64,000 nucleotides of DNA from Pseudomonadota bacterium (GTDB taxonomy: Bacteria; Pseudomonadota; Gammaproteobacteria; Steroidobacterales; Steroidobacteraceae), in assembly GCA_021838635.1 (NCBI GenBank), contig JAKCDC010000003.1, positions 82,956-146,955 of the forward strand, given 5' to 3'. Below the pieces are notes generated by a model that was not told the DNA's origin, did no database searches, and saw nothing but the letters and a program-made list of their open reading frames with translations. Position 1 is the stretch's first letter. Each line of letters opens with the position of its first letter. Shown here piece by piece: positions 1 to 64,000 of the stretch. A program made the translations under genes and the position numbers.

Positions 1-622
1 TCTCGCTGACCCGTGGATGCTGGCCCGCGGGACGGTAAACGACGAGCCAGGTGATCAGCCACAGTGCGCTCAGCACCCCGGTGAGCAGAAATCCCGAACG
101 CAGGCCCCAGAGCGACACCGCGACCGGCACTGCCAGAGGAGCAATCAATGCACCGACGTTCGTGCCGGCGTTAAACAACCCCGTGGCCAGTGCGCGCTCG
201 CGGCGCGGGAACCACTCCGAGACAGTCTTCACAGCCGCTGGAAAGTTGCCCGCCTCGCCGAGGCCGAGCAGGAAGCGCACCGCAGCGAACTCCAGCACCG
301 TGCGCGCCAGCGCATGACTCATGGCCGCGCAGCTCCACAGCGCGATGGCGAGCGCGTAGCCCAGCCGCGTACCGAGCTTGTCGATCAGCGCCCCTGCAAA
401 CACCAGGCCGATCGCGTAGGCGATCTGAAACGCCGCGACAATGTCGCCGTAGTCGACCTGCGTCCAGCCGAGCGCATGGCCGAGCGCCGGGGCGAGCACG
501 CCAAGCACCTGGCGGTCGATATAATTGAGAGTGGTCGCCCAGAACAACAGCGCGCAGATGCGCCAGCGGTAAGCGCCAATGCGACCGGTGGAGTCCCGCA
601 CAGACTGAGGCTCGGCGGCCAT
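1..622 (-). CDS. MFS transporter, hexuronate (ExuT)-like, N-terminal part
   Basis: The gene starts at ATG 622 and runs off the left edge, leaving about 207 residues. The translation begins MAAEPQSVRDSTGRIGAYRW and continues with the segment LLFWATTLNYIDRQVLGVLAP, typical of the anion:cation symporter branch of the major facilitator superfamily (ExuT/GudP-like). At least five hydrophobic helices are visible, as is the loop 2-3 motif (GALIDKLGTRLGYA). It should be an inner-membrane importer, most plausibly for a uronate or sugar acid released from glucuronoxylan. It is divergent from the GH3 gene, and both intergenic palindromes (656 and 753) fit control by the xyl repressor. Substrate is inference, family is firm. 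Confidence 0.85.
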   Translation of the reverse strand, partial: MAAEPQSVRDSTGRIGAYRWRICALLFWATTLNYIDRQVLGVLAPALGHALGWTQVDYGDIVAAFQIAYAIGLVFAGALIDKLGTRLGYALAIALWSCAAMSHALARTVLEFAAVRFLLGLGEAGNFPAAVKTVSEWFPRRERALATGLFNAGTNVGALIAPLAVPVAVSLWGLRSGFLLTGVLSALWLITWLVVYRPAGQHPRVSE

Positions 623-655
623 GCTCGGGCGTGTTCCGCATCAAAGGGGAGCAGA

Positions 656-669
656 TGGTACCGCTCCCA
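656..669. promoter_or_regulatory. xyl-type LacI-family operator (TGGTACCGCTCCCA)
   Basis: This imperfect palindrome matches the family TGGTAGCGMTACCA seen at seven other places in the window. On the minus strand it lies just downstream of a possible promoter (TTTCCG, 17 bp, GAAAAT) and 34 bp before the MFS start, the position of a repressor roadblock. It is one of the weaker copies of the set. Confidence 0.55.
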
Positions 670-728
670 TTTTCGACTCGCAACTTCACCCCGGAAACCA
701 TTCCATGGTCTCCAGTGCGCAATTTTTG

Positions 729-766
729 TTTACGAACCGGAGCGGTCAGTTATGATAGCGATACCA
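729..766 (+). promoter_or_regulatory. Promoter of the GH3 gene with overlapping xyl operator
   Basis: The -35 box is TTTACG (729-734), followed by a 16-bp spacer and -10 TATGAT (751-756). The operator TGATAGCGATACCA (753-766) begins inside the -10 box, so a bound repressor would occlude RNA polymerase. The promoter before the gene at 36337 has the same layout: TTTACG, 16 bp, TATCAT, then an operator. Confidence 0.7.
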
Positions 767-792
767 GTCTTGGGTTTCGGGGGGATCATCCA

Positions 793-3150
793 GTGAAGGG
801 TCACATTACTCGCACGCGCGTGCTCGGCGCTCTGACCGCAGCGGCGCTGCTCGCCTCGCTCCCCGCGCCCGGCGCGCACGCCGCCGGCACGCCGCTTTAT
901 AAAGATCCGCACGCGCCGGTCGCCGCCCGGGTCAAGGATCTGCTGCGCCGCATGACCCTACCGGAGAAGATCGCGCAGATCTCCTCGATTTGGGACCACA
1001 AGCCGCTGATCGAGAACGCCGCCGGGAACTTCGATCCGGCCAAGGCGGCCCGCAACTATCCTTACGGCATCGGTCAACTCGCCCGACCGGGCGACTACGC
1101 GCCCGATCAGTTCCGACTGCGCACCCTCGCGCAGACGATCCAGTTCGTGAATGCCGTGCAACGCTACGACATCAAACATACGCGCCTCGGCATCCCGACG
1201 CTGTTTCATTCAGAGGGTCTGCATGGGTATGTGGCGCGGGGCGCGACCAGCTTCCCGCAGGCAATCGGGCTGGCGAGCACCTGGGACCCGGCCCTGATCA
1301 CCCGGGTGTTCGCAGTGGTGGCCCGCGAGGCAAGTGCCCGCGGCGTCGATATGCTGCTGACCCCTGTGATCAATCTCGGCCGTGATCCGCGCTGGGGACG
1401 CATCGAGGAGACCTTTGGCGAGGATCCGTACCTGGTGGGTCAGATGGGTGTCGCTGAGGTGCGCGGCCTGCAAGGTCCGTCGCTGCCCCTGACCCCGGGA
1501 CATGTCCTGGCGGTGCTGAAGCACATGGCCGGTTACGGCGTGCCGCAGGCCGGCACCAACGTCGGCCCGGTCGAGCTGACGCACCGCACGCTGCGGCAGA
1601 TGTACCTGCCGGCGTTCCACGAGGCGATTGATCAGGCCCACGCCCAGGTGGTGATGGCCGCCTACAACGAAATTGGCGGCATCCCCTGCACCGCCAATCC
1701 CTGGTTGTTCCAGACCGTGCTGCGCAAGGACTGGGGCTTCAAAGGTGTGGTGGTCAGCGACTATCTGGGCATCGAGCAGCTCATGACGCTGCATCACGTC
1801 GTGCCTAATCTGACCGATGCCGCCGCTCGCGCCATGAATGCCGGCGTCGATGTCGACTTCCCCGACGGACAAGCGTTCGCACACCTGCCGCAGGCGCTGG
1901 CGGCCGGCAAAGTGACGATGCACCAGATCAACGCGGCCGTCGCCGGGGTGCTGCGCCTGAAGTTCCTCTCCGGGGTATTCGACCATCCGTATGCCAGCGT
2001 CCGTGCGGCGCGCAAGATCACCGACGACGCACAGGCACGCGCGCTGGCGCTGAAGTCGGCGCAGGAAGCGATCGTGCTGCTGAAGAACGACGGCACGCTG
2101 CCGCTGCAGATCAATCGGCTGAAGACTCTGGCCGTCATCGGCCCGAATGCCGCGCCGGTGCGCCTCGGCGGCTATTCGGGGATCCCGAGCCACCCGGTGA
2201 GCATCCTTGCGGGCATCCGCCGCTACGTCGGCCGCCGGGTACATGTGTTGTATGCCCGCGGTGTGAAACTGCTTGCCTACGGCAATAAGGACACCAACCG
2301 CGAAGTGCTCGAACCGAATTCGGCAAACCTGCCGCGCATCCGCCACGCCGTGGCGGTCGCACGTCGCGCCGATGCGGTCGTGCTGGTGCTCGGCACCAGC
2401 GGCGCGATGTGCCGTGAGGGCTGGGCCACTTATCACCTGGGGGATCGCGACACACTGCGCCTGCGTGCCGACCAGAACCGGCTTGCGAGCGCCATCTTCG
2501 CCCTCGGCAAACCCGTGGTGGTGGTCCTGATCAACGGCTGCCCGGTGACGGTCAACCGCATCCTGCCGCGCGCCAACGCGCTGCTCGAGGGCTGGTACCT
2601 CGGCCAGGCCGGCGGCACCGCGATGGCCGATGTGCTGTTCGGCAAGACCGACCCGGGTGGCAAGCTGCCGGTGACCATCCCGCGTTCGGTCGGCATGGTG
2701 CCGTACAACTACGATGAGAAGCCGAGCGCGCATCGCGGCTACCTCTTTGCCCGCAATTCGCCGCTGTTCCCGTTCGGCTATGGACTGTCGTACACAACGT
2801 TCCACGTTGGACGCCCGCAGCTGTCGGCACCGACCCTGGCCGCGCACGGCGCCGTCACCGTCACCGTGAATGTGCGCAACACGGGCAAGGTCGCCGGCAG
2901 CGAGGTCGTGCAGCTGTACGTGCACGAACTGGTGACCTCGGTGACCGAGCCGGTGAAGGAGCTCAAGGGCTTCAAGCGGGTATGGCTCGCGCCGGGCGCG
3001 AGCACACAGGTACGCTTCACGCTGCGCCCGCGGGTCTTTGCGATCTGGAACGAATACATGCGCAAGGTCGTCGAACCCGGCACGGTGCGCGTGATGGTCG
3101 GCACCGACTCGGTGCACCTGAAGTCCGCGATGCTACGCCTGGCGAGCTGA
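793..3150 (+). CDS. Glycoside hydrolase family 3, beta-xylosidase/beta-glucosidase, secreted
   Basis: GTG 793 is chosen because the frame upstream would read through the promoter and operator, a GGGGG ribosome site lies 8 bp before it, and it gives a signal peptide (VKGHITRTRVLGALTAAALL, then cleavage after AHA). The 785-residue product has the GH3 N-terminal barrel (MTLPEKIAQ; LGRDPRWGRIEETFGEDPYL), the nucleophile Asp323 in VVSDYLG, the C-terminal alpha/beta domain and a fibronectin III-like domain (VTVNVRNTGKVAGSEVVQLY). The GRDPRWGR/GEDPYL motif and the neighbours (xylA, xylB, esterases) favour beta-xylosidase, but beta-glucosidase activity cannot be excluded. It likely trims xylo-oligomers in the periplasm. 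Confidence 0.92.
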   Translation: MKGHITRTRVLGALTAAALLASLPAPGAHAAGTPLYKDPHAPVAARVKDLLRRMTLPEKIAQISSIWDHKPLIENAAGNFDPAKAARNYPYGIGQLARPGDYAPDQFRLRTLAQTIQFVNAVQRYDIKHTRLGIPTLFHSEGLHGYVARGATSFPQAIGLASTWDPALITRVFAVVAREASARGVDMLLTPVINLGRDPRWGRIEETFGEDPYLVGQMGVAEVRGLQGPSLPLTPGHVLAVLKHMAGYGVPQAGTNVGPVELTHRTLRQMYLPAFHEAIDQAHAQVVMAAYNEIGGIPCTANPWLFQTVLRKDWGFKGVVVSDYLGIEQLMTLHHVVPNLTDAAARAMNAGVDVDFPDGQAFAHLPQALAAGKVTMHQINAAVAGVLRLKFLSGVFDHPYASVRAARKITDDAQARALALKSAQEAIVLLKNDGTLPLQINRLKTLAVIGPNAAPVRLGGYSGIPSHPVSILAGIRRYVGRRVHVLYARGVKLLAYGNKDTNREVLEPNSANLPRIRHAVAVARRADAVVLVLGTSGAMCREGWATYHLGDRDTLRLRADQNRLASAIFALGKPVVVVLINGCPVTVNRILPRANALLEGWYLGQAGGTAMADVLFGKTDPGGKLPVTIPRSVGMVPYNYDEKPSAHRGYLFARNSPLFPFGYGLSYTTFHVGRPQLSAPTLAAHGAVTVTVNVRNTGKVAGSEVVQLYVHELVTSVTEPVKELKGFKRVWLAPGASTQVRFTLRPRVFAIWNEYMRKVVEPGTVRVMVGTDSVHLKSAMLRLAS

Positions 3151-3165
3151 TCGGTCGGTTTGTCT

Positions 3166-3220
3166 CGTCGGTGATCCCCTCGGGCTTTCCTCTCCCCGGC
3201 CCGACAGGGGATCACCGACG
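3166..3220 (+). terminator. Hairpin after the GH3 gene
   Basis: A perfect 15-bp inverted repeat (arms 3166-3180 and 3206-3220) begins 15 bases after the GH3 stop codon. It continues inward, after a 2-base bulge, with a 5-bp stem (3181-3185 with 3199-3203). There is no U-tract, so it may act as a factor-assisted terminator or an mRNA 3' stabiliser. Confidence 0.6.
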
Positions 3221-3666
3221 GGTGTTTACTCCCCGAGGTCTGATTCCGGCTGCCGAGGGCTGATCAATGCGCCCTTGGCCCCGAGTCCTCCCCCGTCAGT
3301 GAGCGCAGCGCTGAGGCTGCGACCGAAGCGCCCCGCGGCAGCGGCGCGCGCGGGGCGTCGCGCGAGGTGTACAACCGGACGCGGTCGCGGCGCACGAGTG
3401 CGTTGCAGGCGGATCAGATCCGAATTCATCGGCCGACGCTATCGCGGGCACTGAGGGGCCTGCGCCAGAGGCCGCAGACGCACCGGCGGTCTGATCTGGC
3501 CCCCGGAACTGTTCAATCAGTTGCCGCGGAACCCACAGTGGGCGGCGCTATGCGGCTTCGCCCATCGAGCCTGCGACCTGCGCTTTTTTTGGGCGCCGGG
3601 GTGCGCACAAGCGAGCGCGATTCATGCTCGCTCGGTGCCGCGCTCAATGCCCGGCGCGCTGCGTGG
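3221..3666. other. Intergenic stretch between convergent GH3 and xylB genes
   Basis: No convincing gene is present in these 446 bases. Short open frames here have arginine/proline-rich composition and no start context. A weak hairpin (AGCGAGC 3610-3616 with GCTCGCT 3626-3632) lies downstream of the xylB stop and could help end xylB transcription. Confidence 0.5.
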
Positions 3667-5124
3667 TTAGGCAAATTCCGCGAATGCGCCCTTGAGGTCG
3701 CGGTAGAGCCGCTGGAAGGTGCGGCGGCGGCTCGCCAACAGGGCCACCAACCCGGCGTCCGGCTGCACGATCCGCGCCACCGGCGGTGCGGCGCAGACCT
3801 CGGCCTCATCGCCATCGCCGAGCGCGAGACGGGCGAGACGGGCTGCCCCCAGCGCGGCTCCGACTTCGCCGCCCTCTCGATAGGTCAGCGGCCGACGCAA
3901 CGCCGCGGCGATCAGCCGGCCCCAGTACGGCACGCGCGCCCCGCCGCCGGTCACGCTGATCTCCCCGACCTGATCGCTGTTCTCGGTCAGCACGTCAAGT
4001 CCGTCCGCGAACGCGAAGGCCACCCCCTCGAGCACCGCCGCGGTGAGCGCCGCCGGCGTGGTGTCCGGCCGCAGTCCGAAGAACACCCCGCGCGCATGCG
4101 GATCGTTATGTGGAGTGCGCTCGCCCGTGAGATACGGCAGGAACAGCGGTGAGTGGCGGGTCAGCCCCTGGGCTTCGGCGGCCGCCGCGAGAGCACCGAG
4201 ATCCGCCGCGCCGAGCGCCTGCGCGACCCAGTCGAGCGTATGAGCCGCGCTCAGCATCACCGACATCTGATGCCAGCGGTCAGGCAGACAGTGACAGAAC
4301 GCGTGGGCGGCACGCTCGGGGTTGGGACGGAACCGGTCGGTCACGACGAACAGCACCCCGGAGGTGCCGAGTGAGAGAAACGCCTGGCCGGGGCGCACCA
4401 CGCCAAGTCCCACCGCGCTCGCGGCATTGTCGCCGCCACCGCCGGCGACGACCACCCGCGGCAGTCCGAGCTGCTCGGCAGCCGCCGCGGTGAGCGTGGC
4501 GGACGGACTCGATCCCTCCACCAGGCGCGGCATGTGCGTGCGCGTCAAATCGCTCGCGGCCAGCATCGCATCCGACCACTCGCGCCGCGCCACATCCAGC
4601 CAACCGGTGCCTGCGGCATCGGACATGTCGCTGATGCGCTCGCCGGTCAGACACAGCCGCACATAATCCTTCGGCAGCAGCACGTGCGCGGTGCGGCGGA
4701 AGACCTCCGGCTCGTGCCGCGCCACCCAGAGCAGCTTCGGGGCGGTGAAGCCCGGCATCATGATGTTACCGGTGAGGGTGCGGGCCGCCGGTTCGCGCCG
4801 CTCCAGCTCGAGGCACTCCTCGGCTGAACGTCCGTCGTTCCAGAGAATCGCCGGGCGTAGCGGCTGATCGTGGGCGTCCAGAAGCGTCGCACCGTGCATC
4901 TGCCCCGAGAGGCCCACGGCCCGCACCGCCGCGCGCTGCGCGGCGGGCAACGCTTGCACCGCCTGCACGCTCGCCTGCCACCAGGTGCGCGGATCCTGTT
5001 CGGAGAATCCCGGCGCTGGACGGTTCACCTGAAGAGGGGCAGAGGCCTGCGCGGCGATGACGCCCTGGGCATCGAGCAGCACGGCTTTGACGCTGGAGGT
5101 GCCGATATCTATTCCGAGGTACAG
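3667..5124 (-). CDS. xylB: Xylulokinase, probable CTG start
   Basis: FGGY-family kinase phosphorylating D-xylulose to xylulose-5-phosphate. Visible are the N-terminal phosphate loop (LGIDIGTSSVKAVLL), GLSGQMHGATLLD, ILWNDGRSAEE, SDAAGTGWLD with the likely catalytic Asp, and the C-terminal GEVGAALGAARLA region. The frame stays open to 5307, but the promoter and operator (5154-5183) lie inside that extension, so the real start must be downstream. Only a CTG at 5124 fits: it is preceded 6 bp upstream by GGGAGC and gives 485 residues starting (M)YLGIDIGTSS, matching the length and start of E. coli XylB (484 residues, MYIGIDLGTSG). A conventional call would choose ATG near 5218 or GTG near 5168. 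Function is sure, the start is inference. Confidence 0.9.
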   Translation of the reverse strand: MYLGIDIGTSSVKAVLLDAQGVIAAQASAPLQVNRPAPGFSEQDPRTWWQASVQAVQALPAAQRAAVRAVGLSGQMHGATLLDAHDQPLRPAILWNDGRSAEECLELERREPAARTLTGNIMMPGFTAPKLLWVARHEPEVFRRTAHVLLPKDYVRLCLTGERISDMSDAAGTGWLDVARREWSDAMLAASDLTRTHMPRLVEGSSPSATLTAAAAEQLGLPRVVVAGGGGDNAASAVGLGVVRPGQAFLSLGTSGVLFVVTDRFRPNPERAAHAFCHCLPDRWHQMSVMLSAAHTLDWVAQALGAADLGALAAAAEAQGLTRHSPLFLPYLTGERTPHNDPHARGVFFGLRPDTTPAALTAAVLEGVAFAFADGLDVLTENSDQVGEISVTGGGARVPYWGRLIAAALRRPLTYREGGEVGAALGAARLARLALGDGDEAEVCAAPPVARIVQPDAGLVALLASRRRTFQRLYRDLKGAFAEFA

Positions 5125-5153
5125 AGCGCTGCTCCCGCCGTGAGTGTCTTGCG

Positions 5154-5183
5154 ATGGTAGCGATACCACTTCTACCGTGTCAA
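5154..5183 (-). promoter_or_regulatory. xylB promoter with embedded xyl operator
   Basis: On the minus strand TTGACA (5183-5178), an 18-bp spacer and TACCAT (5159-5154) form a promoter. The operator, TGGTAGCGATACCA on the plus strand (5155-5168), covers the -10 and part of the spacer. The arrangement matches the xylA promoter (TTGACG, 18 bp, TACCAT). Confidence 0.7.
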
Positions 5184-5227
5184 TTTCACGGTCAATCGAA
5201 ATCCCGATGAACGACATGGTTCTACGG

Positions 5228-5256
5228 TTGTCGCATGGACGTGATATCGCTACCAT
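5228..5256 (+). promoter_or_regulatory. Esterase operon promoter with xyl operator
   Basis: TTGTCG (5228-5233), 17 bp, TACCAT (5251-5256) reads toward the esterase operon. The operator TGATATCGCTACCA occupies 5242-5255 and overlaps the -10. With the site at 5155 it makes a two-operator divergent region, 87 bp centre to centre, where a LacI-type tetramer could loop. Confidence 0.65.
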
Positions 5257-5324
5257 GCCAGTCCGCTTCGCAGCCGCCGCCGCCCGGAGCGAGTGATGGC
5301 GCGCCAAAGAACGAGGGGATTGCC

Positions 5325-6653
5325 ATGCCGACGATGATCAAACGCCTTCTGCCGCAGCTGCTCGCGCTCTCGGCCTGTGCCACGCTGGCCGCCTGCGGGA
5401 CCGGGGGCGCACACGGTCCACAGACGGCCGCGCCCGTCCCCGCACATGCGCAAGCGCGAGCCGCGGCGCACTGGCTCGGGACCTGGGCGGCTTCGCAGCA
5501 GATTCCCGAGCCCGGCAACACACTGCCGAGCGCTGCACTCACGCGCGCGACGTTGCGTCAGATCGTGCACCTGAGCGTCGGCGGACCCGAAGTGCGCGTA
5601 CGGTTCTCGAATGTTTTCGGCACCACGCCCCTGCACATCCTTGCCGCGCACATCGCGGTGCCGGTTTCGCGCACCACCGGGGCGATCGACCCGGCCACGG
5701 ACACCCGCCTCACGTTCGGCGGCCGTCCCGGTATCCGCATCCCCCCCGGAGCCGCCTACTACTCCGATCCGGTCGCCTTCCACGCCAAGGCGCTCTCGGA
5801 TCTGGCGGTAACGATCTATCTGCGCAAGCCGCCGCTGCGCCAGACCAGCCATCCCGGCTCTCGCGAGACATCCTTCCTGCTGCACGGGGAGCACGTGGCC
5901 GCGGCGAGCCTGCCCGGGGCGATGCGTTTCAATCACTGGTTCTTCCTCTCCGGCGTCGACGTCAAGGTGCACGGGCCGGCCGCGGCAATCGTCACGCTCG
6001 GGGACTCGATCACGGATGGTCATGCCACACCGAACAACAGCGACACCCGCTGGCCGGATGATCTGGCCCGCCGGCTGCAGGCCTCAGCGGCCACGCGTCA
6101 GCTGAGCGTGCTCAACGTCGGCACCGGCGGCAACCGCCTACTGCGCTACGGGCTCGGTCCCGATGCACTCGCCCGCTTCGATCGCGATGTGCTCGGCCAG
6201 ACAGGGGTGCGTTACCTGATCGTGCTCGAGGGCGTCAATGATCTGGGTGTCGCCACCTTCCACGGGCCGATTTCCGCCGCGCAGAACGCTGCGCTGGTGC
6301 GCAACATCATCGGCGCGTACCGGCAGATCATCCTGCGCGCCCATGCGCACGGCATCAAAGTCATCGGTGGCACGATCACACCGTTTGGCGGCTCGACCTA
6401 CTACCACCCCTCTGCCGCGACGGAACGTGACCGCCGCGAGATCAATGCCTGGATCCGCGCGCCCGGACACTTCGACGCAGTGGTCGATTTCGCCAAGGTG
6501 GTGCGCGATCGCCAGCATCCGCAACGGCTGAGCCCTGCGTTCGACTCCGGTGACCACCTGCATCCGAACCCCGCTGGCTATCGGGCCATGGCGGCAGCCA
6601 TCCCCTTGTCACTGTTCTCACCCGCGAGACACCCCGACGGCGCGCATCGATGA
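5325..6653 (+). CDS. SGNH/GDSL esterase lipoprotein, XynE-like
   Basis: ATG 5325 is chosen because it follows a GAGGGG ribosome site and opens a lipoprotein signal (MPTMIKRLLPQ, then a lipobox ending LAAC). The frame upstream would run through the operator. The 442-residue product has an N-terminal beta domain (GTWAASQQIPEPGN) followed by an SGNH hydrolase: block I TLGDSITDG with Ser228, block II GTGGNR, block III GVNDLG and block V with Asp410 and His413 (SGDHLHPNPAGY). The combination resembles XynE-type acetylxylan esterases. It overlaps the next gene by 4 bp (ATGA), which makes it first of a three-esterase operon. Substrate is inferred from context. Confidence 0.88.
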   Translation: MPTMIKRLLPQLLALSACATLAACGTGGAHGPQTAAPVPAHAQARAAAHWLGTWAASQQIPEPGNTLPSAALTRATLRQIVHLSVGGPEVRVRFSNVFGTTPLHILAAHIAVPVSRTTGAIDPATDTRLTFGGRPGIRIPPGAAYYSDPVAFHAKALSDLAVTIYLRKPPLRQTSHPGSRETSFLLHGEHVAAASLPGAMRFNHWFFLSGVDVKVHGPAAAIVTLGDSITDGHATPNNSDTRWPDDLARRLQASAATRQLSVLNVGTGGNRLLRYGLGPDALARFDRDVLGQTGVRYLIVLEGVNDLGVATFHGPISAAQNAALVRNIIGAYRQIILRAHAHGIKVIGGTITPFGGSTYYHPSAATERDRREINAWIRAPGHFDAVVDFAKVVRDRQHPQRLSPAFDSGDHLHPNPAGYRAMAAAIPLSLFSPARHPDGAHR

Positions 6654-8212
6654 GTCGGCGCGCCGGCGGGGCGTGCGCTCTTGCTCTCGCCCTCGCCTGC
6701 GGCCCCACACCGGCACAGGCCGCCCCCCTACGGCACTGGCGTGCGCCGGTCACGTTCACGACCGCCGAGGACCATCGCAATTTGATGGAGCAGCTCGGCA
6801 TCGAGACGCTGCGTCCGGGCGCGAGCGGCAACGAGAACTCGCCCCATCATGCGAACTACGATGAGGCGCTTGCCGACCCCTACGGCGCGCTGCCCAATGC
6901 GCTGCGGCTCACGGACGGCCGCCCCGTCACCACTGCGCGGACCTGGTGGCAGGTGCGCCGGCCGCAGCTCATCGCAGCGTTCGAACGCGATGTGTACGGC
7001 AGGATCCCGCGCAGCGTTCCGAAGGTGACCTGGACCGTGGCCGCCCGCGGGCACGCCCGCCTCGGCGGATATCCGGTCACCTACCGCCGTCTGATCGGCA
7101 CCGCGGACAACAGTGCCTATCGGCCCATCGCGGTGCACATCCCCGTGACGCTGGTGCTGCCCGCGCACGCGCATCATCCGGTACCAGTGCTCATCATGTT
7201 CACCTACGGCGCCGCGCCCCTGCCGCGCCGCGGACCGGACCACAAGCAGCTCGCGGCGCTCAATGCGGCCCTGCGTGCAGCTCTCGCGCGCCACGACGCC
7301 TCAGCGCGCGCGGTGCTGCGGCAGGACCCGCACGCCGCGCTGATCACCCGCTCGATGTTTTCCCCGCGAGCGCGTAACGTGGATGGTGGCGCACCCTCGA
7401 TCGTGCAGCTGATCGCCGCCGGCTGGGGCTTTGCGTCGCTCGATCCGACGGCGGTCCAGGCCGACGACGGCGCCGGTCTGACGCGCGGCATCATCGGCCT
7501 GACCAACCACGGCCTTCCGCGCTCACCGGGTCAGTGGGGCGCGCTGCGCGCCTGGGCCTGGGCAGCGAGCCAGGTGCTCGATGAGCTGCGCACCGACCCG
7601 GCGGTCGATGGGGCACAGGTGGGCATCGAAGGCGTTTCGCGCTTTGGCAAGGCGGCGCTGGTCGCGATGGCGTTCGATCCTCGCTTCGCCATGGGTCTGA
7701 TCGGCTCCTCGGGCAAGGGCGGCGCCACGCCACTGCGGCGCAATTTCGGGGAGACCGTCGGCAACCTCGCCGGCGCCGGTGAGTACCACTGGATGGCGGG
7801 AAACTTCCTGCGTTACGACGCCGCGCGGGCCGCGTTCGGCCCGCGCACGCCCGCCGATCTGCCGATCGATGCCAACGAATTGATCGCACTGTGCGCGCCG
7901 CGGCTCGTATTCATCAGCTACGGTCTCCCGGCGATGGGCGATGCCCGCTGGCTCGATCAGCGGGGCAGCTTCATCGCGGCGGTCGCCGCGAGCGCCGTCT
8001 ATCGGCTGCTTGGCGTGCCGGGGCTGCCGGTGCGCGGCACGGCGCTCAACGCACCCATGCCACCGGTCAACCACGGCCTGCTCACCGGGCGGCTCGCCTG
8101 GCGGCAGGATGACGGTGGCCATACGGATGCGCCCAACATGAAGTACTTCATCGCCTGGGTCGATCATTTCATCCACTACCACACTGCGCCGCGCAGGGGA
8201 CTCACCCGATGA
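6650..8212 (+). CDS. CE15-like glucuronoyl esterase, secreted
   Basis: This alpha/beta hydrolase of 520 residues has a signal peptide (MSRRAGGACALALALACGPT). The nucleophile motif GVSRFGK (Ser330) corresponds to the G-C-S-R-x-G-K signature of carbohydrate esterase 15, and downstream GEYHWMAGNFLRY resembles the conserved CE15 substrate-side segment. A His near the C-terminus (DGGHTDAPNM) can complete the triad. CE15 enzymes cut ester bonds between lignin alcohols and 4-O-methylglucuronic acid on xylan. Tight overlap with both flanking esterases (4 bp each) indicates translational coupling. The Cys normally preceding the catalytic Ser is Val here. Confidence 0.85.
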   Translation: MSRRAGGACALALALACGPTPAQAAPLRHWRAPVTFTTAEDHRNLMEQLGIETLRPGASGNENSPHHANYDEALADPYGALPNALRLTDGRPVTTARTWWQVRRPQLIAAFERDVYGRIPRSVPKVTWTVAARGHARLGGYPVTYRRLIGTADNSAYRPIAVHIPVTLVLPAHAHHPVPVLIMFTYGAAPLPRRGPDHKQLAALNAALRAALARHDASARAVLRQDPHAALITRSMFSPRARNVDGGAPSIVQLIAAGWGFASLDPTAVQADDGAGLTRGIIGLTNHGLPRSPGQWGALRAWAWAASQVLDELRTDPAVDGAQVGIEGVSRFGKAALVAMAFDPRFAMGLIGSSGKGGATPLRRNFGETVGNLAGAGEYHWMAGNFLRYDAARAAFGPRTPADLPIDANELIALCAPRLVFISYGLPAMGDARWLDQRGSFIAAVAASAVYRLLGVPGLPVRGTALNAPMPPVNHGLLTGRLAWRQDDGGHTDAPNMKYFIAWVDHFIHYHTAPRRGLTR

Positions 8213-9681
8213 TCCGCACCACTTTGGCGAGCCGCATCGCACGCCCGCTCGGTCTGGCATGTGCCGGCTGCCTGCTGCCGCTCGCGGCGCTCGCCGCCCT
8301 CCCGCAGGTTCGGTTCACGCCCCTGCATGCGGATGGTATCTACCGCCTCGGCCAGACGGTCGGTTGGACGGTCACGGTGCCTGCCGGCGCGCCGGACCCG
8401 CGTGGCCGCTTCGCCTATACGATCAAGCGCAACGACCTGGATGTGGTCAAGACCGGGAGTTTCTCGCTCGCCTCTGGCCGTGCGACACTGGCGCTGCGCT
8501 TCGATGCGCCGGGCATGCTCTACGTCACGGTCGACTATGAGCCGACGCCGGCAGCGCTGTCGCGCGCGCAGTACCGCACGTTGAACCGCGGCCTGAAGGC
8601 GCTGCTCAGCAAAGATGATCCACCGCTGCAGCGGCTGTTTGCCCGCTACCCGCACTACCAACCGCTCGCCCCGCAATTCCCATTCGGCGCCTTCGCCGAG
8701 CACCGTGTCGCCACACTTGGCGCGGCGGTCGCCCCGACGCTGCTGCGCCCGTCGCTGCCACCGCCGCGCGACTTCAACGCCTTCTGGGCCCATCAGCTCG
8801 CCGCGCTGCGGCGCGTACCGATGCGCGTGAAACTCACGCCCATTGCGACCGCTCAGGCCGGAGTGAAGCTGTTCCGGGTCCGTCTGAAGAGCCTCGGTTC
8901 GCATGTGCGCGGTTATTTGGCGATGCCGGCGCACGCGGGCCGCTTTCCGGCGCTCCTCATCTACCAGTGGGCCGGCGTCTATCCACTGCAGAGCGCGTGG
9001 GCGACCAATCGTGCCGCCGAAGGCTGGCTGGTGTTCGACGTCGATTCACATGACATCCCGCCGAACCGCGGCACCGGGGTGTCGCAGAACTACCCCGCCC
9101 TCGGGGAGCACAGCCCGCAAACGTCTTATTTCCTCGGGATGTACCTGCGTGACACACGAGCGCTGCAGTACATCCGCCACAACCGCCTCTGGAACGGCAA
9201 GACACTGGTCCTCACCGGCACCAGCATGGGCGGACAGCAGAGCCTGGCGACGGCCGGACTGAACCCCGGGAAGGAAACCGCGGTGATCGTCAATGAGCCG
9301 TCGGGTGCGGACATGAACGGCTTGGCCCATGGCCGTCGGCCGGGCTATCCGTTCTACGCGACGCAGAATCCCTCGGTGCTGCACACCGCGGCGTACTTCG
9401 ACACGGTCAACTTCGCGCCACACATCACCGCGCCGACTCTCCTGGCCATGGGATTCATCGACACCACGGCACCGCCGGCGGGACTGTGGACCGAACTGAA
9501 CGAAATCCCGGCACCCAAGGAAGCGGTGCCGATGATCGATTCTGCGCACAACAACATCACGCCTGACAAGCAGGACGCGTGGCTGTCACGTTCGGAGGAG
9601 CTGCTCGCGCAGCTCGCGCACGGCGATCCGTTCGTGCCCAACCAGGCGCTGACCCGCCCGCAAACTCATCGGGTACGCTGA
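8209..9681 (+). CDS. CE7-like acetyl esterase (acetylxylan esterase/cephalosporin deacetylase family)
   Basis: Alpha/beta hydrolase of 490 residues with a signal peptide (MIRTTLASRIARPLGLACAG). A non-catalytic N-terminal domain of about 160 residues precedes the AXE1 domain, which begins near SLPPPRDFNAFW and carries YQWAGVYPL, the nucleophile motif GTSMGGQQ (Ser339) and a C-terminal His (DSAHNNI). CE7 enzymes remove acetyl groups from xylo-oligosaccharides. It ends 16 bp from the convergent kdgK gene. The N-terminal domain, longer than in typical CE7 proteins (about 320 residues), is unidentified. Confidence 0.88.
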   Translation: MIRTTLASRIARPLGLACAGCLLPLAALAALPQVRFTPLHADGIYRLGQTVGWTVTVPAGAPDPRGRFAYTIKRNDLDVVKTGSFSLASGRATLALRFDAPGMLYVTVDYEPTPAALSRAQYRTLNRGLKALLSKDDPPLQRLFARYPHYQPLAPQFPFGAFAEHRVATLGAAVAPTLLRPSLPPPRDFNAFWAHQLAALRRVPMRVKLTPIATAQAGVKLFRVRLKSLGSHVRGYLAMPAHAGRFPALLIYQWAGVYPLQSAWATNRAAEGWLVFDVDSHDIPPNRGTGVSQNYPALGEHSPQTSYFLGMYLRDTRALQYIRHNRLWNGKTLVLTGTSMGGQQSLATAGLNPGKETAVIVNEPSGADMNGLAHGRRPGYPFYATQNPSVLHTAAYFDTVNFAPHITAPTLLAMGFIDTTAPPAGLWTELNEIPAPKEAVPMIDSAHNNITPDKQDAWLSRSEELLAQLAHGDPFVPNQALTRPQTHRVR

Positions 9682-9697
9682 TGCGTGGAGCGGCGGT

Positions 9698-10738
9698 TCA
9701 GCGCACCAGCGCCGAGCCGCCGCGCAGCAGCGCCTCGAGCTCCTCGGCCGTGGCCTGGCTGAAATCCGTGCCGAGCGAGTGCTTTAGGCTCGCGGCGGCC
9801 GCGGCGAGCTCGACGGTGTGCTGCGGATCAAAGCCACTGCGCACCCCGTAGAGCAGGCCGGCGGCAAAGGCATCGCCGCTGCCGATCCGCTCCACGATAC
9901 CGCGCAGCTCGTGCGTACGAGAGCGGAAATTCCCGTCCCGCGCCACACAGGCGGCCGACAAGGCCTGCTCGTCAGGGCCGCGCTCGAGCCGAAAGGTGCA
10001 CGCGACCTGTCGCAAGCTCGCAAAGCGCTCAAGCGCCACGCGGGCGGCGCGCACGAACGAATCCGGATCGCTCGCCGCCGGCGCCGAGTGCCCGAACATC
10101 AGCGCCAGGTCGTACTCGCTGGCGAAGAGCACCTCGGCCTGCGCGGCGATGCTCGCGAGCACCGGGCCGGCCTCAGCGGCACGGCCCTCCCAGAGCGAGG
10201 GGCGGTAGTTGCAGTCAAAGGACACGCCAAGTCCCCGGTCACGCGCGGCGTGGACCGCCGCGAGCACCGCGGCGCCGCCAGCCGGCGCAAGTGCAGCCGT
10301 GATGCCCGAGACGTGCAGCCAGGCGCACCCCTTAAGCAACGCCGCCCAGGGCAGCTCGGCGCTCAACGCGCGGCAAAAGGCCGAATCCTGCCGGTCGTAC
10401 ACCACCCGTGCCGGTCGCGTGCCCGCGCCGCGCTCAAGGAAATACAGGCCCATGCGGCCTGCGGTACGGCGCACCGCGGCCGTATCCACCGCATGGCGGC
10501 GCAGCTCCGCCAGGGCCCGTTCGCCGAGCGAGTTGTCCGGTAGCACCGTAATCATCGTGCTCGGGACCCCGAGATGGGCCAGCCCCATCGCCACGTTCGC
10601 CTCGGCTCCACCGACGTAGACACGCAGCTCGCCGGCCTCGCTCAGCCGCTCCCCGCGTGCCGCCGCGAGCCGCAGCAGCATCTCCCCGAAACACGCGACG
10701 CGGCCCGGCTCACTCATGGTCGAGACGCCATCGTGCAC
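9698..10738 (-). CDS. kdgK: 2-dehydro-3-deoxygluconokinase (KDG kinase), PfkB family
   Basis: Ribokinase-family enzyme phosphorylating KDG to KDPG, the uronic acid entry to the Entner-Doudoroff cleavage. Seen are the N-terminal FGEMLLRLAA, the substrate-side GGAEANVAMGLAHLG, FDCNYRPSLW and the C-terminal anion hole GSGDAFAAGLLYG. Length (346 residues) is slightly above the family norm. The 10738 start is GTG, and ATG 10717 (MSEPGRVACFG) is an equally good choice. It is the last gene of the receptor operon. Together with the CE15-like esterase and the uronate-type transporter it argues that glucuronic acid side chains are consumed. Confidence 0.88.
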   Translation of the reverse strand: MHDGVSTMSEPGRVACFGEMLLRLAAARGERLSEAGELRVYVGGAEANVAMGLAHLGVPSTMITVLPDNSLGERALAELRRHAVDTAAVRRTAGRMGLYFLERGAGTRPARVVYDRQDSAFCRALSAELPWAALLKGCAWLHVSGITAALAPAGGAAVLAAVHAARDRGLGVSFDCNYRPSLWEGRAAEAGPVLASIAAQAEVLFASEYDLALMFGHSAPAASDPDSFVRAARVALERFASLRQVACTFRLERGPDEQALSAACVARDGNFRSRTHELRGIVERIGSGDAFAAGLLYGVRSGFDPQHTVELAAAAASLKHSLGTDFSQATAEELEALLRGGSALVR

Positions 10739-10777
10739 GCTGGGCCGGGGTTCGCCTGCCCGATCGGTCGGTGTACA

Positions 10778-11878
10778 TCAGCGTCGTCCCCCAGGGGTGC
10801 GGGTCTCCCAGAGCAACGCCCGGATCGCCTCCCCGAGCTGTGGGGCCATGCGTTTGGTCAGCGAACGAATCACTTGCACGCGCATATGCTCTTGAATCTT
10901 CTCCGTGAGACTGCCGAGGATACCGCGCCGCTCCAGCGGCAGGTACGGGACTGGCTCCCCGTCGGTGCGAAACGCGTAGTGCTCGAACATGCGGCGCCAC
11001 ACCGCTCGGCGGCTCTCCGGCAGCCCATGCAGGGCGAGCAGCGTGTGGGCAAGCGCCGCAAACGGCTCCGCCGCCCACTCCCCCGCGTCGAACCACCAGA
11101 AGTTCACCGACAGATTGAGCGGCTCCAGCGACTCGACGTTATGCCACCAGAGATTGGGGATGTAGATCGCATCGCCGGGCTCGACCTCGGCCGTCTCCGC
11201 CGCGGCCAACGCCTGTGCGTAGCGCGGAAAGCGCTGCAGATCCGGTGCGCAGACGCGCACCAGGCTGGTCGGCTGGCCGCCGGGCCCGAGTTCGAGCGGG
11301 CCGATGTACAAATTGCAGAACTGCTCAGGCGGGAAAAACGTGAAGCGCTTACGGCCGGCCACCATGCAATTGATGCCGTCGGAATTGTCGTAGTGGGTCG
11401 CCGCCGTCACGGCGTTGCCAAGCCACAGTCGGGGACGGGCCGGCCTGTCCAGAACTTTCAGGGAACACTCGCCGATCAGCCCCGGCAGGGTCTCCTCGAG
11501 CGCCGTTGCGCCGGTGTAGATCGCCGGTGCGTCGGAGTCGGTCCGGCAGCCCAGAAGAGTGGCAAAGACCTCGTGCACCGGCCGATGAGTGTGCTCGAAG
11601 TTCAGCCCACTGAGGTCGTCCCGAAAGAAAAAGACACCCCGGATCTGCGGCGGCCCCACCATGATCCGCACCGGTCGGCCGCGGTCACGGGCACGCAGGT
11701 GTGCCCCGAGCGCCTCGGGCGACTGCGCCGCCGCGCGCGCGAGCGGCCAGTCGCTCACCAGTCCTTTGAGCACCGCCGGGCGGTCCAAGGGGATGATCTG
11801 CTCGCGCAGCATGTGCGCCGTGACGTTACGCCATTCGCGCGTGCGCGCCCCGACGGTCACAGGACGAGTCGACACCAT
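10778..11878 (-). CDS. Cupin-like (JmjC/cupin_8) protein 1
   Basis: A 366-residue protein with a jumonji/cupin_8 core: PAVLKGLVSDWPLARA near the N-terminus, the metal pair His-x-Asp in ATHYDNSDGINC, AGRKRFTFFPPEQF, and the distal His in IYIPNLWWHNVES. The residues fit an Fe(II)/2-oxoglutarate-type oxygenase fold, but activity is unproven. Such proteins recur beside TonB-dependent receptors, SapC and tryptophan halogenase genes in carbohydrate loci and are often labelled Pass1-related. It is a paralogue of the next gene in the operon. Confidence 0.8.
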   Translation of the reverse strand: MVSTRPVTVGARTREWRNVTAHMLREQIIPLDRPAVLKGLVSDWPLARAAAQSPEALGAHLRARDRGRPVRIMVGPPQIRGVFFFRDDLSGLNFEHTHRPVHEVFATLLGCRTDSDAPAIYTGATALEETLPGLIGECSLKVLDRPARPRLWLGNAVTAATHYDNSDGINCMVAGRKRFTFFPPEQFCNLYIGPLELGPGGQPTSLVRVCAPDLQRFPRYAQALAAAETAEVEPGDAIYIPNLWWHNVESLEPLNLSVNFWWFDAGEWAAEPFAALAHTLLALHGLPESRRAVWRRMFEHYAFRTDGEPVPYLPLERRGILGSLTEKIQEHMRVQVIRSLTKRMAPQLGEAIRALLWETRTPGGRR

Positions 11879-11925
11879 GTCTTCAGTCTCCCTCCTTAGA
11901 GCAAGCTACTGTGACTGCGGGCGCT

Positions 11926-12945
11926 TCAACCGCCGCGCAACAAACGCATGATACGAGCCCGCAGGTGCCCGTAATTGTCCGGCTTCAGCGGTCCGAGCAA
12001 GCCGTGCTGCGCCTCGGGCAGATGGCGCAGCGGATGGCCTTCGGTGCGGAACACGAAGTGATCGAAGAACGCCCGCCAGGCCTGCCGCTCCGCCGGCGGA
12101 CGTTCGGCGATGCTGATCATCGCCAGCAACAAAGTGGTGTACGGCGCATCCGGGCCGGCGCTGAAGGCGTCCCACCAGTGGTTGACCAAGACATTAAACG
12201 GCGCCACCGCCTCGACCTGATGCCACCACAGCTTCGGCAGGTACAGCGCATCCCCGGGCTCGAGCTCGGCCACCAGTGCCTCGGCCCGGATCTCCTCAAA
12301 GCGCGGAAAGCGCTGCGGGTCCGGTACGTCGGCCGAGGCCGCCAGACTCACCGGCGGGCCGGCCATGGTGTGATCGATGGGCCCCATGTAGAGCTTGCCG
12401 ATCTGCTCCGGGGCGAATAGCGTGAAGCGGCGCTTGCCGGCCACCACGCAGGCGAGGTTGTCGAAAGTGTCGTAGTGGCTCGAAACGTTCGAGCGATGCC
12501 CGATCCAGATGCGCGCACCGGCGCTCTGCGGCAGCAGCGGCACGGAATTGGCCGCCATGAAGCCGGGCATGCACTGCGGAACCGGTACCGATCCGACGTA
12601 GAGCGTCGCGCTCTCGGGCCGCTCGAGTGTCTCGAGCATCTGCCCGATGGCCTCGAGAAATCTCATCGACCGCCGCTCGAAGTTAAATCCCTGCAGATCC
12701 GCGCCGTAGTAGTACTTGCCGGCAATCACCGGGTCGCCGACGAACGCCTCGATCTGCAGGCCCGCATCAAATGTCTCGAAATACTGCCGCAGATCCTGCA
12801 GCGAGCGACGAGCGGCCTTAACGGCCGGCCACGCATCGATGAGTCCGCGCAGCACCACGGGGCGGCATGGTTCGAGAATATCGCGATGAAACTGCTCCAC
12901 GCCGCTCAGATCGCGGCCGGCGATCTCCCTAGGGGCGCGTGCCAT
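11926..12945 (-). CDS. Cupin-like (JmjC/cupin_8) protein 2
   Basis: A 339-residue paralogue of the neighbouring cupin_8 protein. Shared landmarks are PVVLRGLIDAWPAVKA, SSHYDTFDNLACVVAGKRRF with the His-x-Asp metal pair, FAPEQIGKLYMGPID and LYLPKLWWHQVEAV with the distal His. Both copies keep the predicted metal ligands, so both could be active. The role within the polysaccharide locus is unknown. It sits between SapC and cupin 1, spaced about 30 bp from SapC. Confidence 0.8.
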   Translation of the reverse strand: MARAPREIAGRDLSGVEQFHRDILEPCRPVVLRGLIDAWPAVKAARRSLQDLRQYFETFDAGLQIEAFVGDPVIAGKYYYGADLQGFNFERRSMRFLEAIGQMLETLERPESATLYVGSVPVPQCMPGFMAANSVPLLPQSAGARIWIGHRSNVSSHYDTFDNLACVVAGKRRFTLFAPEQIGKLYMGPIDHTMAGPPVSLAASADVPDPQRFPRFEEIRAEALVAELEPGDALYLPKLWWHQVEAVAPFNVLVNHWWDAFSAGPDAPYTTLLLAMISIAERPPAERQAWRAFFDHFVFRTEGHPLRHLPEAQHGLLGPLKPDNYGHLRARIMRLLRGG

Positions 12946-12972
12946 GCGAAATCCCTCGACCCGGCGGTGCGC

Positions 12973-13710
12973 TCAGCGCGCCGCGGCGTCCGGTGCGACA
13001 GCCAGGCCGGCGGTGCGCTCGAGCAGGCGCGCGTTCTTGATCCGCGCCATCTCGCGCACCTGCTTCAGCGAGGCAATCATGAGCTGGATCAGCGTCAGGT
13101 AGCCGCGCCGAAACAGCTCCAGCACCACGGCATCGGGCAGCCTCGCCAGCATATCCTGATTGATGGTGTAGAGGCCTTCGCACCTGCGCAGCGTACCGTC
13201 CTCGAATTCCACCTCAATGTCGATCGGTTCGATCAGCTGCAGTTCCAGCAGTCGGGTGATGAAGATCCGGGTGCGCTCGATGCCGGGCACCAGATCCTGA
13301 AAGGCCCAGATGATGCTCTGCAGATAGCGGCTCGGCTCGCCCTGCGCACTGAACAGCGGCTTGCCCTCGCCGGCGGCAACCCGCGGATGATCGAGGTCGA
13401 TGGCCAGCTCCGGGCCTTGGGCGTAAAACGGCTCGCGCTGCAGGCTCAGCGGTCGGTAGAACTGCGCATCGCGCCGCCAGTCCTCGAGGAACTGATTCTC
13501 CCCCTCGACGAACCCGAGCATGGCGCCGCAGAAGAACTGGCCGGTCTGCGCCTCTTTGCCGAACAGGATCGGATAGTGCACGAGCAGATGCGGGAATTCA
13601 TTGACGATCACCTGCACGAAGTGTCGGTTATCGCCGTATGCGGCCGAGGCGCGGGCGTCGATCTTCAGCTCGCGGTGAGCTTCTTTGCTGAGCGGTACGA
13701 TGTTCGTCAT
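12973..13710 (-). CDS. SapC family protein
   Basis: A 245-residue protein starting MTNIVPLSKEAHRELKIDAR, with FVQVIVNEFPHLLVHYPILF and the FGKEAQTGQFFCGAMLGFVE segment typical of the SapC family (named for an S-layer-associated gene in Campylobacter). No signal peptide is seen. The biochemical role is not established. In many Gammaproteobacteria and Caulobacterales, SapC genes travel with a TonB-dependent receptor and a tryptophan-halogenase-like gene, exactly as here. Confidence 0.85.
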   Translation of the reverse strand: MTNIVPLSKEAHRELKIDARASAAYGDNRHFVQVIVNEFPHLLVHYPILFGKEAQTGQFFCGAMLGFVEGENQFLEDWRRDAQFYRPLSLQREPFYAQGPELAIDLDHPRVAAGEGKPLFSAQGEPSRYLQSIIWAFQDLVPGIERTRIFITRLLELQLIEPIDIEVEFEDGTLRRCEGLYTINQDMLARLPDAVVLELFRRGYLTLIQLMIASLKQVREMARIKNARLLERTAGLAVAPDAAAR

Positions 13711-13721
13711 GGCGGCGGCAA

Positions 13722-15269
13722 TCAGATCGGCTGCAGACCGTACTGGTGAATCTTATTCAAGAGTTCGCGGTTCGTGGGCAGCCGCGCGCTGAGCTCACCG
13801 ATCATCTTCTCATTATCGTGCACGCACCGCAGCGCGGTCGCCGCGGTATCGACAGTCTCCTCGGCCGCCACCTCGGTCTTAAACCCCATGCCGTAGAGCA
13901 CGTACTGGTAGCTGGCCGCCGGGAAAACCTCCTCCAGCCGGTCAAATTCGTCGTAGAACCACGGCGACTGATAGCGCCAGAGCGTCAAGAGCTCCCGCAG
14001 CCGCTCCGGCACGGTCGCCGGATCGCAGTTGTCGCGCCAGAATGCGCTGTCGGTGCGCCGGGTGAGCACATAGTGCAGCTTGAGAAAATCGATGATGCGG
14101 CCCCAGCGGTACATCGTGGTCTCGTTGAACCGCTTCGCCACGATGTCCATGATCTCGCGGCGGGCCGGTAGCTGCTCGGCGAGCAGTTTCGCCGACAGCT
14201 CCACCAGCACGATGGCCGAGGACTCAAGCGGCTCCAGAAAGCCGCTGGCCAGCCCCACGGCCACGCAATTATTCTTCCAAAACGTGTCGCGGTGTCCGGC
14301 GTGGATCGGAATCTTGCGCACCGGCAGATCCTTGTGCGCTGGCCCGATGTAGCGCAGCAGCGTCTCGTGCGCGGCCTCCTCGCTGGCATGCCGGCTGGAG
14401 TACGCGTAGCCGATTCCGCGCCGCGTCGGCAGACAGATATCCCAAGTCCAGCCCGCCTCGTGGGCCGTGGAGATGGTCTGGGAGGCGAGGGGCGCATCGG
14501 GTGAGTCGTATGGCACCTGCACCGCGAGCGCCGTATCGCAGAACAGGATGTCGCCGCACTCGCGAAAGCCGACACCGAGCGTCTTGCCGATCAGCAGTGC
14601 AGCAAAGCCCGTGCAGTCGACGAATAGATCGCCATCGATCTGCCCGGCCTGGCGGGTCATCACCCCTTCGATGTCCCCGGATTCGCTCTGCCGCACGGAC
14701 TCAACGTCTGCGAGCACGTGGCGGACGCCGAGTTTCTCGCAGCAATGACGGGCGAGAAACACGCCCAATTTGCCGGCATCCAGATGGTAGGCGTAGTTGG
14801 CTGGCGCCCGGTACTCCCCGTGCGCGATGGTCTTCGGGGCAAGTCCGGCGTCGCACAGCCGGCCCTGCGGAGTCACAAAGTCACAGAAACTGACGGCGCC
14901 TCCGGCCTGAAGCCAGTGCGGCACCAGGTTCACCCGGCTGAAGCCCTGGGGAACCATGAGGGGGTGGTAGTAGGCGTCATCCGGCTCACCGGTTGTCCAG
15001 CCGACGAACTTCGCCCCCTGCTTGAACGCCGCATCGCATTCGCGAAACAGCGCGGTCTCCGATACGCCCATCCGCTCCAGCGTCGAGCGCATCGTCGGCC
15101 ACGTGCCCTCCCCCACGCCGATCGTCCGGATCTCCGGAGATTCGACCAGCGTGATCGAAAGGCCGCCCGCCTTCATCCGAGCTTGATGGCGGGCGGCGAT
15201 GATGCCTGCGGTGAGCCAGCCGGCGGTTCCTCCGCCGACGATGACGACCGCCTTGACAGCTTTGTTCAC
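13722..15269 (-). CDS. Tryptophan halogenase-like flavoprotein 1
   Basis: A 515-residue FAD-dependent halogenase-family protein. It has the dinucleotide motif VGGGTAGW (residues 11-18), GVGEGTWPTM, the lysine equivalent to PrnA Lys79 (Lys83 in AAFKQGAKF) and the glutamate in GFLEPLESSAIVLV. The signature WxWxIP is altered to WTWDICLP, with one extra residue, and the usual EPLESTG reads EPLESSA. Its ATG directly follows the stop of the TonB-dependent receptor, with no spacer. Whether it halogenates tryptophan, another substrate or nothing is unknown. Confidence 0.85.
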   Translation of the reverse strand: MNKAVKAVVIVGGGTAGWLTAGIIAARHQARMKAGGLSITLVESPEIRTIGVGEGTWPTMRSTLERMGVSETALFRECDAAFKQGAKFVGWTTGEPDDAYYHPLMVPQGFSRVNLVPHWLQAGGAVSFCDFVTPQGRLCDAGLAPKTIAHGEYRAPANYAYHLDAGKLGVFLARHCCEKLGVRHVLADVESVRQSESGDIEGVMTRQAGQIDGDLFVDCTGFAALLIGKTLGVGFRECGDILFCDTALAVQVPYDSPDAPLASQTISTAHEAGWTWDICLPTRRGIGYAYSSRHASEEAAHETLLRYIGPAHKDLPVRKIPIHAGHRDTFWKNNCVAVGLASGFLEPLESSAIVLVELSAKLLAEQLPARREIMDIVAKRFNETTMYRWGRIIDFLKLHYVLTRRTDSAFWRDNCDPATVPERLRELLTLWRYQSPWFYDEFDRLEEVFPAASYQYVLYGMGFKTEVAAEETVDTAATALRCVHDNEKMIGELSARLPTNRELLNKIHQYGLQPI

Positions 15270-18200
15270 CTAGAAGCTGGCGCGCAGTCCAATAGTGTAC
15301 GAACGGCCGTAGTCTACCAGATTGAGCGTCTGGTTCTTGAACCGCCCATAGGTGTGGTACACCGAATCGGTCAGGTTCAGCGCCTCGAAGTACGCGGTCA
15401 GGTGCTTATCGATTGCGTAATTCGTGCTGAAGTCCACTTCCGTATTCGATGCCAGATACACCGGCTCGGCTCCAAATGCTCCACCGCTCTGCTCTTGCCC
15501 GAGCCCGAGCAGCTGGGAGGCCTGCCACTGCACCGCGAGGCGCGCCTGGATTCCGTGCTTCTGGTAGAACGCGATCAGGTTTGCCGAATTGCCCACACCC
15601 GGCAGCGCGAACTGGTTCGAGGTCGTGCTGTAGGTATTGAAATTCGCATTGCTGCGCGCGTAGGTGCCATTGACCAGGAACCCGAAGCCCCACTTCAGCA
15701 TCTGCTGCCAGGCGACCGAAACGCCGGTCACGGTGGCCGCAAGCTGGTTGGTGTAGGTCGTTTCCGCGAAACTCAGCGGCTGTCCGCAGGTGTTCGACAA
15801 CGGCGCGCCATTGTAGGTGCACGGGGCCGGATCGGTTACGCCCGGAACCTGCAAAGACGACACGCTCGAAGTCGGGAAATTCGTCACCCGCTTCATGAAG
15901 CCCTCGATCGAGGCGTAATCGTTGGACGCGTAGTACCACTCGGCGCCGAGATTGAAGTTAGTGGACAGATAGGGCATCAACCCCGGATTGTTTCCCGTCG
16001 CGGTGAGCGCATTGACGCGTCCGCCGTAGGACGTATTCGGAATCAGCTGCCCATTTGGCGGCTGACTCTCGGTGCGCGAGAAGTCGGCTCGCAACTTCAG
16101 ATCCCGGGTGACCATTAGGTTCAGGTCGAGCGACGGCAGGAAGAATCCGTAGGAGTTGGTGGTCTGCGTCCACTGCGGAGTGCCCAGTTTGAACGAGTAC
16201 GCGGTCGGATCGCCCGAGCCGCTCCAGCCCACACTCAGCAACGGCGCCTGCAGGCCCGCAATCGTCTCCTGAGTGCGGTCATAGCGCATGCCGAGACCGA
16301 CTCTCAACGTCATACCACGGACTTTGAAATTATGCTCCACGGTGACGAAGGGATCGTAGTTCATGCGCGCCACGTGCTGCACGGACGAGGGGCTGAGCGC
16401 CAGCGCCGGAATACCACCGGTGTAAGCCGGGTAGCCATCCGTCACGGCCGTCGCGTTGGCGCTCGGATTGACCGGCTGTCCGGTCAGGTAGTTCAGCACC
16501 GCATACGGGTTGTACATCAACAGCGTCGAGGGCAGGTTGCTCGCCCCGCTGAAGCCCGGCATCCACGGCGAGATATTCGCGGTGGAGAACAACGACGACG
16601 GCAGCGTCACGCCGTTGCCCGGCGAAGTACCGTAACCTGACCACAACTCCCAGTAGTTGTTGGTGAAGGTGTCCATTTCCTTGCTGTTCCAGTCGTCATC
16701 GATGAACTGAGCACCAAACTTCACCCGGGTCGAGTCCTTATGCCAGCCGGCCACCAGCTGCGCCTCGTTGACCTGATCGGTATTCATCTGATCCTGGATC
16801 GGCAGCACGTGCGACCCGATGATGTACGGATTCAGACCGTTGTAGTTCGCAGACGCGACCGCCGAAGAACCCGACGCGACCGCTCCTGGGCCGTAAGCGC
16901 TCCAGTACGGCAGCACATTGCTGTTCTGGCTCAGCGCCAGACCGCCGGTGTAATTGTTCGCCGCCGTGTTGCCATAGCCGACGTCGGCATCGATATCGCT
17001 GTAGCCGCCGTTCGGGTTGAACTTCGACACCGAGTGATCGGCATCGAGCTCCAGGGTCCAGTTTGCGTTGGCATCCCACAGGACGTTCAGGCCCGTGGTA
17101 TTGGTGGTGATGTAGTTGATGGCGACGAACGAATTGAAGTCCGTCGGTCCGTTGTAGTTGAAATTTGTGATCGTGCCATTGCCGTCGAGCGTCGCACCCG
17201 GGAAGTTGCCGAACCACGTGCTGCGCTGCCAGCGCGTGGTGTGCTCGTCATCCGAGGAGTAGTTGTCATCGAGCGTGACCATCAGGGAGTTGACCGGATG
17301 CCACTGCAGCGACACGCGCCCGTCCTTGCGGCGCGAATTGGTGCGCTCGAGGTACATCGCCATGTCCTGCGGATACCACACCGGCACGTTGCTGTTGCCG
17401 ACCGCACCGCTGCCGACGGCGCCGCAACCGGTATTGCCGAACGCGGTGGTGTAATTGGCCGCGAGGTCCGAACAAGGGAACGAGGTGTTGCCCTTCCAAC
17501 CAACGATGTCCTGGTGGTGACCGAGGATGTGCGAGTCCATGTAGTCGCCGTCGACCAGGATGCCGAACTTGTTGTGATCGAAGGTGTCGCTCCACAGCGC
17601 ACCGAAGCTCGGCCGGAAGCCGCCGTCCATGCTGTTGACATTCTCCGAGATCTGCACCTGACTGTGCATGCCCGGATTATCGAACGGGTTGGGGAACTTG
17701 ACGTTGATGGTCGCGCCGATCGCCCCACCGGACAGAGCCATGTCCGGGGTCTTGTATACGTCGACTTCTCCGACGTACACGGCGCTGAAATCGCTGAAAT
17801 TGAAGGTCTGGCCGTTACCGGAGGCGATCTGACGCCCCTCGACCAGCACTTTGTTGAACGAACCGCCGAAGCCATCGACCGTGACGCCCTGCACCTGGCC
17901 GGTGGCGGTCGGTGCGCCGGTCGCGCTCGCCTGACTGAGACTGCCACGGTTGACCGTGACGCCCGGAATGCGCGAGATGGCCCCACCGATGGTCGCATCG
18001 GGGAACTGACCGATCTGCTCGGCGGAGATTGCATCCACCACGCCGATGGAGGCCTTCTTGATCTGCAGCGAGCGCATCAAGGAGCCGCGAATGCCGGTCA
18101 CGACGATTGGCTGCAGTTCGGTCGCGGAATTCGCCGCCGCCTGGATGGTGGCGCTGCCAGCGGCGTTTTGCACCGGCCCGCTGTTCATGGCGAGCAGACC

Positions 18201-18479
18201 GGCACCGTTGCGCGCGAGGAGGCCGGTCGAGGCCATGGGCGTCGCCGGCCGACCCCTGCGCTTGATCTTGGCGGCAGCCCCCGAGACCGCCGGCTGATCC
18301 TTACCCCTGCCCGCCGAGGCGGTCGCAGCATGCGCCACGCCCTGCGCGGCCAGGGTCATCGACCCCAGCGCAAGCCCCGACAATCCGATTTTGGCGTAGG
18401 CCGATCGGCCCAGCGCACCGAACCCGGCGTTCTTCGTGAACGCGCGCTTCGATGCGTTACGCAATGTCTTCCGACTCAT
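15270..18479 (-). CDS. TonB-dependent outer-membrane receptor
   Basis: This 1069-residue outer-membrane transporter is the head of a six-gene operon. Residues 1-52 look like a long signal (ending AQGVAHAA), then come a low-complexity linker, a TonB-box-like stretch ELQPIVVTGIRGSL (about 121-134), the plug (SAEQIGQFPDATIGGAISRIPGVT) and a large beta-barrel ending in YTIGLRASF with a C-terminal Phe. A strong ribosome site (GAGGGGG) precedes ATG 18479. No anti-sigma-interacting N-terminal extension is seen, so control is probably by the repressor site at 18608. The expected substrate is xylo-oligosaccharides, by context only. Confidence 0.92.
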   Translation of the reverse strand: MSRKTLRNASKRAFTKNAGFGALGRSAYAKIGLSGLALGSMTLAAQGVAHAATASAGRGKDQPAVSGAAAKIKRRGRPATPMASTGLLARNGAGLLAMNSGPVQNAAGSATIQAAANSATELQPIVVTGIRGSLMRSLQIKKASIGVVDAISAEQIGQFPDATIGGAISRIPGVTVNRGSLSQASATGAPTATGQVQGVTVDGFGGSFNKVLVEGRQIASGNGQTFNFSDFSAVYVGEVDVYKTPDMALSGGAIGATINVKFPNPFDNPGMHSQVQISENVNSMDGGFRPSFGALWSDTFDHNKFGILVDGDYMDSHILGHHQDIVGWKGNTSFPCSDLAANYTTAFGNTGCGAVGSGAVGNSNVPVWYPQDMAMYLERTNSRRKDGRVSLQWHPVNSLMVTLDDNYSSDDEHTTRWQRSTWFGNFPGATLDGNGTITNFNYNGPTDFNSFVAINYITTNTTGLNVLWDANANWTLELDADHSVSKFNPNGGYSDIDADVGYGNTAANNYTGGLALSQNSNVLPYWSAYGPGAVASGSSAVASANYNGLNPYIIGSHVLPIQDQMNTDQVNEAQLVAGWHKDSTRVKFGAQFIDDDWNSKEMDTFTNNYWELWSGYGTSPGNGVTLPSSLFSTANISPWMPGFSGASNLPSTLLMYNPYAVLNYLTGQPVNPSANATAVTDGYPAYTGGIPALALSPSSVQHVARMNYDPFVTVEHNFKVRGMTLRVGLGMRYDRTQETIAGLQAPLLSVGWSGSGDPTAYSFKLGTPQWTQTTNSYGFFLPSLDLNLMVTRDLKLRADFSRTESQPPNGQLIPNTSYGGRVNALTATGNNPGLMPYLSTNFNLGAEWYYASNDYASIEGFMKRVTNFPTSSVSSLQVPGVTDPAPCTYNGAPLSNTCGQPLSFAETTYTNQLAATVTGVSVAWQQMLKWGFGFLVNGTYARSNANFNTYSTTSNQFALPGVGNSANLIAFYQKHGIQARLAVQWQASQLLGLGQEQSGGAFGAEPVYLASNTEVDFSTNYAIDKHLTAYFEALNLTDSVYHTYGRFKNQTLNLVDYGRSYTIGLRASF

Positions 18480-18607
18480 TAGATGCCCCCTCTGTCACGA
18501 ACCAGATGTTGTGAATTGGCAACGACGTCGACAGCTGCCGCGCTGACCCAGTCGGCGACAGCCCTGGAAATCCCGCTCGGCGGTTAGTGGTAGCCCCCTT
18601 GGTGTTA

Positions 18608-18621
18608 TGGTACCGCTATCT
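18608..18621. promoter_or_regulatory. xyl-type operator before the receptor operon (TGGTACCGCTATCT)
   Basis: A diverged copy of the 14-bp palindrome, 129 bp upstream of the receptor start. On the minus strand TACCAT (overlapping its distal half) could be the -10, as in the xylA and xylB promoters, though the -35 is not obvious. Confidence 0.55.
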
Positions 18622-18929
18622 GACGACCGGCCGAGTATGTTCCTGCGCTTGGCTCGATGTCAACAGGACGGCCACGGCCTACTCAGGGTCCCAGGATGCA
18701 GCATTTTCCGCGTCCCTGACCTGCAGACCGGCGGGAACGGCGCGCGCCCGCCCGTCACCAGGGCAGACCATTGGCGGTCCGCACCGCCGCGACCTGATTG
18801 CGCCACCAGAGCCATGTGTGCTGTGCTTCGGCTGAGGCTGGCCGGTCCGATCCGTCGCCCTCGCCACAGGCCGCCTCAGACGTTGGTGGTACACCACACC
18901 GGAGCAAGCGTCGCCCCGACCTTCATTTT

Positions 18930-18943
18930 TGACAACGCTGTCA
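18930..18943. promoter_or_regulatory. Second-type LacI-like palindrome (TGACAACGCTGTCA)
   Basis: The half-sites TGACAAC and GCTGTCA are inverted with one mismatch and a central CG step, the geometry of LacI/GalR-family operators, but the sequence is distinct from the xyl sites. It lies between the receptor and GH35 genes, 100 bp from the xyl-type site at 19030. No regulator gene for it is present. Confidence 0.4.
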
Positions 18944-19029
18944 TGAGTCATTGATTCTCCTCGAAAAAACCCCGCAGTCAACTCGGCATGGCCCGGCCGA
19001 CCGCCATGGCATCGCCGGCGACACGCATC

Positions 19030-19043
19030 TGATAGCGTTATCT
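19030..19043. promoter_or_regulatory. xyl-type operator before the GH35 gene (TGATAGCGTTATCT)
   Basis: A 14-bp palindrome of the xyl family, 65 bp upstream of the GH35 start. Its distal half contains TTATCT, a possible -10, but I see no good -35 box. Confidence 0.6.
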
Positions 19044-19108
19044 TGACCGGGCGCACTTCTGGGCTCTACGCTGCCGAGGTCCGCTTGTCCTTCGCCACGA
19101 GGATCCGC

Positions 19109-20722
19109 ATGTCGTCCCGTCCTTGGGCCTGGGCCGCAGCACTCCTGTGGCTGTCCACCGGCGCTGCCGCTCACGCGGCTTCGCCCCCGCATCTGGCTGG
19201 CGTGGCCGGACACACCGAACTGCGGGTGCATGGCAGAGCGATGCTGCTGCTCGGCGGGGAACTCGCCAATTCCTCCGCCGGCACGGCCGCGGCGGCCGCA
19301 CGGGTTCTGCCACCGCTTGCCCGGCGGGGGTTCAACACGGTGCTGATGCCGGTGGCGTGGGGGCAGATCGAGCCGCGTCCGGGACACTTCGATTTTGCGC
19401 TGCTGGATCAATGGATCGCGCACGCCCGCGCGCTACGGCTGCATTTAGTCCTGTTGTGGTTCGGCAGCTGGAAGAATGCCCTCTCCAGCTACGCACCCAC
19501 CTGGGTGCTGAGCGATCCGCAGCGCTATCGGCGCGCCCACTCGGTGAGCGGCGCGCCGCTGCCGATGCTCTCGGTGTTCTGCCGCGCAACGCGGCGCGCC
19601 GATGCGCAGGCGTTCGCCCGTCTGCTGGGGCATGTGCGGCGGATCGACGCACGGCAGCAGACGGTGGTGATGGTGCAGGTTGAGAACGAAGTCGGTTACC
19701 TCGGACTCGGTGGCCGTGACCGCTCGGGCCGCGCCGAGCGGTTGTTCGCGCGGCCCGTGCCCATACGATTGATGCGCGCACTGCGCACGGCGCACGATCA
19801 GCTGCCGTGGCGCCTGAAGCGCGCCGTGCATCTGACAGGAGGCAGCTGGAGCGCGGTTTTCGGTTCGCTTGCAGATCAGGCGTTCATGGCGTGGTATTAC
19901 GCTCGCTACGTGCAGGCCGTGGCACGCGCCGGCCACGCCCGATATGCTCTGCCGCTGTATATGAATGCGCAGTTGCCCGCGCCACACGAGCGGGCCGGGC
20001 ACTACCCGAGCGGCGGACCGGACCCTCTGATGCAGCCGATCTATCGCGCCGCCGCTCCGGCGATCGATTTCTATGCCCCGGACATCTATTGGCCGGACTT
20101 CGAGCACTGGGTGAGCCGCTATCGACGCGCCGGCAACCCGGTGTTCGTCCCCGAATCGCACCGTTCCCTGGCCGCGTTCGATGCGTTGTATGTCTTCGGG
20201 CAAGCGCGCGGTTTCGGATTCTCTGCGTTTGCAGTCGATCAACCGCCGCAGCATGGCGACCGGGCACTCGCCGCCGTGTACGGCGCGCTGCGGCATCTGG
20301 CCCCCGTGCTGCTTCGCGCTCAGCGCGCGGCTCGGACCCGCGCCCTGATTCTGCACCAGCACAGTCCGCGGCCCGAGCAAACGCTCGCGCTCGGCGGTTA
20401 CCTGTTCCGGGCCACGCTGGCACGGGACTGGAAGAGCGGCCGGAGGCTGGAGCACACCGGTGCGATGATGCTCATCGAGCGGGGCGCCGGAGACTTCGAT
20501 CTGCTCGGCATGGGACTGACGGTCACCGTGCTGCGCAATCCCGATGTCGACAATCGCATCGCCGGCATTGCGCAGGTCGAACAGCTGGCATGGCAGGCCG
20601 GCCGCTGGCGCGTCGTGCAGCGCCTGAACGGAGATCAGACCAACCAGGGTCGGCAGATCCTGCTCGCGGCGCACCACTTCGGTGTGTACCGGGTACGCCT
20701 CTACAGCATTGCGCGGCACTGA
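19109..20722 (+). CDS. Glycoside hydrolase family 35-like beta-galactosidase, secreted
   Basis: ATG 19109 follows CGAGGA and opens a signal peptide (MSSRPWAWAAALLWLSTGAA, cleavage after AHA). The 537-residue product has an (alpha/beta)8 barrel of the GH35/clan A type: NTVLMPVAWGQIEPRPG, the acid/base Asn-Glu pair in VQVENEVGY (Glu194) and a likely nucleophile in VFVPESH (Glu349). The C-terminal 170 residues resemble the extra domain (DUF5597-like) of bacterial GH35 enzymes in xylan and xyloglucan loci. The enzyme probably removes terminal beta-galactosyl or similar side-chain units. It is flanked by operators and a 3' hairpin, so it is likely monocistronic. Confidence 0.85.
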   Translation: MSSRPWAWAAALLWLSTGAAAHAASPPHLAGVAGHTELRVHGRAMLLLGGELANSSAGTAAAAARVLPPLARRGFNTVLMPVAWGQIEPRPGHFDFALLDQWIAHARALRLHLVLLWFGSWKNALSSYAPTWVLSDPQRYRRAHSVSGAPLPMLSVFCRATRRADAQAFARLLGHVRRIDARQQTVVMVQVENEVGYLGLGGRDRSGRAERLFARPVPIRLMRALRTAHDQLPWRLKRAVHLTGGSWSAVFGSLADQAFMAWYYARYVQAVARAGHARYALPLYMNAQLPAPHERAGHYPSGGPDPLMQPIYRAAAPAIDFYAPDIYWPDFEHWVSRYRRAGNPVFVPESHRSLAAFDALYVFGQARGFGFSAFAVDQPPQHGDRALAAVYGALRHLAPVLLRAQRAARTRALILHQHSPRPEQTLALGGYLFRATLARDWKSGRRLEHTGAMMLIERGAGDFDLLGMGLTVTVLRNPDVDNRIAGIAQVEQLAWQAGRWRVVQRLNGDQTNQGRQILLAAHHFGVYRVRLYSIARH

Positions 20723-20726
20723 GCAC

Positions 20727-20762
20727 GGCGGGCGCACCCCTGCGCTCTCGGCTGCGCCCGCC
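20727..20762 (+). terminator. Hairpin after the GH35 gene
   Basis: A perfect 10-bp stem (GGCGGGCGCA 20727-20736 with TGCGCCCGCC 20753-20762) starts 5 bases after the stop codon. There is no U-tract. It separates GH35 from the xylA promoter that follows. Confidence 0.5.
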
Positions 20763-20770
20763 CCCCACCA

Positions 20771-20800
20771 TTGACGCCGTCCCGCTGATACCGCTACCAT
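20771..20800 (+). promoter_or_regulatory. xylA promoter with xyl operator
   Basis: TTGACG (20771-20776), 18 bp, TACCAT (20795-20800). The operator TGATACCGCTACCA (20786-20799) overlaps spacer and -10. The leader before xylA is then about 180 nt, with no gene and no clear structure. Confidence 0.65.
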
Positions 20801-20986
20801 GCCGACGGAGATCATTTTTAGATGTGCGCGCCCGTGACATCCCTTTCCGCTCTGCACCCGACGATCGCCCCACGCGGCCAGCCGTCCCGCCTACAGCGCA
20901 CGCGCTGCGTTGTCGCCTTGCCCAGCCGCCGTCACGCTCACGCGTGAGGGGACGGCGGTCCCGAATTCATTGCACGGAGTTTTCCG

Positions 20987-22303
20987 ATGAGCCTGTTTTC
21001 CAAGATTGCACCGGTTCGTTTCGAGGGTCCGGATACGGATAACGAATTCGCCTTCCGCGTCTACGACAAGGACCGCCAAGTACTCGGCAAGCGCATGGAG
21101 GACTGGCTGCGCGGCGCGGTGTGTTACTGGCACTCGTTCAACTGGCCGGGTCAGGATATCTTCGGCGCCGGCACGCTGCCGCGCCCGTGGCTCGGCGCCA
21201 CCATCACTCAGGAGATGGCCGACGCGAAGCTCGACGCAGCCTTCGATTTCCTCAGCCGACTCGGGCTGCCGTACTTCACGTTCCACGACGTTGACGCCAT
21301 GGCCAGCGCGACCAGCGCCAAGGAACACGACCGCAACCTCAAAACCATCGTGGCGAACATCGAGGCGAAGATGGCCGCCACCGGCGTGAAGCTGCTCTGG
21401 GGCACGGCCAACCTCTTCAGCCATCCGCGCTATGCAGGTGGCGCCGCCACCAGCCCTGACCCCGAGGTTTACGGCTGGGCCGCCGCTCAGGTGCGCGGCT
21501 GCCTGGAGGCGACGCATCGGCTGGGTGGCCAGAACTACGTCCTGTGGGGCGGACGGGAAGGCTACGACTCGCTGCTGAACACGGATCTGAAGCGCGAACT
21601 CGATCACTACGGACGTTTTCTCTCCATGGTGGTCGAGCACAAGCACCGCATCGGCTTCAAGGGCGCGATCCTGATCGAGCCCAAGCCGTTCGAGCCGACC
21701 AAACATCAGTACGACCGGGACGTCGCGGCCGTCTACGCCTTCCTGCAGCGCTACGGCCTCGCCAAGGAGGTGCAGGTCAACATCGAGGTCAATCACGCCA
21801 CGCTCGCGGGACTTGACTTCGAGCATGAAGTGGCGGCGGCGTTCACCTACGGCATCTTCGGCTCCATCGACATCAACCGCGGCGATGCGCGCAATGGCTG
21901 GGACACCGACCAGTTCCCGAACAATGCGCAGGAGCTCGTCCCGGCGTTCGTCGCTTTGCTCGAGGGCGGCGGCTTCGCCACGGGTGGATTTAACTTCGAC
22001 GCCAAGCTGCGCCGCCAATCGGTCGATCCGACCGATCTGTTCCTCGCGCACATCGGCGGCATCGACACGCTGGCGCGCGCGCTGCTCGGCGGGGCTGATG
22101 TCATCGCCGAGCGCAAGCTGGCGGAGCTGAAGAAGAGCCGTTACCAGGGTTGGGACGGGCCGCTCGGCCAGCGCATCGAGAGCGGCGCGCTCGATCTCGC
22201 CGCGCTCGCGGACCTGGCGATCACCTCGGACTTCCAGCCGACAGTGCGCTCGGGCAAGCAGGAGCTCGCCGAGAGCCTTATCGCGCGGCACTGCAAGTAC
22301 TAA
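20987..22303 (+). CDS. xylA: Xylose isomerase
   Basis: Converts D-xylose to D-xylulose. The 438-residue length and the start MSLFSKIAPVRFEGPDTDNE match the longer class II xylose isomerases. Catalytic and metal residues are visible: His100 and Asp103 in FTFHDVDA, WGGREGYDSLLNTD, the Glu in LIEPKPFEPTKHQYD, and EVNHATLAGLDFEHE. A GGAG ribosome site precedes ATG 20987. Downstream, a halogenase-like gene follows after 9 bp and should be cotranscribed. With xylB at 3667, though not adjacent, it completes the isomerase route of xylose catabolism. Confidence 0.96.
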   Translation: MSLFSKIAPVRFEGPDTDNEFAFRVYDKDRQVLGKRMEDWLRGAVCYWHSFNWPGQDIFGAGTLPRPWLGATITQEMADAKLDAAFDFLSRLGLPYFTFHDVDAMASATSAKEHDRNLKTIVANIEAKMAATGVKLLWGTANLFSHPRYAGGAATSPDPEVYGWAAAQVRGCLEATHRLGGQNYVLWGGREGYDSLLNTDLKRELDHYGRFLSMVVEHKHRIGFKGAILIEPKPFEPTKHQYDRDVAAVYAFLQRYGLAKEVQVNIEVNHATLAGLDFEHEVAAAFTYGIFGSIDINRGDARNGWDTDQFPNNAQELVPAFVALLEGGGFATGGFNFDAKLRRQSVDPTDLFLAHIGGIDTLARALLGGADVIAERKLAELKKSRYQGWDGPLGQRIESGALDLAALADLAITSDFQPTVRSGKQELAESLIARHCKY

Positions 22304-22312
22304 ACTAGGTGG

Positions 22313-23818
22313 GTGACCAATCAACCCATTCGCAGCGTGGCCATCGTCGGCGGCGGGACCGCCGGCTGGATGGCCGCTGCGACTCTCTCGCAGTCCTTCC
22401 CGCATCTCAACGGTAGCATCCGGCTCATCGAGTCCGACGAGATCAGCACGGTGGGCGTCGGCGAGGCGACCATCCCGCCGATCATCGAGTACCTGCGTAC
22501 GCACGGAATCGACGAGAACGAGCTGATCCGCAGGACACAGGCGACCTTCAAACTCGGCATCGAGTTCAAGGACTGGCGGCGGGACGGCCACAGCTACATC
22601 CATCCGTTCGGCCCGACGGGCGCCCCGCTTCGCGGGGTGCCCTTTTACACCTACTGGCACAAGTGCGCGCACGCCGGAACGGCCGCGCCGCTCGAGCTCT
22701 ACTCCCTGCAGGCGATGGCGGCGAGGGAGGCGCGCTTCGCCCGCCCCGCGGCCCGGCAGCACTCCCCGCTCGCGAGCATCGTGTACGCACTGCACCTGGA
22801 TGCGAAGCGCTTCGCCGCTTATCTGCGCACCTACGCTGAAACGCGCGGCGTGCGGCGCACCGAGGGCAAGGTGTGCGGCGTTGCGCTGCGCGGTGAGGAC
22901 GGTTTCATCGAGTCACTCACACTGCAGAGCGGTGAGCGTATCGCGGCGGATCTGTACATCGACTGCACGGGCTTCCGCGGCCTGCTGATCGAAGGTGCGC
23001 TGCACACCGGGTACGAGGACTGGACGCGCTGGCTGCCGTGCGACCGGGCCATCGCAGTGGCGTGCGAGCGCACCGGGCCGCTCTCCTCGCACACCCTGGC
23101 CACGGCCCGAGAGGTGGGCTGGCAGTGGCGCATCCCGCTGCAGCACCGGGTGGGCAACGGCTATGTCTACAGCAGCCAATTTATGGACGATGATGCGGCC
23201 GAGACGGCGCTGCTCGGGAGCCTGGAGGGCGACCCGCTGCGCACGCCGCTGCGGCTGCGCTTCACGACCGGACGGCGGCGCAAGATCTGGAACCGCAACT
23301 GCGTGGCCATCGGGTTGGCGGCCGGCTTCCTCGAACCGCTGGAGTCCACGGGCATCCACCTTATCCAGCGCGGCCTGTTCGTGCTGCTGAAACTCTTCCC
23401 CGACCGGAATTTCCGCGCCCGGGACATCGAGGAATATAACCAGCAGCTCGCCTTCGACTACGAGCGGGCGCGGGACTTTCTGATCGCGCACTATCATTTC
23501 ACTGAGCGGGACGGACCGTTCTGGGCGCACTGCCGGGCCACGGCGCTGCCCGACAGCCTGCGCGAGCGCATCGAGCTGTTTTCCAACTACGGGCGATTGA
23601 TGCGCGATGAGAACGAGCTGTTCTCGGTGCAGAGCTGGTTTCACATGCTCATCGGCCAGGGGGCCCAGAGCGCCGGCTACGATCCATTCGCCGACAGCGT
23701 CGGCCCTAACCCGCAGGCCGCCCTCGATGACATCCGCGCAGTCATCGCTGGCTGCGCCGCCACGCTGCCCGCGCACGAGGAATTCATCCGCCAGCATTGC
23801 CGCGCCGCCGCGGAGTGA
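22313..23818 (+). CDS. Tryptophan halogenase-like flavoprotein 2
   Basis: A 501-residue FAD-dependent halogenase-family protein starting at GTG 22313, 9 bp after xylA. It keeps the full signature set: VGGGTAGWMA, GVGEATIPP, the Lys80 equivalent of PrnA Lys79 (TFKLGIEF), WQWRIP (the WxWxIP motif) and GFLEPLESTGIHLI. It is therefore closer to the canonical enzymes than the copy at 13722. Cotranscription with xylA under an operator-controlled promoter links it to xylose availability. Substrate unknown. Confidence 0.86.
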   Translation: MTNQPIRSVAIVGGGTAGWMAAATLSQSFPHLNGSIRLIESDEISTVGVGEATIPPIIEYLRTHGIDENELIRRTQATFKLGIEFKDWRRDGHSYIHPFGPTGAPLRGVPFYTYWHKCAHAGTAAPLELYSLQAMAAREARFARPAARQHSPLASIVYALHLDAKRFAAYLRTYAETRGVRRTEGKVCGVALRGEDGFIESLTLQSGERIAADLYIDCTGFRGLLIEGALHTGYEDWTRWLPCDRAIAVACERTGPLSSHTLATAREVGWQWRIPLQHRVGNGYVYSSQFMDDDAAETALLGSLEGDPLRTPLRLRFTTGRRRKIWNRNCVAIGLAAGFLEPLESTGIHLIQRGLFVLLKLFPDRNFRARDIEEYNQQLAFDYERARDFLIAHYHFTERDGPFWAHCRATALPDSLRERIELFSNYGRLMRDENELFSVQSWFHMLIGQGAQSAGYDPFADSVGPNPQAALDDIRAVIAGCAATLPAHEEFIRQHCRAAAE

Positions 23819-23848
23819 GTCCCCGGAGGCGGCTGCGGACCCCGCAGG

Positions 23849-24826
23849 CTAGCGCGTGGCGCTGCTGCGCGAGCCGACCACATCGAGCGGGCGGCCGGGC
23901 TGCTGGCGGCGCACCAGGGTGCTTTTGCCAAACAGCGACTCGAGCAGATCGACGGCGAGCTTCGCGGTGCGGTTGTGCTCATCGAGCGCCGGATTGAGCT
24001 CCACCACATCGAGTGACCCGACGCGGCGGGTATCGGCGATCATTTCCATGCAGAGCTGCGCTTCACGGTAGGTCGGACCGCCCGGAACGGTCGTTCCAAC
24101 CCCCGGGGCGATGTCCGGATCGAGAAAATCGACATCGAAGCTCACGTGCAGATGGGTGTCGGCGTCGACGCCGCTCAGCGCCTGCTCCATGGTGAGGCGC
24201 ATGCCCATCTCATCGATGTAGCGCATGTCGAACACCTCCACGGCGAGCTCGTGCACCAGACGCCGCTCACCCTCATCGACGCTACGGATGCCGATCTGCC
24301 GGATCCACTGCGGATGGATCGCCGGACTCTGTCCGCCAAGGCCGGTGAGCACCCGCGGACCGAGGCCGCACAGGCAGGCGAGCGGCATGCCGTGCAGGTT
24401 ACCGCTCGGGGAAAGCTCCCCGGTGTTGAAATCCGCGTGCGCATCCAGCCACAGCACGCGCAGTTTCTGATGGGTATCCCGACAGTGCCGCGCGACAGCG
24501 CTGATCGAACCGACCGCGAGCGAATGATCGCCACCGAGCATGATCGGCAGATGTCCCTCACCGAGGTCCCGGTACACGGCCTCGTGCACCCGCTCGTTCC
24601 AGGCCGCCACCGCGTGCAGATTGCGGTAGCCCTCGCGTGCCGCCTCGGCGCGGTTGCCCGGTCCGGCGAGATTGCCCCGGTCGAGCACGCTCAGGCCACG
24701 CGCCTCGAGCGCCGCGTGCACGCCGGCGACCCGCATCGCCTCCGGTCCCATCGAGGCGCCGAGTTCCGCGGCGCCCACATCGGTCGGCGCGCCGATCAGC
24801 GTGACCGTGCGTCGCACCGTGCTCAT
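23849..24826 (-). CDS. rocF: Arginase
   Basis: Hydrolyses arginine to ornithine and urea. The 325-residue ureohydrolase carries all manganese motifs: GGDHSLAVG, WLDAHADFNT and SFDVDFLDPDIAPG. The N-terminal IGAPTDVGAAELGASMGPEA and the arginase-type GNLHGMPLA support arginase over agmatinase. Its ATG overlaps the stop of the ornithine cyclodeaminase gene by 4 bp, so the two are translationally coupled. Confidence 0.93.
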   Translation of the reverse strand: MSTVRRTVTLIGAPTDVGAAELGASMGPEAMRVAGVHAALEARGLSVLDRGNLAGPGNRAEAAREGYRNLHAVAAWNERVHEAVYRDLGEGHLPIMLGGDHSLAVGSISAVARHCRDTHQKLRVLWLDAHADFNTGELSPSGNLHGMPLACLCGLGPRVLTGLGGQSPAIHPQWIRQIGIRSVDEGERRLVHELAVEVFDMRYIDEMGMRLTMEQALSGVDADTHLHVSFDVDFLDPDIAPGVGTTVPGGPTYREAQLCMEMIADTRRVGSLDVVELNPALDEHNRTAKLAVDLLESLFGKSTLVRRQQPGRPLDVVGSRSSATR

Positions 24827-25905
24827 GCGCTCGCCGCCTCGGTGAGCTCGGCGATCGTCTCACGTGCGGTGCGCGGCGGGGCAATCATGGCATAGAGATC
24901 CTTCGGGTCGGCCAGATCGGGGATCAGATCGATGGTGGCATGCGTGCCCCGCCGTTCACGGTGCAGCCGATGCACGTAGCGTAGCGCTGCGAAGTCCTCC
25001 AGCGCAAAACCGACCGAGTCGAAGATCGTCACATCGCGCTCGCCAGAGCGCCCGCCACGGCCCTCACTGAGCACAGTGGCAAGTTCGGTCACCGGGAAGT
25101 CCGCCGGCATTTGCTGGATCTCCCCTTCGATGCGCGATTGCGGCTCGTACTCGACCACGACGCGCGCATCGGCGCGCCGCAGGATATCCGCATGCAATTC
25201 GGTCTTGCCCGGGCAGTCTCCACCGACCGCGTTCAGGTGCATGCCCGCGGCGATCATCTCGGGGGTCAGGATGGTGGCGTTGCGCTTATCGGCCGTAATC
25301 GTGGTGACGATGTCCGCCCCGGCGCAGGCCTGCCCGGCGGAGCGGCAACGCACCACGCGCAGCCCGGGCAAATGGGTACGGCTGAGATTCGCGATCAATT
25401 TATCGGTGGCCCGCGGATCGACGTCATAGAGCCGCAGCTCCCGCACGCCGAGCTGGTCATGGAACGCGATGGCCTGGAACTCCGACTGCGAACCGTTTCC
25501 GATCAGTGCCATGACCCGGCTGTCGCTGCGCGCGAGCGAGCGAGCGGCTACGACCGAAGTCGCCGCCGTACGCAGCGCGGTCGTCAACGTCATCTCCGCG
25601 AGTGCCAGCGGGTATCCGGTCTCGACGTCAGCGAGCATGCCGAAGGCCATCACGGTCAGCAGGCCTTTGGCGGTGTTCTTGGGGTGGCCGTTGACGTATT
25701 TGAATGCGTACTGACGGCCGTCGCTTGCGGGCATCAGCTCAATCACACCGACGGGCGAATGGGTGGCGTGTCGCGGGGACTTTTCGAACACGCTCCAGCG
25801 GCGGTAGTCCGCTTCGATTTCGCGCGCCATCCCGGCGATGAACGCCGCGGTGCCGAGGTCCCGCACGAGTTCCTGAACCCGACGAGTGCCAATGAAGTCG
25901 ACCAT
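24823..25905 (-). CDS. Ornithine cyclodeaminase
   Basis: Converts ornithine to proline and ammonia using NAD. The 360-residue product starts MVDFIGTRRVQELV and shows the mu-crystallin/OCD features: the substrate segment YAFKYVNGHPKNTAKGL, TTALRTAATSVVAA, and the Rossmann core VMALIGNGSQSEFQAIA with a conserved Asp downstream in the ADIVTTIT region. With the overlapping arginase it makes a two-step arginine-to-proline route. Divergent to an Lrp/AsnC regulator, which probably senses an amino acid of this pathway. Confidence 0.92.
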   Translation of the reverse strand: MVDFIGTRRVQELVRDLGTAAFIAGMAREIEADYRRWSVFEKSPRHATHSPVGVIELMPASDGRQYAFKYVNGHPKNTAKGLLTVMAFGMLADVETGYPLALAEMTLTTALRTAATSVVAARSLARSDSRVMALIGNGSQSEFQAIAFHDQLGVRELRLYDVDPRATDKLIANLSRTHLPGLRVVRCRSAGQACAGADIVTTITADKRNATILTPEMIAAGMHLNAVGGDCPGKTELHADILRRADARVVVEYEPQSRIEGEIQQMPADFPVTELATVLSEGRGGRSGERDVTIFDSVGFALEDFAALRYVHRLHRERRGTHATIDLIPDLADPKDLYAMIAPPRTARETIAELTEAASA

Positions 25906-26016
25906 GATCTCTCTCCTGTCAGTACCCGGCGCGCCAGAGATGCGCGGGCCGGGAGACCATGATCTCCGCCGCCGAAGCTAAAGAATAGCCAGATAATTAC
26001 CAAAAATGCGGACTCA

Positions 26017-26026
26017 TTTGATCAAA
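26017..26026. promoter_or_regulatory. Candidate Lrp/AsnC operator (TTTGATCAAA)
   Basis: A perfect 10-bp palindrome in the AT-rich 183-bp region between ornithine cyclodeaminase and the Lrp-type gene. A similar half-site (TTTTGATAG) follows about 30 bp later, three helical turns, as expected for Lrp-family octamers wrapping DNA. Confidence 0.5.
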
Positions 26027-26088
26027 ACGTCACTGTACTTGGACATTTTGATAGACTCCGAGGCCAGTCAGCCCGTGGGAGGGGCCCG

Positions 26089-26511
26089 ATGGACGATCTT
26101 GATCACCGCCTGGTCTCACTGCTGCGCGCCAACGCGCGCATCTCCATCGCCTCGCTCGCTCAGCAACTCGGCGTGGCGCGCGGCACGGTTCAGAACCGCA
26201 TGAACAAACTTGAGGCCGACGGCACGATCGTCGGCTATACCGTGCGGCTGAAACCCGACGTGCAGGAGGATCAGATCCGCGCCTTCATGACCATCGCCGC
26301 GGAAGGCAATCAGGTCGATGCCGTCGTCAAAACGCTGCGCGGTGACCCGGCCGTCGCCAGTCTCTACAGCACCAATGGCCGCTGGGATCTGGTGGCGGAG
26401 CTGCGCGCCGACTCGCTCGCATCCTTCGACCGCGTCCTGGCGCGTGTCAGCCGCACCCCGGGGGTGTCCAGCACCGAGACGAGCCTGCTGCTCTCGACAT
26501 TCAAGCTCTGA
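26089..26511 (+). CDS. Lrp/AsnC family transcriptional regulator
   Basis: A 140-residue regulator with the N-terminal helix-turn-helix (LDHRLVSLLRANARISIASL, then GVARGTVQNRMNKLEADG) and the C-terminal RAM ligand domain (FMTIAAEGNQVDAVVKTL; STNGRWDLVAEL). A GGGAGGGG ribosome site lies shortly before ATG 26089. It is divergent from the arginase operon and most likely controls it in response to arginine, ornithine or proline. That is the usual arrangement of local Lrp paralogues. Confidence 0.92.
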   Translation: MDDLDHRLVSLLRANARISIASLAQQLGVARGTVQNRMNKLEADGTIVGYTVRLKPDVQEDQIRAFMTIAAEGNQVDAVVKTLRGDPAVASLYSTNGRWDLVAELRADSLASFDRVLARVSRTPGVSSTETSLLLSTFKL

Positions 26512-26653
26512 GCGGCACACCGCGAAGCGCAGCGTCGCGCCCACGGAGCGGCTCGGAGACACCGCGCGGCCCCCGCCGAGCGCGTCTCGTCCGAGCGCTG
26601 CGAAACACGCATCGGAGGATGGGGCGACCGAGAGGCTGCGCTGTCAAGGACCG

Positions 26654-26670
26654 CTCAACGCAGCGTTGAG
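26654..26670. promoter_or_regulatory. Palindrome before ddl (CTCAACGC-A-GCGTTGAG)
   Basis: A perfect 8-bp inverted repeat with a single central base lies 21 bp upstream of the ddl start. A possible -10, TAAGAT, follows 10 bp later. The rest of the 180-bp gap after the Lrp-type gene shows nothing I can name. It could be an operator or the base of a small hairpin. Confidence 0.35.
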
Positions 26671-26691
26671 TCTGGATGCTAAGATCCGCAC

Positions 26692-27786
26692 ATGACCGAT
26701 CCAGCGAAACTTCGCGTCGCGCTCCTGTTCGGCGGCCAATCAGCCGAGCACGAAATCTCCATTCTGTCGGCCCGCAACGTGCTTGCGGCGCTTGATCCGC
26801 AGCGCTTCGAGGCTGTGTTGATCGGCATCGACCGGCACGGACGGTGGCTGCGCCAGGATGCCGCGCGGCTGCTCGCGAGCGCGCGCGATCCGCGTCTGGT
26901 GCGCATCGAGGACGGCCCGCCCGTCAGCAAAGAGGTGATCTTCGCCAGCGCCTCCCCCGCCGCCATCGACGTCATCTTTCCGGTGCTGCACGGCACGATG
27001 GGCGAAGATGGCACCGTGCAGGGACTGTTCGAGCTCGCCGGCCTTCCTTACGTCGGGGCTGGTGTGCTCGGGTCGGCCATCGGCATGGACAAGGACGTCA
27101 GCAAGCGGCTGCTGCGCGATGCGGGCATCCCGGTCGCCGCCTTCCATACCCTGCGCCGTGACCGCTTCGATGCCGATCCGGCCGGCGCGCTGGCGCAGGT
27201 TCAGGACCTCGGTCTGCCCGTGTTCACCAAGCCGGCCAACGCCGGCTCCTCGATCGGCGTGCGCAAAGTCACTGCGCGAGCGGATCTGCAGGCTGCCGTC
27301 CGCCACGCGTTCCAGTTCGATGACAAAGTGCTCATCGAGGCGGCCGTCACGGGTCGCGAGATCGAACTCGCCGTGCTCGGCGGCGCCCCGCCGACGGTGT
27401 CGGTCGCCGGCGAGATCGTGATTCGGCACGCGGATGGCTTCTACTCCTACGACGCGAAGTATCTCGATGAGAGCGGGGCGCGCCTCGAACTGCCGGCGCA
27501 CCTCTCGCCCGAGGTACTGATGCGCGCCCAGGCGATGGCCGTGCGCAGCTTCGAAGTGCTCGAATGCGAAGGCATGGCGCGGGTGGATCTGTTCCTCGAA
27601 CCCGACGGGACGCTGCGGGTCAATGAGATCAATACACTGCCGGGCTTCACCGCCATCTCGATGTACCCGAAGCTGTGGGAACTCTCCGGGATCGCGCCGC
27701 AGGCGCTGGTGACACGGTTGATCGATCTGGCCCTCGAGCGCGCCCGGCGCCGCGCGGCGCTGAAGCGCAGCGCCGGGGAGTCCTGA
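26692..27786 (+). CDS. ddl: D-alanine--D-alanine ligase
   Basis: ATP-grasp ligase making D-Ala-D-Ala for peptidoglycan. The 364-residue length and long central insert fit the DdlA type. Landmarks are LLFGGQSAEHEISILSARNV, FPVLHGTMGEDGTVQGLFEL, KPANAGSSIGVRKV, and the metal-binding RVDLFLEPDGTLRVNEINT. It stands apart from the mur/fts cluster, which is common for DdlA. A GST gene follows after 3 bp. Confidence 0.95.
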   Translation: MTDPAKLRVALLFGGQSAEHEISILSARNVLAALDPQRFEAVLIGIDRHGRWLRQDAARLLASARDPRLVRIEDGPPVSKEVIFASASPAAIDVIFPVLHGTMGEDGTVQGLFELAGLPYVGAGVLGSAIGMDKDVSKRLLRDAGIPVAAFHTLRRDRFDADPAGALAQVQDLGLPVFTKPANAGSSIGVRKVTARADLQAAVRHAFQFDDKVLIEAAVTGREIELAVLGGAPPTVSVAGEIVIRHADGFYSYDAKYLDESGARLELPAHLSPEVLMRAQAMAVRSFEVLECEGMARVDLFLEPDGTLRVNEINTLPGFTAISMYPKLWELSGIAPQALVTRLIDLALERARRRAALKRSAGES

Positions 27787-27789
27787 ACG

Positions 27790-28392
27790 ATGAAGCTCTA
27801 TTGCAATGCCCTCTCCCCCTTCGCCCGCAAGGTGCGCATCAGCGCGCTCGAACTCGGGCTCGCCGAGCGCATCGAGCTGATCGAGGTGACACTGTCGCCG
27901 GTCCAACCGCACCACGGACTGCGCGCGCACAATCCGCTCGGGAAGATTCCGGCGCTACTCACCGATGCAAAGGAGGCCCTGTACGACTCCCCGGTGATCT
28001 GCGAGTACCTCGATACGCTCGCCGGTGCAGATCGCCTGTGGCCCGCGGCCGGAGCGGCACGCTGGCGCGCGCTGCGCCAGCAGGCGCTGGCCGATGGCCT
28101 GGTCGAGGCGGCGATCCTGATGCGCTACGAACAGGTGATCCGGCCCGAAGCGCTGCGCTGGAGCGAGTGGCTCGATGGACAGCGGCTGAAGATCCGCACC
28201 GCGCTCGATGCGCTCGAAGCCGAACCGCTCGCCGGACCATTCGACATCGGTGCGATTTCGATTGTGTGCGCGCTCGATTACCTCGAATTGCGCTTCCCCG
28301 AGGAGCGCTGGCGTGAGGGCCGGCCGCAGTTGAGCGCCTGGCACGAGGCGCTCAGCCGCCGCCCCTCGGTGGCCGCGACCCGGCCGTCCTAG
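27790..28392 (+). CDS. Glutathione S-transferase family protein
   Basis: A 200-residue cytosolic GST with an N-terminal thioredoxin-like domain (MKLYCNALSPFARKVRISAL; the cis-Pro segment NPLGKIPALL; DSPVICEYLD) and an all-helical C-terminal domain. It resembles YibF-type GSTs and has no catalytic Cys at the usual N-terminal site. It follows ddl by 3 bp and its end overlaps the convergent rdgC by 4 bp. Confidence 0.9.
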   Translation: MKLYCNALSPFARKVRISALELGLAERIELIEVTLSPVQPHHGLRAHNPLGKIPALLTDAKEALYDSPVICEYLDTLAGADRLWPAAGAARWRALRQQALADGLVEAAILMRYEQVIRPEALRWSEWLDGQRLKIRTALDALEAEPLAGPFDIGAISIVCALDYLELRFPEERWREGRPQLSAWHEALSRRPSVAATRPS

Positions 28393-29294
28393 GCCGCCGC
28401 GCGCGCCGACTCCCCGCCGAGCTCGCCGGACAGATCGACGAGCAGCTTGCCGAGTTCGCCGGCCATCACGGTGAAGTCCAGATCGAACTGCTCAAGCGGA
28501 TCGATCTGCCCGCCATCATCGCGCTCCGGGGCCAGTTCGAGGAACTGCAGTCGTTTGATGCCCAGCTTCTCGGTGAGCACGAAGGCAATCCGGCCGTTCC
28601 AGGTCAACCCCAGCTGGGTCGGGCGCTTACCGGCGCTCAGATGCGTGCGGATATCCTGGCCATCGAGCGGATGATGCCGGTACCGGATGGTCGACTTCTG
28701 CGCATCCGCAGACTGCAATTCCAAGTCCTGCTCGAGCGCAAACGGACCCGGCGCACCGCGCTGCAGCCATGCGGCCATCGAGCCGCTCACCGAGCGCTCG
28801 GTGTCCCACATCTGCACCGCAAGACTCTCCAGCGTATCGCGCAGCGTCTCGATAAGCTCCTCGGCCCGCGTGGCACTGGCGCTGTCAACCACCAGCCAAC
28901 CGGCCTGCGCGTCGATCCACGCACGCGTCACCGTACGGCGCGTCAGCGCGCGGGCGCGCAGTTCGTCCGCCACTTGCAGCTTCAACGCGCGCATCTGTCG
29001 GCGGCCCACCGGGAAGCCCTGGGTCTCGGCCTGCTCGGCGGCGCGTCGCTCCGCCTCCTGGCGGATGACGGATGACGGCAGCAGCTTCTGCTCGATGCCG
29101 AGCGCCAGCAGATGCTGCGCCCCGACGGTATGCAGCAGCCGGCCGCCAGGCGACGGCGCCACCCAGCCGCGGCTGCGCATCTGCAGTGCGCTGCACGGCT
29201 GCAGGGGCATCCGTCCGAGGGCGGCCTCCAGATCCGCCGCCGACCACTTCCACTCCGGCGGCAGCCGGTACACGGTAAGATTCTTAAACCACAT
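28389..29294 (-). CDS. rdgC: Recombination-associated protein RdgC
   Basis: DNA-binding ring protein that restrains RecA, found in beta- and gammaproteobacteria. ATG 29294 is chosen because the family begins MWFKNLTVYRL and this gives 301 residues, against 303 in E. coli. The frame upstream to 29402 lacks a ribosome site. Conserved stretches include SRGWVAPS, GRRQMRALKLQVADELRARA and RAWIDAQAGWLVVDSAS. Its presence is one argument for the gammaproteobacterial assignment. Confidence 0.94.
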   Translation of the reverse strand: MWFKNLTVYRLPPEWKWSAADLEAALGRMPLQPCSALQMRSRGWVAPSPGGRLLHTVGAQHLLALGIEQKLLPSSVIRQEAERRAAEQAETQGFPVGRRQMRALKLQVADELRARALTRRTVTRAWIDAQAGWLVVDSASATRAEELIETLRDTLESLAVQMWDTERSVSGSMAAWLQRGAPGPFALEQDLELQSADAQKSTIRYRHHPLDGQDIRTHLSAGKRPTQLGLTWNGRIAFVLTEKLGIKRLQFLELAPERDDGGQIDPLEQFDLDFTVMAGELGKLLVDLSGELGGESARAAA

Positions 29295-29419
29295 GATCGC
29301 AATGCCGGCGCAAAAGGCCGCGAGTATAGCGGCCCCCATCCGATCCCGCCCCCCCGACCGGTACACGCACCTTGCGCGGCTGAATCGGGCTGCCCGCGCC
29401 ATACCCGGCGCCGAAAATG

Positions 29420-29459
29420 AACGCGCCCGGCGCTGCCTCGCGGCGGCACCGGGCGCGTT
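29420..29459 (-). terminator. Intrinsic terminator of the cyo operon
   Basis: A perfect 11-bp stem (29420-29430 with 29449-29459) with additional pairing in the loop lies 16 bases after the cyoD stop. On the minus strand it is followed by TTCATTTT, a U-rich tail. Confidence 0.75.
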
Positions 29460-29475
29460 GCACAGGCGGGTTGTT

Positions 29476-29862
29476 TCAGTGTTGCCCGGTCCAGACCGCG
29501 TGATGCATGGCCCCCGGAGTCATGCTGCTGGAGAGATGATGCATGATCCACAGTGACCCGATCATGATGATCCCGACCATCAGCACCGTGTACAGCAGCG
29601 CCGTCAGATTCCAGCGCTGTTCCTCCGAACGATTCACGTGCAGGAAGTACACGACGTGCACCACGATCTGCGCCACGGCAAAAGCCGCGATCAGCACGCC
29701 GGTACCGATATCCGAGTGACCCATCACCAAGGCGAACGGCACTGCGGTGAGCAGGATCGCCAGAACAAAGCCGATGATGTACTGCTTCTGGCTCGGGCTG
29801 TGACCCGAACCGTGCGTCCCATGCGGCCCGTGCCCGGCCAGCGTTTCGTTTGCGACGTTCAT
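29476..29862 (-). CDS. cyoD: Cytochrome bo3 ubiquinol oxidase subunit IV
   Basis: A small inner-membrane subunit of 128 residues, with three hydrophobic helices after a His/Gly-rich N-terminus. QKQYIIGFVLAILLTAVPFAL and VVHVVYFLHVNRSEEQRWN are typical of CyoD. ATG 29862 overlaps the cyoC stop (TAATG), the coupling usual in this operon. An in-frame extension to 29946 lies inside cyoC and was dropped. Confidence 0.93.
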   Translation of the reverse strand: MNVANETLAGHGPHGTHGSGHSPSQKQYIIGFVLAILLTAVPFALVMGHSDIGTGVLIAAFAVAQIVVHVVYFLHVNRSEEQRWNLTALLYTVLMVGIIMIGSLWIMHHLSSSMTPGAMHHAVWTGQH

Positions 29863-30557
29863 TAGTGGGCCACTCCGAACAGGTAGACCAGGGAGAACAC
29901 GCCCACCCAGATGATGTCGAGGAAGTGCCAGAACAGGCTCAGGCAATTCAGCCGCGCCCGGTTCGTCTCCGTCAGCCCCTTGCGCATCACCGCCACCATC
30001 ATCACGACCATGAAGATCAAGCCGCAGGTGACATGCAGTCCATGCGTGGCCACGAGAGTGAAGAAGCTCGAGAGGAACGCGCTGTGGCTCGGACCGGCAC
30101 CGATCGCCACCAGGTGAGCAAACTCACGCACCTCCATGGTGACGAAACCCGCGCCGAGCAGGAACGTCACACCGAGCCAGCCCACCGTGGCGTTGCGATT
30201 GTTCGCGTTCATCGCGAGCGTCGCCAGACCGCAGGTGAAACTGCTAAACAGCAGGAACATCGTCTCGGTGAGCACGTTCGGCAGGTCGAACAGCTGAGCG
30301 CCGCTCGGCCCGCCGGCCGTGTGGCCGTGCAGCACCGCGTAGGTGGCGAACAGCCCCGAGAAGAGCAAGCAGTCGCTCATCAGGTAGATCCAGAACCCGA
30401 GCTGGATCGTCGAGGCGACATCGTGGTGATGCTCGACCTGGAAATCGACGGCATCGCCCGACTGGCGCAGGTCGCGCAGCGCATCGGCCGCGTGGTCTGC
30501 GTAGCCCGGCTTCAGGGCCGCCGCGCCGTTGTGCATGACAAGAGTTTCGTTGGACAT
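29862..30557 (-). CDS. cyoC: Cytochrome bo3 ubiquinol oxidase subunit III
   Basis: A 231-residue membrane protein with five predicted helices. The start [15 protein letters not shown] is followed by [20 protein letters not shown] and later [12 protein letters not shown] and [17 protein letters not shown], hallmarks of heme-copper oxidase subunit III. It follows cyoB with a 3-bp gap and overlaps cyoD. Confidence 0.95.
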
Positions 30558-30560
30558 CGA

Positions 30561-32540
30561 TTACACGCTCCCCGCTTTTACGCGGTCGTACAGCGCCTCG
30601 GACTTCCTGACCTCATCGGCGCCGATGTGGTAATCCCGGTCGTCATCGAAAGCATGGCGGATCAGCGTGGCGACGGTCGCCGCGAAACCGGCGATCACGA
30701 GCCACCAAATGTGCCAAATCAGCGCGAAGCCCGTCACGAACATGCAGCCGGCCATGATGAAGCCGGTCGCCTTGTTGCGCGGCATATGAATCGGTACGAA
30801 CGTGGAGCCCTTCAGGTCCACCCCGCGCTTCTTCATATCCCAGTACGCGTCGCGCTCACGCACGATCGGGATCCGCGCAAAATTGTAGGCCGGCGCCGGC
30901 GAGGGCAGCGACCACTCCAGGGTGCGCCCGTTCCACGGATCGCCCGTGGTGTCGCGCAGCTTCTCTCGCTGGATAAACGTCACCACCAGCTGCAGCACCT
31001 GCGTGCCGATGCCAAGCGCAATGATGCCGGCGCCCACCGCCGCGATGATGAACAGCGGATGCCAGGCGGCCACGTTGTAATGGTCCATGCGGCGAGTCGC
31101 GCCCATCAGGCCGAGCGCATAGAGCGGCATGAACGCCACGTAGAAGCCCACGAACCAGAACCAGAACGCCAGCTTGCCGAGTCCTTCATGCAACCGAAAG
31201 CCGGTGATCTTCGGGAACCAGTAGGACACGCCGGCGAACACCCCGAACACCACCCCACCGATGATCACGTTGTGGAAGTGCGCGATCAGGAACAGGCTGT
31301 TGTGCAGCACGAAGTCAGCCGGCGGCTCGGCGAGCAGCACGCCGCTCATCCCGCCGATGGTGAAGGTGATCAGGAACCCGAGCGTCCAGAGCATCGGGGT
31401 GTCGAAGCGCACCCGGCCGCGGTACATGGTGAAGATCCAGTTGAAGATCTTCACGCCCGTCGGCACCGCGATGATCATCGTCGTGATGCCGTAGAAGGCG
31501 TTCACGGCGGGTCCGGCGCCCATGGTGAAGAAGTGGTGCAGCCACACCAGCATCGACAGCACGGCGATCGCCATGGTCGCGTACACCATGGACGTGTAGC
31601 CGAACAGTGGCTTGCCGGAGAAGGTCGGCACGATCTCGGAGAACACGCCGAACAGCGGCAGGATGAGGATGTACACCTCCGGGTGACCCCAGATCCAGAT
31701 GAGGTTGACGTACATCATCGGATCGCCGCCGTGGGAATTCGTGAAGAAATGCATCCCCAGGTAGCGGTCCATGGTGAGCAGGCCCAGCGTCACGGTGAGA
31801 ATCGGGAACGCCACCACGATCAGCACGCTGGCGCACAGCGAGGCCCACACGAACACCGGCATGCGCGTCATGTTCATGCCCGGGGCGCGCATCTTCAGAA
31901 TCGTCGCTATGAAGTTGACCCCGGTGAGCGTTGTGCCGATACCGGAGATCTGCAGCGCCCAGATGTAGTAGTCCACCCCGACGCCCGGACTGAAGTGCAG
32001 CTCCGACAGCGGCGGATAGGCGAGCCAGCCGGCGCGCGAGAAGTTGCCGATGGCGAGCGATACGTTCACCAGCACGGCACCGGCGGCGGTCAGCCAGAAG
32101 CTGAAGTTGTTCAGCAGCGGGAACGCCACGTCGCGCGCACCGATCTGCAGCGGCAGGATGCAGTTCATCAGACCGATGATGAATGGCATGGCCATGAAGA
32201 AAATCATGATCGTGCCGTGCGCACTGAACACTTGGTCAAAGTGCTCCGGTGGCAAGTAGCCCATGTTGCTGCCGAAGGACAGCGCCTGCTGGGTGCGCAT
32301 CATGATCGCGTCGGCGAAGCCGCGCAGCAACATGACGAAGGCGAGGATCATGTACATGATCCCGATCTTCTTGTGATCGACCGAGGTCAGCCACTCGGTC
32401 CAGAGATACTTCCACTTACCCAGGTAGGTGACGGTGGCGAGAACCGCCAGGACGCACAGCACCATGAAGGCGACTGCGCCCATGACGATGGGGACATTGA
32501 AGGGGATAGCGCTGAGCGTCAACTTACCGAACATTCTCAC
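30561..32540 (-). CDS. cyoB: Cytochrome bo3 ubiquinol oxidase subunit I
   Basis: Catalytic subunit of 659 residues, closely similar to E. coli CyoB along its length. Heme and copper ligands are visible: [12 protein letters not shown] (CuB His and the cross-linked Tyr), WLHHFFTMG (two CuB His) and HFHNVIIGG (heme His). [13 protein letters not shown] opens the core. It reduces oxygen with ubiquinol electrons and pumps protons. It overlaps cyoA by 4 bp. Confidence 0.97.
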
Positions 32541-33427
32541 TTACTCCCACGGGCAGGCGCAGCGGCGCGCGCCAGCAGATGACCGGACCGGAACTTTCCC
32601 GCAAGGATCTGCTCGAACAGATTCGGCATCACGTGCGAGTAATACGTCACCGGAACGTTTTCGCTCGGCTTATCGAGCGCGACGAACTGCGCGGCATGCA
32701 GGTGCTGACTCGACGCTGCGACCTTGGCAACCCACTGCTTGAAGTCCGCCGGGGTCATCGAGACCGCCTTGAAGGTCATACCCGAGAAGCCGGCGCCGCT
32801 GAAATTCGCGGAAATGCCACGGAAGGTTCCGGTGCGGCTGGCCACCAGATTGTCCGCGGTCTGCATGTTCGCCATGGCGTAGATCTGACTGCCCAGGCGC
32901 GGAATGAAGAACGAATTCATCACGGTCGCCGAGGTGATGTGGAAGACCACCGGCACGCCGACCGGCATGGCCACCTCGTTCACCGAGGCGATGTGCAGGT
33001 CCGGATAGATGAACAGCCACTTCCAGTTCAGGGCCACCGCCTCGACATGGATCGGCCGGTCGGGCGAGGGAATGCGACGGAACGGATCGAGCTGGTGCGA
33101 ACTGCGCCAGGCAATCACGCCCAGGATCGACACGATGATGACCGGGATGGTCCACATCACCACTTCGATGCGGGTCGAGTGCGACCACTCCGGCTCGTAG
33201 CGTGCCTTGGTGTTCGAGGCGCGGTAGCGCCAGGCAATGAGCACGACCAGCACGATCACCGGAGCCACCACCACCAGCATCAGGCCAGTTGCGGTGTAGA
33301 TGATCGAACGTTCCGCCATGCCGATGGGGCCTGCCGGATGCAGCAGCGCGCCGTGACAGCCGGCCAGCAGCACAGTTGCCGCCAACGGCAAAAGACGACA
33401 GAATCGAGACCAGAAGTTGCGCATCAT
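32537..33427 (-). CDS. cyoA: Cytochrome bo3 ubiquinol oxidase subunit II
   Basis: A 296-residue lipoprotein with signal and lipobox (LLAGC, Cys23 or nearby) and two transmembrane helices, then a periplasmic cupredoxin-like domain ([35 protein letters not shown]). The CuA cysteines of cytochrome c oxidases are absent, as expected for a quinol oxidase. First gene of cyoABCD. No cyoE follows. The 166-bp region upstream contains an AT-rich segment (TAATTAAGATAGATTAAG on the minus strand) with a plausible -10. Confidence 0.95.
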
Positions 33428-33593
33428 GTTGGGGGCGAATACCAGCCGTGTTTCGAACGGCGAGAGGATGCCCCTCGGCCCCGGCCAAATCCTTAGCGTC
33501 CCCTGAATTGCGCTTAATCTATCTTAATTAGTGCCCTTAGGGCTTGCAGACGGTCTACGCCGGCGTGTACATAAGCGTGTGAAGTGATTTTTG

Positions 33594-36146
33594 TCACGCT
33601 TCCAGCGCGGCCGTCATGGCCTCGTCCTCGCTCCAGCGGGCGCCACTGTCCATCAGCGCCTGCAGCTGCTGCGGCGCCAGCACGCCGCTGAGCTGACGCA
33701 GAATCCCCGCTTCGATCATGACCTTCGCCGGGCTGCGTCCGGCGAACTCCTTGGAAAAGAACGCATGCGCGTAGCCGATAAACTGGGCGGCGCGCTCGAA
33801 GCGCTCCTGGCGGGCGGCGATGGTTGCCAGGTGCTGCATGCCGCCGGCGATCAGCACGGTATCGAGTTCGCTGTCCTCGGCGAGCGGCAGTCCCTCGCGC
33901 AGCGCAGCACTCGCGGCGTCGATTTCATCATGGGCGATGAGATACCCGGCAAGGTTGCACAGCGCGTGTCCAAGCAGCCCCGTGCGCCGCGCGGCGCGCG
34001 CCAGCGCGATCACTTCGTTGGCACCCGCAATGGCCGCATCGATGCGCCCCTCCGCGAACTGCACCTCGGCACGATAGATGAGCGCCCGCCACGCCCAGAA
34101 GTCCGCATGCGAGCGCTGCTCGGCGGCGAGCGCCTCATCGAGCCGCGCGCGCGCCGCCTCGTACTGCCCGGCTACGGTGTGCGCGATGCCGAGATTGGTC
34201 AGACAGAGCGCAAAGCTCTTCGGCTGCTCACCGGGCGAGAGCATCCGCCGGCTCTCCTGAAGCGCCTCCAGGCCCTCCTCCGGCGCCCCGGTGCGAGCCA
34301 GATTCAGGCCGTAAAAGGCAAGCGCCCGAGCCAGATCCAGCGGCTCGCCTGACTCGCGCAGCAACGCGACGGCGCGCCGCAGCGCCGGCACGGCGCGGCC
34401 ACGCGGCTCGCCCGTGGAGAGAAAGCCATAGCCGAACCACAGATGCGCCTCGAGCGAGCGCGGCGTCTCCCCGTTCAGCGCGGCGGTGGCGCGCTCCAGG
34501 CGCGAGCGGCCCTCGGGCATGAGGGACAGCAGATACCACAACAGGTACGAGGAGGCCGCCAGCTCGACCCCGATCTGCGCATCGCCATCGGCGCCAAAGG
34601 CCCAATCAAGCGCGACGCGCACATTGTCGATCTCCGGGCCGACCTTCTCCAGCCACTCCACCGAGGGCGTCCGCTCCCAGACCAGGTGCGCTGCGTGCAG
34701 CAGGTCGCGGAAATACCGTGCATGCAACCGCGCCAGCGGCCCGAACTCACCGCTGTCGGCGAGCTTCTCCATCGCGTAGGCCTGCGTAGTCTCCAGCAGC
34801 CGATAGCGGCGCTGCGGTCCGGAGGTATCGGCGACCACGAGCGATTTGTCGACGAGTTCGGCGATCCGGCTGACGACCTCCCACTCCGGCAGCGCCGCAT
34901 CGGCAACCACCTGCCCGGCGGCCTCCAGCGTGAAGCTGCCGGCAAACACGGCCAGCCGACGCAGCACGACGCGATCCGGTTCGGCGAGCAGCCGATGGCT
35001 CCAGTCGAGCGTGGCCCGCAGCGTCTGGTGGCGTGGCAGCGCCGTGCGCCGCCCCCCGGTGAGGACGTGAAAGCGCAGATCGAGCCGCTGCGCCAGGCCG
35101 TCAATGCCAAGTGCCGCGGAGCGCGCCGCGGCCAGTTCAATCGCGAGCGGGATGCCATCGAGGCGCCGGCAGATCATGGCGACGGTGGCCGCATTGCGCT
35201 CGTTGAGCTCGAAGTGCGGATCGGCCGCTTGGGCGCGCGCGACGAACAGACGCACCGCGCCGTGGCGCTGGGTGCTGGCAAGACCGGCGATGTGCTCGGC
35301 CGGAAACTCCAGCGGGCGCAGCCGCAGCGTGCATTCCCCCTCGATGCCCAGCGGCTCCTGGCTGGTGGCCAGGATACGCACCTGTGGTGCCGCGGCGAGC
35401 AGCGTCTGCGCCTCGCGTGCCGCGGCGCCAATCAGATGTTCGCAGTTGTCGAGCACCAGCAGCAGCTTGCGCTCACGCAGCGCCGCGGCGAGGCGCTCGC
35501 CCGTCCACCGTCCCGTGCCACTCTGCAGACCGAGCGCGGCATGCATGGCGCTCGCGACCAGTTCCGGATCGGTAAGCGGGGCAAGCTCCGCGAGCCATAC
35601 CCCGTCGGGAAACTCCTCGAGGGCCTCGCGCGCGGCCTCCAGCGCGAGGCGGGTCTTGCCGATGCCACCGGTGCCGACCAGCGTCACCAGCCGATTGGGC
35701 CGCAGCAGCTCGTGCACCGTGGCAAGGTCAGCCTCGCGACCGATGAAGTCAGAAACCGCCGCGGGCAGATTGGTCGGCGGCATCTGCGCTTCGGTCGCGC
35801 CGCGGGCACTGTCGGTCTCGGACAGCTCGCGCACCTCGCCGGTGAAGCGGTAGCCGCGCAGCGGCACGGTGACAATGAGATTGCGGTCTTTGCCGAGCGC
35901 CTTGCGCAGCGCCGAGATCTGCACCTGGATGTTGCTTTCCTCGACCACGATGCCCGGCCAGGCGCGCGCCAGCAACTCTTCTTTGGTCACGAGGTCGCCG
36001 TGCGCCTCCAGCAGCACCAGCAGCACGTCGAACGCGCGGGAGCCGAGCGCAACGGGCTTATCGCCGCTGCGCAGCTCGCGCTGGCGGATCAGCAGCCGAA
36101 AGCGTCCGAACTCGAGGCAGTTCGCGCCTCGCGCAATACCGTGCAT
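33594..36146 (-). CDS. Winged-helix regulator with ATPase and TPR domains
   Basis: A large cytoplasmic regulator of 850 residues from ATG 36146; an in-frame GTG at 36182 would add 12. Domains in order: OmpR/CadC-type winged helix (about 10-105; LEFGRFRLLIRQREL, RAWPGIVVEESNIQVQISAL, VPLRGYRFTG), STAND/NB-ARC-like ATPase with Walker A VGTGGIGKTRLAL (near 158) and Walker B LLLVLDNCEHL, then helical TPR-like repeats to the end. The signal and targets are unknown. It is divergent from the xyl-operator-linked secreted protein, so it could act on it. Confidence 0.85.
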   Translation of the reverse strand: MHGIARGANCLEFGRFRLLIRQRELRSGDKPVALGSRAFDVLLVLLEAHGDLVTKEELLARAWPGIVVEESNIQVQISALRKALGKDRNLIVTVPLRGYRFTGEVRELSETDSARGATEAQMPPTNLPAAVSDFIGREADLATVHELLRPNRLVTLVGTGGIGKTRLALEAAREALEEFPDGVWLAELAPLTDPELVASAMHAALGLQSGTGRWTGERLAAALRERKLLLVLDNCEHLIGAAAREAQTLLAAAPQVRILATSQEPLGIEGECTLRLRPLEFPAEHIAGLASTQRHGAVRLFVARAQAADPHFELNERNAATVAMICRRLDGIPLAIELAAARSAALGIDGLAQRLDLRFHVLTGGRRTALPRHQTLRATLDWSHRLLAEPDRVVLRRLAVFAGSFTLEAAGQVVADAALPEWEVVSRIAELVDKSLVVADTSGPQRRYRLLETTQAYAMEKLADSGEFGPLARLHARYFRDLLHAAHLVWERTPSVEWLEKVGPEIDNVRVALDWAFGADGDAQIGVELAASSYLLWYLLSLMPEGRSRLERATAALNGETPRSLEAHLWFGYGFLSTGEPRGRAVPALRRAVALLRESGEPLDLARALAFYGLNLARTGAPEEGLEALQESRRMLSPGEQPKSFALCLTNLGIAHTVAGQYEAARARLDEALAAEQRSHADFWAWRALIYRAEVQFAEGRIDAAIAGANEVIALARAARRTGLLGHALCNLAGYLIAHDEIDAASAALREGLPLAEDSELDTVLIAGGMQHLATIAARQERFERAAQFIGYAHAFFSKEFAGRSPAKVMIEAGILRQLSGVLAPQQLQALMDSGARWSEDEAMTAALEA

Positions 36147-36267
36147 GAAATTGGCTGGTCCAAAGGTCTCGGGACGGCACACCGGCTCGCGGATCCCACC
36201 GCGAAAGTGTAACGCAACTGCCCCACCCCCCGGGTACCAAGCGTGCGCCCCGGGCGCCCGGTCACGC

Positions 36268-36308
36268 TTTACGGGCGGCCCGGGCCGTGTATCATGATAG
36301 CGCTACCA
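36268..36308 (+). promoter_or_regulatory. Promoter with xyl operator before the unknown secreted protein
   Basis: TTTACG (36268-36273), 16 bp, TATCAT (36290-36295), then the near-perfect operator TGATAGCGCTACCA (36295-36308), 28 bp before the start codon. It is almost a copy of the GH3 promoter layout, 35 kb away. Confidence 0.72.
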
Positions 36309-36336
36309 ATTCTACCCGACCAAAGAGGGGGTCGTC

Positions 36337-38241
36337 ATGTCCAAGTTCCGGCAGTCTCTTGCCGCCGCACTGGTCCTGCTTTGGGCCGCGACCGCCTGGG
36401 CGGCGCCCGCGCCGTACCGCAATTTCAAGGTCACCGTGTACATCCCGGTGCGCGTCGTCAAACGCATGGCGCGCGATCCGGCCTGGATGCGCTCAAGCTG
36501 GCGCACCATCGCCAGCCGGTTGCACGTCGATCGGGTGTTCATCGAGAGCTACCGCGCCGGCGACAGCGCCACCGGCGCCGAGCTGGCGCGCGTGAAGCAC
36601 TTCTTCCTCGCGCATCACGTCGCGGTGGCCGGCGGGATGGCCATGCTCGGCCCCGGCGGCAACGGCCAGTTCAACACACTCGATTACGCGCTGCCGAAGG
36701 ATCGGGCGCTGACGCGGCGCATGGCCGCGCTCACCGCACGACACTTCAATGAGTTCGTGCTCGACGATCTGTACTTCTTCAACACCAAGAGTCCCGCGGA
36801 CATCGCCGCCAAGGGCTCGCGCACTTGGTCGCAGTACCGCATGCAGACCATGGACGAGGTGTCGCGCGAGCTGATCTTGAAGCCCGCCAAGGCGGCCAAT
36901 CCCAAGGTGCGCGTCATCATCAAGTTCCCGAACTTCTACCCCTCGTTCCAGGGCATGGGATTTGACCTGGTGAACGAGCCGAAGATCTTCCCGGAGATCT
37001 GGACGGGCGATGAGACCCGCTACGCACCGAGCACCGACCAGCAGCTGCTGCCGTACGAGAGCTACGAGATCTTCCGCTACTTCGAGAACATTGCACCGGG
37101 ACGCAATGGCGGCGGTTGGGTCGATCCGATCGCCATGCACAACCTGGACCGCTACGCCGAGCAGCTCTGGGACACCATTCTCGCCAAGGCACCGGCGATC
37201 AACCTGTTCGAGTATACGAATCTGCTGCGGGTGGCCAACCCGAAGAACCGCAGCGCCTGGCAGTACCTGCCGACGACCTTCAACTACTGGCAGATGCTGC
37301 GCGAGTGCTGCGGCCTGCCGGGCCGGCCCGGTGCGAAGCAGGCGCGGCTCGCGGACGTGGCCGCCTACGCGCTGCGCAAAGTCGACCGCATCGCCGGGGC
37401 GCTCGGTCAGCCGGTCGGCCTCGCCACCTACCGGCCGCTCGACTCCAGCGGGGAAGACTTCCTGCCCGAGATGCTCGGCATGGTGGGGATCCCGATCGAG
37501 ATGTTCCCGCACTGGCCGCACGCCAAGACCGTCCTGCTCACTGAAGCGGCCCGACACGACCCGCACATCGTGGCAGAGATCGAAGCGCATCTGCGCGCCG
37601 GCGGGCACGTCATCATCACCTCGGGCCTGCTGCGCGCGCTGCAGCACCGTGGCTTCAACCAGATCACCGACATGCACGTCACTCACTTGATCGCCGCCCC
37701 CACCCGCTACGTGGCGGGCTTCGGTTTCGGCGCCGGAGTGATGCTCGGCAAGAGCCGCCCCATCCTGTTCCCGCTGATTCACTTCTACACCAATGAGGAC
37801 TGGGCGGTGGTGCGCGGACTCGATGATCGGGGCGGGGTGCCTCTGCTGCTGATGGACCACTACGGCAAAGGCGAGCTGTACGTGCTGGACGTGCCCGAGG
37901 AGCAGAATGACTTCTATTCCCTGCCGCCGCGCGTCCTTGATGCACTGCGCCGCTTCCTCACCCCCGGTCTGCCGGTGCGGCTGGAAGGACCCGCCAACGT
38001 CAGCCTGTTCGAGTACGGCAATGGCACCTTCGTCGTGCAGTCCTTCCGCAATCACCCCGTCGCCGTGCGAGTGATCGGCGGCTTCGCCCGCATTCAGCGC
38101 CTGACCAACGGAGTCGTACTCGGCGGCGAGCCGGTTCGACACGGAGGCCCGTTCGCTGCGCGCCCGGGTACTCCGGCGCGCTTCGGGTATGAGCTGCGCA
38201 TCGAACCGCACAGCTTCGTCGCCTTTCGCGAACTGCACTGA
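36337..38241 (+). CDS. Secreted protein of unknown function, candidate glycoside hydrolase
   Basis: I do not recognise a named family. The 634-residue product has a clear signal peptide (cleaved after ATAWA, about residue 22). Residues 30-330 look like an (alpha/beta)8 barrel: strand-like segments end in acidic or aromatic residues (VDRVFIESYRAGD; NEFVLDDLYFFN with Asp143/Asp144; VRVIIKFPNFYP; INLFEYTNLL). Residues about 360-510 resemble the glutamine-amidotransferase-like domain found in beta-galactosidases (LPEMLGMVGIPIEMFP; IEAHLRAGGHVIITSG). A beta-rich C-terminus follows. The xyl operator just upstream implies a role in hemicellulose use. A giant hairpin starts at its stop codon. Confidence 0.75.
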   Translation: MSKFRQSLAAALVLLWAATAWAAPAPYRNFKVTVYIPVRVVKRMARDPAWMRSSWRTIASRLHVDRVFIESYRAGDSATGAELARVKHFFLAHHVAVAGGMAMLGPGGNGQFNTLDYALPKDRALTRRMAALTARHFNEFVLDDLYFFNTKSPADIAAKGSRTWSQYRMQTMDEVSRELILKPAKAANPKVRVIIKFPNFYPSFQGMGFDLVNEPKIFPEIWTGDETRYAPSTDQQLLPYESYEIFRYFENIAPGRNGGGWVDPIAMHNLDRYAEQLWDTILAKAPAINLFEYTNLLRVANPKNRSAWQYLPTTFNYWQMLRECCGLPGRPGAKQARLADVAAYALRKVDRIAGALGQPVGLATYRPLDSSGEDFLPEMLGMVGIPIEMFPHWPHAKTVLLTEAARHDPHIVAEIEAHLRAGGHVIITSGLLRALQHRGFNQITDMHVTHLIAAPTRYVAGFGFGAGVMLGKSRPILFPLIHFYTNEDWAVVRGLDDRGGVPLLLMDHYGKGELYVLDVPEEQNDFYSLPPRVLDALRRFLTPGLPVRLEGPANVSLFEYGNGTFVVQSFRNHPVAVRVIGGFARIQRLTNGVVLGGEPVRHGGPFAARPGTPARFGYELRIEPHSFVAFRELH

Positions 38242-38291
38242 GCACCGCCCCGGCGGGGCCGCCCTCCGGGCGGTGCCGCCGGGGCGGTGCT
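38241..38291 (+). terminator. Large GC hairpin between the secreted protein gene and gph
   Basis: A perfect 16-bp stem (38241-38256 with 38276-38291) encloses a second hairpin (CCGCCC, TCC, GGGCGG). It begins at the last base of the stop codon and ends 11 bp before gph. No U-tract follows, so it may attenuate rather than fully stop transcription. Confidence 0.6.
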
Positions 38292-38302
38292 ACAGTAACC
38301 GG

Positions 38303-38965
38303 ATGTCCATATCGCTAGTTATTTTCGATCTCGACGGCACGCTGATCGACAGCGCCCGGGACCTGGCGCATGCCGTCAACGGCATGCTCGCCGGGTACGG
38401 CTGTCAGCCGCTGGCACTGTCCGAGGTGCGCGCGATGATCGGCGATGGCATGCGCAAATTGGTCGAGCGGGCCCTGGCTGCGCGCGGCCTCGCGACCGGC
38501 GAGGCCGCGGCTGCCGAACACAGCGTGCTGCAGCGCTACGGCGCCGAACCGGTACGCGAAACGGTCCTCTATCCCGGCGCTCGCGCGGCGCTGGAGCGAC
38601 TGCATGCCGCAGCGCTCGATCTGGCGATCTGCACGAACAAGCCCGAGCACCTCACCGCTGCGATCCTCAACCAGCTCGACCTCGCCGACTTCTTCCGCAG
38701 CGTCGTGGGCGGGGACACTCTGCCCTACCGAAAACCCGATGGGCGGGTGCTGCGGGACATGCTGACGCATTTTTCGGCCGCGCCGCCCGACGCGCTGATG
38801 GTCGGGGACAGTGAGGTGGACGGAGCCGCGGCGGCCAATGCAGGCGTGCCGCTCGTCCTGATGCGCAACGGCTATCGGCGCGGACTCATCGAGCACATTC
38901 CCCATCTGGCCGCGATCGAGAGCCTGCAGGAACTTCCCGCCCTGATCGACTCGCTACAGCGCTGA
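38303..38965 (+). CDS. gph: Phosphoglycolate phosphatase (HAD family)
   Basis: A 220-residue HAD phosphatase from ATG 38303. The longer frame from 38189 runs through the upstream gene and its hairpin. Motif I is VIFDLDGTLIDSARD with the nucleophile Asp, motif II ICTNKPEH, motif III around LPYRKPDGRVL, motif IV MVGDSEVDGAAAANAG. The helical cap fits Gph, which clears 2-phosphoglycolate made during DNA repair. Other small-phosphate HAD substrates are possible. Confidence 0.85.
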   Translation: MSISLVIFDLDGTLIDSARDLAHAVNGMLAGYGCQPLALSEVRAMIGDGMRKLVERALAARGLATGEAAAAEHSVLQRYGAEPVRETVLYPGARAALERLHAAALDLAICTNKPEHLTAAILNQLDLADFFRSVVGGDTLPYRKPDGRVLRDMLTHFSAAPPDALMVGDSEVDGAAAANAGVPLVLMRNGYRRGLIEHIPHLAAIESLQELPALIDSLQR

Positions 38966-38989
38966 CAGACCGCGGCGGCCCGCGACCGC

Positions 38990-39751
38990 TCAGCCGAGCG
39001 TGCCAAAGAACAGCAGCGTCTTGTAGGGAAAGACGACCTGGCCGTCACGCTGATGCCGCTCGAACACCTCGCGCAGACCGGCGAGCAGCGGCGCATGATC
39101 CGGATGTCCGGGCTCGGGCACGTACGAGGACGACATGGCCCGACCCTTCAGCCCCTCGAAATCGAACACCTGCTGATTGGCGAAGACCCGGCACTCAGGC
39201 TCACGGCCAAAGAAGCGCAGCATGGTAGGCCCGTACGCCCGCATGCTGCGCACCTGGTCGTACTCCGGCGCATAGCGGCGCAGCAGCGCCTCGTAGTCGG
39301 CCTGCAGTGGCGCCGGGTCGTCGGTGCGCTCGTTCCACAACAGCGCCACCTGCCCGCCCTCGACCAGAATCCGCAGCGCCTCGTGCCGTGTCTTCTGCGG
39401 ATCGAACCAGTGGAAGGCCTGCCCAGCGGTGAACCAATCGACGCTCTGCGATGCGAGCGTCGTCGCCTCGGCGGTACCCGCCACGCTGGTGAATCCCGCG
39501 CGGCCGCCGAGCGACTGCTCGGCCGCCTCGCGCATATCGCGATTCGGCTCGACGGCCCAGACCCGCAGCCCCGCCTCGAGCAGCTGCGCGGTGAGGATCC
39601 CGGTGCCCGAACCGACATCAGCGACACGAGTCCCCGGTACCAGTCCACGCGTCTCACGCAGGAACTGCAACGCAGCACGGGGATACTGCGGCCGATACTT
39701 CACGTAATCGGCGACGCGACTGGAAAAGCGCTGAGTGGAATCTACGGTCAT
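38990..39751 (-). CDS. Class I SAM-dependent methyltransferase
   Basis: A 253-residue protein with motif I VADVGSGTGILTAQLLEAG, a following acidic strand end VWAVEPNRDM, and the post-core segments SVDWFTAGQAFHWFD and VALLWNERTDDPAPL, typical of the UbiE/Methyltransf_11 group of small-molecule methyltransferases. Substrate unknown. It converges with gph, with a 24-bp gap, and no partner genes are adjacent. Confidence 0.85.
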   Translation of the reverse strand: MTVDSTQRFSSRVADYVKYRPQYPRAALQFLRETRGLVPGTRVADVGSGTGILTAQLLEAGLRVWAVEPNRDMREAAEQSLGGRAGFTSVAGTAEATTLASQSVDWFTAGQAFHWFDPQKTRHEALRILVEGGQVALLWNERTDDPAPLQADYEALLRRYAPEYDQVRSMRAYGPTMLRFFGREPECRVFANQQVFDFEGLKGRAMSSSYVPEPGHPDHAPLLAGLREVFERHQRDGQVVFPYKTLLFFGTLG

Positions 39752-39879
39752 TCCCCATTATACGGCCGGCCCCTGGCGCGCGGGCGTGAGTGCGGAGCAC
39801 GGCACGGTCACAGGAGTGGCGTGCGGATTCCTCCACATGGTTCACACTCGGTTCAGGGCAAACATGCGAAACTTCCCCA

Positions 39880-39985
39880 CGCACCGGTGCTGAGCGTGGT
39901 TCCCGGACGGCGCAAGATTCTCCCCGTGCGCCACCCTTTATTGAGCCTCGTCCCGGATTCGAGCCACCTCGCCCGGTGCGCCTTC
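39880..39985 (+). ncRNA. Candidate small RNA, copy 1 (diverged)
   Basis: Outer stem CGCACCGG (39880-39887) with CCGGTGCG (39973-39980), inner stem GGCGCA (39909-39914) with TGCGCC (39927-39932). The inner loop contains UCUCCCC, complementary to Shine-Dalgarno cores. TTCA repeats lie at 39841 and 39852 and an extended -10 (TGCGAAACT) 8 bp before the stem. There is no U-tract, so this copy may be degenerate. Confidence 0.45.
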
Positions 39986-40110
39986 CCTCCCTCCTGAAGA
40001 CACGCCGATGCACCCGCACATCGGCCATGCCACTGTGCTCGGGTTGTACCACACGGGTGGGATTCCGACGATTCACGCTGAGTTCAGTGCATCGCTGCGA
40101 CACTGACTGT

Positions 40111-40213
40111 GCACCGGAGCCACGTGCGGCTCCCGGACGGCGCAACGCCCCCCCTCGTGCGCCACAGTGTTTTGACTCGTCCTGGATGTGAGTCGCTTGC
40201 TCCGGTGCTTTTT
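40111..40213 (+). ncRNA. Candidate small RNA, copy 2
   Basis: Predicted promoter: TTCA at 40072 and 40083, extended -10 TGCGACACT ending at 40104, so the transcript should start near 40111. That is the first base of the outer stem GCACCGGAGC (40111-40120), which pairs with GCTCCGGTGC (40199-40208) followed by TTTTT. Inner stem GGCGCA (40139-40144) with TGCGCC (40158-40163) presents the loop ACGCCCCCCCUCG. A third small stem (GACTC with GAGTC) lies between them. Confidence 0.6.
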
Positions 40214-40315
40214 CCCCGCCCACCACCACCACACCGTGACCGACCCGGCATTGCGTGCACACTTTTTTTCAGCCGATTCACGCTGAGTTCAGCGCATCGC
40301 TGCGACACTGACTGC

Positions 40316-40418
40316 GCACCGGAGCCGCGTGCGGCTCCCGGACGGCGCAACGCCCCCCCTCGTGCGCCACAGTCTTTTGACTCGTCCTGGATGTGAGTCG
40401 CTTGCTCCGGTGCTTTTT
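40316..40418 (+). ncRNA. Candidate small RNA, copy 3
   Basis: Near-identical to copy 2, 103 nt with the same boundaries: outer stem 40316-40325 with 40404-40413, then TTTTT, the same inner hairpin and C-rich loop, and the same upstream TTCA repeats and extended -10. The few differences lie outside the paired bases. Confidence 0.6.
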
Positions 40419-40519
40419 CCCCGCCCACCACCACCGCACCATGACCGACCGGGCATTGCGTGCGCACTTTTTTTAGCCGATTCACGCTGAGTTCAGCGCA
40501 TCGCTGCGACACTGACTGT

Positions 40520-40621
40520 GCACCGGAGCCGAGTGCGGTTCCCTGGACGGCGCAGTTACTCCCCGTGCGCCACAATTCTCAGACGGGTCCTGGATTTGGG
40601 TCGCCCCGACCGGTGCTTTCT
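40520..40621 (+). ncRNA. Candidate small RNA, copy 4
   Basis: Promoter elements are identical to copies 2 and 3. Outer stem shortened to GCACCGG (40520-40526) with CCGGTGC (40610-40616), followed by TTTCT. The inner GGCGCA/TGCGCC stem is kept but its loop reads GUUACUCCCCG, different from copies 2 and 3 and again containing CUCC. Stem conserved with loop changed is the pattern of a functional RNA. Confidence 0.5.
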
Positions 40622-40631
40622 CTCCCCCCCA

Positions 40632-40674
40632 AAATGCAGACGGGGTTCGCCAGTGGCGAACCCCGTCTGCATTT
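40632..40674. terminator. Perfect 20-bp bidirectional terminator
   Basis: Arms 40632-40651 and 40655-40674 are exact inverted repeats around a 3-base loop, with an A-run on one side and a T-run on the other, so it can act in both directions. It ends the lipoprotein gene on the minus strand and insulates it from the small-RNA array. Confidence 0.85.
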
Positions 40675-40707
40675 CACAGCGGCGGTGACCCGCAAGCGGG
40701 CCGTGGA

Positions 40708-41412
40708 TTATTCGCCGACGGCCTGCGGAGCGAAGTTCACCGTAGTGGTCCAGGTGGGCACCTGGGTTGAGTTCGTGGTGATGGCAAGCTTCACAGTGGC
40801 CTTGCGGTCACGCGAGGCCAGCACGACCCCCGTCTGCGTGTCGCAGGACGCCGCAATCGGGAAGGTGCTGACGATGCGCACTGCCTTGGCGGCCAGCACA
40901 TCGGCGCGGCTGCTGCTGGCTGGCTCGATCTTAGCGCCGGTGATGTTCGTGTCCTGCGCCGTCGCGAACTCGTAGTTCACCGCACCCTGCCACACGCCGC
41001 GCTTCGGTGCGCCCGCAGTGCTGATGACCGCATCCTTGGTGAGCGGCGGCTGGGTCAGCTGGACCTCGATCGGTTGCGCCGGGAAGAGCTTCTGGCGCGT
41101 CGCCATGCCCTGCAGGCGCCACACCGCCAGATACTGCACCGGGAAGCTGCTCTTGCAGCGCACCGGGTACATGGTGCGGAACTGGGTGCCGGTGCCGTCC
41201 GAGTGCAGCGGCACCTTGCCGCCGCCGCCGACCTGGAACAGATAAATCGGCTGACTGACCAGGGCGCCGGACTTCACCGTCGCCGAGATCGGATACATGC
41301 CGATGTCCGGATTGGCCTGGATCTGTGTCGGCGTCTGGTTTTGCACCTTGACGCCGCAGCCCGCCAACGCCAGCGCTGCTACACCGATTGAAAAACGAGC
41401 TACCTGACGCAT
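40708..41412 (-). CDS. Lipoprotein of unknown function
   Basis: ATG 41412 follows a strong GGGAGGCGGC ribosome site and gives 234 residues with a lipoprotein signal (MRQVARFSIGVAALALAGC). I do not recognise the mature domain. It is rich in beta-prone segments, has two possible disulfide cysteines (PVRCKSSFP; AASCDTQTG), and includes FQVGGGGKVPLHSDGTGT. No hydrophobic helix follows the lipobox. It is monocistronic, bounded by a terminator on each side. Confidence 0.75.
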   Translation of the reverse strand: MRQVARFSIGVAALALAGCGVKVQNQTPTQIQANPDIGMYPISATVKSGALVSQPIYLFQVGGGGKVPLHSDGTGTQFRTMYPVRCKSSFPVQYLAVWRLQGMATRQKLFPAQPIEVQLTQPPLTKDAVISTAGAPKRGVWQGAVNYEFATAQDTNITGAKIEPASSSRADVLAAKAVRIVSTFPIAASCDTQTGVVLASRDRKATVKLAITTNSTQVPTWTTTVNFAPQAVGE

Positions 41413-41538
41413 GCCGCCTCCCTCCGAGACGCGATTTTGTGAACGAAATCGACCCAATGCCAATTTCGGAGTCTGACAACTAATTGCGACACTGACAAGA
41501 GTCTCGAGCGTAACCGGAACCAAGGCCGTAAAACAAAA

Positions 41539-41573
41539 GGCCGGGTCCCGCGCCAAACGCGGAATACCCGGCC
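41539..41573 (-). terminator. Terminator after the small basic protein gene
   Basis: An 8-bp stem (41539-41546 with 41566-41573) carries an inner CCGCG/CGCGG stem. On the minus strand it is followed by TTTTGTTTT. It lies 20 bases after the stop of the gene at 41593. Confidence 0.8.
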
Positions 41574-41592
41574 CTGGCGCGACAGGCGACGC

Positions 41593-41796
41593 CTATTTTT
41601 TCTTGCGTGCGCCGGCCCGCTTGGCCGCCCGGAAGGAAATTCCAGCGCGCATGGCCTTCTGCTGCACCGCGGCCGGGGTACGGCCGAGCTTCTTCGCCAC
41701 TTCAGTCGTCGGAGTGCCCGCCTTCGCGAGCGCCTTCAAAGTCTTCAGTTCACTGGCGCTCCAGGACGCGCCATCGTTCGGGGGACGTTTCGCCAT
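41593..41796 (-). CDS. Small basic GcrA-like helix-turn-helix protein
   Basis: From ATG 41796 the product is 67 residues and strongly basic, ending AKRAGARKKK. An upstream in-frame start at 41844 has no support. Its core (SWSASELKTLKALAKAGTPT, then EVAKKLGRTPAAVQQKAMRAGI) follows the pattern W-x(4)-L-x(2)-L-G-x(3)-IA-x(2)-LG-RT-x-AV-x-K of the GcrA N-terminal/Myb-SANT-like DNA-binding motif. GcrA itself is a cell-cycle regulator in Alphaproteobacteria. Whether this fragment-sized protein binds DNA or RNA is inference. It has its own terminator. Confidence 0.8.
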   Translation of the reverse strand: MAKRPPNDGASWSASELKTLKALAKAGTPTTEVAKKLGRTPAAVQQKAMRAGISFRAAKRAGARKKK

Positions 41797-41952
41797 TATA
41801 GACTCCCAAATACACCCAACTACAGGGTTTCGGGAGCGGATCATACACGTATTTTAATGCCCGTCCAACTTCTTTCAGCCAACGTGTTGTAGGAATGGCG
41901 CGCCGGTGTTCCGCGAATGTGACAGGTCAGAATGGCGGCCAAAACAGGAGTT

Positions 41953-41986
41953 GTCGGCCGTCTCCGCCGCAACGGAGACGGCCGAC
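41953..41986 (-). terminator. Terminator after ahcY
   Basis: A perfect 14-bp stem (41953-41966 with 41973-41986) with a 6-base loop starts 8 bases after the ahcY stop on the minus strand. CTGTTTTGG follows. Confidence 0.75.
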
Positions 41987-41993
41987 GCCGCTG

Positions 41994-43415
41994 TCAGTAG
42001 CGGTAATGGTCAGACTTGTAGGGACCCGATCGGTCGACGCCGATGTAACGCGCCTGCTCATCGCTGAGCTCGGTCAGCTCGGCGTTGAACTTGCTCAGCT
42101 GCAGCCGCGCAACTTTCTCATCGAGCCGCTTCGGCAGAACGTACACGCCGACCGGGTATTTCTCCGGATTGCAGAATAGCTCGATTTGTGCCAGCGTTTG
42201 ATTCGCGAAGCTCGCGCTCATCACGTAGCTCGGGTGCCCGGTGGCGCAGCCGAGGTTCACCAGGCGACCCTCGGCAAGCAAAATCATACGCCGCCCGTCC
42301 GGGAAGATGACGTGATCGACCTGGGGCTTGATGTTCTCCCACGTGTAGCGGCGCAGGCTCGCCACATCGATCTCGTTGTCGAAGTGCCCGATGTTGCACA
42401 CGATCGCGTTGTGCTTCATGCGCACCATATGCTCGTGCTTGATGACATGCAGGTTGCCAGTGGCGGTGACGAACATGTCGGCCTTGTCGGCCGCATAGTC
42501 CATGGTCACCACCCGGAAACCCTCCATGGCCGCCTGCAGCGCGCAGATCGGGTCGATTTCCGTCACCCAGACCTGGGCGGCGAGCGCCCGCAGTGCCTGG
42601 GCGCACCCCTTGCCCACGTCGCCGTAGCCGCACACCACGGCCACCTTGCCCGCCACCATCACGTCCGTGGCGCGCTTGATGCCGTCCACCAGCGACTCGC
42701 GGCAGCCGTACAGGTTGTCGAACTTGCTCTTGGTCACCGAGTCATTGACGTTGATGGCCGGGAACGCGAGCCGCCCCTCCTTGGCCATCTGGTAGAGCCG
42801 GTGCACGCCGGTGGTGGTCTCCTCGGTCACGCCACGGATGTGCCCGATGCGCGCGGAATACCACTTGGGATGCTGGGCGAGCTTGGCGCGAATGGCTGCG
42901 AACAGCGCCTTTTCCTCCTCGCTGCCGGGATTGGCGATCACGGCCGGATCCGCCTCGGCGCGCACCCCGAGATGCATCAGCAGCGTCGCATCCCCGCCGT
43001 CGTCGAGGATCATATTGGTGTAGTGACCGTCCATCCACTCGAAGATACGGTGCGTGTAGTCCCAGTAATCCTCGAGCGTCTCGCCCTTGAAGGCGAACAC
43101 CGGAGTGCCGCGCGCGGCGATCGCCGCAGCCGCGTGGTCCTGCGTCGAGTAGATGTTGCAGGAGGCCCAGCGCACCTGCGCGCCGAGGGCCTGCAGCGTC
43201 TCGATCAGCACGGCGGTCTGGATCGTCATGTGCAACGAGCCGCTGATGCGCGCCCCGGCGAGCGGTTGGGCGGACGCATATTCCTGGCGGATCGCCATCA
43301 AGCCCGGCATTTCCGTCTCGGCGATCAGGATTTCCTTGCGGCCCCAGTCGGCAAGTGACAGGTCGGCAACTTTGCTGTCCGTGGGCCGCGCGGCCGATTT
43401 AAGAGTGGCGTTCAT
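41994..43415 (-). CDS. ahcY: Adenosylhomocysteinase (SAH hydrolase)
   Basis: Splits S-adenosylhomocysteine into homocysteine and adenosine, relieving product inhibition of methyltransferases. ATG 43415 gives 473 residues, matching the family; the frame upstream is the riboswitch leader. Conserved stretches: the NAD site [19 protein letters not shown]-equivalent [26 protein letters not shown], and the C-terminal [10 protein letters not shown]. It is preceded by an SAH riboswitch and lies downstream of metK. Confidence 0.97.
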
Positions 43416-43437
43416 GGTAATTGCTCCAATGGGTTCA

Positions 43438-43530
43438 TTGAGCGCCGTGTGACACACAGTCGGGCCGCTCGAGCCTGGCAGGTGGCAGCCGAAGAACGGC
43501 CGCCGGCCCGTCGCAACGCTCCTCGAGTAG
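43438..43530 (-). ncRNA. SAH riboswitch in the ahcY leader
   Basis: On the minus strand the leader contains CGAGGAGCGTTGCGACGG, then GCCAGGCTCGAG, then ACGGCGCTCAATG, in the order and spacing of the conserved SAH riboswitch (Rfam SAH_riboswitch) blocks. GAGCG near the 5' end can pair with CGCTC at the 3' end to form P1, and GCTCG lies where the pseudoknot strand is expected. High SAH should raise ahcY expression. It ends 22 bp before the ahcY start. Confidence 0.9.
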
Positions 43531-43566
43531 CGCCGTGCCGCCGCACTGTGCGACGGCAATTGAGTA

Positions 43567-43596
43567 CCGGCGGCACCGTGTCCACGGTGCCGCCGG
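43567..43596 (-). terminator. Hairpin between metK and the ahcY leader
   Basis: A 14-bp perfect stem (43567-43580 with 43583-43596) with a 2-base gap begins 10 bases after the metK stop. It should end metK transcription and leave ahcY to its own riboswitch-controlled promoter. Only a weak T-run follows. Confidence 0.7.
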
Positions 43597-43606
43597 AAAC
43601 TCAGGA

Positions 43607-44779
43607 TCAGGCCGCCTTGCTCGCCTTGGCGTCTTCGGCCAGGGCCTCGGCCCGATCGGTCCGCTCCCAGCTGAACTCCGGCTCGGTGCGACCGAAGTGC
43701 CCGTAGGCGGCGGTCTTGCGGTAGATCGGGCGCGCCAGATCAAGCATCTGGCGCAGGCCGTAGGGCGTCAGGTCGAAGTGCTTGCGCACCAGGCGGGTGA
43801 GTTGTTCGCGCGAGAGTCGGCTGGTGCCAAACGTCTCGATCATGATCGAAGTCGGCTCCGCGACGCCGATCGCGTAGGAGACCTGCACCTCGCAGCGTGC
43901 GGCGAGTCCCGCCGCGACGATGTTCTTGGCGACGTAGCGGGCCGCATAGGCCGCCGAACGGTCGACCTTGGAGGGGTCCTTACCGGAGAACGCACCGCCA
44001 CCGTGGCGGGCAAATCCGCCATAGGTATCGACGATGATCTTACGTCCAGTGAGTCCGCAGTCGCCCACCGGACCGCCGATGACGAACCGTCCGGTCGGAT
44101 TGATGTGGAACTGTGTGTTCTTGTCGACCCACTCGCTCGGCAGCACCGGCTTGAGGATCTCCTCCATCACCGCTTCGCGCAGATCCTCGGTGCTGACGTC
44201 CGGGGCATGCTGCGTCGAAAGCACCACCGCCTCGAGTCCGACCGGCTTGTCTTCCTCGTAGCGCAGAGTGACCTGGCTCTTCGCATCGGGACGCAGCCAG
44301 GGAAGCTTGCCGGACTTGCGCACCTCGGCCTGGCGCTTCACCAGCCGGTGCGCCAGCGTAATCGGCGCCGGCATCAGCACGTCGGTCTCGTTGGTCGCAT
44401 AGCCGAACATCAGCCCCTGATCGCCGGCACCCTGCGCGCGCTCATCACTGCGGTCTACACCCTGAGCGATGTCCGGGGACTGCTTGCCGATGATATTGAT
44501 CACCCCGCAGCTGGCGCCATCGAAGCCCATGTCCGAGGTGTTGTAGCCGATATCCAGAACGGTCTTACGGACCAGTTCCTCGATATCGACCCAGGCGGTC
44601 GTGGTTACTTCGCCGGCGACGATCACGACGCCGGTCTTGATCAGCGTCTCGCAGGCGACGCGACCGCGCGGATCAACCGCCAGGATCGCATCCAGCACGG
44701 CGTCGGAGATCTGATCGGAAACTTTGTCGGGATGTCCTTCGGAGACCGACTCGGAGGTAAACAGGTAGCGGTTGGTCAT
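43607..44779 (-). CDS. metK: S-adenosylmethionine synthetase
   Basis: Makes SAM from methionine and ATP. The 390-residue product has all signatures: [35 protein letters not shown] and [20 protein letters not shown]. The start codon overlaps the stop of the adenosine-kinase-like gene (TGATG), so the two are coupled. With ahcY it forms an activated-methyl cycle block. Confidence 0.98.
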
Positions 44780-45831
44780 CAGTTCGTTCCCGTAGAGAGT
44801 TCAGTTTCAGAGGATGGGGACGCGGCCGGCCCGAAGAACGCGACCCGTGCCGCGTCGGCCCCGAAGCTCTCGCTCATCCGCTCGGCGATAGCCGCGCGCG
44901 AAAGCCGGTGATTCTGCGTTCCCCGCGACTCGATCTTGATCGCGCCCATGAGCGCCGCGACCCGTCCGGTGGTTTCCCAGTCGAGTCCGTGCAGCAGGCC
45001 GTACAACAGGCCGGCCCGGTAGGCGTCCCCGCAGCCGGTGGGATCGACCACCGCGCGGGTCCTGGCAGAGGGTATGTCGATGCGCCGCCCGCCGGCGAAG
45101 ATGCTCGAACCCTGGGCCCCGCGCGTGACGATGAGCGCCTCGACGCGCTCGGCGACCTGCGGACCGCTCAGGCCGGTCTTCTGCTGCAGCAGCTGCCACT
45201 CGTAATCGTTGACCGCCACCCAGGTAGCCTGCTCGATGAAGCGTACGAGCTCCGCGCCGCTGAACATCGGCAGCCCCTGGCCAGGATCGAACATGAACGG
45301 GATGCCGGCGGCGGCGAACTCCGCCGCATGCTCGATCATCCCGGCCCGCCCGTCGGGCGCGACCACCCCGAGCGCGATGCCGCGCGCCGCGCTCACCTTG
45401 TTCAAGTGCGCATGTTGCATCGCACCGGGGTGAAAGGCGGTGATCTGGTTGTCATCCAGATCGGTCGTGATGAACGCCTGCGCCGTCAGCTCCTGTTCGA
45501 CCACGCGTACGTGCTCAAGCGGGATACCGGTCGCTTCAAGCCACGCGCGATACGGCCCGAAATCGCTGCCGACGGTCGCCATGGGCGTGCCGACATCGCC
45601 AAGCAGGCGCATGTTGTAGGCGATATTACCGGCGCAACCGCCGAACTCGCGCCGCAGCAGCGGCACCAGGAACGAGACGTTAAGAATATGGATCTGTTCG
45701 GGCAGGATGTGGTCGCGGAATCGGCCCTCGAAGCGCATGATGGAATCAAACGCCATCGAGCCGCAAATCAACGCTTTGCAGCTATTCTCGCCGCTGCGTG
45801 ACACCCCGCCCGCCGGGAAAGTTTGTGTCAT
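44779..45831 (-). CDS. PfkB-family kinase, probable adenosine kinase
   Basis: A 350-residue ribokinase-family enzyme: [19 protein letters not shown] at the N-terminus, [16 protein letters not shown] for sugar binding, and the catalytic [16 protein letters not shown]. Position directly before metK and ahcY suggests it phosphorylates the adenosine released by AhcY, which is the usual partner in this gene order. The substrate is therefore inference, and another nucleoside or sugar is possible. Confidence 0.83.
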
Positions 45832-45922
45832 GCCGTGTCAAATCATATGGGTCAGCTTTCGATTCTAACCCAATCGGCCTCCAAACTCCAGGCAGGCTTG
45901 CCGCCGGCCGGGCCAGCGCCGC

Positions 45923-46156
45923 TCAGACCGGTTCGGGTTCGGCGGCCGCCAGGGACTCGATGCCGTGGCGCGCCAGCTCGCTCAGCCCCGCGCCGCCGGT
46001 GGCCCGCACGTGCGCGATGATCTGCCTGCGCATGCGCGGCTCCCAGAAGCTGCGCAGGTGCTGTGCAACATCCTCTGCAGCGCGTGCCGGCGGCGACTCG
46101 CTGGCAAAGAACTCGCTGATCTCGTTCGCCATCTTCACCAGCAGTTCTATGTTCAT
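45923..46156 (-). CDS. fdsD: Formate dehydrogenase subunit delta
   Basis: A 77-residue protein matching FdsD: MNIELLVKMANEISEFFASE, then VAQHLRSFWEPRMRRQIIAHV. Small accessory subunit of the soluble NAD-dependent molybdenum formate dehydrogenase. Its start overlaps the fdhD stop by 4 bp. Last gene of the fds operon. Confidence 0.93.
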   Translation of the reverse strand: MNIELLVKMANEISEFFASESPPARAAEDVAQHLRSFWEPRMRRQIIAHVRATGGAGLSELARHGIESLAAAEPEPV

Positions 46157-47004
46157 GACGGTCGGTTATCTCCGCAATCCTCGCGCAGGCGATGCGCATG
46201 CGCATAGACGACATGTTGCTGCTCGCGCGCAAAGGCAATCAGCGTCACGCCCGTCTGGCGCGCGACACGAACCGCGAGGGCGGTGGGCGCCGACAGCGCG
46301 GCAAGGAAGCTGATGCCCACCGCGGCGCACTTCTGCACCATTTCGAAGCTCGCCCGGCTGGTGAGCAGCACGAAGCCGCCGGCGAAGTCCGCTCCGGCAC
46401 GCACCTGCGCGCCGATCAACTTATCGAGTGCATTATGGCGGCCGACATCCTCACGGACCGTCTCGATGCCCGTTCCGGGCCGGACCCAGGCCGCCGCATG
46501 CACGCTGCCGGTGAGCGCATTGAGCGGCTGACGCTGACCGAGCGCCGCGATAGCTGCGTGCAGTTCGCGCACACTCACGGTGGGGCCGCCGGTGAGCGGC
46601 GCCAGCGCCCGTACGGCCTGCTCGGCCGTCTCCACGCCGCACAGGCCGCAGCCGGTACGGCCGGTGAGCCGTCGGCGGCGCTCCAACAACGCCGTGAAAC
46701 GCTCCCAGGCAACACTCAGGCGGATCTCGATCGACTCGCCCGCCAGGTGCACCGCGACACCGCGGATCTCCTCGGGCCGCTCAACCAGTCCTTCGCTCAA
46801 GGTGAAGCCCACGGCGAAGTCTTCCAGATCCGCAGGGGTCGCCAGCATCACCCCATGGGGGACATCCTCGTAGACCAGCGCAATCGGCACCTCCTCGGCG
46901 ACCCGATCAAAGGCATGCACACGCGTGCCGGCGCGCCAGCGCTCGACCTCCAGCTGTACCGCAGCGCCCTGCGCACCGGCCACCGGCTCAGGCATGCGCC
47001 GCAT
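46153..47004 (-). CDS. fdhD: Formate dehydrogenase accessory sulfurtransferase FdhD
   Basis: Delivers sulfur to the molybdenum cofactor of formate dehydrogenase (also called fdsC in this operon type). The 283-residue protein has the essential CxxC pair in TGRTGCGLCG (Cys119/Cys122), DVGRHNALDKLIG and LTSRASFEMVQKCAAVGI. It overlaps the 3' end of fdsA by 17 bp and fdsD by 4 bp. Confidence 0.95.
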   Translation of the reverse strand: MRRMPEPVAGAQGAAVQLEVERWRAGTRVHAFDRVAEEVPIALVYEDVPHGVMLATPADLEDFAVGFTLSEGLVERPEEIRGVAVHLAGESIEIRLSVAWERFTALLERRRRLTGRTGCGLCGVETAEQAVRALAPLTGGPTVSVRELHAAIAALGQRQPLNALTGSVHAAAWVRPGTGIETVREDVGRHNALDKLIGAQVRAGADFAGGFVLLTSRASFEMVQKCAAVGISFLAALSAPTALAVRVARQTGVTLIAFAREQQHVVYAHAHRLREDCGDNRPS

Positions 47005-49843
47005 CGCGCGGGCGCGCGGCCGAGCGCTCCTGCGCTGCGCGTGTGCGCCATGCCTCGGCCTGGGTGATGCGCACCACCTGCACGGCGGTGACTTTATATT
47101 CGGGGCAGTTCGTGGCCCAGTCGGAGTTCTCGGTGGTCACCACGTTGGCCTGGGTCTGCGGAAAGTGAAAGGTGGTGTACACCACCCCGGGGGCGATGCG
47201 CTCACTGACCTGGGCGCGCAACACCGTCTCCCCGGTGCGGCTGGTGAGGCCGACCCAGTCGCCATCGGCGATGCCGCGCGCCTCCGCATCGTGCGGATGG
47301 ATCTCCAGCACGTCTTCCGCGTGCCACACCACGTTGTCGGTCCGTCGCGTCTGCGCCCCGACGTTGTATTGCGACAAAATCCGGCCCGTCGTGAGAATCA
47401 GCGGGAAGCGGCCGTTGACCCGCTCGCTGGTCGGCACGTACTCGGTGGTGAAGAAGCGACCTTTGCCGCGCACGAACTGACCGACATGCATGGTCGGCGT
47501 GCCTTCGGGCGCCGCCTCGTTGCACGGCCACTGGATACTGCCCAGCCGGTCGAGCTTCTCGTAGGACACCGCGGTGAAGGTGGGCGTCAGGCGCGCAATC
47601 TCGTCCATGATCTCGGACGGATGGTGGTAGTCCATCGGGTAACCGAGAGCCCGCGCGAGCAGCATGGTGACCTCCCAGTCGGCATACCCGGCCCGCGGCG
47701 GCATGACCCGGCGGATCCGCGAGATGCGCCGCTCAGCATTGGTGAAGGTTCCGTCCTTCTCAAGAAAGGACGAACCGGGCAGGAAGACATGCGCGAACTT
47801 CGCCGTCTCGTTGAGAAACAGGTCCTGCACGATCACGCACTCCATCGCCGCCATGGCGCTCGTGACGTGATGGGTATCGGGATCGGACTGCACGAAATCC
47901 TCACCCTGCACATACATCCCGCGGAACGTGCCGTCGAGCGCCGCTTCGAACATGTTCGGGATGCGCAGTCCCGGCTCCGGATCGAGCGACACGCCCCAAG
48001 CCTGCTCGAACAGGCCACGCACCTGCGGATCGGACACGTGGCGGTAGCCACTGAACTCGTGCGGGAAGGAGCCCATGTCGCAGGAGCCCTGCACGTTGTT
48101 CTGGCCGCGCAGCGGGTTGACCCCGACGCCTTCGCGGCCGAGGTTCCCGGTGGCCATGGCGAGATTGGCGAGCGCCATCACGGCGGTCGACCCCTGACTG
48201 TGCTCGGTCACCCCGAGGCCGTAATAAATCGCGCCGTTACCGCCGGTGGCATAGAGCCGCGCGGCGCGGCGCACCAGCTCCGGCGCCACGCCGGTGACCT
48301 CGGCGAGCGCCTCCGGGGCGTTGCGCGCCTCGGACACGAACGCCTTCCAACGTTGATAGGACGGCTGTTCGCAACGCTCGGCCACGTACGGCTCGCGCGT
48401 CAGTCCCTCTGTCACGATGACGTGCGCGAGCGCATTGAGCACGGCAACGTTGGTGCCGGGCCGCAGTTGCAGATGCAAGTCCGCTTCGATGTGCGGACTG
48501 CGTACCAGACCGATGGCGCGCGGATCGATGACGATGAGCTTGGCGCCCTGGCGCAGCCGGCGCTTCATCTGCGAGGCGAATACCGGGTGACCGTCGGTCG
48601 GATTGGCGCCGATGACCAGGATCACATCGGCCTCGGTGACCGAAGTGAACGCCTGTGTGCCGGCGGACTCCCCGAGAGTGCTCTTCAGGCCGTAGCCGGT
48701 CGGCGAGTGGCACACCCGCGCGCAGGTATCGACGTTGTTGGTCCCAAACGCGGCCCGCACCAGTTTCTGCACCAGGAACGTCTCCTCGTTGGTGCAGCGC
48801 GAGGAGGTGATGCCGCCGACCGCATCACGGCCGTAGCGCGCCTGGATGCGACGGATTTCGCGTGCGGCATGCGCGATCGCCGCCTCCCAGGAGACCTCCT
48901 GCCATGGATCGGTGATGTGGGCGCGAATCAGGGGCTTGAGCTGACGGTCCGGGTGCACCGCGTAACCGTACGCGAAGCGCCCCTTGACACAGGCGTGGCC
49001 ATGGTTCGCATGCCCGGTGCGGTTTGGAACCATCCGCACCACCTGTGGCGCGTCGCTCGTGCCGCCGACCTCGGCGGTTAAGCTGCACCCGACGCCACAG
49101 TAGGCACAGGTGGTCGTCACCGCGTGGGTCCTGGGCCGGCCGACCGTGAGCGATTTTTCACTCAGCGCCGCCGTCGGACAGGACTCGACGCATGCACCGC
49201 ACGAGACGCATTCGGACTGCAGGAACGGCTGCGCCTGGCTGGCGACGATCTTCGAGTCGAAGCCGCGCCCCTGTACGGTGAGCGCGAAGGTGCCCTGAAT
49301 GTCATCGCAAGCGCGCACACACCGGGAGCAGACGATGCACAGCTGCGGATCGAACTGAAAATACGGGTTGCTGCGATCGACCTCCAGCGGCCGGTGCACG
49401 GCGCCCGGCGCGTAGGCGCTCTCGGTCACGCCGACCTGCGCGGCCATCGACTGCAGCTCGCAGTGTCCGTCAGCGGCGCAAGTCGCGCACTCCAGCGGAT
49501 GATCCGAGACGTAAAGTTCGATGACCCCGCGGCGTAGCCGGCTCAAATTCTGCGACTGGGTGTGCACCTTCATGCCGGCCTCGGCGAGTGTGGTGCAGGA
49601 GGCCGGATAGCCCTTACGCCCCTCGATCTCGACCAGGCACAGCCGGCAGGAGCCGAACGCATTGAGCGTGTCGGTGGCGCAGAGCTTCGGCACCGCGATA
49701 CCGGCGAGCGCCGCGGCGCGCATCAGCGAGGTGCCCGCCGGTACGCTGATCGCCTGCCCATCGATCTCCAAGGTGACCGGCGCGCCGGCGGCGGCCGGCG
49801 CCGGCGTCCCATGATCGTGATAGTCGATTGCAAACATGCTCAA
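46988..49843 (-). CDS. fdsA: NAD-dependent formate dehydrogenase subunit alpha (molybdenum)
   Basis: The 951-residue catalytic subunit. Domains in order: 2Fe-2S ferredoxin (Cys55, 66, 69, 83), NuoG-like His/Cys cluster (YVSDHPLECATCAADGHCEL), 2x[4Fe-4S] ferredoxin (about 165-225), a 4Fe-4S motif (CAYCGVGC) and the Mo-bis-PGD domain. Cys378 in CARVCHSPTG is at the same position as the molybdenum-ligating Cys reported for Cupriavidus FdsA. Oxidises formate to CO2 in the cytosol. A TGA-encoded selenocysteine is not used. Confidence 0.96.
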   Translation of the reverse strand: MSMFAIDYHDHGTPAPAAAGAPVTLEIDGQAISVPAGTSLMRAAALAGIAVPKLCATDTLNAFGSCRLCLVEIEGRKGYPASCTTLAEAGMKVHTQSQNLSRLRRGVIELYVSDHPLECATCAADGHCELQSMAAQVGVTESAYAPGAVHRPLEVDRSNPYFQFDPQLCIVCSRCVRACDDIQGTFALTVQGRGFDSKIVASQAQPFLQSECVSCGACVESCPTAALSEKSLTVGRPRTHAVTTTCAYCGVGCSLTAEVGGTSDAPQVVRMVPNRTGHANHGHACVKGRFAYGYAVHPDRQLKPLIRAHITDPWQEVSWEAAIAHAAREIRRIQARYGRDAVGGITSSRCTNEETFLVQKLVRAAFGTNNVDTCARVCHSPTGYGLKSTLGESAGTQAFTSVTEADVILVIGANPTDGHPVFASQMKRRLRQGAKLIVIDPRAIGLVRSPHIEADLHLQLRPGTNVAVLNALAHVIVTEGLTREPYVAERCEQPSYQRWKAFVSEARNAPEALAEVTGVAPELVRRAARLYATGGNGAIYYGLGVTEHSQGSTAVMALANLAMATGNLGREGVGVNPLRGQNNVQGSCDMGSFPHEFSGYRHVSDPQVRGLFEQAWGVSLDPEPGLRIPNMFEAALDGTFRGMYVQGEDFVQSDPDTHHVTSAMAAMECVIVQDLFLNETAKFAHVFLPGSSFLEKDGTFTNAERRISRIRRVMPPRAGYADWEVTMLLARALGYPMDYHHPSEIMDEIARLTPTFTAVSYEKLDRLGSIQWPCNEAAPEGTPTMHVGQFVRGKGRFFTTEYVPTSERVNGRFPLILTTGRILSQYNVGAQTRRTDNVVWHAEDVLEIHPHDAEARGIADGDWVGLTSRTGETVLRAQVSERIAPGVVYTTFHFPQTQANVVTTENSDWATNCPEYKVTAVQVVRITQAEAWRTRAAQERSAARPRDAAHA

Positions 49844-49888
49844 GGCCTCCGACCACGGCGGCGGCGCTCGGCGCCGGCCGCAGGTCCG

Positions 49889-51430
49889 TCAGTGCTGCGC
49901 GTGCGCGCTGAAATCTTCCCGAAAATGCTTCAGCGCGCTCTGGACCGGAAACGGCGTCATCCCGCCGAGGCCGCAGAGCGAACCCTGCAGCATCAGCTCG
50001 CACAGCTCCTCCAGTCGTCCCAGCGCGTGCTCGCCGCCGCGGCCCGCAAGGATGTGATCGAGCAGCTCGACCCCGCGGGTCGAGCCGATGCGACACGGGG
50101 TGCACTTGCCGCAGGACTCCACGGCGCAGAAGTGCATCGCGTAGCGCGCCATGCGCGCCATGTCCACCGTGTCGTCGAACGCGACGATGCCACCATGGCC
50201 GAGCATCGCACCGCTGGCGGCGAGCGCCTCGTAATCGATCGGCAGATCAAACTGCGAGGCCGGCACGTAGGCCCCGAGCGGGCCGCCGATCTGCACTGCG
50301 CGGATTGGCCGGCCGCTCGCCGAACCGCCGCCGTAATCGTAGAGCAGCTCGCGCAGCGTCAGACCGAAAGCGCGCTCGATGAGTCCGCCGCGCTTGATGT
50401 TGCCGGCGAGCTGCAACGGCAGTGTGCCGCGGGATTTGCCCATGCCGAAACCGGCGTAGAACTCCGCGCCACGCTGAAGGATCAGCGGTACGGTGGCCAA
50501 CGTGATGACGTTGTTGACCACCGTGGGACACCCGAACAGCCCCTTCACCGCGGGCAGCGGTGGACGCACGCGTACCTCACCGCGCCGCCCCTCCAGGCTC
50601 TCGAGCATGGAGGTCTCCTCACCGCAGATGTAGGCGCCCGCGCCGAGACGAACTTCGAGCTCGAAGCGCCGCCCGCTGCCGAGCACATCGTTGCCGAGAT
50701 AGCCGGCCGCGTAGGCCGCGGCGATGGCCCGGGTCAGCGTGCGCCAGGCGTGCGGATACTCCGCCCGCAGGTAGATGTAGCCCTGGGTCGCACCGACGGC
50801 GATGCCGGCGATGCTCATGCCCTCGATCAGGCTGAGCGGATCGCCTTCCATCAGCATGCGGTCGGAGAACGTGCCCGAGTCGCCCTCATCGGCGTTGCAG
50901 GTGACGTACTTGCGGCCCGGCGGCTGCCCGAGCACCGTCTTCCACTTGATGCCGGTCGGAAAGGCCGCCCCGCCTCGCCCGCGCAGCCCGGAACGGGTGA
51001 CCTGCTCGACGATGGCCGCCGGGTCCATCGAGAGCGCGCGACGCAGTCCCGCGTACCCCCCGTTCGCCAGATAATCGGTGACACTGCACGGATCGGTGCG
51101 ACCGACCCGCTGGAATGTCAGCCGTTGCTGACCGCAGAACCACGGCAGCGACTCGAACGCCCCAAGCGCCAGGCGATGCGCGCCACCCTGGAGCCAGCCA
51201 GCGTCGAACAGGCTCGGCACATCCGCAGCGCCGACCGGTCCGTAGGCAAGCCGGCCATGCGGCCCCTCCACCTCCACCAGTGGCTCGAGCCAATAGGCGC
51301 CCCGCGAACCGTTGCGCACCACCCTGACGTCAAGATGCCTCGCGGCTGCCTCGCGGCCGATCGCGCCGCTGACCGCCTCGGCACCGAGTGCGAGCGCGCC
51401 GGAATCCCCTGGGACGTAAATCGTGGTCAT
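49889..51430 (-). CDS. fdsB: NAD-dependent formate dehydrogenase subunit beta (NuoF-like)
   Basis: The 513-residue diaphorase subunit carrying FMN, NAD and a 4Fe-4S cluster. It has an N-terminal thioredoxin-like domain, GRGGAAFPTGIKW (FMN/NAD Gly-rich loop), CNADEGDSGTFSDRMLMEGD, GAYICGEETSMLESLEGRRG and ESCGKCTPCRIGSTR (cluster Cys). It passes electrons from FdsA to NAD. It overlaps fdsG by 4 bp. Confidence 0.96.
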   Translation of the reverse strand: MTTIYVPGDSGALALGAEAVSGAIGREAAARHLDVRVVRNGSRGAYWLEPLVEVEGPHGRLAYGPVGAADVPSLFDAGWLQGGAHRLALGAFESLPWFCGQQRLTFQRVGRTDPCSVTDYLANGGYAGLRRALSMDPAAIVEQVTRSGLRGRGGAAFPTGIKWKTVLGQPPGRKYVTCNADEGDSGTFSDRMLMEGDPLSLIEGMSIAGIAVGATQGYIYLRAEYPHAWRTLTRAIAAAYAAGYLGNDVLGSGRRFELEVRLGAGAYICGEETSMLESLEGRRGEVRVRPPLPAVKGLFGCPTVVNNVITLATVPLILQRGAEFYAGFGMGKSRGTLPLQLAGNIKRGGLIERAFGLTLRELLYDYGGGSASGRPIRAVQIGGPLGAYVPASQFDLPIDYEALAASGAMLGHGGIVAFDDTVDMARMARYAMHFCAVESCGKCTPCRIGSTRGVELLDHILAGRGGEHALGRLEELCELMLQGSLCGLGGMTPFPVQSALKHFREDFSAHAQH

Positions 51431-51918
51431 CGGCCACCGCCTGCGCCGGCTTCGGCCTCCTCAAGCAGCGCATCGAGGCGCTGCGGCGTGACCCGGCCGT
51501 GCGGCTCTCCGTCAAGCAGCAGCGCCGGGGAACAGGCGCACAAGCCAAGGCAGTACACCGGTTCGAGCGAAAAGTGTCCCTCAGGCGTCGATTCGTGAAA
51601 CGACACCCCCAGACGGGCCTCGGCGTGCGCGGCGAGCGCATCGGCGCCCATGGCCTGACAGGACTCCGCCCGGCACAGCTTCAGTACATGCCGGCCCGGC
51701 GGCGTGCTGCGGAAGTAATGGTAGAAGGTGATCACCCCGTGCACTTCCGCCCGCGACAGGTTCAGTCCCTCGGCAATCGGCCCGATGGCCTGCGGCGGGA
51801 TGAATCCGAACGCACCCTGGACGGCGTGCAACACCTCGAGCAACGGCCCCGGACGGTCCTTGTACTGCGCAAGAATCCGGCGGACGTCGTGCTCCTGATC
51901 GAGCGCTGATGTCTGCAT
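51427..51918 (-). CDS. fdsG: NAD-dependent formate dehydrogenase subunit gamma (NuoE-like)
   Basis: First gene of the fds operon, 163 residues. NuoE-like 2Fe-2S protein with VQGAFGFIPPQAI, VHGVITFYHYFRSTPPGRH and the cluster cysteines in CRAESC and CLGLCACSP. ATG 51918 has no Shine-Dalgarno, and the predicted -10 lies only 8 bp before it, so the transcript may be leaderless. Confidence 0.94.
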   Translation of the reverse strand: MQTSALDQEHDVRRILAQYKDRPGPLLEVLHAVQGAFGFIPPQAIGPIAEGLNLSRAEVHGVITFYHYFRSTPPGRHVLKLCRAESCQAMGADALAAHAEARLGVSFHESTPEGHFSLEPVYCLGLCACSPALLLDGEPHGRVTPQRLDALLEEAEAGAGGGR

Positions 51919-51926
51919 GGTTATTC

Positions 51927-51973
51927 AGTATACGACCGCGGCGGCGCGCCGGGGTGGCCACCGGCGCGCCGCC
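51927..51973 (-). promoter_or_regulatory. fds promoter -10 and GC hairpin/palindrome
   Basis: On the minus strand TATACT (51932-51927) is a near-consensus -10, placing the start of transcription at or next to the fdsG ATG. Just upstream is a perfect 13-bp inverted repeat (51940-51952 with 51961-51973), which may terminate fghA transcripts or serve as an operator in place of the -35. Confidence 0.5.
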
Positions 51974-52021
51974 GCCTCCGCCGCACGCCTGTTCACATTT
52001 CGATACGGCGGCGGCCAGCCG

Positions 52022-52879
52022 CTAGCCGTTCAGGATTCGCAAGTGGTGGCGCAGGTGATCCTCGATCAGACCCGACATGAAGTAGTAGCCGTGATCGTAG
52101 CCTTCGTGACGGCGCAGCGTGAGCTTCAGCTCACTCTGCCGGCAGGCCTGCTCCAGCAGGTGCGGGTGCAGCTGGTCGGCGAGGTACGGGTCGGCGAGCC
52201 CCTGATCAACCAGCAGCGGCGCCCGGCGTGCCCCGTCCCGCACCCCTGCGGCGATCTGCGTGGCGTCGTACTCGGCCCACTGGCCGTGATCGGGACCGAG
52301 ATAGCCGCTGAAGGCCTTCTGCCCCCACGGACACTGGCGCGGCGCGCTGATCGGCGCGAACGCTGAGATCGAGCGGTAAATCGCCGGGTTGCGCAGTCCG
52401 AGCACGAGCGCCCCGTGCCCGCCCATGGAGTGGCCGAAGATGCCGGTGCGGGCCGGATCGGCCGGGAAGTGCGCACCGATCAGGGCGCGCAGCTCCTGGG
52501 TGACGTAGCTGTACATGCGGAAATGCTTCGACCAAGGCGTCTCGGTCGCATCGAGATAGAACCCGGCGCCGACGCCGAAGTCCCACGAGGCGCTCTCCCC
52601 AGGCAGATTCAGCCCGCGCGGGCTGGTATCGGGCGCGACCAGCATCATGCCAAGCTCGGCGGCCACGCGCTGCGCGCCGGCCTTCATCATGAACGTCTCC
52701 TCGGTGCAGGTCAGCCCGGCGAGGAAGTACAACACCGGCACCGCGCCGTGTGCCGCCTGCGGCGGGCTGAACACCGCAAAGCGCATTGCGCTCTGCGTGC
52801 TGGCCGCCTGGTGACGGTAGAAGCCGACGGTGCCGCCGAAGCAGCGGTGCTGGCTGATCGTTTCGAACGGCTCACTCAT
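52022..52879 (-). CDS. fghA: S-formylglutathione hydrolase
   Basis: Hydrolyses S-formylglutathione to formate and glutathione in formaldehyde detoxification. The 285-residue esterase-D protein has PVLYFLAGLTCTEETFMMKA, the nucleophile motif FGHSMGGHGALV, and a catalytic His in HEGYDHGYYFMSGLIEDH. The formate product is the substrate of the neighbouring Fds enzyme. The glutathione-dependent formaldehyde dehydrogenase that normally precedes it is not in the window. Confidence 0.95.
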   Translation of the reverse strand: MSEPFETISQHRCFGGTVGFYRHQAASTQSAMRFAVFSPPQAAHGAVPVLYFLAGLTCTEETFMMKAGAQRVAAELGMMLVAPDTSPRGLNLPGESASWDFGVGAGFYLDATETPWSKHFRMYSYVTQELRALIGAHFPADPARTGIFGHSMGGHGALVLGLRNPAIYRSISAFAPISAPRQCPWGQKAFSGYLGPDHGQWAEYDATQIAAGVRDGARRAPLLVDQGLADPYLADQLHPHLLEQACRQSELKLTLRRHEGYDHGYYFMSGLIEDHLRHHLRILNG

Positions 52880-52924
52880 CGTATGCTCCTCGTGACGGCT
52901 GATTGCAGCGCCGCGGCGCTGCGC

Positions 52925-54460
52925 TCAGTCGTGTTGCGCGCCGCGTCCAAGCGCAGCGCCGTGCCGCGTCGCCACCAGCGACGCACTCTGCCAACCGCCC
53001 CCCAGCGCCTTGTACAGCCGGACCAGGTCCAGCGACACGGCCGTCGTGGCGCTCGCCAGCGCCAGCTCACTCTGCTGTTCCGTGCGCTCGGCATCGAGCA
53101 CCACGATGAAATTCGCGACACCGCTGGTGTAGCGCTGCCGGGCCAGAGCGAGCGCATCGCGGCTGGAGCGCACGGCCGCCTCCAGCGCAACGCGCTGGCG
53201 CTGATCGGCGCCGTAGGCGGCGAGCGTATCCTCCACCTGGTTCAGCGCGTTCAGCACCGTGCGCGCATAGCTCACCGCCGCCTGCTTCGCCTGCAGCCGC
53301 CGCAGATGCACGGTGGCGCGGATCCGTCCGCCCTCGAAAATCGGCAGATCGATCGCCGGGCCGAAGCTCGCGAAATGACTCGCGGTGTCGATGAGCTGGC
53401 TCAGACCCTGGGACTGAACGCCACCGCCGGCGGTGAGCGTGATGCGCGGAAAGAACTCCGAGACCGCCACACCGATCTCGGCGGTCGCGGCATGCAGATT
53501 GGCCTCGGCGGCCAGAATGTCCGGACGGCGACGCAGCAGATCGGACGGCAGGCCGATCGGCACCACCGGCGGCACCGGCGGCACCGGCCGCGCGCGCACC
53601 AACTCGCTGCGTAGCGCCTCCGGCGGACGGGCCATGAGCTTGCTCAGCTGGTTAATGTCGAGCGTGATCTGCTCATCGGCGATCGGCAGTTGCGCGCGCG
53701 TGGTGTTGAGCTCGGTGGCGGCATTCTGCACATCGAGATTGGAAGTCAGTCCAGCGTCGTACCGATCGCGTGTCAGCTTCAGCAGCGCCCGCTGAGTCGC
53801 GAGCGTGCGCTGGAGAATCGCTTTGCGCAGCTGCGCCCCGCGCAGCTCCATGTAGGTCTGCGCCACGTCGCTCGCCATGGTGAGCGCCACACCACGCGCG
53901 TCATAGACCGCGGCCTGAGTCTGCGCATGGGCAGCCTCGATTGCGCGGCGCGTGCCGCCGAACAGGTCAAGTCCCCAGGAGAGCCCGAGCCCCAACTGGT
54001 ACTGGTTGTACGGGTTGGTGATGCTCGCAGGCAGCCCCGGGAACTTGCCGCTGAACAGGAACCCGTTCGGCGTGTTGGTACTGATGCGCTGGCGGCTCCA
54101 GGAGGCGTTCGCCGAGAGGCTCGGCCAGAGTGCCCCGGAGAGCACCTGGGTCTGCGCCTCGGCCTCGCGCACGCGCAACACCGCCTCGCGCACATCGAGG
54201 TTCTGCGCGACCGACTGGCGCACCAGCGTGCTCAGCAGCGGATCGTGAAACTCGGTCCACCAGGCGATGCTCGCCGGCTCGCGCGTGCTGATGTGCGAGG
54301 CACCCTCGGCGCCGTTGTGCTCGGCGGTCGTGGACCAGTGCGCCGGCACATGCGCCTTGGGCTTGACGAAATTCGGCCCGACCGTGCAGCCGCCCAGCAG
54401 CAGCGCGGCGGCGGCAGCGGCGAGCCAGCCAGGGGAGCGGATGGAAGTGAAGCGGGGCAT
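52925..54460 (-). CDS. Efflux outer-membrane factor lipoprotein (NodT/OprM family)
   Basis: ATG 54460 follows AGGGA and opens a lipoprotein signal with lipobox LLGGC. The 511-residue TolC-fold protein has two outer-membrane efflux repeats: VGPNFVKPKAHVPAHW, SIAWWTEFHDPLLSTLVRQS, RRPDILAAEANLHAATAEIG, ITLTAGGGVQSQ. It should form the trans-envelope channel for the ABC exporter encoded upstream in the same operon. E. coli YbhGFSR has no dedicated channel gene beside it, so this is a self-contained version. Confidence 0.92.
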   Translation of the reverse strand: MPRFTSIRSPGWLAAAAAALLLGGCTVGPNFVKPKAHVPAHWSTTAEHNGAEGASHISTREPASIAWWTEFHDPLLSTLVRQSVAQNLDVREAVLRVREAEAQTQVLSGALWPSLSANASWSRQRISTNTPNGFLFSGKFPGLPASITNPYNQYQLGLGLSWGLDLFGGTRRAIEAAHAQTQAAVYDARGVALTMASDVAQTYMELRGAQLRKAILQRTLATQRALLKLTRDRYDAGLTSNLDVQNAATELNTTRAQLPIADEQITLDINQLSKLMARPPEALRSELVRARPVPPVPPVVPIGLPSDLLRRRPDILAAEANLHAATAEIGVAVSEFFPRITLTAGGGVQSQGLSQLIDTASHFASFGPAIDLPIFEGGRIRATVHLRRLQAKQAAVSYARTVLNALNQVEDTLAAYGADQRQRVALEAAVRSSRDALALARQRYTSGVANFIVVLDAERTEQQSELALASATTAVSLDLVRLYKALGGGWQSASLVATRHGAALGRGAQHD

Positions 54461-54489
54461 ACGGCAATCCCTATTCAATATCACGGTGA

Positions 54490-55605
54490 TCATTGCAGTC
54501 GGTGACGAAACATCCACGATGCGGCGCTGAGAGTGACCACGGCGATCAGCGTCAGGGGCCACAGATCCGGCAGCAGCAGCCGGGGCCCTGCGCCCTCCAG
54601 ATACACCCGCTGGGCGATGTCGATAGCGTAGCGCAGCGGATTGATCCGAGTGAAGTACTGCAGGACCGGCGGCATATTGGCGATCGGGGTGGTCAGGCCC
54701 GAGAGCAGCGTGAACGGCATCAGCAGCACGAACGAATACAGCATCGCCTGCTGCATAGTATAGGAGAGAGCGGAGACTACCAGCCCGATGCCCACGGCCG
54801 CGAGCACGAACAGCACCAGTCCGCCGTAAAGGACAGCGAAGGATCCCTCGAACGGGATACGAAACCACAGTTGCGCCACCAGCAGCACACCGGTCGCCTG
54901 CGTGATCCCGATCAGCATCGCCGGCAGCGCCTTGCCGGCCATGATTTCCGCCGGACGCATCGGGGTGACGAGCAGTTGATCGAACGTACCGAGCTCCCGC
55001 TCCCGCGCCACCGACATTGCTGTGAGCAGCAGCGTCTGCAGCAGCGTCAGCGTACCGATCAGGCCCGGCACCATGTCCCAACGCGTGACGAGATTCGGGT
55101 TGTACCACGCCCGCGTGAGCAGTCTCACCGGCGGCTGCGGCGCACCATGCGCGGCACGCCATTGAGCGTTGAATGCCGAGATGACCGACTGGGCGTAACT
55201 GAGCGCGGTATTGGCGGTGTTTGAGTTGCGCCCGTCGGCGATCAGCTGCACCTCGGCCGGCTGGCCGGCGGCGAGCCGCCGCGAGAAGTCCTGCGGAATG
55301 CCAATCGCGAGCAGCGCGCGCCGCGCATCGATCGCGGCGCGCAGATCCCGCTCGCGGGTCACCGTGGCGACGCGCTGAAACAGCCCGGTGCCATCGAAGC
55401 GGGCGATGAGCGCCGTCGCCGCCTCGCCGGAATCGCGAGAAAACAACACGTACGGAACTCGGTTGAGGTCGTAACTGGCCGCGTAGCCAAACACCAGTGT
55501 CTGCACCAGCACCGGCACCAGCAGGCTGAGCCGTGTGCGCCGATCCTTCAGCACGGCGAGCAGCTCTTTGCGGGCGAGCGCCAAGATGCGTCGCAGCGAC
55601 AGCAT
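54490..55605 (-). CDS. ABC-2 type exporter permease (YbhR-like)
   Basis: A 371-residue inner-membrane protein: one N-terminal helix (LSLLVPVLVQTLVFGYAASY), a periplasmic domain of about 140 residues, then five helices including RELGTFDQLLVTPMRPAEIM, the ABC-2 permease signature. C-terminal of the two permeases of the exporter, abutting the other permease gene with no gap. Confidence 0.9.
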   Translation of the reverse strand: MLSLRRILALARKELLAVLKDRRTRLSLLVPVLVQTLVFGYAASYDLNRVPYVLFSRDSGEAATALIARFDGTGLFQRVATVTRERDLRAAIDARRALLAIGIPQDFSRRLAAGQPAEVQLIADGRNSNTANTALSYAQSVISAFNAQWRAAHGAPQPPVRLLTRAWYNPNLVTRWDMVPGLIGTLTLLQTLLLTAMSVARERELGTFDQLLVTPMRPAEIMAGKALPAMLIGITQATGVLLVAQLWFRIPFEGSFAVLYGGLVLFVLAAVGIGLVVSALSYTMQQAMLYSFVLLMPFTLLSGLTTPIANMPPVLQYFTRINPLRYAIDIAQRVYLEGAGPRLLLPDLWPLTLIAVVTLSAASWMFRHRLQ

Positions 55606-56736
55606 TCAGGCGAGCCTCTTGCGAGTGATGGCACCGAGTGCGAACGCGAGCACCCCGAGCATGGCGAGCAGCGCGAGCGCATTCGGCACGATTACCGCCC
55701 AGACGTCGCCGGCGAGAAAAGTCGTCTGCAGCAACGCCACGTAGTAGCGTGCCGGCAGCAGATAGGTGACCATCCGGATCGCCACGGGCATGCTGCGCAG
55801 ATCGAACAGCAGCCCCGAGAGCATAAAGGCGGGCATGAACGTGGCGAGCAGCGTCACCTGACTGGCGACCAGCTGATTCTTCACCGCCGAGGAGATCAGC
55901 AGACCGATGCCGAGCGCCACCAGCACGTAGAGCACTGAGCCGGCGAACAGCACCGCGACGGAGCCGCGCAGCGGAACGTGAAACAGGAAACGGCCGGCGA
56001 GCACGCACAACACCAGACCGGCCATGCCAAGCACGAAGTACGGAATGGTCTTGCCGAGCAGGATTTCCGTGCCCCGCACCGGGGTGACGAACAGCGCCTC
56101 GAAGGTGCCGCGCTCCCACTCGCGAGCCACCACCATTGCGGTGAGAAACGCGCCGATCAGCGTCATCACCAGCACGATCAGACCCGGCACGAGGAAATAG
56201 CGGCTGTCATTGGCGGCGTTGAACCACAGTCGGCTCTGCACCTGCACCGGTCCGGCGAGTCCCGGGGCGCGGCGCGCCGACCAGGCCGCAACGACGCCGT
56301 TGACGTAGCCCTCGATGATGCGCGCGGTATTGGCATCCGACCCGGAGACGATCAACTGCACCTGCGCCCCGCCTGAGCGCACCTGGCGCGCAAACCGCGG
56401 CGGCACTGTGAAGATGGCCGAGACCTGTCCGCGCAGGAGCAACTGCTCGGCCCGATGCAGCGAGGTGACCCCGCGCGGTGCGAAGTACGGGGAGAGCTGC
56501 AGCCCGCCGATCAAGCTGCCGGCGAGTTCCGAGCCGTCCTGATTGAGCACCGCGATCGGAACATTTTTCACATCCAGCGACAACCCGTAGCCAAACAGCA
56601 GGATGAGGATGACCGGCAGCACCACACCCATGGCGATGCTGGCCGGATCGCGGATCATCTGCCGCCACTCCTTGCGCACCAGTGTGCCGATCCGCCCCAG
56701 GCGGGCATCCCAGTCGCTTGACGGTGCACGCGGCAT
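55606..56736 (-). CDS. ABC-2 type exporter permease (YbhS-like)
   Basis: A 376-residue permease with the same architecture as its neighbour (VVLPVILILLFGYGLSLDVK; then EWERGTFEALFVTPVRGTEI). The pair presumably forms a heterodimer. It follows the ATPase gene by 4 bp. Confidence 0.9.
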   Translation of the reverse strand: MPRAPSSDWDARLGRIGTLVRKEWRQMIRDPASIAMGVVLPVILILLFGYGLSLDVKNVPIAVLNQDGSELAGSLIGGLQLSPYFAPRGVTSLHRAEQLLLRGQVSAIFTVPPRFARQVRSGGAQVQLIVSGSDANTARIIEGYVNGVVAAWSARRAPGLAGPVQVQSRLWFNAANDSRYFLVPGLIVLVMTLIGAFLTAMVVAREWERGTFEALFVTPVRGTEILLGKTIPYFVLGMAGLVLCVLAGRFLFHVPLRGSVAVLFAGSVLYVLVALGIGLLISSAVKNQLVASQVTLLATFMPAFMLSGLLFDLRSMPVAIRMVTYLLPARYYVALLQTTFLAGDVWAVIVPNALALLAMLGVLAFALGAITRKRLA

Positions 56737-56740
56737 GACT

Positions 56741-58468
56741 TCAGCGCGCGCCTGCCGGCGCCTCGGCCGCGCGCGCCTGTTCGATCACGGCGATAAACGC
56801 GTCCTCCATGGTCGGCTCGTAATCGGCACGCTCGGGCGCGCGCGCGCGCACCTCGGCTGGCGTGCCCTGCGCCAGCACTCGCCCGGCATCCATGATCACG
56901 ATGTGATCGCAGTACTCGGCCTCCTGCATGAAGTGTGTCGTCACCACCACCGTGACACCCTGGGCCGCGAGCGCCGAGATCCGCCGCCAGAACGCACGCC
57001 GCGCGAGCGGATCAGCACCGCTGGTCGGCTCATCCAGAAACAGGATGCGCGGCTCGTGCAGCAGGGCCGCGGCCATCGCCAAGCGCTGCTTGAATCCCCC
57101 GGGCAGGTCGGCCGCCGCGCCGCGCGCGCCGGTGAGTTCAAACTGACCCATCGCCCACGCGATGCGCTCACGCCGCGCCGCGCCGTGCAGCCCGTAGGCG
57201 CTGGCGAAGAACTCCAGGTTCTCGCGCACGCTGAGCGGGCCGTAGAGGGAGAACTTCTGCGCCACGTAGCCCAGCTGTCCGCGCGCCGCGTCACCGGCTC
57301 GCGCAACGTCCACCGCACCGATGCGCAGCACCCCACCGCTCGGGACGAGCAGTCCGCACAGCATGCGAAACGTGGTGGTTTTGCCCGCGCCGTTCGGGCC
57401 GAGCAGCCCGAAGATCTCTCCCCGCGCGACCGAGAAGCTCACCTGATCGACCGCAGTGAAGGCCCCGAAGCGCTTCAGCAGACCGCGCACCTCGATGAGC
57501 GCGCCACTCGCCTGAGGCGGGGCGTGCCGCAGCACGATATCGCTGTGTGCCTCGGGCGGCTCGTGGCCGCGCAGCAGCACCATGAAGCCGTCCTCGAAGC
57601 GCGGCGGCACGGGCCGCGCACCGGACTGCGGGACGCACTGTGGGTGTGCGCCGACGCAGCGCACCGTGCCGGCATCGGGCACCGCGTCGATCACCGACTC
57701 ATCCCCAAGCAGCCGCGCCTGCAGGGTGCGGGCGTTTTCCCCGGCGCGTGGCGTCAGTTTGAACGTGCGGCCGGCGGCGAGCCGCGTGATCTCACCGGGC
57801 GCCTGCTCGGCGAGCACGCGCCCGGCCTGCAGCACGATCACGCGGTCGGCGCCCTCGGCCTCATCGAGATACGCGGTGCTCATCAGTACGGTCAGCCCCT
57901 CCTCGCGCACCAGGCGGCGCACGATCTGCCACAGCTCACGCCGCGAGAGCGGATCGACCCCGACGGTGGGCTCATCGAGCAGCAGCAGCTGCGGCGGGCG
58001 CACCAACGTGCACGCCAAGCCGAGTTTCTGCTTCATGCCGCCGGAGAGCTGCCCGGCGAGGCGCGCCTCGAACCGCCCCAGATCGGTCATGTGCAGCAAT
58101 TGGGGATAGCGCGCGGCCCGCTCCTCGCGGCTGACGCCGTGCAGGTCCGCATACAGATCGAGGTTCTCGCGCACCGTCAGGTCCTCGTACAGACCGAACT
58201 TCTGCGGCATGTAGCTCACCTGCTCCTGGATGCGCTGCGCCTGGTGCACCGGGTCGAGTCCGAGCACGCGCAGCGAGCCGCGCTCGGGACGCAGCAGGCC
58301 GCAGACGAGTCGGATCAGCGTGGTCTTGCCGGCCCCGTCCGGCCCGATCAGCGCGCTCAGCGAGCCGGCCGGTACGCTGAGCGAGACCCCCGCGAGCGCC
58401 GGGGCGCGCGGTCCGAAGGACTTGTGCACTTCGCGGCACTCGAGCACGGCGGGCGCGACGGCGTTCAC
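56741..58468 (-). CDS. ABC transporter, two fused ATPase domains (YbhF-like)
   Basis: A 575-residue protein with two complete nucleotide-binding domains. First: Walker A IGPDGAGKTTLIR, signature LSGGMKQKLGLA, Walker B LLLLDEPTVGVDPLS. Second: LGPNGAGKTTTFRM, LPGGFKQRLAMA, LFLDEPTSGADPLA. The second signature begins LPGG instead of LSGG, a mild deviation seen in this family. Energises the exporter. It overlaps the membrane fusion protein gene by 4 bp. Confidence 0.93.
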   Translation of the reverse strand: MNAVAPAVLECREVHKSFGPRAPALAGVSLSVPAGSLSALIGPDGAGKTTLIRLVCGLLRPERGSLRVLGLDPVHQAQRIQEQVSYMPQKFGLYEDLTVRENLDLYADLHGVSREERAARYPQLLHMTDLGRFEARLAGQLSGGMKQKLGLACTLVRPPQLLLLDEPTVGVDPLSRRELWQIVRRLVREEGLTVLMSTAYLDEAEGADRVIVLQAGRVLAEQAPGEITRLAAGRTFKLTPRAGENARTLQARLLGDESVIDAVPDAGTVRCVGAHPQCVPQSGARPVPPRFEDGFMVLLRGHEPPEAHSDIVLRHAPPQASGALIEVRGLLKRFGAFTAVDQVSFSVARGEIFGLLGPNGAGKTTTFRMLCGLLVPSGGVLRIGAVDVARAGDAARGQLGYVAQKFSLYGPLSVRENLEFFASAYGLHGAARRERIAWAMGQFELTGARGAAADLPGGFKQRLAMAAALLHEPRILFLDEPTSGADPLARRAFWRRISALAAQGVTVVVTTHFMQEAEYCDHIVIMDAGRVLAQGTPAEVRARAPERADYEPTMEDAFIAVIEQARAAEAPAGAR

Positions 58469-59520
58469 GCCCCGGATCTGCCCGGGCCGAGGTACACGGT
58501 CGCCGGCATGCCCAAGCGCAGCTCATCGTGCGGATCCTTCACGAACACACGGATCTCGTAGACCAGGCTGGTACGCAACTGCGGCGTCTGCACCGTCTTC
58601 GGGGTGAACTCGGCCGTGGAGGAAATGAACCCCACCCAGCCTGCGAAACGGTGCTGGGTGAACGCATCGACCGCAACGCTCGCAGCCATACCCGGATGAA
58701 CGCGCGCGAGGTCAGTTTCCGGGATGTAGGCACGCACCCACTTCGGGTTGGTGATCGCCAGCGTCAGCACCGGGCTTTGTGGCGAGACCATATCGCCCGG
58801 CTCCCCGATGCGCGTGCGCACCAGCGCATCGAGCGGCGCGCGCAGCGTGGCATCGGCGAGTTCCTGGCGCAGCAGCGCGACCTCGGCGCGGTCGGCCGCA
58901 AGCAACGCGGTCGCTTGCGCGATGTCCTGGCGCCGCGGCCCCAACACCGCCAGATGCAGCGCCTCGGAGGCCACGCGCACGCGTGCCGCCGCGACGGCCG
59001 CCGCTGCACGCGCGTCCGTCACATCCTGGCGGCTGACTGCCTGCCCGGCGGAGCGGCGAAACACCCAGGCGATGCGCGAGTACTGCGCGCGCATCTGGCG
59101 CTGCTGGGCGCGCGCGAGCGCCAGATTGGCCCGCGCCTGGGCAATCTCCTGCGGCCGACTCCCGTGCTGCAGGCGCCGAAGCGCGGCCTGCGCGGCCACC
59201 GCGCGCGCCTGGGCTTCGGCCAACATCGGCCGTAGGCGGCGGGTGTCGAGCTGCGCCACCGCCTCGCCGCGGTGCACCGCATCGCCTTCCTGCACCGCGA
59301 TACTTTCGATGCGGCCGCTGTCGTTGAAGGCGAGATTGACCTCGCGCAGATCCACATTGCCGTAGAGGACGATCGCAGCGGGGCCGGCGGAGCGCCCGGC
59401 GTACCACCACAGCACCAGCGCCGCCGCGACGAGCAGACCTGCGGCGAGCGCGAGCCGACGGCGCCAGCGTGGCGAGGGCGCGGCCGGTGGCTGCGCAGAG
59501 TCGAGGGAGGGTGCGTTCAC
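58465..59520 (-). CDS. HlyD-family membrane fusion protein (YbhG-like)
   Basis: GTG 59520 is used because AGGAG lies 8 bp upstream and the longer frame runs through the operator region. The 351-residue product has one N-terminal transmembrane helix (LALAAGLLVAAALVLWWYAG), a lipoyl half (GRIESIAVQEGDAVHRGEAV), a long coiled-coil hairpin rich in Ala/Arg (about 90-200) and the second lipoyl half with VRTRIGEPGDMVSPQSPVL. It bridges the permeases to the outer-membrane factor. First gene of the efflux operon. Confidence 0.92.
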   Translation of the reverse strand: MNAPSLDSAQPPAAPSPRWRRRLALAAGLLVAAALVLWWYAGRSAGPAAIVLYGNVDLREVNLAFNDSGRIESIAVQEGDAVHRGEAVAQLDTRRLRPMLAEAQARAVAAQAALRRLQHGSRPQEIAQARANLALARAQQRQMRAQYSRIAWVFRRSAGQAVSRQDVTDARAAAAVAAARVRVASEALHLAVLGPRRQDIAQATALLAADRAEVALLRQELADATLRAPLDALVRTRIGEPGDMVSPQSPVLTLAITNPKWVRAYIPETDLARVHPGMAASVAVDAFTQHRFAGWVGFISSTAEFTPKTVQTPQLRTSLVYEIRVFVKDPHDELRLGMPATVYLGPGRSGA

Positions 59521-59551
59521 GGCCGGACTCCTGGAGCGACGCGGTGATTTT

Positions 59552-59586
59552 CTATCGCTTGATAGTTTTCTGTCAATTGATACTAT
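59552..59586. promoter_or_regulatory. Overlapping divergent promoters with TetR-type palindrome
   Basis: Plus strand: TTGATA (59559-59564), 16 bp, TACTAT (59581-59586) for the TetR gene. Minus strand: TTGACA (59576-59571), about 16 bp, TAGAAA for the efflux operon. The palindrome CTATC-GCTT-GATAG (59552-59565) lies across the TetR -35 and the efflux -10, so one bound dimer would shut both. Confidence 0.65.
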
Positions 59587-59611
59587 TACGGATGCAACGC
59601 ACCGGCGGCCC

Positions 59612-60370
59612 ATGCCGCCCCCGAACACACACTCCCCGGTGAACAGCACACGTAGCGGCCATACCCCGCCCGAGCGACCCACGGCCGAGCCCTCGCGAGC
59701 GCCGCGGCGCCGCGCCCGGGCGCGGCGCTACGCCTGCGGCGATGACACCCGGCGACGAATCCTCGAGACCGCCATCGAGCTGTTCGCGCACCTCGGCTAC
59801 CCGGGCGCCTCGACCCGCGCCATCGCGCAACGTGCCCGCGTCAGCCTGCCCGCCCTGCAGTACTACTTCGGCGGCAAGCCGGGCCTGCATCGCGCGTGCA
59901 TCGAGTACATCACCGAGGACGTACGCGCACGGCTCGGGCCACCGGCCGAACAGGCGCAGCTCGCGCTCAGCGCCGGCCGCCCGACGCGCAGGCAATTGCT
60001 TCAGTTGCTGCGCGAGCTGATCGAGCCGCTCCTGGAGGGGCTGGCGAGCGAGCGACCGGAGAGCTGGGCGCTGTTCTTCGCCCGCGCCCAGAGCGAACAG
60101 AACGAGGCGTTCGAGGCCATCTACGAGCGCATCGGGGGACGCCTGGTCACGCTGCTCACCGAGATCATCGGTCGACTGCTCGGCGAGGCGGCAGCCGCGC
60201 CGGAGCCGCGCGTACGTGCCGTGGCCATCGTCGCGCAAATCATGCTCGTTGGGCGCGCCCGCCCCGTGGTGCTGCGTTCGCTCGGCTGGCCGGACTTCGC
60301 CGGGGAGCGACTCGCGACACTGCAGAGCATCCTCTGGCGCAGCATCGAGGCGAGCCTCGGCGGCCCCTGA
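59612..60370 (+). CDS. TetR/AcrR family regulator, CecR-like
   Basis: A 252-residue regulator with an Arg-rich N-terminal tail, helix-turn-helix (ILETAIELFAHLGYPGASTR, AQRARVSLPALQYYFGGKPGL) and a CecR-type C-terminal domain. Divergent from the YbhGFSR-like operon; in E. coli CecR (YbiH) likewise controls ybhGFSR. The ATG at 59612 has no clear ribosome site, and the first 35 residues could be leader. Confidence 0.88.
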   Translation: MPPPNTHSPVNSTRSGHTPPERPTAEPSRAPRRRARARRYACGDDTRRRILETAIELFAHLGYPGASTRAIAQRARVSLPALQYYFGGKPGLHRACIEYITEDVRARLGPPAEQAQLALSAGRPTRRQLLQLLRELIEPLLEGLASERPESWALFFARAQSEQNEAFEAIYERIGGRLVTLLTEIIGRLLGEAAAAPEPRVRAVAIVAQIMLVGRARPVVLRSLGWPDFAGERLATLQSILWRSIEASLGGP

Positions 60371-60445
60371 TTCGCCCCCGCCCGGGACTCCCCCGCGCGC
60401 CCGCGCCGCGGTACGATTACCGCACCTGCCACCTCGCCGCTCGAC

Positions 60446-61282
60446 GTGCCCCGCTCAAAGTCCATGCCCCGCCCCGCCGTCCCCTCGCACCGCCCCGTGC
60501 GCGCCGAGGACACGCTCTACCGCGCTGGGGACCCGGACTTCATGACGTCCCTGGCACGCGGACTGCACGTCATTCGCGCCTTCGCCGGCCTCGACCGTCG
60601 ACTCACCATCGCCGAGGTGAGCCGCGCCACGGGATTGACCCGCGCGGTGGTGCGCCGCTGTCTGTACACGCTGCGCGAACTCGGCTACGCGGCCAGCGAC
60701 GGCCGCTCCTTCTATCTGCAGCCGCGCGTCCTGAGCCTCGGGTATGCGTATCTGTCGACCGCGCCGCTCAGCACCGCCGCGCAACCGATCCTGCAGGAAC
60801 TGAGTGAACGGATCGGCGAGGCCACCACCGTTGCGGTGCTTGATGAAGGCGCCGTGGTCTACGTGGCCCGTGCCTCGACCGCGCGCATCATGTCGGTGAC
60901 GCTCGGCGTGGGCAGCCGCCTGCAAGCGTACTGCACCGCGCTCGGCCGGGTACTGCTGGCGAGTCTGCCGCCAGCGCAAGTGGACCTGCTGCTCACCGAC
61001 ACGGAACTGACCGCGTATACGCGCTTCACGGTCACGTCGCGCGAGCGGCTGCTTGAGATTCTCGCCGAAGTTCGCGCCGCGGACTTCGCGCTGAACGATC
61101 AGGAACTGGAGATTGGCCTGCGCTCACTCGCCGTGCCCGTGCGCAACGTGGTCGGCGTCACCGTCGCGGCCATGAACGTCAGCGCCCAAGCCTCGCGCCT
61201 CTCCAGCGGCGAGCTGATCGAGAGCGTGCTGCCGGCACTGCGCGCGGCCGCCGAGCGGCTCGGCAGCCAACTCGCCCCGTAG
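60446..61282 (+). CDS. IclR family transcriptional regulator (PcaR/PobR-like)
   Basis: A 278-residue regulator: winged helix at about 35-95 (SLARGLHVIRAFAGLDRRLT, EVSRATGLTRAVVRRCLYTL), then the IclR effector domain (VAVLDEGAVVYVARAST, LGVGSRLQAYCTALGRVLLA, NDQELEIGLRSLAVPVRN). The N-terminus and spacing resemble PcaR/PobR activators of aromatic acid degradation, but no such genes are adjacent. Start uncertain; ATG 60464 is equally possible. Confidence 0.88.
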   Translation: MPRSKSMPRPAVPSHRPVRAEDTLYRAGDPDFMTSLARGLHVIRAFAGLDRRLTIAEVSRATGLTRAVVRRCLYTLRELGYAASDGRSFYLQPRVLSLGYAYLSTAPLSTAAQPILQELSERIGEATTVAVLDEGAVVYVARASTARIMSVTLGVGSRLQAYCTALGRVLLASLPPAQVDLLLTDTELTAYTRFTVTSRERLLEILAEVRAADFALNDQELEIGLRSLAVPVRNVVGVTVAAMNVSAQASRLSSGELIESVLPALRAAAERLGSQLAP

Positions 61283-61323
61283 CACGCGTTCACGGCACCC
61301 GCACCGGCGCGTACACTGCCTCG

Positions 61324-61926
61324 ATGTTCCGCTCACTCACACCGGCCGTCCTCGGCCTGATCGTCATCAACGTGGCGATCTTTCTGCTGGAGCAGGTGCT
61401 CCCGGCCTCGTGGGTGCTGCGCTTTGCGCTCTGGCCGCTCGGACCGAACTTCCACATCTGGCAGCTGGTGACCTACGCATTCCTGCATGGCAGCTGGTGG
61501 CACATCTTCGGCAACATGTTCGGGCTGTTCGTGTTCGCCCCGGCGCTCGAGCAGCACTGGGGCAAGCGGCGCTTTCTCTTTTACTATTTCGTGTGCGTGA
61601 TCGCCGCGGCGCTCACTCAGATCGCCGTGCAGCACGCCACCGGCAACAGCGAGCCGACCATCGGCGCCTCCGGCGGGGTGTTCGGCGTGCTGCTCGCCTT
61701 CGCCATGCTGTTCCCGCGCGCACGGCTGTTGCTGATCCTGCCGCCGATCCCGATGCCGGCCTGGCTGTTCGTACTGCTCTACGGTCTGCTCGAGCTGTTC
61801 TTCGGCGTCACGGGCACCGAGCCCGGTATCGGACACTTCGCGCACCTCGGCGGCATGCTCGGTGGGGCGATCCTGATGCTCTACTGGCGCTCGCGCGGTG
61901 CGCGCGGTAACTGGCGCCCTGGATAG
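61324..61926 (+). CDS. Rhomboid family intramembrane serine protease
   Basis: A 200-residue protein with six predicted helices. Catalytic Ser in TIGASGGVFGVLLA, catalytic His in GIGHFAHLGGMLGGAI, and the conserved HGSWWHIFGNMFGLFVFA loop with the WGKRR motif. It cuts transmembrane substrates within the inner membrane; targets unknown. Confidence 0.92.
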   Translation: MFRSLTPAVLGLIVINVAIFLLEQVLPASWVLRFALWPLGPNFHIWQLVTYAFLHGSWWHIFGNMFGLFVFAPALEQHWGKRRFLFYYFVCVIAAALTQIAVQHATGNSEPTIGASGGVFGVLLAFAMLFPRARLLLILPPIPMPAWLFVLLYGLLELFFGVTGTEPGIGHFAHLGGMLGGAILMLYWRSRGARGNWRPG

Positions 61927-61980
61927 CGGGAACTTTTGCCGCCGCGCGGCACTCTATGGCAGCCTGAGTCAGGAGGCGCC

Positions 61981-62904
61981 ATGATCAAGACTGAGCAGCT
62001 GTGCAAGCGCTACCCCGCCGTGACGGCCGTGGAGGACGTCACGTTCGAAGTCCGGCCGGGCGAAGTGCTCGGCTTCCTCGGTCCCAACGGCGCCGGCAAG
62101 ACGACCACCATGCGCATGCTGGCCGGCTTCGTCACCCCGACCTCGGGGCGCGCCAGCATCTGCGGCCATGACGTCGAGGAGGAGCCGCTCGCCGCCCGCC
62201 AGTCGCTCGGCTACCTGCCCGAGGGCGCCCCGTGCTACGGCGAGATGCGCGTCAGCGCCTTTCTGCAGTTCATCGCCGAGCTGCGTCGCCTGGAGGGCGC
62301 ACGCAAACGCGCACGCCTGCAGTACGTCATCGAGCGACTGCAACTGGCAAGCGTGCTGGAACGGCAGATCGAGACGCTCTCGAAGGGATTTCGGCGCCGA
62401 GTGGGACTGGCCCAGGCGATCATGCACGACCCGCCGGTGCTGATCCTCGATGAGCCCACCGACGGGCTCGATCCGAACCAGAAGCACGAGGTGCGCACGC
62501 TCATCGAGGAGATGGCGAGCGAGAAGATCATCGTCATCTCGACGCACATCCTCGAGGAGGTGGCCGCGGTCTGCACGCGCGCCATCATCATCGCGCGCGG
62601 CCGGATCGTCGCCGATGACACGCCGCTGCAGCTGACGAGCCGCTCGCGCTACCACAATGCGGTGTCGCTGCAACTGGCCCGCGCCGAGCAGCTGGAGACG
62701 GCGCGCGCGGCGCTCGCCGGTCTGACGCAGGTCGAGCAGGTCGAGGTGACCGAGCGCGAAGCGCGCCTCACGGCGCTGCCGCGCGCCGGCGCGATGATCC
62801 TGCAAGAGGTCGCGGCGCTCGCGGCGCAGCAGGGCCTGCAGCTGAAGGAGCTGCACCTGGAATCCGGACGTCTGGACGAAGTTTTTCGCACCATCACCGC
62901 CTGA
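61981..62904 (+). CDS. ABC transporter ATP-binding protein, GldA-like
   Basis: ATG 61981 sits behind AGGAGG. The 307-residue ATPase has Walker A LGPNGAGKTTTMRML, signature LSKGFRRRVGLAQ (LSKGF instead of LSGGQ), Walker B VLILDEPTDGLDPNQ and a H-loop STHILEEVAA. A C-terminal 90-residue domain follows. It is the first gene of a three-gene set with an ABC-2 permease and a GldG-like protein, the usual gliding-type ABC system whose function outside Bacteroidetes is unclear. Confidence 0.9.
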   Translation: MIKTEQLCKRYPAVTAVEDVTFEVRPGEVLGFLGPNGAGKTTTMRMLAGFVTPTSGRASICGHDVEEEPLAARQSLGYLPEGAPCYGEMRVSAFLQFIAELRRLEGARKRARLQYVIERLQLASVLERQIETLSKGFRRRVGLAQAIMHDPPVLILDEPTDGLDPNQKHEVRTLIEEMASEKIIVISTHILEEVAAVCTRAIIIARGRIVADDTPLQLTSRSRYHNAVSLQLARAEQLETARAALAGLTQVEQVEVTEREARLTALPRAGAMILQEVAALAAQQGLQLKELHLESGRLDEVFRTITA

Positions 62905-63659
62905 TGGCACACGCTGGGGGACCGATGCGTAACGTGGCACTGATCCTGCGCCGCGAGCTCGCGAGTTATTTCGCGACGCCGCTCGCGTATGTTTTTATCA
63001 TTATATTCCTGGTACTGGCGAACGCCTTCACGTTCTACGTCGGCGCCTTCTACCAGCGCGGCCAGGCCGACCTGCGGCCGTTTTTCATGTTTCACCCCTG
63101 GTTATATCTGTTCCTGATCCCGGCCCTGACCATGAAGCTGTGGGCCGAGGAGCGCAAGTCCGGCAGCATTGAGCTGCTCATGACCCTGCCGCTGAAGGCG
63201 TGGGAGGTGGTGCTCGGCAAGTACCTCGCGGCCTGGCTGTTCACCGGGTTGGCGCTCGCGCTCACCTTCCCGATCTGGATCACGGTCAACTATCTCGGCA
63301 GCCCCGACAACGGGGTCATCTTCGCCTCATATCTCGGCAGCCTGCTGCTCGCCGGCGGCTTCCTCGCCATCGGTTCGTGCATGTCGGCGTTGACGCGCAA
63401 TCAGGTGGTGGCGTTCATCCTCGGAGTGTCCGCCTGCTTCGTCCTGCTGCTCGCCGGCTACCCGATGGTGCTCGATGCGTTTCGCGGCTGGGCCCCCGAG
63501 ACGCTGATCGAGGCGATCGCCTCGCTCTCGCTGCTGACGCATTTCCAATCGATCACCCGCGGGGTGCTCGAGCTGCGCGACGTACTGTACTTCCTCATGC
63601 TGATCGGATTCTTTTTATTCACCACCACGGTCGCAGTCGACCTGCGCAAAGCGGACTAG
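62904..63659 (+). CDS. ABC-2 permease, GldF-like
   Basis: A 251-residue inner-membrane protein with six helices. ATG 62904 overlaps the ATPase stop (TGATG); the second Met (62925, MRNVALILRRELASYFATPL) is the family-typical start. WAEERKSGSIELLMTLPLKA is the ABC-2 signature. Coupled to the upstream ATPase. Confidence 0.9.
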   Translation: MAHAGGPMRNVALILRRELASYFATPLAYVFIIIFLVLANAFTFYVGAFYQRGQADLRPFFMFHPWLYLFLIPALTMKLWAEERKSGSIELLMTLPLKAWEVVLGKYLAAWLFTGLALALTFPIWITVNYLGSPDNGVIFASYLGSLLLAGGFLAIGSCMSALTRNQVVAFILGVSACFVLLLAGYPMVLDAFRGWAPETLIEAIASLSLLTHFQSITRGVLELRDVLYFLMLIGFFLFTTTVAVDLRKAD

Positions 63660-63668
63660 GAGCGCGGC

Positions 63669-64000
63669 ATGATGAAACGCTCGACGCTAGGCTGGGGTTC
63701 GGTGGGCGCGCTCGCGCTGCTGCTCATCGGGCTCACCATCATCTTCAATTACACGCTCGCGGGCGCCCAGCTCGACCTGACGCAGCATCACCTGTACACG
63801 CTCTCGCGCGGTACGCGGCGCATCCTCAAGAGCATCCACGAGCCGATCGACCTGTACTTCTTCTACTCGCGCAAGACCGCGGACGGCGTCCCGCAGCTGC
63901 GCGCGTACGGCGATCATGTGGAGAACTTCCTGCGCGAGATCGCCGCGGACGCCGACGGCAAGATCCGCCTGCATATCATCGATCCGCGGCCCTACTCCGT
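63669..64000 (+). CDS. GldG-like ABC system protein, N-terminal part
   Basis: Starts at ATG 63669, 8 bp after AGGAG, and runs off the right edge with 110 complete codons. It begins MMKRSTLGWGSVGALALLLI with one transmembrane helix, then FNYTLAGAQLDLTQHHLYTL, SRGTRRILKSIHEPIDLYFF and DHVENFLREIAADADGKIRL, matching the periplasmic GldG/ABC_transp_aux family. It completes the GldA-F-G-like set. Confidence 0.87.
   Translation, partial: MMKRSTLGWGSVGALALLLIGLTIIFNYTLAGAQLDLTQHHLYTLSRGTRRILKSIHEPIDLYFFYSRKTADGVPQLRAYGDHVENFLREIAADADGKIRLHIIDPRPYS

Follow-up and report, generated by a model that had tools for sequence, protein, structure and literature searches.

Four plus-strand units of one design lie between two minus-strand genes in the 64,000-nucleotide stretch of DNA analysed here (the window), and the question that they raise is whether they are genes for RNA and, if so, what would control them and what they would act upon. 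Comparison with related genomes leads us to regard them as members of a real sRNA-like family, one that is new to Rfam and belongs to a known kind; there is also a good lead to its regulator. By this comparison the units and their relatives share a conserved RNA fold, a direct-repeat box, a −10 hexamer and the spacing that joins them; homologues occur genus-wide, with fourfold copies in two related genomes. The explanation that we favour, and hold to be moderately likely, is that the units are PhoP-activated sibling sRNAs that would pair with G-rich ribosome-binding sites, possibly that of phoP itself. A well-supported RNA family missing from Rfam 15 is found here in a single genus of proteobacteria assembled from metagenomes; the lead to its regulator is strong and its targets are testable. 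Its natural series of one, two and four copies bears on why sRNAs get duplicated, and its C-rich versus other loops on the same stem bear on how loop sequence decides targets.

Organization of the array

The units are found inside positions 39839-40640, exactly where a sequence-only reading of the window had placed them, and its interpretation of them as paralogous RNA genes agrees with our results. Each unit consists of TTCA-N7-TTCA, then, past a 12-nt spacer, a NANACT hexamer, and, another 6-7 nt on, GCACCGG. In every unit GCACCGG pairs with CCGGTGC, and the unit so closed measures 97-99 nt. The features are as follows.

38990-39751, minus strand: methyltransferase gene, flank of the array
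39840-39856, plus strand: copy 1 direct repeat GTTCAC-N5-GTTCAG (PhoP-type box)
39868-39873, plus strand: copy 1 −10 hexamer GAAACT, 12 nt past the second TTCA
39881-39979, plus strand: copy 1 structured RNA, match to covariance model R1 (101.5 bits)
39915-39926, plus strand: copy 1 apical loop, C-rich (UUCUCCCC)
40071-40087, plus strand: copy 2 direct repeat ATTCAC-N5-GTTCAG
40099-40104, plus strand: copy 2 −10 hexamer GACACT
40111-40208, plus strand: copy 2 structured RNA, R1 match (100.5 bits)
40145-40157, plus strand: copy 2 apical loop, C7
40276-40292, plus strand: copy 3 direct repeat
40304-40309, plus strand: copy 3 −10 hexamer GACACT
40316-40413, plus strand: copy 3 structured RNA, R1 match (101.1 bits)
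40350-40362, plus strand: copy 3 apical loop, C7
40480-40496, plus strand: copy 4 direct repeat
40508-40513, plus strand: copy 4 −10 hexamer GACACT
40520-40616, plus strand: copy 4 structured RNA, R1 match (93.9 bits), single-sequence fold not better than shuffles
40555-40565, plus strand: copy 4 apical loop (UUACUCCCC)
40632-40674, no strand assigned: perfect 21-bp inverted repeat at the array end
40708-41430, minus strand: lipoprotein-like gene without Pfam match, other flank of the array

The TTCA-N7-TTCA repeat had been reported for all four units and is present in all four. The gap behind it had been given as 11 bp; the distance from the second TTCA is in fact 9 bp to TGCGACACT and 12 nt to the −10 hexamer. 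A single extended −10 had been described for all copies, with the stem starting 7 bases further on; both descriptions suit copies 2-4, and copy 1 departs from them in having TGCGAAACT and a stem that begins one base later. The TTTTT noticed after copies 2 and 3 is indeed there, and is replaced by TTTCT in copy 4 and by GCCTTC in copy 1. Over a length of 205 bp, copies 2 and 3 share 95% identity.

A fold conserved through compensatory changes

Taken singly, copies 1-3 fold better than 200 dinucleotide shuffles (z −3.9, −4.1 and −4.9, respectively), and copy 4 does not (z −0.97, with 35 shuffles as good). Copies 2 and 3 fold well on the minus strand too (z −3.7 and −3.5), so that single-sequence energies do not pick the strand. 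It is the comparative evidence, that is, covariation across relatives, that places the fold beyond chance. We aligned 47 units, 29 from the 22 genomes of the window's clade (clade A) and 18 from 18 genomes of its sister clade (group B), leaving out a match of just 66 nt (L137, in G048). In this alignment, which was fitted to the model's own structure and whose pairing score is favoured thereby, 97.3% of the 1167 pair cells are standard pairs; controls in which the partners were slid gave 20.6-41.8%, and none of 500 shuffles reached the real alignment on any measure. Both sides have changed at 13 of the 25 pairs, and these are the compensatory stem changes in relatives on which the sequence-only reading had staked its proposal. 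A smaller alignment of 36 sequences has 11 of 26 pairs changed on both sides, and RNAalifold, run on a MAFFT alignment of 18 units, arrived at a closely similar structure, 4 of its 26 pairs having changed on both sides.

The consensus is one interrupted rod with a single apical loop. The apical helix covaries between the clades, one of its pairs being GC in 29 units and CG in 17. Another pair is G-U in 25 of the 47 units, which favours the plus strand. An internal CUCCC / GGAUU(U)GAG region, with an AUUU-type bulge on its 3′ side, is kept in both clades.

Promoter and 3′ end

The promoter is as constant as the rod. An exact TTCA-N7-TTCA lies within 60 nt upstream of all 47 aligned units, 45 of which had been recovered by models of the RNA only, the other two (L139 and L221) coming from a pattern that required the box. 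It ends 24-25 nt before the RNA in 46 units and 28 nt before it in one. NANACT follows 12 nt past the box in 47 of 47, hexamer positions 2, 4, 5 and 6 being A, A, C and T. No such box stands upstream of the shortened match L137. These are direct-repeat promoters of the OmpR/PhoB class, as the sequence-only reading had supposed, and their spacing also suggests that transcription would start near the beginning of the stem, where that reading had put it.

In the window's genome, TTCA-N7-TTCA-N13-ATACT with at most one mismatch has four matches, all of them array promoters, and the backward control has none. A looser pattern, GTTCACNCTNNGTTCAG with at most two mismatches, finds the four array sites and 14 others, the backward control giving 7; the 14 extra sites were unconvincing by eye. 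Elsewhere in this genome, a segment of 44 bp (G000:C1:23977-24020) is 82% identical to query positions 46-88, covering the RNA start and 5′ part (E 4.6e-4).

At the other end of the RNA, four or more of the six bases that follow are T in 18 of 29 clade-A units and in 2 of 18 group-B units. A hairpin of the GGGGTTCGCC/GGCGAACCCC type, similar to the inverted repeat at 40632-40674, follows many clade-A homologues, and the repeat itself probably serves the array and the convergent gene as a common terminator.

Distribution, copy number and synteny

The window's genus is represented by 58 genomes, the window's own among them, and all searches together place the RNA family in 41. A DNA search of these 58, with a query that included the promoter, gave matches in 23, some of them short. 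When 217 genomes of the family were searched with model R1, built from the RNA alone of 18 units, 29 matched, every one of them belonging to the window's genus. Model R2 (36 units) matched 29 of 396 genomes of the order, in one of 72 genera, again the window's, and added nine genomes. Model R3 matched nothing but the window's genome among 369 genomes of the class, so that R1-R3 gave no match outside the genus in the family, order and class sets; sequences that built a model match that model by construction. Diverged relatives could have been missed, because filters were strict for more than 40 genomes and some 10-20 candidates were scored per genome. A pattern of promoter plus start, run over the 217 genomes, added three more of the genus (G003, G012 and G053); the RNAs of G003 and G012 were then matched by R2, and G053 is known from its matched promoter and start alone. 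Genus matches of this pattern without a fitting −10 (for instance G005, G007, G018, G019 and G056) were not counted. A pattern scan of public genomes returned 56 stretches, of which 21 contigs of the same genus were used and the other 35 taken as chance.

Genomes without a match are often incomplete (G034 is an example). Others are at least 95% complete (G015, G025, G031 and G039), which means that real absence or strong divergence also occurs. The promoter-plus-start pattern also matched 10 genomes of other genera; the rod fold was absent from the three matches inspected (G161, G067 and G176), and the other seven were judged from the matched strings. In one of the three inspected, at G161:C95:46580-46624, TTCA-N7-TTCAG, CATACT and GCACCGG stand without a rod shortly before an ORF.

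Arrays of four copies are present in two genomes, the window's own (G000) and G035. G046 has two tandem copies, G048 two separate shortened matches, and the other model-matched genomes one copy each. In these four genomes, then, there appear to be at least two homologous genes derived from duplication, as the term sibling sRNA implies. Between G000 and G035 the two first copies share 95% identity, against 71-76% for either of them with the remaining copies; the two copies 4 are 91% identical, and copies 2/3 are 94-97% alike within and between the genomes. By these copy-by-copy identities, types 1, 2/3 and 4 at least seem to predate the divergence of the two species.

The surroundings are conserved as well. 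In clade A the order is PGP, methyltransferase, RNA, lipoprotein-like, gcrA-like, ahcY and metK, as far as the contigs reach, and one subclade has, upstream of the locus, an ORF resembling the group-B tyrosine phosphatase. In group B the RNA is often found between a tyrosine phosphatase (identified by Pfam in L131) and a same-strand GFA-like gene. Such a gene lies downstream of the RNA at 14 of 18 loci, 13 counted from ORFs and L133 from the sequence, and both proteins scanned carry the Pfam GFA domain. At L068, L069, L070, L071, L129, L130, L132 and L139, about 26-66 nt separate the RNA from this gene.

Is the RNA a 5′ leader or cis-regulatory element of the gene that follows it, and not a free sRNA? 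In group B its frequent position between the phosphatase and the same-strand GFA gene makes a leader role there a live rival, and 16 of 18 group-B units have no T-run behind them. However, in the window, and wherever a clade-A locus extends to the next gene, this gene is on the opposite strand, leaving the RNA no gene to lead. Each of copies 1-3 is followed by another promoter, and a terminator-like hairpin comes next at many clade-A loci. As an account of the family we judge a leader quite unlikely.

It is barely conceivable that the units are DNA-level inverted repeats or a mobile element with no RNA gene, even if rod-like inverted repeats and tandem copies could suggest this. The promoter-to-start geometry is fixed, the homologues are syntenic, the covariation includes G-U pairs, and no transposase or integrase was found among the eight neighbouring proteins scanned. 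We reject a chance repeat or mobile element on the grounds of covariation, fixed promoter geometry and synteny.

A PhoP-like candidate regulator

The window's genome encodes at least 11 full-length OmpR-type regulators, 11 of which were scanned for an upstream box. One of these has PhoP as its best NCBIfam match, and the adjoining downstream kinase has PhoQ, both scores being below the curated cut-offs (219 of 336 bits for the PhoP-like protein, 222 of 497 for the PhoQ-like one). The phoP-like gene is preceded by a PepSY gene. Ahead of this PepSY-phoP-phoQ-like operon stands ATTCAG-N5-ATTCAC, with TACGGT 12 nt further, and TTCA-N7-TTCA-N12-TAnnnT has this single occurrence in the genome.

The CreB tags (TTCAC-N6-TTCAC) and the Streptomyces PHO boxes are look-alikes of the array box. 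PhoB was rejected as the regulator, since 3.7 kb at its own locus here (L169) contain no box even with one mismatch allowed, and so was CreB, none of six scanned regulators scoring above the CreB cut-off.

Across the genus the box is found upstream of phoP orthologues at 31 of 50 loci (26/29, 3/15 and 2/6 in three sets, the first of 30 loci being reduced to 29 by one without upstream DNA). Sorted by RNA type, it is present in all 19 clade-A genomes with a usable phoP upstream stretch (three of the 22 have none), in 1 of 17 group-B genomes (G048), and in 11 of 14 genomes where no RNA was found. At group-B phoP loci such as L203, L200 and L215 there is no direct-repeat box, though the RNA promoters of the same genomes have it. 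Autoregulation has apparently been rewired there.

The geometry can be compared with that of the Salmonella PhoP promoters of architecture I, phoP and mgtA among them, which are described as having a single direct repeat that overlaps the −35, in direct orientation and 12 nt from the −10, or 11 in one promoter (PMC3335776). The array promoters resemble this account in the 11-bp period of the repeat, its orientation and the 12 nt to the −10. They differ in the half-site, given as (T/G)GTTTA for architecture I and mostly (A/G)TTCA here, GTTCA and GTTTA being one base apart (PMC3335776). In Yersinia, phoP is reported to be autoregulated from a promoter before the upstream gene (PMC2650801), and the PepSY arrangement would fit autoregulation of that type.

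An alternative that we find unlikely keeps the sibling sRNAs but puts them under a different OmpR-family regulator, one to which phoP would also answer in clade A. The box is kept at the sRNAs and missing from phoP in 16 of 17 group-B genomes, so that either phoP lost its autoregulation there or the regulator is another, and the window's genome has OmpR-type regulators in number. Against this, the forward box (at most one mismatch, 700 bp upstream) is absent from all ten other full-length regulator loci scanned, and the layout, together with the GTTCA versus GTTTA half-site, is close to PhoP architecture I as described (PMC3335776). For clade A, promoter comparison makes control of the array by the PhoP-like regulator probable, without making it certain.

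The apical loop and its predicted targets

The sequence-only reading had the loop always complementary to Shine-Dalgarno-like G-runs. Four or more consecutive C occur in the apical loop of 28 of 29 clade-A units versus 2 of 18 group-B units, which makes the C-rich loop a trait of the window's clade and not of the family, and the word "always" too strong.

When the pairing energies of the loop with gene start regions were ranked in 17 clade-A genomes, phoP was the top-ranked partner in 14 and the runner-up in 3, the comparison covering only 3-9 gene starts per genome, phoP included and some of them guessed. In the window's genome the phoP start region gives −18.2 kcal/mol, a value equalled or bettered by 2 of the 45 window genes, or by 5 of the 45 if starts are chosen leniently, so phoP is not singled out. 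In 15 group-B genomes, each with its own loop, the values for phoP run from −3.9 to −14.1 kcal/mol and overlap the weaker clade-A ones. Relatedness among the genomes, and the readiness of C-runs to pair with whatever ribosome-binding site is strong, make the predicted pairing with phoP a lead only.

The mechanism that we favour can thus be outlined. Four sibling genes would give non-coding RNAs of about 97-99 nt, each from its own promoter, in which a GTTCA-type direct repeat stands 12 nt before the −10 and would overlap the −35 position. The activator, at least in the window's clade, is probably the PhoP-like regulator of the PepSY-phoP-phoQ-like operon, as shared box and spacing indicate. 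The closed rod would present its one C-rich apical loop, which may plausibly pair with G-rich Shine-Dalgarno regions and lower translation, and the four copies may well serve a higher dosage and a variety of loops. The ribosome-binding site of phoP might conceivably be among the targets, in which case a negative feedback would result.

Over the two clades, conservation is highest in the internal CUCCC / GGAUUUGAG module and not in the loop; the CCCG and GGATTnG columns are kept over the 47 units, and the apical loop differs by clade. This could point to an RNA that works by binding a protein, as sponge or scaffold, with the loop secondary. We consider this improbable, as the clade-A loop is strongly conserved too, and C-rich.

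A reading that we regard as rather doubtful, if worth stating, combines several of these observations: the RNA would be a PhoP-controlled module with an exchangeable head, whose loop and regulatory wiring have changed together on a conserved chassis. In clade A the head would be the C-rich loop, carried by four siblings in two genomes, which would repress phoP and G-rich messages in a dosage-dependent feedback. In the sister clade an unrelated loop would be borne by the same rod and promoter, usually before a GFA gene, with phoP devoid of the box and the predicted pairing of the loop weaker.

Relation to known small RNAs

A scan of the window against Rfam 15 at gathering thresholds, the comparison that the sequence-only reading had proposed, matched an SAH riboswitch alone and no RNA of the array. 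Six homologous loci were also scanned permissively, and the five sub-threshold matches all lay outside the RNA, so that no Rfam family matches it in the window or at these loci. Word searches of the open-access literature, which cannot exclude such a description, found no title or abstract describing this RNA family.

Among published RNAs, those nearest to the family in its proposed mode of action are sX13, NmsR, SisA-D and PinT. Xanthomonas sX13 is described as a structured sRNA of 115 nt whose C-rich loops act on G-rich motifs near translation starts; it forms three stem-loops that all bear a C-rich loop, its gene is found downstream of polA, and its occurrence is restricted to the Xanthomonadaceae (PMC3771888). 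The array RNA is likewise intergenic and structured, with a C-rich loop, its G-rich pairing being predicted from energies alone; it has one rod and one apical loop in place of the three stems and three loops described for sX13, and it is not at a polA locus, being flanked by a methyltransferase and a lipoprotein-like gene, with gcrA-like, ahcY and metK nearby (PMC3771888). An sX13-like action of the array RNA would be an analogy.

Small RNAs tied to PhoP are known from enterobacteria, and MgrR is under PhoP control. It is reported to be controlled by Mg2+ (PMC6239178), and PinT to take part in PhoP negative feedback via ugtL (PMC12838224). Both are thus PhoP-linked, as is proposed here, and their sequences were compared with the array through the Rfam scans only; the route described for PinT passes through ugtL (PMC12838224), and the speculative target here is phoP itself.

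Tandem siblings with anti-Shine-Dalgarno motifs are described for Neisseria NmsR, which differs in having two copies, stringent-response control and another structure (PMC5362039). The alphaproteobacterial alpha-R8 / Caulobacter SisA-D RNAs are also four siblings and share an anti-Shine-Dalgarno 10-mer; in the published account this 10-mer is an unpaired stretch and the Sis promoters are without conserved motifs, whereas the array motif is an apical loop and the four array promoters are alike (PMC12559287).

Other features near the locus

The SAH riboswitch (RF01057) occupies 43433-43530 on the minus strand, upstream of ahcY, with 44.4 bits against a cut-off of 37. A protein of 83 aa with weak GcrA-like similarity is encoded at 41593-41844 (minus strand) and is strongly conserved next to the RNA locus in relatives. 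At 33594-36182, again on the minus strand, is a gene for a large regulator-like protein with winged-helix, ATPase and TPR regions, which is also found near the RNA locus in relatives.
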